A DNA stretch of 21,350 nucleotides from a virus. The notes beneath the pieces are model-generated. The model saw nothing but the letters and a program-made list of their open reading frames with translations, did no database searches and was not told the origin of the DNA. The DNA lies in IMG/VR virus record IMGVR_UViG_3300017782_000273, positions 1 through 21,350 of that record. One strand, 5' to 3'. Every line of letters begins with the position of its first letter. The first letter of the stretch is position 1. Made by a program: the position numbers and the translations under genes. Positions 1 to 21,350 of the stretch are shown piece after piece.

Positions 1-9
1 CTCCTTTTT
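1..9 (-). promoter_or_regulatory. Ribosome binding site of a gene beyond the left edge
   Basis: The minus strand ends at the window edge with AAAAAGGAG, a strong Shine-Dalgarno sequence. It implies that a gene starts a few bases outside the window, directly downstream of the riboswitch-like element. The identity of that gene cannot be seen. Confidence 0.6.
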
Positions 10-17
10 ACAGTTAA

Positions 18-70
18 GTGCGTTCCTTCAGCTTAGATGCTTACTTCCGGCCTATATCGGCTGAACGTTG
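18..70 (-). promoter_or_regulatory. Glutamine riboswitch (glnA / Downstream-peptide class)
   Basis: Read on the minus strand, positions 67-63 (CGUUC) pair with 25-21 (GAACG) to form P1. GCC and GGC flank a six-base loop (GAUAUA) to form P2. The conserved joining segment CGGAAGUA follows, then a short AGC/GCU hairpin (P3) and GAAGGAACGC closing P1. This order and these exact conserved strings are the hallmarks of the glutamine-binding glnA and Downstream-peptide RNA motifs known from cyanobacteria and marine metagenomes. The element sits after the gp23 terminator and just before a strong ribosome binding site, so it probably senses glutamine and controls translation of the next gene. Ligand and direction of control are inferred from the class. 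Confidence 0.85.
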
Positions 71-76
71 TACAAA

Positions 77-84
77 TATTTAGT
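77..84 (-). promoter_or_regulatory. Candidate late promoter for the riboswitch transcript (ACTAAATA)
   Basis: The minus strand reads ACTAAATA between the gp23 terminator and the riboswitch. With T4 late-promoter geometry, transcription would start at about position 71, four bases before P1. The same variant octamer precedes the plus-strand gene at 21174. It differs from the T4 consensus TATAAATA at two positions, so it is weaker evidence than the CATAAATA boxes. Confidence 0.45.
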
Positions 85-85
85 C

Positions 86-112
86 AAAAAGAAAGGCCCC
101 GAAGGGCCTTTC
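86..112 (-). terminator. Rho-independent terminator of the capsid operon
   Basis: On the minus strand a perfect 9-bp stem (GAAAGGCCC / GGGCCTTTC) closes a TTCG tetraloop and is followed directly by TTTTT. It lies 37 bases after the gp23 stop codon, so it should end the gp21-gp22-gp23 transcript. It also separates that transcript from the riboswitch transcript. Confidence 0.93.
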
Positions 113-148
113 TAATACTTTGTTACATTAAGTAACTAACCCTATGGA

Positions 149-1315
149 TTAGCTAAATGTTACGTTCGCAATAGTAACTGTACCTAAGTAGTCTGCCGCA
201 TTACCAAGAGATGATGCTGTGTTGTTTAACTCAACATAACCGTATCTTGTCATAAAGCTAACTACTGGTTCAAAAGTTGCAGGATCCAGTACTACACCGC
301 TTGACATTAAAGGAATGTATGGGCAGTAGAACGCTGGAGCGTCTGATTCACTTGAACCTTTGTAACCTACAAGTATGCTTGTACTATCGTTTGCATATGA
401 ATCAACATATACTTTCATAGCACTATTCAAAGTACCAACCATTTTAGTATTAGTTGGAGCCTCAAATGCACCTTCAGTTGTTCTTGCGAACGCTGAAGTT
501 GTAGCAGATTGTAGGATAGTTAATGCGTGTGGTGAAACCACAGCATAGTTACCAGCACCACGTCTAGTTCTCTGTGCGATATTGTTAGCAACACGGTTGA
601 TCATCACAGCCAAAGCCGCGTGTTCATCACCTACGAATGTTGCAGTACCGCTTACAGCGTTCTGGTCGTATGCTTGTTGGTTTTGCGTACCAGCCAAAGC
701 TCTCAAAGAAGCTAATACTTCTTGATCGATCTCAGCAGTAATTTCTTGGGCTAATGCCGCCATAATTTCTGCTTCAATATCGATGCCTTGCTGTGCTTGA
801 GCATCCTGAGCCGCTTCAAAAGTCCATCTTGCTGATAGCTTTCTGGTTTTTGCTTCGACTGTTTGCTTTAAGATCTGGATAGACATTCTCTTTCCAGCCG
901 CACCTTCAAGAGCCGCTGTAGCAGATCCTTTTGGTGTTGCGTCAGTGGCGTTACCTGAGTATGCCGCCGCGATCTTAAATGGTGATAGTGCTTCTTCACC
1001 AACTTCGTTACCATCTGACGAATCAGCGTAACGTACTCTTAATGTGTGGATTTGACCCACTGGACCTGTCATCGGCTGTACACCAACTAATTCGTTGGCT
1101 ATTACAGTCGGCATGACACGTCTGATTACTGGTAGAATAACTCTATTTAGAGTTGCAACATTACCGGCGCTTGTAGAACCAGCTGTAGCAGTCTCATTTA
1201 ACCACTTGCGTGTGTTTTCTAGAGTACTTGCCATTACAGCCTTTTTATTGCCGTTAAGGCCTTCTAAAAGTGCAGTTTTGGTATCCTGCCAGCGACTTTC
1301 TAGTAGTTGTGACAT
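149..1315 (-). CDS. 23: Major capsid protein (T4 gp23-like)
   Basis: This 388-residue protein is the T4-type major head protein, which forms the hexamers of the shell. The conserved stretch around residues 63-90 (IRRVMPTVIANELVGVQPM, then GPVGQ) is diagnostic of gp23 of marine T4-like phages. The C-terminal RYGYVELN segment is also typical. It is shorter than T4 gp23 (521 residues), as in other marine relatives. The N-terminal propeptide should be removed by gp21; LNE at residues 39-41 fits the protease's (L/I)-x-E preference, but the exact site is inferred. An AAGGAG box lies 7 bases before the ATG and overlaps the end of gp22, so translation is probably coupled. A strong terminator follows. 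Confidence 0.97.
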   Translation of the reverse strand: MSQLLESRWQDTKTALLEGLNGNKKAVMASTLENTRKWLNETATAGSTSAGNVATLNRVILPVIRRVMPTVIANELVGVQPMTGPVGQIHTLRVRYADSSDGNEVGEEALSPFKIAAAYSGNATDATPKGSATAALEGAAGKRMSIQILKQTVEAKTRKLSARWTFEAAQDAQAQQGIDIEAEIMAALAQEITAEIDQEVLASLRALAGTQNQQAYDQNAVSGTATFVGDEHAALAVMINRVANNIAQRTRRGAGNYAVVSPHALTILQSATTSAFARTTEGAFEAPTNTKMVGTLNSAMKVYVDSYANDSTSILVGYKGSSESDAPAFYCPYIPLMSSGVVLDPATFEPVVSFMTRYGYVELNNTASSLGNAADYLGTVTIANVTFS

Positions 1316-1325
1316 TGTTTTCTCC

Positions 1326-2429
1326 TTATTTCAATCCAGCAAGTTTTTGAATATGAATAATATTATTATTCTCTTCTTGACTTACTCTACTAACGTTAGA
1401 TTCTTTATTGCCTGTGATTTCTTTTGCCTCGGACTCTGTAAGAGTAGCCTTCTTCTTCGCTGGAGTTTTACCGTCTATTACCGCCGGAATATACTTATCA
1501 AACGCACTTTGCAGTTTGCTTGTTTGTATATTTTCCAGTAAGTCTACCATAATCTCACGCTGGTCCTTGCTCAAAGGTCCAGTCAATTCGTGCATTACTT
1601 CTTTGCGTTTAGCCGCATCAGAAACTTTTACAATTTCTGCGTCTTTACTCTCAACAATTTTCTTAACTTCTTCAGCTTCAGCTTTAGCTTCTGCAACTGC
1701 TTTGTCTTTCAACTCCACAACTTTTAAAAGTTTTGCTGTTTCTGACTTCTCATTCAAGTAGCTGTTAGCATACTCGCCTGCGAACGTTTCGAAAATTTTG
1801 CGACCAAAATCGTTTTTACGTGCTGAATCAATATCTTCTTTAAGTTGTCCAATCTCTTTATTAAGTTTCTTGGATACTCCTTCGGATACGATTTTCGCAC
1901 TTTTCTCAACAAAAGACTTACGTACTTTTGTTAAATGCTCTTTGGCTTCACGTACTAATCTTACTTTAGTTTCAGCCAAGTCTTTTTTATCTTCGTGGAA
2001 CTCTGCGATTTCTTTAGCTAGAGCTTCTACAACAAATTCCTCAAGTTTTCCAAATTTATCAGACATAACTTTTTGGTCTTCATGTAGTTCACCCACTTCC
2101 TTCTTCAACTGTTCGAATACAAAACCTTTTAACAGTCCTGCGTTTTCACGCATCGCTACAGCATATTTGGCTCTAGCTTCTGCTAATTGTTTTCTATCTT
2201 CAGCGAACTCGGAAATTTCTTCGTTAAGTTTTTCAGAAACCATAGTATCAATTGCTTCAACCATAGTAGCTTTATCATGTTCGTATTTAGATGCGAACTC
2301 TTCACGAAGTTCAGCAGTGACAGTAAGTTTGTTTTCACTCACTTGCTTGTCCCATGCTTCTTGGATGTCTGCTCTGATTTCTTCCGAAATTGCGTTGTTT
2401 TCAAAAAGTGATTTCAGTGCTTCCAACAT
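1326..2429 (-). CDS. 22: Prohead scaffolding core protein (T4 gp22-like)
   Basis: This 367-residue protein occupies the gp22 slot between the protease and the capsid gene. It is almost entirely charged and predicted helical, with Lys/Glu heptad-like runs and repeated blocks of the type 'LNKEI..FHEDKK.LAE' at about residues 65-215, as expected of a coiled-coil scaffold. T4 gp22 (269 residues) forms the core around which gp23 assembles and is then degraded by gp21. Several L-x-E triplets could be cleavage sites. An AAGGAG box stands before the ATG at 2429. The stop codon overlaps the gp23 ribosome binding site. Assignment rests on position and composition more than on sequence identity. Confidence 0.88.
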   Translation of the reverse strand: MLEALKSLFENNAISEEIRADIQEAWDKQVSENKLTVTAELREEFASKYEHDKATMVEAIDTMVSEKLNEEISEFAEDRKQLAEARAKYAVAMRENAGLLKGFVFEQLKKEVGELHEDQKVMSDKFGKLEEFVVEALAKEIAEFHEDKKDLAETKVRLVREAKEHLTKVRKSFVEKSAKIVSEGVSKKLNKEIGQLKEDIDSARKNDFGRKIFETFAGEYANSYLNEKSETAKLLKVVELKDKAVAEAKAEAEEVKKIVESKDAEIVKVSDAAKRKEVMHELTGPLSKDQREIMVDLLENIQTSKLQSAFDKYIPAVIDGKTPAKKKATLTESEAKEITGNKESNVSRVSQEENNNIIHIQKLAGLK

Positions 2430-2443
2430 ATTATTTCTCCTTA

Positions 2444-3076
2444 TTACTGGAGGCCTTTAATGATGTTCATTAAAGATTCCTTCAAATACTTTTGCGCCTT
2501 TGTGTCGCCTTGTAACTCTCGTGCTATTTCCATTGCCTTGTACCCCCCACGGGCATTTAATAAATGCTCGTATATTGGTGTCGGGTAGGCACCTGGAGCA
2601 CTGGGTTGAGCAACTACATCGACTGTTATGATCTCATAATCGCTTACTTGTCCGGAACCGTCTTCCATAACGTTTCCGCTACCACGCGATGAAACACCTA
2701 GTTTAACTCCGCTTTCAAGCATTGTTTTAACTAGCTGTCCCATTGGCGTAGGTAATACTTTAAGTTTCCCGTAACCGTTTGGTCCATCCATCCACATTTC
2801 TGTGATCATATGGCTTACACGGTCTAAGTTTATGTTAAGTCCTTCTGGGTGATCAACTTCGCCGAGAACTGAATATCCTCCCGTAATTTGATCGTTAAGA
2901 GTGTTGACAGCTCTACCTATCTCGGTAACAGGGTAAACTCGCTGATTAGCGTTTTTTACTCCGCCTTGGATACAAATTCCCTTCATATAAAGGTCTTTTC
3001 CACCCTTGTCGTTTTCAGTAGTCTCAAGGACCAATTTAGCTTGGTCGAATGTCAAATTCTCTCTTAAGTTTATCAC
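2444..3076 (-). CDS. 21: Prohead core protease (T4 gp21-like, GTG start)
   Basis: This 210-residue protein is the serine protease that matures the prohead (peptidase family of T4 gp21). The catalytic His lies in VDHPEG (His76) and the nucleophile in GVSSRGSG (Ser129 or Ser130). The following 'SDYEIITVDVVAQPSAPGA' block is conserved in the family. The start codon is GTG, preceded by AGGAG at a 7-base spacing; no better ATG exists before the conserved region. It cleaves scaffold, capsid and internal proteins after (L/I)-x-E. It lies between the acidic core protein and gp22, the T4 gene order. Confidence 0.96.
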   Translation of the reverse strand: MINLRENLTFDQAKLVLETTENDKGGKDLYMKGICIQGGVKNANQRVYPVTEIGRAVNTLNDQITGGYSVLGEVDHPEGLNINLDRVSHMITEMWMDGPNGYGKLKVLPTPMGQLVKTMLESGVKLGVSSRGSGNVMEDGSGQVSDYEIITVDVVAQPSAPGAYPTPIYEHLLNARGGYKAMEIARELQGDTKAQKYLKESLMNIIKGLQ

Positions 3077-3100
3077 TTAATATCTCCTTAACAACAACTA

Positions 3101-4141
3101 TTAAGAACCAATGATTGATTTACCATCAGTTCCTGTTTCGCCTGCGCCTTTTTTCTCAGCGCCATGGCCTTTTGAGTCTTTCGACATACTCTTACTTGCT
3201 TTTCCACCTGGAACGTTTACGTTACCAGCTGAATCTTCTTTAGGAGCACCAGCTTTGCCACCAGTTTCTTCGCCACCTTTGACCAAGTTACTAGCGTCTC
3301 CGCCCATGTCGTTTTTACCAGCTACTGGAGATTTAGTTCCGTCTGTACCTGAATCGCCTTTTGGCTCTGATACTTTAGTTACATATTCTCTCATTAGTTC
3401 TGTGCTTGATTGTACTGGTTTATCAGCATTTTCAAACGCAACTGGTTGCTCAAGGTCGGCTTCCGGAGCAATCATATCAACTGCTTCGTCTTCCTTCTCT
3501 TCGTCACCTTCGTCGTCGCCAGCGTCCATGTCCATTTCCATGTCATCTTCGCCTTTGTCTTCGTCACCGTCTTTGTCGGACATCATGCCGTCAAATTCAG
3601 CTTTAAGATCATCAAGAGCATCTTCTAGGTCAACAACTCTGTCTTCTAAGTCTTCGTCGTCGCCTTTATCTTCTTCACCTTCACCGTCTTCGATGTCAGC
3701 AATCATGTCATCAGCGGCATCGCCACCCATGTCATCATCACCTTCTGGTGTAATTTGGTCTGCAAAGTTTTCTTCAACGTTTTCGTCTTTTTCTTCAGTA
3801 GCTTCATCAGTTTTTTCGTCTTCGTCAGTAGCTTCTTTAACGTCTTCGTCTTTATCAGCATCAGCTTTTTCTTCAACTTTGTCATCAGCATCGTCTTTTG
3901 ATGCTTCTTCAACTTTGTCTTCGTCTTTAGCGTCTGCTTTTTCGTCAACTTTGTCTTCTTCTTTAGCATCTTCTTTAGCTGTTTCGTCTACTTCAACTTC
4001 AGCTGTGTCGTCTGCTAATAGATTTTCGTATATATCGCGTGATTTCTCAACAACTATTTCGTGAAACAGTTCTTCAGCACCCGCTTTGTCTTCAGCGATT
4101 AACTTTTCAAGCATCGCTTCAAATTTAGATTGGTTTGCCAT
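3101..4141 (-). CDS. Highly acidic prohead core protein (gp67-like N-terminus)
   Basis: The chosen ATG at 4141 has GGAG close upstream; an in-frame ATG at 4180 lies upstream of it but has no such box and sits near the promoter. The product has 346 residues. Its first ~40 residues (EAMLEKLIAEDKAGAEELF, then a helix ending in NLLAD) resemble in pattern the N-terminus of T4 gp67, a prohead core protein of 80 residues with an acidic tail. Here the tail is greatly expanded: about residues 45-240 are mostly Asp, Glu and Lys. A Gly/Ser/Lys-rich C-terminus follows. It lies between portal and protease genes, where T4 carries 67 and 68. It probably belongs to the scaffold core. The gp67 link is an inference from pattern and position. 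Confidence 0.72.
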   Translation of the reverse strand: MANQSKFEAMLEKLIAEDKAGAEELFHEIVVEKSRDIYENLLADDTAEVEVDETAKEDAKEEDKVDEKADAKDEDKVEEASKDDADDKVEEKADADKDEDVKEATDEDEKTDEATEEKDENVEENFADQITPEGDDDMGGDAADDMIADIEDGEGEEDKGDDEDLEDRVVDLEDALDDLKAEFDGMMSDKDGDEDKGEDDMEMDMDAGDDEGDEEKEDEAVDMIAPEADLEQPVAFENADKPVQSSTELMREYVTKVSEPKGDSGTDGTKSPVAGKNDMGGDASNLVKGGEETGGKAGAPKEDSAGNVNVPGGKASKSMSKDSKGHGAEKKGAGETGTDGKSIIGS

Positions 4142-4183
4142 TTCTTTTCTCCTATTGTTTAGATATGGTAAGGCTGTCACTTG

Positions 4184-4191
4184 TATTTATG
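4184..4191 (-). promoter_or_regulatory. Late promoter (CATAAATA) for the acidic protein-21-22-23 operon
   Basis: The minus strand reads CATAAATA, one base from the T4 gp55-dependent consensus TATAAATA. Predicted start of transcription is near 4178, giving a leader of about 37 bases that contains the Shine-Dalgarno sequence of the gene starting at 4141. Confidence 0.75.
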
Positions 4192-4218
4192 GTATTAGAA
4201 GAAAAGTACGTAGATATA

Positions 4219-4260
4219 GGCGTTTTTACGCCGGTTTTACATTAAGATTGTAAAATCTTA
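4219..4260 (-). other. Two hairpins at the end of the 212-residue gene
   Basis: A perfect 7-bp stem (TAAGATT / AATCTTA, 4-base loop) spans 4243-4260 and overlaps the stop codon at 4242-4244. A second perfect 5-bp stem (GGCGT / ACGCC, 4-base loop) spans 4219-4232. Neither is followed by a convincing U-run on the minus strand. They may protect or process the 3' end upstream of the late promoter at 4184, but a terminator role is unproven. Confidence 0.35.
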
Positions 4261-4880
4261 AAGTTATACATGAATTCTGCCACTGTAACGTGTTTAAAGT
4301 TGGTTAACTGCGTTAAGTTGTCGGGGCAATAATCCTCTTTGTTCTGTACTACTCTTATATATCTCTTTTGAGGATTTTTCTGACAAACTATACCAGTCTG
4401 TCTGGCCCAGTTACCGTGATATGTAGCAGGGTCTATGGATTTTTTATAATTTTGCGTATCTGCATATATGTTATTAATAAGTCCGCCCTCGCCATTGTGT
4501 TCTTGTGCATCTGTACCTTGAAAATCAAAGCCTAAGATGTATATTGTATCATAATCGTGTAATCTAGGATTGTTTTCGTCGCCATATGTTGCTAACCACA
4601 ATGCTGTAGGTCCACTGCTCCAACCTAAAGGCTCCTTAAAATAGTTAAATTTATGGTAGCTTTCGTACATCTTGTTAGGGTTGGTCCACACTTCGTGGTT
4701 CAATTGCCACTTGCACTTGTTTAGTTCGCTGACCATCTTAGTATCAACAGCAACCAAGTAATCGGGCTCGAAGTCTCTGTAAACTGCGTTACAGGCATAT
4801 ATCTTGCCGTATGGTCTAAGTGCTTCTAATGGTATTGGGGTTCTTGATTTTCCGTTACCTATTACAAAGGCTATGGACAT
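4242..4880 (-). CDS. Putative sugar-transfer / MptE-like (DUF115-type) enzyme
   Basis: This 212-residue protein begins with a Rossmann-like strand and loop, AFVIGNGKSR at residues 4-13, followed by 'YACNAVYRDF' and 'DYLVAVDTKM'. This pattern is seen in glycosyltransferase-like and DUF115/6-hydroxymethylpterin-pyrophosphokinase-like proteins that occur in phages and polysaccharide clusters. A central SSGPTALWLA segment and 'TIYILGFDFQG' look like further substrate-site loops. GAGG lies 7 bases before the ATG. It sits inside the head-gene cluster between portal and core-protein genes, unlike T4. A role in modifying virion or host glycans is plausible but inferred. The fold assignment is moderate and the substrate is unknown. 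Confidence 0.55.
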   Translation of the reverse strand: MSIAFVIGNGKSRTPIPLEALRPYGKIYACNAVYRDFEPDYLVAVDTKMVSELNKCKWQLNHEVWTNPNKMYESYHKFNYFKEPLGWSSGPTALWLATYGDENNPRLHDYDTIYILGFDFQGTDAQEHNGEGGLINNIYADTQNYKKSIDPATYHGNWARQTGIVCQKNPQKRYIRVVQNKEDYCPDNLTQLTNFKHVTVAEFMYNFKILQS

Positions 4881-4896
4881 TTAATTCCTCGTAAAG

Positions 4897-5145
4897 TTAA
4901 ACTGCGCCTTCTTCTGCGTTAGCGGCCAAGCCGTACATTTGTCTAACAAAGTGCAATTCTTTTTGTTGCTCTTCTTTATGTAGCTCACTTGCTTTACGAA
5001 TTTTGTTAATCTGACGTAGTGTTAGTCTAGTCTTACGTGTATCGTCTTTTGTGACAATAGAGTCGTCATAACTTGGATCGTAACCTTTATCTTCTGTAGG
5101 CTCCAATGTTTCTTTGTCAAAATAAAATAGTTCACGTAGTATCAT
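4897..5145 (-). CDS. Small charged protein after the portal gene, function unknown
   Basis: The 82-residue product begins MILRELFYFD, has an acidic first half and a basic helical centre (about residues 36-66). I do not recognise it. It lies 8 bases after the portal stop codon and 16 bases before the next gene. No Shine-Dalgarno sequence stands before the ATG. Instead a CATAAATA late promoter ends five bases upstream, so the predicted transcript would start at the A of the ATG. Because T4 has small prohead core genes in this position, a head-assembly role is possible. The position is the only support for that. Confidence 0.7.
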   Translation of the reverse strand: MILRELFYFDKETLEPTEDKGYDPSYDDSIVTKDDTRKTRLTLRQINKIRKASELHKEEQQKELHFVRQMYGLAANAEEGAV

Positions 5146-5150
5146 GTTAG

Positions 5151-5158
5151 TATTTATG
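5151..5158 (-). promoter_or_regulatory. Late promoter (CATAAATA) overlapping the portal stop codon
   Basis: The minus strand reads CATAAATA, and its internal TAA (5154-5156) is the stop codon of the portal gene. By T4 geometry (octamer at -13 to -6) the transcript would begin at 5145, exactly the A of the next ATG, giving a leaderless mRNA. Confidence 0.65.
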
Positions 5159-6911
5159 CTGGAGGCGTCTGACCTGTACCGCCTGGTGCCCCTCCGCCTG
5201 TTGCTGTATCTGGTGGTGGTGCTGTTCCGCCGTCTACTGGTGCTGGTGCGTCTTCACCTGCTGGTGCCATGTCTTCACCTGCTCCATCTCCTGCCAAGTC
5301 TGCTGACATACCTGCACTTGAAATGCCTGCACCTCTTAATTCGCCTGCGGCATCAGTTGGTGGTGGAGTAATATTCTCATCATTCTCTTCACGCCACATA
5401 CGTTCGTTGTCTGCAATTTCTTCTTCCGTCATACCTAAGAAACGTTTCAATGCAAATCTGTTTGAGATATAAGGTATAGCACTCATTTGTGTATACGTTG
5501 GTACTCTTGCATTATCAATTTCACTTTGTCTGTAACTTGCAAAGTTTTGTGGTGGTTGGAATCTTAAGTCAAACATAGCAGTATCAATGTTGATACCCTT
5601 TTCTAACAAGTAACGTTTAAACTCTTGACTAAATTGTTCTACTACTAAATTTTGTAGTCTTTCACAATATGTGTTGAATCTTAATTCCTGAATGTACGCA
5701 GTACCCACTCGCCCATCTTGGAATTGAGTAGCACCATCGTCAGGCCCTGTAGGAAGATAAGAACTAGGAATACGCAAACCACGTACCAACTTATTAGTAA
5801 AGTATTTAAGATCATCAATCTCTCCTAGATTAGTTCCGCCTGGTAATGTTTCAACCTTAGATCCTCTACCTTCTGCTGTTTGTGGAAAGAAGTAGTCTTC
5901 GTTAATAGATAATGGATTGTATGCACTATCAATAACGTTTTGTCCTCCACCTGTTGCACTAGGTATACGTCTTTGGTGTATGTCTGTTTTAACACGTTCT
6001 ACAAATTGCATTGCCAAGTGTGATGGCATATTACCCACGTCAACGTAAAATACTCTACGTTCTGGTGCTCTTTGTACACGATAAATTATAATTGCATCTT
6101 CAAGTAATTCTTTTTGTTTGTATACTTTAAATATACTTTCTAATAAGCTGTTACCGAATGGAAAGTTATTATCAAGTCCTTCACTTAAACTTAGATGTAC
6201 CATGTTCTCTGCACTAACGGCAATTTCCATTGTGTCTTTTTGGAAACGTCCGCCACTCATTGATTGGTTAGGAGCACCTACTTGTCCACGTACTGAACCT
6301 GTCAAGTATCCATCTCCGCCACCTGTAACGTTACCGTTTGTTTGATGTGGAGTAGTTGCTACTGCATCTTTGAAGTTTAAGTTTACATTTTTAACAATGT
6401 ATTGTTCTGGTGTTTTACCTTGTGATTCATTTACAATGATACGTGAAACGTTTGCTGGATCAACGTGGAACCAACGTTTAGTTTCAGGATCTCTAATGAA
6501 AAAAGCATCACCATATTTAAAAACGTTACGTAGTATACGAAACATTTTTGTTTCAAAATTTTGTATCTTACACCATTGTTGTAGGTATAATTTAAGTGTT
6601 TGTACTTCTGAGTTTGTTGCGTCTTGTTTATAATCAATTACAAATGGTGATTGATTTGATTTATTCTTTTGACTTGTAAATTCTGCTAAGATGTCTAGTG
6701 CGGCGTTTACTTCTGAATCTAAATCCATAGTGTTATATTGTCCATAACGTTCAACACGATTTGGACTACCTACATATACATCTGGTAGATAAGAAGAATA
6801 GTTAGCTTGAGCCGGACCCATACCACTGTTAGCATTTCCGCCCAACGGTGAGTAGTTTCCTGTTCCGCCTTGGTCGGTATCTACTGTATTAAAATATCTT
6901 TTCCAACTCAT
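5154..6911 (-). CDS. 20: Portal vertex protein (T4 gp20-like)
   Basis: This 585-residue protein is the dodecameric portal through which DNA is packaged and ejected. Recognisable family segments are MDLDSEVNAALDILAEF near residue 62, 'AIIIYRVQRAPERRVFYVDVGNMP' in the middle, and 'PDDGATQFQDGRVGTAYIQELRF'. The C-terminal ~60 residues are a Pro/Gly/Ala/Thr-rich low-complexity tail not found in T4 gp20 (524 residues). AAGGA lies 8 bases before the ATG. The gene starts 9 bases after the stop of the tape-measure-like gene, so the two are probably cotranscribed from the late promoter at 9635. Confidence 0.97.
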   Translation of the reverse strand: MSWKRYFNTVDTDQGGTGNYSPLGGNANSGMGPAQANYSSYLPDVYVGSPNRVERYGQYNTMDLDSEVNAALDILAEFTSQKNKSNQSPFVIDYKQDATNSEVQTLKLYLQQWCKIQNFETKMFRILRNVFKYGDAFFIRDPETKRWFHVDPANVSRIIVNESQGKTPEQYIVKNVNLNFKDAVATTPHQTNGNVTGGGDGYLTGSVRGQVGAPNQSMSGGRFQKDTMEIAVSAENMVHLSLSEGLDNNFPFGNSLLESIFKVYKQKELLEDAIIIYRVQRAPERRVFYVDVGNMPSHLAMQFVERVKTDIHQRRIPSATGGGQNVIDSAYNPLSINEDYFFPQTAEGRGSKVETLPGGTNLGEIDDLKYFTNKLVRGLRIPSSYLPTGPDDGATQFQDGRVGTAYIQELRFNTYCERLQNLVVEQFSQEFKRYLLEKGINIDTAMFDLRFQPPQNFASYRQSEIDNARVPTYTQMSAIPYISNRFALKRFLGMTEEEIADNERMWREENDENITPPPTDAAGELRGAGISSAGMSADLAGDGAGEDMAPAGEDAPAPVDGGTAPPPDTATGGGAPGGTGQTPPA

Positions 6912-6920
6912 AAATTATCC

Positions 6921-9581
6921 TTATATCGACGCATCTGCTACTGTTTGACCGCTTCTTGTTTGTTTTCTCAGTTCAACGAGCATCATTTGTACACTACTAT
7001 TTAACTGATCTAACTTGTCTGCGGCACCCTTCTGGCCTTCACCAAAACTTGTAAAGTTACTAACAAGATTTGCTTTGGTTTCTGAATCCATTTTACTGTA
7101 TTCTTCTTGGTATTTCATTAGCTGTTTTGTTAGTTCTGAAAGTGATTTGGAAACGGATTTTAAATTGGCTCCGTCCATTGCTTCAATAAAGTTAGCAATA
7201 CCCTGTAAGCCATCTCCAATATTTTTCAATCCTGCGGCATCAACGTCAGCAAATTCTTTAACATCTTTTGCTAAATCACTAATACTTCCTGAGCTTCCAC
7301 CAAATAAACTTCCTAATGCTTTACCAATGCTGTCAAGTACACCATCTCCTGTAAATGCACTCATACCTTTGTGTAAACTTGTTAGTGCAGGTCCTACTGC
7401 GTGTAAGTTAGCTGGATTAATGTTTTCAAACTCTTTAATACCATTTGCTAGATTAGTAAATGCTCCTGTTCCAATAAAGTTTGCAACAATACCACCTTTA
7501 GCAAGATCCATGATTGGTCCTGTGAGTACTTTTAATCCTTCACCAACATTTGTAAGTTTGGTTGAGTCTAGATCTTCAAATTTCTTTACACCGTCAGCAA
7601 GTTTGTCAACACCACCTACTATTGCTTCAACCATAGCGGCAATACCAAATCCTGCAACACCTATTCCTGCAAATGCAGTAGCAACTAATAATAGTCCTGG
7701 ACTTGCTAATGTACCTGCAAGACCTATTGCGGCAACTGCCGCTGTAACTACACCAATACCAATTGCTAATTCTTTAAATCCTATGTCAGGCATCAAGTTT
7801 GCAAACAACCCGCCCTTGTCACCTTCTTTAGATGCGTCTCCTAATGCTTTATCTTTTTCAGCTTCTAGTGCCTTAATTTTCTCTGCGCCACCTTCGGAGT
7901 TTTTATCTACACTTGCTATTCTTTTGTCGTAATCCTTGGTAAGTCTTTCTTTCTTGTCGCCAGCACTTTCGCCTGTGAACATTCTCTTTAGAGGATCTAT
8001 AACATACTTCATGAAAGTTTCTTTCAATCCAAATGTTTTTATATCGTCTACTATTCTCTTTAGGAAGTCTCCAAGAGATTTAATTCCATCTTGTAATTGT
8101 TTTACACCTCCGCCCTTACCTGAGAAGTAAGCACCGAAGTCAGCCATAACTTTTTCTATCTCTGTAAACACACCACTTTCAATCAGTGTACCAAGTATCA
8201 AGTTTCTTAAGTTTACAATAGTTGATTCAAAGGCCGCTAGTCCTTTTTCTCCCGACTCTATTGCTTTCTTTTGATCTTCCATTGCTTGTTTTGAATCACC
8301 AGCAATCTCTCCTATCTTAGCAACGTCAAGCATGGCATCAAATATTCCAACGCCTAATGCTTTGTAAGTAGCTATGTTTCCGCCCTGTGCTTCCAGTTCG
8401 TTTTGCATTCTGGCACTAGCACCTTGCATAACTTTAATAAAGTCGTCCTGTGATATAGAACCTTCTTTAAGTTGTTTGGCCGCTTCTGCAACCTCAGGCA
8501 TCTGCATCATTAAACCTTTAGCATAATCACTAATAGGTACACCACCTGTTGCAATTAATTCTGTTAGTCCTTCTTTAAGTTCTGGACTTGCATTACCAAC
8601 CGCGGCTAATACACCGTCAATTGATTTTCTAGTTCCTTCATCAATGCTTGAATATAGAGCTTGTAATCTCTTATCGTTAGCTTGAGCTCTTAAAGCCTCT
8701 GCGGCTTGTTTTCTTGACATACCTGTAACTTTAGCAAGTCCGTCAAGTTGTTTAATATAGTCTGTTGTACCTTGTGCCAACTGTCTAGCAGTCATGCCTT
8801 GATATCTTCCTGAAATCTTTTGAATCTCTAGATAGTCATTAGTGAACTCACCAATCTCTTCCATTGACACCCCTAACTTCATTAGTTGTGGTACTGTGCC
8901 TTTTAAATTTCTTTGTAGTTCAGTAAACATTCTAGCACCTTGAGTTGCACCACCAAACATCTGTGCCAAGTTAGCACTACCTTCGCCAATCGCTCCTGCA
9001 AATATTTCTAAACTTAATCCTGTTTGTGCGGCTTTGGCTTGAACATCAAACAATGAACCACCAAAGTCTACACCCGTGCTAGATAACTGTCTAAATGTAT
9101 CTATCTGTGAGTCAATAACATTTAGGAACATCTGTCCTATACCACCTATTGCTCCTCCAACTACAGGTATCGTACTTAACAATCCAGTCATGTGCTGACC
9201 GAAGTCGCTGAGTCTTGTACCGCCTGTTACTAATTCTTGAGCTAATCCAGACGTAGCACCGGCTATATTACCAAGTCCGGCTACTAAACTGCCGCCGATT
9301 GATTTTAATCCTCTACCAAATGTCTTTAATGCTTTAGTACCGGCTTTAGTTGCTTTTGTGCCGTCCTGTGTTGCGGCAGTACCAGCCGTTGTGGCCTTGT
9401 TATTTTGTTTCTGGTTTAGTACACCAGCCTTTTGGGCTTTGTTGTAGGCATCCTGAGCTCCGCCTCCGCCACCACCGCCTCCAGACCCTAAGGCCTTTAA
9501 GAGTAGCTGTAATGTGGCTTCTGATGCGGCGTTCGATGTAACGCCATCCATTCCCCCGCCTTGATATGTGACTTGAACCAT
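6921..9581 (-). CDS. Tape-measure-like tail protein
   Basis: The 886-residue product has features of tail length-determining proteins. It has an Ala/Gly/Lys-rich N-terminus with an eight-Gly run at residues 34-41 and glycine-rich amphipathic stretches (about 90-160). A long mainly helical core follows, then a strongly hydrophobic stretch at about 604-660. Three degenerate copies of a unit beginning LAdGvKkFe.. lie at about 661, 711 and 770. T4 gp29 has 590 residues; at ~0.15 nm per residue this protein would match a tail near 130 nm, which is an extrapolation. AAGG precedes the ATG, and a late promoter lies 54 bases upstream. No sequence identity to gp29 is evident, so another large virion protein is possible. 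Confidence 0.65.
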   Translation of the reverse strand: MVQVTYQGGGMDGVTSNAASEATLQLLLKALGSGGGGGGGGAQDAYNKAQKAGVLNQKQNNKATTAGTAATQDGTKATKAGTKALKTFGRGLKSIGGSLVAGLGNIAGATSGLAQELVTGGTRLSDFGQHMTGLLSTIPVVGGAIGGIGQMFLNVIDSQIDTFRQLSSTGVDFGGSLFDVQAKAAQTGLSLEIFAGAIGEGSANLAQMFGGATQGARMFTELQRNLKGTVPQLMKLGVSMEEIGEFTNDYLEIQKISGRYQGMTARQLAQGTTDYIKQLDGLAKVTGMSRKQAAEALRAQANDKRLQALYSSIDEGTRKSIDGVLAAVGNASPELKEGLTELIATGGVPISDYAKGLMMQMPEVAEAAKQLKEGSISQDDFIKVMQGASARMQNELEAQGGNIATYKALGVGIFDAMLDVAKIGEIAGDSKQAMEDQKKAIESGEKGLAAFESTIVNLRNLILGTLIESGVFTEIEKVMADFGAYFSGKGGGVKQLQDGIKSLGDFLKRIVDDIKTFGLKETFMKYVIDPLKRMFTGESAGDKKERLTKDYDKRIASVDKNSEGGAEKIKALEAEKDKALGDASKEGDKGGLFANLMPDIGFKELAIGIGVVTAAVAAIGLAGTLASPGLLLVATAFAGIGVAGFGIAAMVEAIVGGVDKLADGVKKFEDLDSTKLTNVGEGLKVLTGPIMDLAKGGIVANFIGTGAFTNLANGIKEFENINPANLHAVGPALTSLHKGMSAFTGDGVLDSIGKALGSLFGGSSGSISDLAKDVKEFADVDAAGLKNIGDGLQGIANFIEAMDGANLKSVSKSLSELTKQLMKYQEEYSKMDSETKANLVSNFTSFGEGQKGAADKLDQLNSSVQMMLVELRKQTRSGQTVADASI

Positions 9582-9607
9582 ATGTTATATACCTTGTAAA
9601 ACACACC

Positions 9608-9615
9608 CATAAATA
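9608..9615 (+). promoter_or_regulatory. Late promoter (CATAAATA), rightward half of a divergent pair
   Basis: CATAAATA on the plus strand predicts a start near 9621 and a 33-base leader containing AGGAAAA before the ATG at 9654. It faces away from the identical octamer on the other strand at 9642-9635. Confidence 0.72.
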
Positions 9616-9634
9616 TTATATGTGAATACTTTAT

Positions 9635-9642
9635 TATTTATG
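9635..9642 (-). promoter_or_regulatory. Late promoter (CATAAATA), leftward half of a divergent pair
   Basis: CATAAATA on the minus strand predicts a start near 9629 and a 48-base leader for the tape-measure-like gene and the portal gene behind it. The two predicted transcripts overlap by a few bases, and the two boxes are separated by only 19 bases. Confidence 0.72.
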
Positions 9643-9653
9643 CCAGGAAAAAG

Positions 9654-10115
9654 ATGCCAGAAAATATTGAACGCAAACTAGGAATCTGGCTGGAACATAT
9701 CACAAAACCTCAGTCTGAGATAGGAAACTACAGCATTTGTCCTTTTGTAAAGAAGATGCCACCTGTAATCACTGCTGATAAGCTAGATATGGAACAGTTT
9801 GAAAACTTATCAGAAGAAGTTACGATCTACTGTGAAACAGAAGTAAATTCAACATTTACTGAAATAGACGAACTATGCAAGGCTCTTAATAACAAGTATG
9901 CAACTCACATATTTTTACCTGATCATCCACACAGGGAAACATTTATCAAAGGAGTAAAAACAGGAAACGGGTATGTACCTTTGATAATAGCACAAACCAA
10001 AAAAGAACTTTTGTCAGCTAGAGAACGATTAAGTAAGACTGACTACTATTCTTATTGGGACAAAGAATACCTAGAAGAGATATTTAATTATGGCGATATG
10101 GACAGAGTGGGATAA
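9654..10115 (+). CDS. Unknown protein with Cys-Pro-Phe motif, coupled to the amidinotransferase
   Basis: The 153-residue product has an N-terminal segment 'WLEHITKP' followed by 'YSICPFVKK' (Cys29-Pro30-Phe31). This recalls the 'W.e......g.CPFa' opening of the DUF1415 family, but the resemblance is short and I do not assign a function. AGGAAAA stands just before the ATG. Its last 26 bases overlap the start of the amidinotransferase gene in another frame, so the two are translationally coupled and probably act together. It is transcribed from the late promoter at 9608, so it is made with virion proteins. Confidence 0.8.
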   Translation: MPENIERKLGIWLEHITKPQSEIGNYSICPFVKKMPPVITADKLDMEQFENLSEEVTIYCETEVNSTFTEIDELCKALNNKYATHIFLPDHPHRETFIKGVKTGNGYVPLIIAQTKKELLSARERLSKTDYYSYWDKEYLEEIFNYGDMDRVG

Positions 10116-11160
10116 ACTTACAGATGTTATTGTTGGTGACTGCCACAGCCCTGGAAGTTTTGATCAGTTATTGCGTAGTAAGAGACCTAAGAAACAATTC
10201 AATCTAATACTTGAAGAAACAAAAGAAGATTTACTTGCATTAACTAACAAGCTAAAAAGTTATGGGTGTAATGTAAGACGTCCTGAAACAATCAAACCAC
10301 AACGTATTACATTACCTACGTTTGATATTAAGTTTCCTAACAGTCCTATAGTACCAAGAGATCAATACATTGTAATCAACGAAACAATATACCAAACATA
10401 CACTAGTTTAACTGATAGATACTTTGACGGGCACAGCTTTTATAATTGTTTTAACGATACTGGCTATAACTGGATATCACAGCCTAGTCCGCAACTTACT
10501 GATTTAGATCCAGCAACTAGATGGTGGAATGGTGGTAAGGAAATTTATCATAACCTATTAAAAGACAAGGTGTTATGGCATACTGCTACAATGTACAAAG
10601 CAGGTGACAAACTTATAACAAACACACAAGGTCCAGGCACACAAAAAGGACTAGAGTGGTGTAAGAAAAATATTACCGAAGTAGAGATAGTTGCTAATGA
10701 CAGTCCTGTAATGAACGGTTGGGGACATATTGATCATGGATTCTTTTTCGTAAATGATGAAACTATTGTTTGTGATAACATTGAGTGGGTACCAAGTTAC
10801 TTGCGTGACAAACAGATTATTGAGATAGGACATTTAACAAAAGATCATATGGGGCCACTTACTGAACACAAAGAAGATTTTAACAAGACAGAGGGTATGT
10901 ACAGCGAACAATGGTTAGACACTTATTTAGATAAGTGGAGAGGCTACGATCAAGAAATATCCTTTGACACTAATGTCTTAGTTCTAGACCATAACTGTGT
11001 TTTGTTTAGCAGAGAGATTCCTGAGCTGTTTGCGTATCTAAAAAAATATAAGATAGATTGTGATTATGTTCCTTTAAGACACGGCACATTTTTTGAAGGT
11101 GGTATACATTGTCTAACACTTGATGTTGCTAGAGAAGGTTTAAGAAGAGAAATATTCTAA
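10090..11160 (+). CDS. Amidinotransferase-like pentein enzyme
   Basis: The 356-residue protein resembles glycine (arginine:glycine) and inosamine-phosphate amidinotransferases, which move the amidino group of arginine to an amine acceptor through a covalent Cys intermediate. It opens with 'EWDKLTDVIVG', has 'VPRDQYIVI' (Arg90-Asp91), the His/Asp segment GWGHIDHGF (His213, Asp215), and the nucleophile loop FFEGGIHCLTLDV with Cys341, matching the GGG-x-HC-x-T-x-DV pattern of the family. Length fits (vertebrate enzyme ~390 after processing). The acceptor is unknown. It overlaps the preceding gene by 26 bases and runs convergently 21 bases into the oxygenase gene. All expected catalytic positions seem present, so it is probably active. 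A related guanidino-group enzyme such as a deiminase is less likely. Confidence 0.85.
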   Translation: MAIWTEWDKLTDVIVGDCHSPGSFDQLLRSKRPKKQFNLILEETKEDLLALTNKLKSYGCNVRRPETIKPQRITLPTFDIKFPNSPIVPRDQYIVINETIYQTYTSLTDRYFDGHSFYNCFNDTGYNWISQPSPQLTDLDPATRWWNGGKEIYHNLLKDKVLWHTATMYKAGDKLITNTQGPGTQKGLEWCKKNITEVEIVANDSPVMNGWGHIDHGFFFVNDETIVCDNIEWVPSYLRDKQIIEIGHLTKDHMGPLTEHKEDFNKTEGMYSEQWLDTYLDKWRGYDQEISFDTNVLVLDHNCVLFSREIPELFAYLKKYKIDCDYVPLRHGTFFEGGIHCLTLDVAREGLRREIF

Positions 11161-11697
11161 ATTAATAGTTGACATACAAGTCAATCTATAATGATCCGTA
11201 TAGTTCCAAGCACTATGTTTTGTACTAGGTAAGAAAGTTACCCATTCGCCTTCGGCTACAGCTACTTCCTTATTGTCAAACTTCATACCACATTTATGTA
11301 CGTTAGGTGATGGAATAACAACTCCGGCCAAACAATTAATAAACGGAACTTCCTTGCCATCAACTATAACTTCAGGATCAGTATGTGGCATAATGCGGCC
11401 ATATGGTTTTACAAAGTTCATTCCAAAATTTTCAACACCTTTGCACTCACTCAATATTTCTAATGTGTTTGAAAATTTATCTGCGTGTTCTACTGGGTCT
11501 TGGTTATCTCCTAGCTTTACAGCAATAGTACGCCAATTATCCTTAACGCCTGTGTTGTAAAAACTATCAAAATCCATACCAATTTGCTGTACTTTGCTGT
11601 AATCTGGCATAAAAGCATCAAGCTCTTGCTTTAACATAAGCCTAGCTTGTTCTAATTTTTCATAATCTACATAATTGGTTATTTTATAGTCAGCCAT
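11140..11697 (-). CDS. 2-oxoglutarate/Fe(II) oxygenase, Asp/Asn beta-hydroxylase-like
   Basis: This 185-residue protein has the iron-binding facial triad of the aspartyl/asparaginyl beta-hydroxylase family. HTD is at residues 105-107 ('RIMPHTDPE'), the distal His161 lies in 'TKHSAWNYTD', and Arg171 in 'HYRLT' would bind the 2-oxoglutarate carboxylate. Such enzymes hydroxylate amino-acid side chains or small molecules; the substrate here is unknown. Its 3' end overlaps that of the amidinotransferase gene on the other strand. No close Shine-Dalgarno box stands before the ATG: AAGGAG lies 19 bases away. T4-like marine phages often carry oxygenases of this superfamily, so the family is unsurprising; its neighbour is less usual. 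Confidence 0.82.
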   Translation of the reverse strand: MADYKITNYVDYEKLEQARLMLKQELDAFMPDYSKVQQIGMDFDSFYNTGVKDNWRTIAVKLGDNQDPVEHADKFSNTLEILSECKGVENFGMNFVKPYGRIMPHTDPEVIVDGKEVPFINCLAGVVIPSPNVHKCGMKFDNKEVAVAEGEWVTFLPSTKHSAWNYTDHYRLTCMSTINLEYFSS

Positions 11698-11724
11698 AAA
11701 TTATATACGCAGTTAACTCCTTGC

Positions 11725-11732
11725 CATAAATA
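11725..11732 (+). promoter_or_regulatory. Late promoter (CATAAATA) for the gp26-like gene
   Basis: CATAAATA on the plus strand predicts a start near 11738 and a 40-base leader. The leader contains CGGAG close to the ATG at 11778. Confidence 0.75.
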
Positions 11733-11752
11733 TTGTTATAATATGATAGTAT

Positions 11753-11760
11753 TATTTAAA
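11753..11760 (-). promoter_or_regulatory. Weak candidate late promoter (TTTAAATA) for the oxygenase gene
   Basis: The minus strand reads TTTAAATA, one base from TATAAATA, 55 bases before the oxygenase ATG. This is nearly the same distance as the confirmed-looking box before the tape-measure-like gene. In such AT-rich intergenic sequence it could be chance. Confidence 0.3.
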
Positions 11761-11777
11761 TTAAGCCGGAGAACAAA

Positions 11778-12647
11778 ATGTCAGAAATGAAACCAGGGAT
11801 TGGTGGAGCCAATCCGTTACAGAAATATTTTAGACAACCTAAGATATACGTAGCACTACCTAGTGGTGGTCATTGGTATCCGGAAGGCGCTTTGGAAATG
11901 AATGAAACCGGCGAACTTCCTGTATATGCAATGACGGCACAGGACGAACTAATGATGAAAACGCCAGACGCACTACTAAATGGTCAGTCGGTTGTTAGCT
12001 GTATACAAAGTTGTATGCCTAATATTAAAAATGCTTGGAAAATTCCTAGTATCGATGTTGACTGTATTTTAATTGCTATTAGGATTGCAACATATGGCGA
12101 AAAGATGGAGATTGAAACTAGAGTACCTAATGCAGGTACAGATCGTAAATTTGATCTCGACCTTAGACAGTTATTAGACAAGTATCAAAATGTCAAATAT
12201 GAAAATGAGCTAACAGTAGGTGATATGAAAATCACACTACGACCGCAAACATATCAAGAGTATACTAGAACAGCAACAAAAACTTTCGAAGAGCAACGTA
12301 TTGCTCAAGTGATAGCAGATGCTGAACTAGATGAAGGAGATAAGTTAGCTAGGTTTAGTGCTTCATTCCAGAAGTTGACTCAACTTACAGTTACTATGGT
12401 TGTAGATGGTATTGTATCAATCCAAGTAGGAGACGAGATTGTTACTAATCCTCAACACCTTCAAGACTTTATTAAAAATGCAGATAAATCATTCTTCACA
12501 GGAATCACAGAACATATGACTTCTCAGAAGAAAAAGTACGATGTTGATCCATTCTTGGTTCAAACAACTGCTGAAGAACAAGAAAAAGGTGCTCCTAAAG
12601 AGTTTGAAGTACCAATTACATTCGATCAGTCAAATTTTTTCGCATAA
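11778..12647 (+). CDS. 26: Baseplate hub / tail assembly protein (T4 gp26-like), zero-frame product
   Basis: The 289-residue product matches the pattern of the T4 gp26-type baseplate protein family. Diagnostic parts are 'QPKIYVALPSGGHWYPEG' near residue 20, 'YAMTAQDELMMKTPDALLNG' near 51, and 'PNIKNAWKIPSIDVDCILIAIRIATYG' near 81. T4 gp26 is shorter (208 residues). The gene has its own CATAAATA promoter and GGAG box, and is alone on the plus strand between two minus-strand virion genes. Its last codons lie on tandem slippery heptamers, and the -1 frame stays open for 76 more codons. The locus therefore probably makes two products, as tail-assembly chaperone genes of lambda, P2 and Mu do. The chaperone role is inferred. 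Confidence 0.88.
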   Translation: MSEMKPGIGGANPLQKYFRQPKIYVALPSGGHWYPEGALEMNETGELPVYAMTAQDELMMKTPDALLNGQSVVSCIQSCMPNIKNAWKIPSIDVDCILIAIRIATYGEKMEIETRVPNAGTDRKFDLDLRQLLDKYQNVKYENELTVGDMKITLRPQTYQEYTRTATKTFEEQRIAQVIADAELDEGDKLARFSASFQKLTQLTVTMVVDGIVSIQVGDEIVTNPQHLQDFIKNADKSFFTGITEHMTSQKKKYDVDPFLVQTTAEEQEKGAPKEFEVPITFDQSNFFA

Positions 12648-12683
12648 GGATCTTAAGTAAGTCTCTCGCCGAGATCCTGAGAT
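12632..12683 (+). promoter_or_regulatory. Programmed -1 frameshift signal: tandem slippery site plus pseudoknot
   Basis: Two overlapping heptamers of the X_XXY_YYZ type are in frame: A_AAU_UUU (12632-12638) and U_UUU_UUC (12635-12641). Five bases later begins a perfect 7-bp stem, AGGATCT (12647-12653) with AGATCCT (12672-12678). Loop bases GTCTC (12661-12665) can pair with GAGAT directly after the stem (12679-12683, one G-U), giving a classic H-type pseudoknot with loops of 7 and 6 bases. The zero-frame stop TAA is at 12645-12647. All elements have the spacing of known -1 frameshift signals. Confidence 0.8.
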
Positions 12684-12871
12684 TAGTCGATGACATGGAA
12701 AAAGAGACTAAGAACTTCAAACTTGAATTATCAAGACTTGTATGGTATATGCGTGGAGGTGTAACCCTTGACGAAATGTATGCTTCAGGTCCTGAGGATA
12801 GAGAAATTTTTAGTAAACTTATTAAAGAAAATTTAGAAACAGCTAAAAAGACTAGTATGCCTTTCTTTTAG
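12641..12871 (+). CDS. -1 frame extension of the gp26-like protein (frameshift product C-terminus)
   Basis: This frame is open from 12608 to the TAG at 12869-12871. After slippage it encodes 76 residues beginning RIRILSKSLAEILRLVDDME and including 'LVWYMRGGVTLDEMY', 'PEDREIFSKLIKEN' and the ending 'TSMPFF'. The whole chain would have 364 residues. The composition is that of a real helical protein, including the part before the first ATG (12695), which has no good Shine-Dalgarno sequence. This favours frameshifting over independent initiation. If it did start at 12695, it would be a 58-residue protein. The stop codon overlaps the stop of the convergent 860-residue gene. Confidence 0.75.
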   Translation, partial: RIRILSKSLAEILRLVDDMEKETKNFKLELSRLVWYMRGGVTLDEMYASGPEDREIFSKLIKENLETAKKTSMPFF

Positions 12872-15450
12872 GCAGTAGCTGGTTGTTTTTGTGTTAGACT
12901 TGCTTTTACTTTATCTTGTATACCCGCATCACTAATTTGTTTAGCTAGTGTAGGTAAATCTACTTTCATACCACTTGCAAGATCTCCACCGCTACCTGCT
13001 TTAGCTGGTTGCGATAGTTGTTGTTTAACAGCGTCAGCAACACCGGCCTTTTGTATATCGCCTGCTAATGATTTTACATCAACTGGTTTACCTGGAGTAG
13101 CACCTGCACCTGCTTTAGCACCACCTGGTACTATAGGTTTCTTATTTGCATGAGCTCCGCCTACTGCGGCTCCGCCAGCACCTGGTTTACCTAGTGTAGC
13201 ATCTTTTTCAGGCTCTATTGGCTTGCCTGTTTTGTCGTCTTTGCCGTCTTTGTTAGCATCAACTGGTTTAGTAATTGGCTTGCCTGTTTTGTCGTCTTTG
13301 CCGTCTTTGTTAGCATCAACTGGTTCTGCTTCTGCCCCAGCTTTGGGATCTGTACCAGCACTTGCTCCGGCATCATCTCCCGTATCAGCTTGAGGTCTTG
13401 CTAACTTAATGTTTGACTGTGTTCCAACTGTGCCAATGGCTTCATCGTCCATACCAGCATCACTTAAAATATTAATAATACTTCCTGTGTCTGTTGGCTT
13501 GCCTGCTTTGTTCCACGCCTTCATTAATTTTTCTTTTGTAACTTTGTTTCCAAGTTGTTTACCTTGATTCTTAATACCTGCGGCAGTTTTGCTTATGCCA
13601 CCTGCAACAGCGGCTCCGGCTTTGTCCATGCCTTTACCAACTTGGGTCATTCCTTTTTGTGTAAGGCTACCTGCTTTTTTAACGCCAGCCATTGCCGCCG
13701 CCTTCATTTTGTCTAGTGCAGGTCCTTCGTTCATTGTTTCTTCTAAGTACTCAACGTACTCGTAAATCATTTCGTTGTGTCGTTCTATTGACTCTTCTTT
13801 TTTCTCAGGCTCTACAAATTCTGATTTTGCTAATGCACCACCTAGTGCAACTGCCGCCGCGGCTTTTACAATGTTGGCCGCTGTATCGTTAACTGCTGTT
13901 TCCATTGAACCCGAAACTGTTCCTTTGAATATTTGATCATATAATTCTTCTCTTACATCATCTGGTAAAGCTTCAAGAGCCTTGTCTAGATTTTCTGTAA
14001 ATGGATTAGGATTTACAAACACATTTTTCATTTGGTAAACAGCATTTCCGTCTGCGTCTACACCTTCAATTGATACGTCTACTATTCCAGTGTATTCAGT
14101 TCCGTCTGGTAGTGTTTTACTAACTGTTGATTTAAATACCTCTCCAACTTTAATTTCGTCTGGTACACCATCAACCTGTAGGCTGTCTCCAACCTCTATA
14201 GAAGTTGACGCTGATATACGTGTGTTTAAGAATTCTTTTTGGTCTAATGCTCTGTTAAATCCTTGTGCATTTTGTAATGCTTCAATGTCTTCTTCTGACA
14301 AACCAGCATCTAATAATTTTTGTGTGTTTTCAGTAATCCATGCGTTGTCTGGAAAGTCTGCTGAATTTATTCCTGCGTCATTAAGTTGTTCTGCATCAAG
14401 CTCGGCAACAACTTCTGTATCTGATACTGTACTACCTGCGTCTTGGTTTGATGTGGTTGTAGTCTTATCTATGTTAACATCTGTACCTTTGATATCAAAC
14501 TCGCCTTGTATTGCATCAACAGAATCATTTACTGATGCACCACCTATTTCACGTATCTTATCATTTACCTGGTCAAGCTGTCCTTGTAAAACTTCTTCTG
14601 CATCAGCATCTAGGTTACCTCGTGCTAATAATTCTTCCATGGCACTTCTTGACTGTATGATCTCTTTGGCCGATTCAGCAGTTAGATCTTCCATGCTTGT
14701 AGCACTCATTCCGTCTAGTTTTGTAATATCAATTTCGCCTGATGCATCATTAATAAATGTGTTTGTAATCTCTGGCGGTAATAATTCACCAATTTGATCA
14801 CCAATAGCACCAGCCACCGCACCAAGTGCCGCGCCTTTAACACCTTTACCAACTGCTGTTGAAAGTTTATCACCTTTAAGTGTGTTACTTGCTAGTTTTA
14901 AAAAGAAACCAATTGCCGCACCACTTACAATACCTCCACTTGCAAACGCAAGTACTGAAGTCATTGCACCAATGATAAATGCCGCCTTGGCCGGATTGCC
15001 TTTTGCAAACTCTCCGTAACCATCGACCATTGTAAGTATCTTCTGGCCTGCTGGATTACCTTGTAGTTTCTTTTTTAATTGTGCTTTTAGTTTTTCAAAC
15101 TGTGCATCAAAGTTTTTAATTGGTCCACTTTGTTGTGCCGCATCGGCTAGTTTGTTAATTTGGTCTGTAAGTTTTTTAGCTTGGTCACCTACTACTTGTC
15201 CTGCCTTACCTAATGCAGTTTTGTTGTTGCCTGAATCTATTGCAACTTGTTCTGCATCACTAAAGATTTTATCAATCTGTTTAGGATCAAGATCAGCTTC
15301 TAATAATTTATTAAGTCCTTCTACTAAAGGCCAAACATCTCTTTCCCACTTACCAACATATATGCGTTGTGCTTCGTTAAGGTCTTGCCAACCTTCTGCT
15401 AGTATCTGTTCTGATTTTAAATTGTAGTGTGTAACTTCGCCTAGTTTCAT
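12868..15450 (-). CDS. Large low-complexity virion protein, probably internal to the head
   Basis: The 860-residue product starts MKLGEVTHYNLKSEQILAEG. This resembles T4 capsid-targeting sequences (MKTYQEFIAE in internal protein I), with LAE at 17-19 as a possible gp21 cleavage site. Residues ~160-225 form a glycine-rich, alternately hydrophobic region like glycine-zipper membrane segments. A helical and beta-rich middle follows, then an Ala/Gly/Pro/Lys-rich C-terminal third with two identical Asp-rich units (711-726 and 730-745). Two degenerate ~27-residue units (790-816, 830-857; V-D-x-x-S/T-L-A..I..AG) end the protein. AAGGA precedes the ATG. It follows the 184-residue gene after 10 bases. 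Ejection with the DNA is an attractive inference; the family is not recognised. Confidence 0.75.
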   Translation of the reverse strand: MKLGEVTHYNLKSEQILAEGWQDLNEAQRIYVGKWERDVWPLVEGLNKLLEADLDPKQIDKIFSDAEQVAIDSGNNKTALGKAGQVVGDQAKKLTDQINKLADAAQQSGPIKNFDAQFEKLKAQLKKKLQGNPAGQKILTMVDGYGEFAKGNPAKAAFIIGAMTSVLAFASGGIVSGAAIGFFLKLASNTLKGDKLSTAVGKGVKGAALGAVAGAIGDQIGELLPPEITNTFINDASGEIDITKLDGMSATSMEDLTAESAKEIIQSRSAMEELLARGNLDADAEEVLQGQLDQVNDKIREIGGASVNDSVDAIQGEFDIKGTDVNIDKTTTTSNQDAGSTVSDTEVVAELDAEQLNDAGINSADFPDNAWITENTQKLLDAGLSEEDIEALQNAQGFNRALDQKEFLNTRISASTSIEVGDSLQVDGVPDEIKVGEVFKSTVSKTLPDGTEYTGIVDVSIEGVDADGNAVYQMKNVFVNPNPFTENLDKALEALPDDVREELYDQIFKGTVSGSMETAVNDTAANIVKAAAAVALGGALAKSEFVEPEKKEESIERHNEMIYEYVEYLEETMNEGPALDKMKAAAMAGVKKAGSLTQKGMTQVGKGMDKAGAAVAGGISKTAAGIKNQGKQLGNKVTKEKLMKAWNKAGKPTDTGSIINILSDAGMDDEAIGTVGTQSNIKLARPQADTGDDAGASAGTDPKAGAEAEPVDANKDGKDDKTGKPITKPVDANKDGKDDKTGKPIEPEKDATLGKPGAGGAAVGGAHANKKPIVPGGAKAGAGATPGKPVDVKSLAGDIQKAGVADAVKQQLSQPAKAGSGGDLASGMKVDLPTLAKQISDAGIQDKVKASLTQKQPATA
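13217..13325 (-). repeat. Tandem 57-bp repeat encoding a DxNxDGxDD calcium-loop-like unit
   Basis: Two copies of a 52-base identical segment (13217-13268 and 13274-13325) recur with a 57-base period. In frame they encode VDANKDGKDDKTGKPI twice, separated by three residues. The D-x-N-x-D-G-x-D-D pattern is that of EF-hand-like or thrombospondin type 3 calcium loops. Perfect DNA identity suggests a recent duplication. Confidence 0.9.
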
Positions 15451-15460
15451 TTTGCTGTCC

Positions 15461-16015
15461 TTACAATAGTGCCGCTAGTTCTTTTTTACCATTAGCATCT
15501 AAGCTATCAATAGCTTTTTGAATGTTAGCTGGTATGCCACCTGCACCTGCTTGTCCACCTGCTGGTGCGCCAGCACCACCGGCACCCGGTTTCGGTGCGT
15601 TAGGATCTCCAGGGGATCCTGGTTCTGTTCCTGCGGCCGCTTGTCCATCTGCAGAATTAAAACTATCTTGTGAAGTTTTCTGTAAGATGTCATCAACCTG
15701 TTTAGGTGTTAGCTGTCCTTGTAGACCTTTTAATCTGTTTAATGGTAATCCTTGTTTCTTCATAAAGTTAGATACTTGATCAACTGTTGGTTGTTTAGGG
15801 TTACCACCTGTTTGACCCATAAATCCTCTGTATTGTACAAACAATTCCTTGGCTTTTGCGTTCGCATCGTTTTTACCTGTCATTCCTGCGGCGGTGCCTT
15901 TGGCACCTACGGCGCCAGCCACTTTTGCACCTACTTTACGTGCAACGTTCCCCAAGACATTACCACCGGGAGCTTCATTAAACGTGTTTTCGCTTGTTAT
16001 TTGCGTTATTTTCAT
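15461..16015 (-). CDS. Small Ala/Gly/Pro-rich virion-type protein
   Basis: The start is the ATG at 16015, which has AGGAG 8 bases upstream. The in-frame ATG at 16048 lies inside the late promoter, so it cannot be used by that transcript. The 184-residue product begins MKITQITSENTFNEAPGG, again like a capsid-targeting peptide. An Ala/Gly/Lys-rich segment (~25-45), a compact helical domain (~50-110, including 'LTPKQVDDILQKTSQ') and a Pro/Gly/Ala linker follow. The final helix is 'IPANIQKAIDSLDANGKKELAALL'. It is cotranscribed with the 860-residue gene, and both have similar N-termini and linkers. I infer that both go into the head. The family is not recognised. Confidence 0.72.
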   Translation of the reverse strand: MKITQITSENTFNEAPGGNVLGNVARKVGAKVAGAVGAKGTAAGMTGKNDANAKAKELFVQYRGFMGQTGGNPKQPTVDQVSNFMKKQGLPLNRLKGLQGQLTPKQVDDILQKTSQDSFNSADGQAAAGTEPGSPGDPNAPKPGAGGAGAPAGGQAGAGGIPANIQKAIDSLDANGKKELAALL

Positions 16016-16037
16016 GGTTTGCTCTCCTGTTACTTTA

Positions 16038-16045
16038 TATTTATA
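16038..16045 (-). promoter_or_regulatory. Late promoter with exact T4 consensus (TATAAATA)
   Basis: The minus strand reads TATAAATA, a perfect gp55-dependent late -10 box. The predicted start near 16032 leaves a 17-base leader that contains the AGGAG of the gene starting at 16015. This fixes that start codon. Confidence 0.82.
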
Positions 16046-16066
16046 CATAATTCATCTCGTAGACCT

Positions 16067-16074
16067 CTTAAATA
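16067..16074 (+). promoter_or_regulatory. Weak candidate late promoter (CTTAAATA) before the 64-residue gene
   Basis: CTTAAATA ends six bases before the ATG at 16081, which has no Shine-Dalgarno sequence. If functional, the transcript would begin one base before the ATG and be nearly leaderless. The octamer has two mismatches to TATAAATA. Confidence 0.35.
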
Positions 16075-16080
16075 TCTTAT

Positions 16081-16275
16081 ATGCCTCAAACAAGATATAA
16101 TGTTATTGAGTGTAACACCAAAGAGGTTGTGACTCAGTGCAGTGATGAGTATGAAGCAGATTCAACTGTTGCACAGTTAGTGGATGTAAACCCTAACAAG
16201 CAATACGAAGTTGTAGCTGTCGAAGTGTATGATAGTGATGCGTTCCGTTATGGACGTGATCCTGAATTACACTAG
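16081..16275 (+). CDS. Small acidic protein, function unknown
   Basis: The 64-residue product has alternating beta-like and helical segments ('YNVIECNTKEVVTQCSDEYEAD', 'NPNKQYEVVAVEVY') and ends GRDPELH. Such a pattern (a short beta hairpin, one helix, a third strand) looks like a genuine small folded domain. I do not recognise it. It is divergent from the 184-residue gene and is followed nine bases later by a terminator-like hairpin. Its 3' part overlaps a long open frame on the other strand (16196-16450), which is less credible because that frame has no start codon. Confidence 0.65.
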   Translation: MPQTRYNVIECNTKEVVTQCSDEYEADSTVAQLVDVNPNKQYEVVAVEVYDSDAFRYGRDPELH

Positions 16276-16450
16276 TGTCTAGTAGATGAGCAAACAGCTC
16301 ATCTGTGTTTTCGCTATGCTCAAACACTTTTTTCTTAATATGATTAATATAAGTGCGAAGCACTTTTGCATCATGTAGATAGTTGAGCCATACTTCGCCC
16401 GTCTCCGGACGAAGTCGATAATAGCCATCATGTGAGATAAGCGTACCATC
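16196..16450 (-). pseudogene. 85-codon open frame without a start codon (possible gene remnant or exon)
   Basis: On the minus strand a frame is open from just after a TAA at 16451 to a TAG at 16195-16193. Its first 60 residues are protein-like (for example DGYYRLRPETGEVWLNYLHD, then 'YINHIKKKVFEH'), with balanced charged and aromatic residues. There is no ATG; the first GTG is codon 30. An ATG in a neighbouring frame lies at its beginning (16449). It could be a decayed gene, a frameshifted gene, or chance. It overlaps a 10-bp GNRA-capped hairpin, which favours an RNA explanation for part of it. Confidence 0.25.
16284..16312 (+). terminator. Hairpin after the 64-residue gene, terminator-like
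   Basis: A perfect 8-bp stem, AGATGAGC / GCTCATCT with an AAACA loop, spans 16284-16304 and is followed by GTGTTTTC. The T-run is short (four), so termination on the plus strand may be partial. The stem would form equally in a minus-strand RNA. Confidence 0.55.
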
Positions 16451-16474
16451 TTAACAAAGTAGATTACATATAAT

Positions 16475-16552
16475 ATGTACGGAGGCGGAAACTCGCCAAC
16501 CCCCTACTACAGCCTTCGCAATAGTCTCGGAACACTAATATACCCCTGTTAA
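16475..16552 (+). CDS. Possible 25-residue microprotein
   Basis: An ATG opens a short frame encoding MYGGGNSPTPYYSLRNSLGT and five more residues to TAA. The sequence has a balanced, non-random look and the local base composition is more GC-rich than the surroundings. There is no Shine-Dalgarno box, and the frame lies in the inverted-repeat-rich region, so it may be a by-product of RNA structure. Confidence 0.35.
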   Translation: MYGGGNSPTPYYSLRNSLGTLIYPC

Positions 16553-16603
16553 GCAAAGTATATTAACGTTGTGGTTGCTTTTTCTCAGAGCCACGATCTT
16601 TTA

Positions 16604-16720
16604 ATGCCTACGTTAGCATCAAGCCGTGCAACGTACCAGTATCCAGTCACAGATCGATGTGACCTCAAGGTAAGTCGAGCTACCCCGACCAAACAATGTT
16701 GCTATATAGATGAAATTTAA
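16604..16720 (+). CDS. Possible 38-residue microprotein
   Basis: A frame begins MPTLASSRATYQYPVTDRCD and ends CCYIDEI with three Cys residues. It is on the same strand as the 25-residue frame and 51 bases after it. No ribosome binding site is evident. It is convergent with the GIY-YIG gene. The Cys content could indicate metal binding, but coding status is uncertain. Confidence 0.3.
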   Translation: MPTLASSRATYQYPVTDRCDLKVSRATPTKQCCYIDEI

Positions 16721-16773
16721 TTTGCCTACACAGTATATTAGTGTACAGTAATTTTTGTTGTTGTAAAAGTGGC

Positions 16774-17196
16774 TTATTTGCCTTTTAGGCCTTCACGCAG
16801 TATCTTAGATCCACCTACCCTAACGTTTATAATGCCGTTGTAGTAGTCATCTGTTTCTAATACCCTACGTTCAAACTGTTCTCTTGCCTCTAAGTAACTT
16901 GCTATGCCTCTTGATTCACAGTAATATAGTATTTCTCTTGTAAACTTGTCTTCGCCTAATTGTTGTACGTCCTGTTGTAGGTGATCTGATGAACCCCAAT
17001 AGTCCTTCCAGTCACTTTCAACTTTACTTCTACGTTTATTCTTCTTACCTTTAAGAGGTGGTCTTGTTTTTTTAAACTTTGCTAGTTTCTTACCTATGTA
17101 TTTTCTATTGTTGGTTGTGTTCGTGATTAGATACACGAATGCTTCACAATCCTCTGGTAATGTTTCTATTGATTTGCCCTTATATGTCCATTGCAT
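16774..17196 (-). CDS. GIY-YIG-like nuclease
   Basis: The 140-residue protein has the two motif halves FVYLI (20-24) and KYIGKK (32-37), matching the GIY-YIG fold with a V-Y variant in the first half. A basic linker (36-58) leads to 'DWKDYWGSS' (62-70). A helix 'EDKFTREILYYC' follows, and a candidate metal-binding Glu at 103 or 106 lies in YLEAREQFE. The fold cuts DNA in homing endonucleases (T4 Seg family) and repair enzymes. It has no recognisable DNA-binding tail, being only the catalytic module. It is the last gene of the gp47-gp46 operon, 8 bases after the 70-residue gene, so a role in phage recombination is as likely as homing. Confidence 0.75.
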   Translation of the reverse strand: MQWTYKGKSIETLPEDCEAFVYLITNTTNNRKYIGKKLAKFKKTRPPLKGKKNKRRSKVESDWKDYWGSSDHLQQDVQQLGEDKFTREILYYCESRGIASYLEAREQFERRVLETDDYYNGIINVRVGGSKILREGLKGK

Positions 17197-17204
17197 ATTG
17201 ATAC

Positions 17205-17417
17205 TTACTCAGTATCACTGCTAGACGTTTCTTTTTTGGCTTTGTACTCTTCTATGATCTCAACTCTACGGTCGCTACACAGTCTACGTATCTCACTTAA
17301 CCATTTTCTTGCCGATCTTTTGGTACGTTCGCTCTTGCGTATTTCCCATGCTTCGTTGGCCTTGTAATATTCCAAATATGCTTTGGTTAGTTTATCGTGT
17401 GTATCGTCGTTGATCAT
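17205..17417 (-). CDS. Small basic protein coupled to gp46, function unknown
   Basis: The 70-residue product is helical and highly charged (Lys/Arg/Glu), with 'RKSERTKRSARKWLSEIRRL' in the middle and a Ser-rich acidic end. Its ATG overlaps the TGA of gp46 (ATGA), a hallmark of translational coupling. It may bind nucleic acid or regulate the gp46/gp47 nuclease, but this is guesswork from location and charge. Confidence 0.7.
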   Translation of the reverse strand: MINDDTHDKLTKAYLEYYKANEAWEIRKSERTKRSARKWLSEIRRLCSDRRVEIIEEYKAKKETSSSDTE

Positions 17418-19186
17418 TGCATTATTTCAACATCATTGTCATATGACGTAAATCCGTTTTCTTTAATAACTTTTAGTACGTTAGTTACACGACCAGCAAG
17501 TTCTTCCTTGTGCGATATAAGGTAAATGTTCTTCTGACGTTCTCTACCCATCTTCTTAAGAACACTCATACTGTTTTCAACACCATTTGCATCCATACCG
17601 CTATCAACCAACTCATCAATAAACAATAAGTTGATGTTTTGATATAAACTTTCCCACACATCACGGAATGCCCAACTCATACCAAGTATAAGTCTATTAC
17701 GTTCACCTCTACTTAGGTTATCAAAGTCTAGATCCTGTCCTAGTTGTGTTATTTCAACACTTAGATCGTTCTTAAACACCACTGTATGCGGAAGTCCTAG
17801 CTTGTCTAAGTAGTATGTAAGTCTGTTGTTTAGGTATGCTAAATTCTGGTCTATAATCTTCTTACGTATAAAGCTGTCTTTGTTTGTTAACAGTTTGTAT
17901 AAGAAGTCCATGTGGTCTTTTGTGCTATTAAGATCGTTTACGGTATCCCAATTAACTTCTTGTATTGCAGTTTTCTCTAAATCATCAATCTGTTCTTGAT
18001 ATGGATCTAGTTCATCTGTCTTATCTTGTAAGCTCTTTGTTAAACTATCAACGTTACCTCTGTGTTGGTATGCTTCTTTGGCAGTTTCATAGAATGTATT
18101 AGGTTTAGAGTCAAGGTCACCAACCTCTTCGATCAGCTTTTCTACCTTTTGTAGTTTGTCTGCCATGCTAGTTTGATAAACATGAGCATCACCATAATCC
18201 TTTTGTAACTTGTCTTTCATTTCTTCAAGTTTGTCGTCATGTAGTTCTTGACCACAAGCATAACACTTGGCACTTTCTAGATCATCCAAGTCCTTACCAA
18301 GTTTGTTTACATTGTTATCAGCTTGTTCCAATGCACGTTCAACTGTTGACTTTTCTTTTTTAAGGTTGTTAAGATGTTTTGTGCTTTCTTCCCACGTTTT
18401 TAGTTTTTCGTGATCTTCTAGTTCATTGTCGATGTCTAGTTGTTCTAGTTCTTTAATTGCTTTTGCAAGTTTATCACAGTCTTGTTTGTTTTGTGCAATC
18501 CAAGCCTTGCGTCTGCTGTGTAAACGTTCAATGTTTTCTTTAATCTTTTCATTACTGCTTGTTACTGCTGATATCCTAGCATTTTCTTCAGTAAGTTTAT
18601 CTCTAGTAATACGTGTTTGTTCTCGTAACAAGTCTGCCTTCTCAGAAAGTATTGTAATACCAAGTAACTGTTCTATAATAGCACGTTGGTCATTGTTTTT
18701 CAGTGCTAAGAAGGGCTCTGTGTAAGTATTAAGTGCCACAATATGCTTAAACATATCATGACTCATACCTAGCAGTTCATTTATGTCTTGTTGTGTTTTA
18801 CGACTATCACCTTGTGACTGATCTGTAAGCTCTTGTTCTTCATTATTAATAAAGAACTTCATAGTGTTAGGCTTACGGCCTCTTTCAACTTTATATTCCT
18901 TGCCGTCTTTGTCAAATGTTAGTGTAACCAACATTCCTTTATTGTTAGTTTTGTTAACTAGGTTATCTTTTCTAATGTTCGTTAGTGCTTGGCCGTACAG
19001 AGCATAAGACAATGCGTTGATTATTGTAGTTTTACCTGTACCGTTACGTGAACCAGAATCGTCACCTCCTTGATCTAAGTTTTCACCAAGCACTAACGTT
19101 AGTTGTTGTTTGTTAAAGTCGACTGCCTGTGTAGTATTACCCACACTCATAAAGTTTTTTACTGTAATGCTTTTTATCTTAATCAT
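17414..19186 (-). CDS. 46: Recombination endonuclease subunit gp46 (Rad50/SbcC-like ATPase)
   Basis: This 590-residue protein is the ATPase subunit of the phage Mre11-Rad50 complex, which resects DNA ends for recombination-dependent replication and for host DNA breakdown. Walker A is GSRNGTGKT (45-53), preceded by the gp46-type 'GENLDQGG'. Two coiled-coil arms flank a zinc hook CYAC at 308-311. The ABC signature is LSRGE (491-495), Walker B is LLFIDE (520-525), and the switch His lies in ISH (557-559). Length is close to T4 gp46 (560). Its ATG lies 8 bases inside the end of gp47, giving tight coupling. No key residue is missing, so it should be functional. Confidence 0.97.
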   Translation of the reverse strand: MIKIKSITVKNFMSVGNTTQAVDFNKQQLTLVLGENLDQGGDDSGSRNGTGKTTIINALSYALYGQALTNIRKDNLVNKTNNKGMLVTLTFDKDGKEYKVERGRKPNTMKFFINNEEQELTDQSQGDSRKTQQDINELLGMSHDMFKHIVALNTYTEPFLALKNNDQRAIIEQLLGITILSEKADLLREQTRITRDKLTEENARISAVTSSNEKIKENIERLHSRRKAWIAQNKQDCDKLAKAIKELEQLDIDNELEDHEKLKTWEESTKHLNNLKKEKSTVERALEQADNNVNKLGKDLDDLESAKCYACGQELHDDKLEEMKDKLQKDYGDAHVYQTSMADKLQKVEKLIEEVGDLDSKPNTFYETAKEAYQHRGNVDSLTKSLQDKTDELDPYQEQIDDLEKTAIQEVNWDTVNDLNSTKDHMDFLYKLLTNKDSFIRKKIIDQNLAYLNNRLTYYLDKLGLPHTVVFKNDLSVEITQLGQDLDFDNLSRGERNRLILGMSWAFRDVWESLYQNINLLFIDELVDSGMDANGVENSMSVLKKMGRERQKNIYLISHKEELAGRVTNVLKVIKENGFTSYDNDVEIMQ

Positions 19187-20195
19187 CTTTGTTCAAATCT
19201 CTATATATGCTCAGTAGTTTTGCTTTGTCAAAGCTGTCTGAGTCTATTGCTTCAATCTCTTTTGCGACAATTTCGTCCACACTTTCAAACTTTGTGATAT
19301 CAATGTCTGAATTTATTTCATCATCTTGTGTATTAGGTATAAGACTAATTTCTCTACAGTCATAATCCTTCATAAATGTTTCTTTAATGAAGTTTGCTTC
19401 TTCATAACTAATAGGCAAGTCTAATGTAACACGTAGATACATTTTACTTTTTATAAGTGTGTCTTTCTCATCTAATAATCTTGAAAGTTTTACTGTTCTA
19501 TACTTCGGACAGTTCCACCAGTTGATATATTGTGGTTCACCACCAGCTTCAAGTATCATCATACCACGTTCATCATCCCAAGCATCTGCGTAATTGTGAG
19601 GAAGAGCATTACCTATATAATGAACTGGACCTTTTACTTGGCGTTTATGGAAGTGACCACTGAATACATAGTCTTGGTTCTTAAAATGATCTGCTTGTAG
19701 TTCTCCTGTGTCAGGCATCTGTACCATAGCATTCATATAAAAGTTTGGAAGTTCAAAGTGACCAAATATGTATTTGCTTTTTATCTTAGGAATCTTTTTC
19801 CATTCATCACCAACCAACCAAGGTATAAGTGTAGTATCACCTTCGGTCATCATTTCGTTGACCATTGTAATACCCGGTATGTGTCTACCGAAGTCAATTG
19901 AATTAATATCTCTTTTGTCTTTGTAATATAGATCGTGGTTACCAGGAAAGAAATAAAACTTTTCAAAAGCCTTTCCTAGTTTCTCAAGGCTTCTAATAGT
20001 TGCGTCCATTGTAGTAATGTTCAAACTATTTCTATTATGATGCCAATCACCACAAAAGATTCCGGTCTCACAACCGTTTTCTTTCGCCTGCTCTATATAC
20101 CAATCAATGAATTCTTCACAATCATCATTATGGATCTTAGAGTTACTCTTTAATCCAAAATGGATATCTGTAAATACTGCTACTTTCTTAAACAA
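19179..20195 (-). CDS. 47: Recombination endonuclease subunit gp47 (Mre11/SbcD-like, TTG start)
   Basis: This 338-residue protein is the nuclease partner of gp46. The metallophosphoesterase motifs are in order: FTDIHFG (Asp10, His12), FCGDWHHNR (Asp50), GNHD (85-88), GHFE (145-148) and GHFH (180-183). T4 gp47 has 339 residues. The start codon is TTG, with GAGG 7 bases upstream; motif I begins eight residues later, so no internal start is possible and no upstream ATG is seen. It overlaps gp46 by 8 bases. It is expressed from a sigma70-like promoter at 20222-20250, not from a late box. Confidence 0.97.
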   Translation of the reverse strand: MFKKVAVFTDIHFGLKSNSKIHNDDCEEFIDWYIEQAKENGCETGIFCGDWHHNRNSLNITTMDATIRSLEKLGKAFEKFYFFPGNHDLYYKDKRDINSIDFGRHIPGITMVNEMMTEGDTTLIPWLVGDEWKKIPKIKSKYIFGHFELPNFYMNAMVQMPDTGELQADHFKNQDYVFSGHFHKRQVKGPVHYIGNALPHNYADAWDDERGMMILEAGGEPQYINWWNCPKYRTVKLSRLLDEKDTLIKSKMYLRVTLDLPISYEEANFIKETFMKDYDCREISLIPNTQDDEINSDIDITKFESVDEIVAKEIEAIDSDSFDKAKLLSIYRDLNKDD

Positions 20196-20221
20196 ACCTA
20201 ATCCTCACCGTTAATATTACT

Positions 20222-20250
20222 ATTGTACACGAAAAACGTGCATAAGTCAA
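20222..20250 (-). promoter_or_regulatory. Sigma70-type promoter of the gp47-gp46 operon, with inverted repeat in the spacer
   Basis: On the minus strand, TTGACT (20250-20245) and TACAAT (20227-20222) are separated by exactly 17 bases. The spacer contains CACG-TTTTT-CGTG, a 4-bp inverted repeat that could be an operator. The -35 box begins three bases after the gp55 stop codon. This is an early-type promoter read by unmodified host polymerase. Confidence 0.82.
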
Positions 20251-20252
20251 CA

Positions 20253-21086
20253 CTATTTCTTATCAGAACTTTCTTTATTGTGTGCTTCAACAGATTTTTC
20301 CCACTGACCCTGATTTTGTCTAGTAAAGGAAGGATTCATATGATTCATTTCAAGTATGTCATCTCTAATATTTTGATTACGTTTTTCAATGTTAATAATT
20401 CTTACAAATGAATTAGTAACCGCCGCCGTGTAATAAGCAAACGGGTTATTAGATTTTGATTCATCGAATTGCAAACCAATCTGTGTTAGTTGGAGTATTG
20501 CTTGACCTTTCATCTCGTCATTATAAGTGTAACCTCTAACGTTACCTCTTGTTGCATAACGTTCACAAAGCTTCATCCACATCAAAGCCAACTTGTTTGT
20601 AGCTTGTCCGTGTGCCTTGTTAAATGATCCGTTCTCCATTCCGCCTTCCCAATGGCTTTTACCAACCAATACTAGGTTATCCTTGTCATCAAACTTGTAA
20701 TGCACAAATGGTGGAAAATTAAGTTTTGTTTTGGTATCTGCTATCGTTTTAGGATTTTTCTTCCTACCTTTTTCTTCTGGAACGTGATCATACGTCATAA
20801 CTCTAAATATAACGTTGGTTTTAGCAATCTTTTTGTAGTCTACAGCACATTCGGCCTGCTTAACTTTCTCGCCGGCTTCCTTCCTTGCTTCATATTCCTT
20901 CAAACCAAGCCGTTTCGCCTGGTTTCTTTTAGCTTCTGCTATAGTTCTTATATTAATTTTGTCAACACTAGGTAAAATAATATCATATTGTGCATAATCG
21001 TCATCCGTATAACTGCAAAATGTGTTTTTGGACCTGTGTATTTCTTTCAGTATATCTCTATTGTTAAGATAGTTCACTCTTTTCAT
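20253..21086 (-). CDS. 55: Late-transcription sigma factor (T4 gp55-like)
   Basis: This 277-residue protein is the sigma-family factor that directs host RNA polymerase to late promoters. The conserved part is residues ~160-260: 'LALMWMKLCERYATRGNVRGY', 'EMKGQAILQLTQIGLQFDES', 'NNPFAYYTAAVTNSFVRIIN' and the ending 'NPSFTRQ'. This is the pattern of gp55 of marine T4-like phages. T4 gp55 has 185 residues; about 150 extra residues precede the conserved part here, charged and without recognised domain. GGAG lies 9 bases before the ATG. A near-consensus sigma70 promoter drives it. Its probable targets (CATAAATA/TATAAATA boxes) occur throughout the window. Confidence 0.93.
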   Translation of the reverse strand: MKRVNYLNNRDILKEIHRSKNTFCSYTDDDYAQYDIILPSVDKINIRTIAEAKRNQAKRLGLKEYEARKEAGEKVKQAECAVDYKKIAKTNVIFRVMTYDHVPEEKGRKKNPKTIADTKTKLNFPPFVHYKFDDKDNLVLVGKSHWEGGMENGSFNKAHGQATNKLALMWMKLCERYATRGNVRGYTYNDEMKGQAILQLTQIGLQFDESKSNNPFAYYTAAVTNSFVRIINIEKRNQNIRDDILEMNHMNPSFTRQNQGQWEKSVEAHNKESSDKK

Positions 21087-21118
21087 ATTTGTTTACTCCA
21101 AACCTTAAATAATACATT

Positions 21119-21147
21119 ATTATAAACTACGTAGTTAAAAAAGTCAA
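21119..21147 (-). promoter_or_regulatory. Strong sigma70-type promoter of the gp55 gene, with palindrome in the spacer
   Basis: On the minus strand, TTGACT (21147-21142) and a perfect TATAAT (21124-21119) have a 17-base spacer. The spacer contains AACTACGTAGTT (21125-21136), a perfect 12-bp palindrome directly against the -10 box. A repressor bound there would block the polymerase. Confidence 0.87.
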
Positions 21148-21154
21148 CTAAATA
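21147..21154 (+). promoter_or_regulatory. Candidate late promoter (ACTAAATA) for the gene at 21174
   Basis: ACTAAATA predicts a start near 21160, leaving a 14-base leader that holds the GAGG ribosome binding site. It shares one base with the -35 box of the divergent gp55 promoter. The same octamer precedes the riboswitch at 84-77. Confidence 0.42.
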
Positions 21155-21173
21155 CTTGTAGAGGTTAACCAAA

Positions 21174-21350
21174 ATGGCAGGAACAACATTTAGAGACGGT
21201 AAAATAGGCAAAGAGCATATAGTTCGTGCAGACGGCATGACCGACCGCGAACGTGCAATGGGATTCGATATGACTAACCATGGTGACATGGGTTCTAGTC
21301 CTATAGACTCAGGAGCCGCAAAAGGCAATTTCTCAATGCCGGAGTTAGAC
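21174..21350 (+). CDS. Start of an unknown plus-strand gene, truncated by the right edge
   Basis: An ATG with GAGG 9 bases upstream opens a frame that runs to the window end (59 codons). It begins MAGTTFRDGKIGKEHIVRAD and continues with Met/Asp/Gly-rich sequence ('GFDMTNHGDMGSSP'). The reverse strand is also open here but has no credible ribosome binding site or protein-like sequence. The family is not recognised. A virion role is suggested only by the late-type box upstream. Confidence 0.72.
   Translation, partial: MAGTTFRDGKIGKEHIVRADGMTDRERAMGFDMTNHGDMGSSPIDSGAAKGNFSMPELD

Follow-up and report, generated by a model that had tools for sequence, protein, structure and literature searches.

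A conserved slip site and downstream stem point to -1 frameshifting in a gp26-type gene of T4-like phages

Results

The gp26-type baseplate gene of the window (the whole 21,350-base virus contig analyzed here) is, with high confidence, best explained as a gene with two products: a short form (TAC-N) and, through a programmed -1 frameshift, a fused long form of 364 aa (TAC-NC). A first-pass annotation, made from the letters of this DNA, had suggested that a gp26-like locus makes a short and a long form in this way, and each test that could be computed on sequence favored frameshifting. The argument is carried by a slip site, a stem, a reading frame under coding selection that has no conserved start codon of its own, and homology to T4 gp26 and gp51, all of them properties read from sequence. 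The coordinates are collected in Table 1.

Table 1. Features of the gp26-type locus in the window
Feature	Coordinates	Strand	Remarks
gp26-type short form (TAC-N), zero frame	11778..12647	+	289 aa, stop TAA 12645-12647
Upstream overlapping heptamer A AAT TTT, in phase	12632..12638	+	conserved in window clade only
Slippery heptamer T TTT TTC, in phase, conserved -1 slip site	12635..12641	+	three locus sets
-1 frame extension (TAC-C)	12641..12871	+	76 codons (12641-12868) plus stop 12869-12871
5-nt spacer GCATA, heptamer to stem; holds start of zero-frame stop	12642..12646	+	
5′ arm of putative stimulatory stem (AGGATCTT)	12647..12654	+	compensatory changes
3′ arm of putative stimulatory stem (GAGATCCT)	12671..12678	+	compensatory changes; same helix in RNAalifold consensus
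In-frame ATG of extension, not a conserved start codon	12695..12697	+	21/55 relatives

The short form matches the Pfam family T4_baseplate (PF12322, E=5.1e-12) and the baseplate hub family phrog_150 (E=5.4e-16), and its AlphaFold2 model (pLDDT 87.7) matches T4-like baseplate hub assembly proteins in BFVD. Elsewhere on the contig are capsid and portal genes of T4 type. Searching by tblastn with the short form returned 63 phage records, mostly of jumbo phages, and IMG/VR holds >500 relatives. In the 16 public loci that we read, jumbo phages repeatedly showed a T-rich slip site together with a homologous -1 extension; contig scans added further loci of the window clade, of jumbo phages, and of the cyanophage type.

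The 3′ end of the zero frame reads TCA AAT TTT TTC GCA TAA, and both of the tandem heptamers noted in the first-pass annotation are present there and in phase. Conservation across relatives, however, extends to the second heptamer and not to the first. In-phase T TTT TTC is found in 199 of 202 related loci (92/94, 25/25, and 82/83 in sets of marine contigs, jumbo phages, and cyanophage-type T4-like phages, with near-duplicates included), the three exceptions being XacN1 (T TTT TTT), Mel-JY01 (C TTT TTT), and Cygsa01 (none). The codon immediately 5′ of it ends in T in all 199 cases, and the residue that this codon specifies varies (N, S, H, A, D, R, or Y). Since the A AAT that the first heptamer requires is present in most window-clade members and mostly absent from the jumbo and cyanophage sets, we take T TTT TTC alone to be the conserved slippery element. 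Beyond the 202 loci, the same heptamer occurs in Moby, S-PM2, and Vibrio D483; RL38J1 has T TTT TTG and HTVC008M has T TTT TTT. The proposed 5-base spacer is found as described, and the zero-frame stop does sit inside the signal, occupying the last bases of the spacer and the first base of the stem. In 89/94 loci of the window set and 81/82 of the cyanophage set, this stop ends 6 nt past the heptamer.

The perfect 7-bp stem that had been read from the window (AGGATCT 12647-12653 with AGATCCT 12672-12678) was borne out, and it grows to 8 bp when the U-G pair 12654/12671 is counted. When a 12-pair helix was scored over 52 distinct window-clade sequences, 81% of its cells paired, compared to 76% after shuffling and 29-48% in slid controls. 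The same sequences contain 35 two-sided changes versus 16 in shuffled ones, and their covariation of 0.218, versus 0.133 shuffled, was reached by 0/500 shuffles; compensatory changes thus accompany the stem within the window clade. As the shuffles ignore relatedness, the slid controls carry more weight. RNAalifold recovers the outer six pairs. Folding energy was not above that of shuffled sequence (z of 0.70 for 86 nt and -1.03 for 41 nt), so the case for the stem rests on its conservation. Cyanophage loci possess a stem of their own at a similar distance from the heptamer, and in several relatives the best stem is different or weak.

An adjacent pseudoknot had been proposed as well. The underlying 7-bp pairing between the loop and downstream sequence (AGTCTCT 12660-12666 with AGAGACT 12703-12709) does exist in the window, but it is confined to the window and its two nearest relatives and breaks across the rest of the clade, and a conserved pseudoknot was therefore rejected.

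The 76 additional codons of protein-like sequence claimed for the -1 frame withstood comparison with relatives. In 55/55 distinct window-clade relatives this frame contains 0 stops over its 76 codons, as opposed to 6.5 and 7.7 stops per sequence in the other two frames. For the codons past the zero-frame stop, dN/dS in the -1 frame is 0.146; other frames give values of 0.96-2.5. Whether coding begins ahead of the ATG at 12695 had been singled out as a decisive point, and dN/dS for 12647-12694 is 0.384 (bootstrap 0.27-0.50), indicative of purifying selection here too. The lower synonymous rate in this interval fits the presence of the stem. Judged by these substitution ratios, purifying selection acts on the extension as read in the -1 frame. 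Its stop overlaps the end of a convergent gene (12868-15450).

AlphaFold2 predicts the extension to be helical (pLDDT 87), with one helix running from residue 9 to 38. Pfam and PHROGs searches with the extension alone yielded nothing convincing. In tblastn, the extension by itself matches Atu_ph07 and Phosso over its full length, starting from the residue after the slip site and in the -1 frame. In four loci of the window set, the -1 frame runs on past the stop for no more than 4-30 codons. For three of these (L131, L132, and L148), the lengths indicate that the contigs end there; the fourth is Microcystis phage Mel-JY01, in which an extension-like stretch (2180-2467) is offset into the +1 (or -2) frame of the gp26-like gene, whose zero frame has C TTT TTT T close to its end.

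The window protein, T4 gp26, and T4 gp51 all score above the cut-off for PF12322. T4 gp26 fills the T4_baseplate model to its end and terminates in ...EFFELL; in T4 gp51, residues 1-201 fill the model and 48 more residues follow. The fused frame of the cyanophage-type loci aligns to full-length gp51 over 78 columns that run across the slip junction (E 1.5e-4), and to the gp51 C-terminal tail with an E value of 1e-5, a score reached by 0/60 shuffles. A weak match to the same tail is seen for the window and jumbo extensions (E 0.005, 0/60 shuffles). From the way both T4 proteins fill the Pfam model and from the cyanophage alignment, T4 genes 26 and 51 resemble a short and a long form that are carried as separate genes. 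T4 would thus share family and short/long architecture with the window gene, differing in that it uses two genes where the window has one gene with a slip site.

These relationships agree with the tail-chaperone reading of the first-pass annotation, in that the short form is homologous to gp26 and gp51 and that gp51 resembles the fused long form. Both T4 proteins are described as hub assembly chaperones in an older review (PMC3004832). Searches of solved structures by sequence and by fold gave no chaperone among the matches listed, and the only fold match named a tail assembly chaperone was a weak one to a predicted structure, that of the phage K1H chaperone (E 0.056).

Discussion

We propose that the window gene encodes the tail assembly chaperone (TAC) of a marine T4-like phage. 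Ribosomes would for the most part stop at the TAA to release TAC-N. A fraction of them, probably held by the stem 5 nt downstream, would slip at T TTT TTC, both tRNAs (Phe-Phe) moving back by one base such that the stop is bypassed and 76 residues, a small helical TAC-C domain, are appended after residue 288. Slippage and its rate, a stimulatory role of the stem, and the chaperone role are all inferred. If the parallel with lambda gpG/gpGT holds, the two forms together would cover the tape measure protein and bring in tail tube subunits. The likeness to lambda is one of layout, a C-terminal domain being appended through a -1 slip close to where the short form ends. The slip site of lambda is G GGA AAG, whereas the window has T TTT TTC and a downstream stem.

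The main competitor of this frameshift model holds that the downstream frame is a small gene of its own, translated either through initiation of its own or by ribosomes that reinitiate after terminating upstream, which is how many records of relatives annotate it (e.g., 'gp51' of S-PM2). A conserved start codon, which would have spoken for such a gene, was not found. The only ATG near the start of the extension, at 12695, is missing in 34/55 relatives, making separate initiation unlikely, and 11/55 window-clade relatives lack any start codon within the first 30 extension codons; in PA5oct and MIJ3, there is no ATG, GTG, or TTG within the first 45. The ATG at 12695 is residue 19 of the extension and falls inside the predicted helix, which initiation at this point would be expected to cut. 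Moreover, both homology and coding selection set in ahead of 12695, and a separate gene leaves the invariant in-phase heptamer unexplained. We therefore consider a stand-alone gene very unlikely, even though some observations speak for it. In the cyanophage-type loci (L039-L118), an ATG is present at extension codon 3, inside the 5′ arm of the stem, in 45/46 distinct sequences, and a free C-terminal domain could be made there by reinitiation. Cygsa01 (at 2809) and Ds9CZ (at 1607) lack T TTT TTC altogether and have an ATG overlapping the stop (TAATG), a sequence arrangement which suggests that coupled reinitiation takes the place of slippage in their groups. We entertain only as a tentative and rather doubtful idea that cyanophage-type loci combine the two, -1 slippage giving TAC-NC and reinitiation at the stem ATG giving free TAC-C, which would place them between the frameshifted and the two-gene arrangements.

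Two other readings we regard as scarcely credible. That T4 gp51 is a single-frame, fused version might hint at one ancestral gene that a sequencing error or a recent frameshift mutation has split; against this, independent contigs, cyanophages, and cultured jumbo phages all repeat the -1 relation, and the slip site in them is intact. Likewise, the ordinary energy of the stem would be compatible with a -1 frame open by chance or non-coding, the stem belonging to some other RNA element such as a terminator or a regulatory hairpin, yet this fits neither the dN/dS and the absence of stops described above nor the presence of a homologous domain of 70-80 residues in distant phages.

As for earlier knowledge of such genes, the study of Vladimirov and colleagues reportedly identifies genes 26 and 51 by name and describes frameshifting for several groups of T4-like phages. 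According to what is relayed of this source (Vladimirov, Gautam and Davidson 2022, Virology 566:9-15), poly-T slip sites are known in T4-like TAC-N genes (Vladimirov et al. 2022, via PMC12846349), and some T4-like phages do without frameshifting and carry the short form and a fused long form as two genes (Vladimirov et al. 2022, via PMC10274946). A conserved -1 frameshift in TAC genes has also been described for Pseudomonas phage Adele, Vandenendeviridae, and Andersonviridae, which share with the window gene a conserved poly-T motif, an uninterrupted -1 frame, and a downstream ORF formerly annotated separately (PMC12846349). This, too, is a likeness of layout; these are other phage families, and their motif is GTTTTT (PMC12846349). 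Our search of the open-access literature for frameshifting in jumbo-phage tail chaperones found nothing. As far as these partly relayed sources go, frameshifting in the TAC genes of T4-like phages was known before, and the window gene is a well-supported new example rather than a new phenomenon.

The present analysis widens the range of the recoding signal, which now takes in cultured jumbo phages as well as a marine clade that is large and mostly uncultured. In the jumbo-phage records that we read, the C-terminal part either has no annotation or is listed as a separate gene, under the label 'hub assembly catalyst' or as hypothetical. Such records would be corrected by annotating a single gene that yields two products. 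The natural variants should also help in studying how T4 acquired separate genes 26 and 51. Small ORFs labeled 'gp51' or 'baseplate hub assembly catalyst' in the S-PM2 locus (1520-1693) and similar records seem to encode the C-terminal portion of a gp26-type protein made by frameshifting.

Three other genes of the window deserve mention. Beside the baseplate gene, 11140-11697 (-) encodes an aspartyl/asparaginyl beta-hydroxylase-like protein (PF05118, E 3.3e-13), and 16774-17196 (-) encodes a SegE-type GIY-YIG homing endonuclease domain (PF19835, E 2.8e-35). The 356-aa product of 10090-11160 (+) has as its sole match a PHROG of unknown function (phrog_25854); by eye, its C-terminal GGIHCLTLD stretch looks similar to amidinotransferase-type enzymes.
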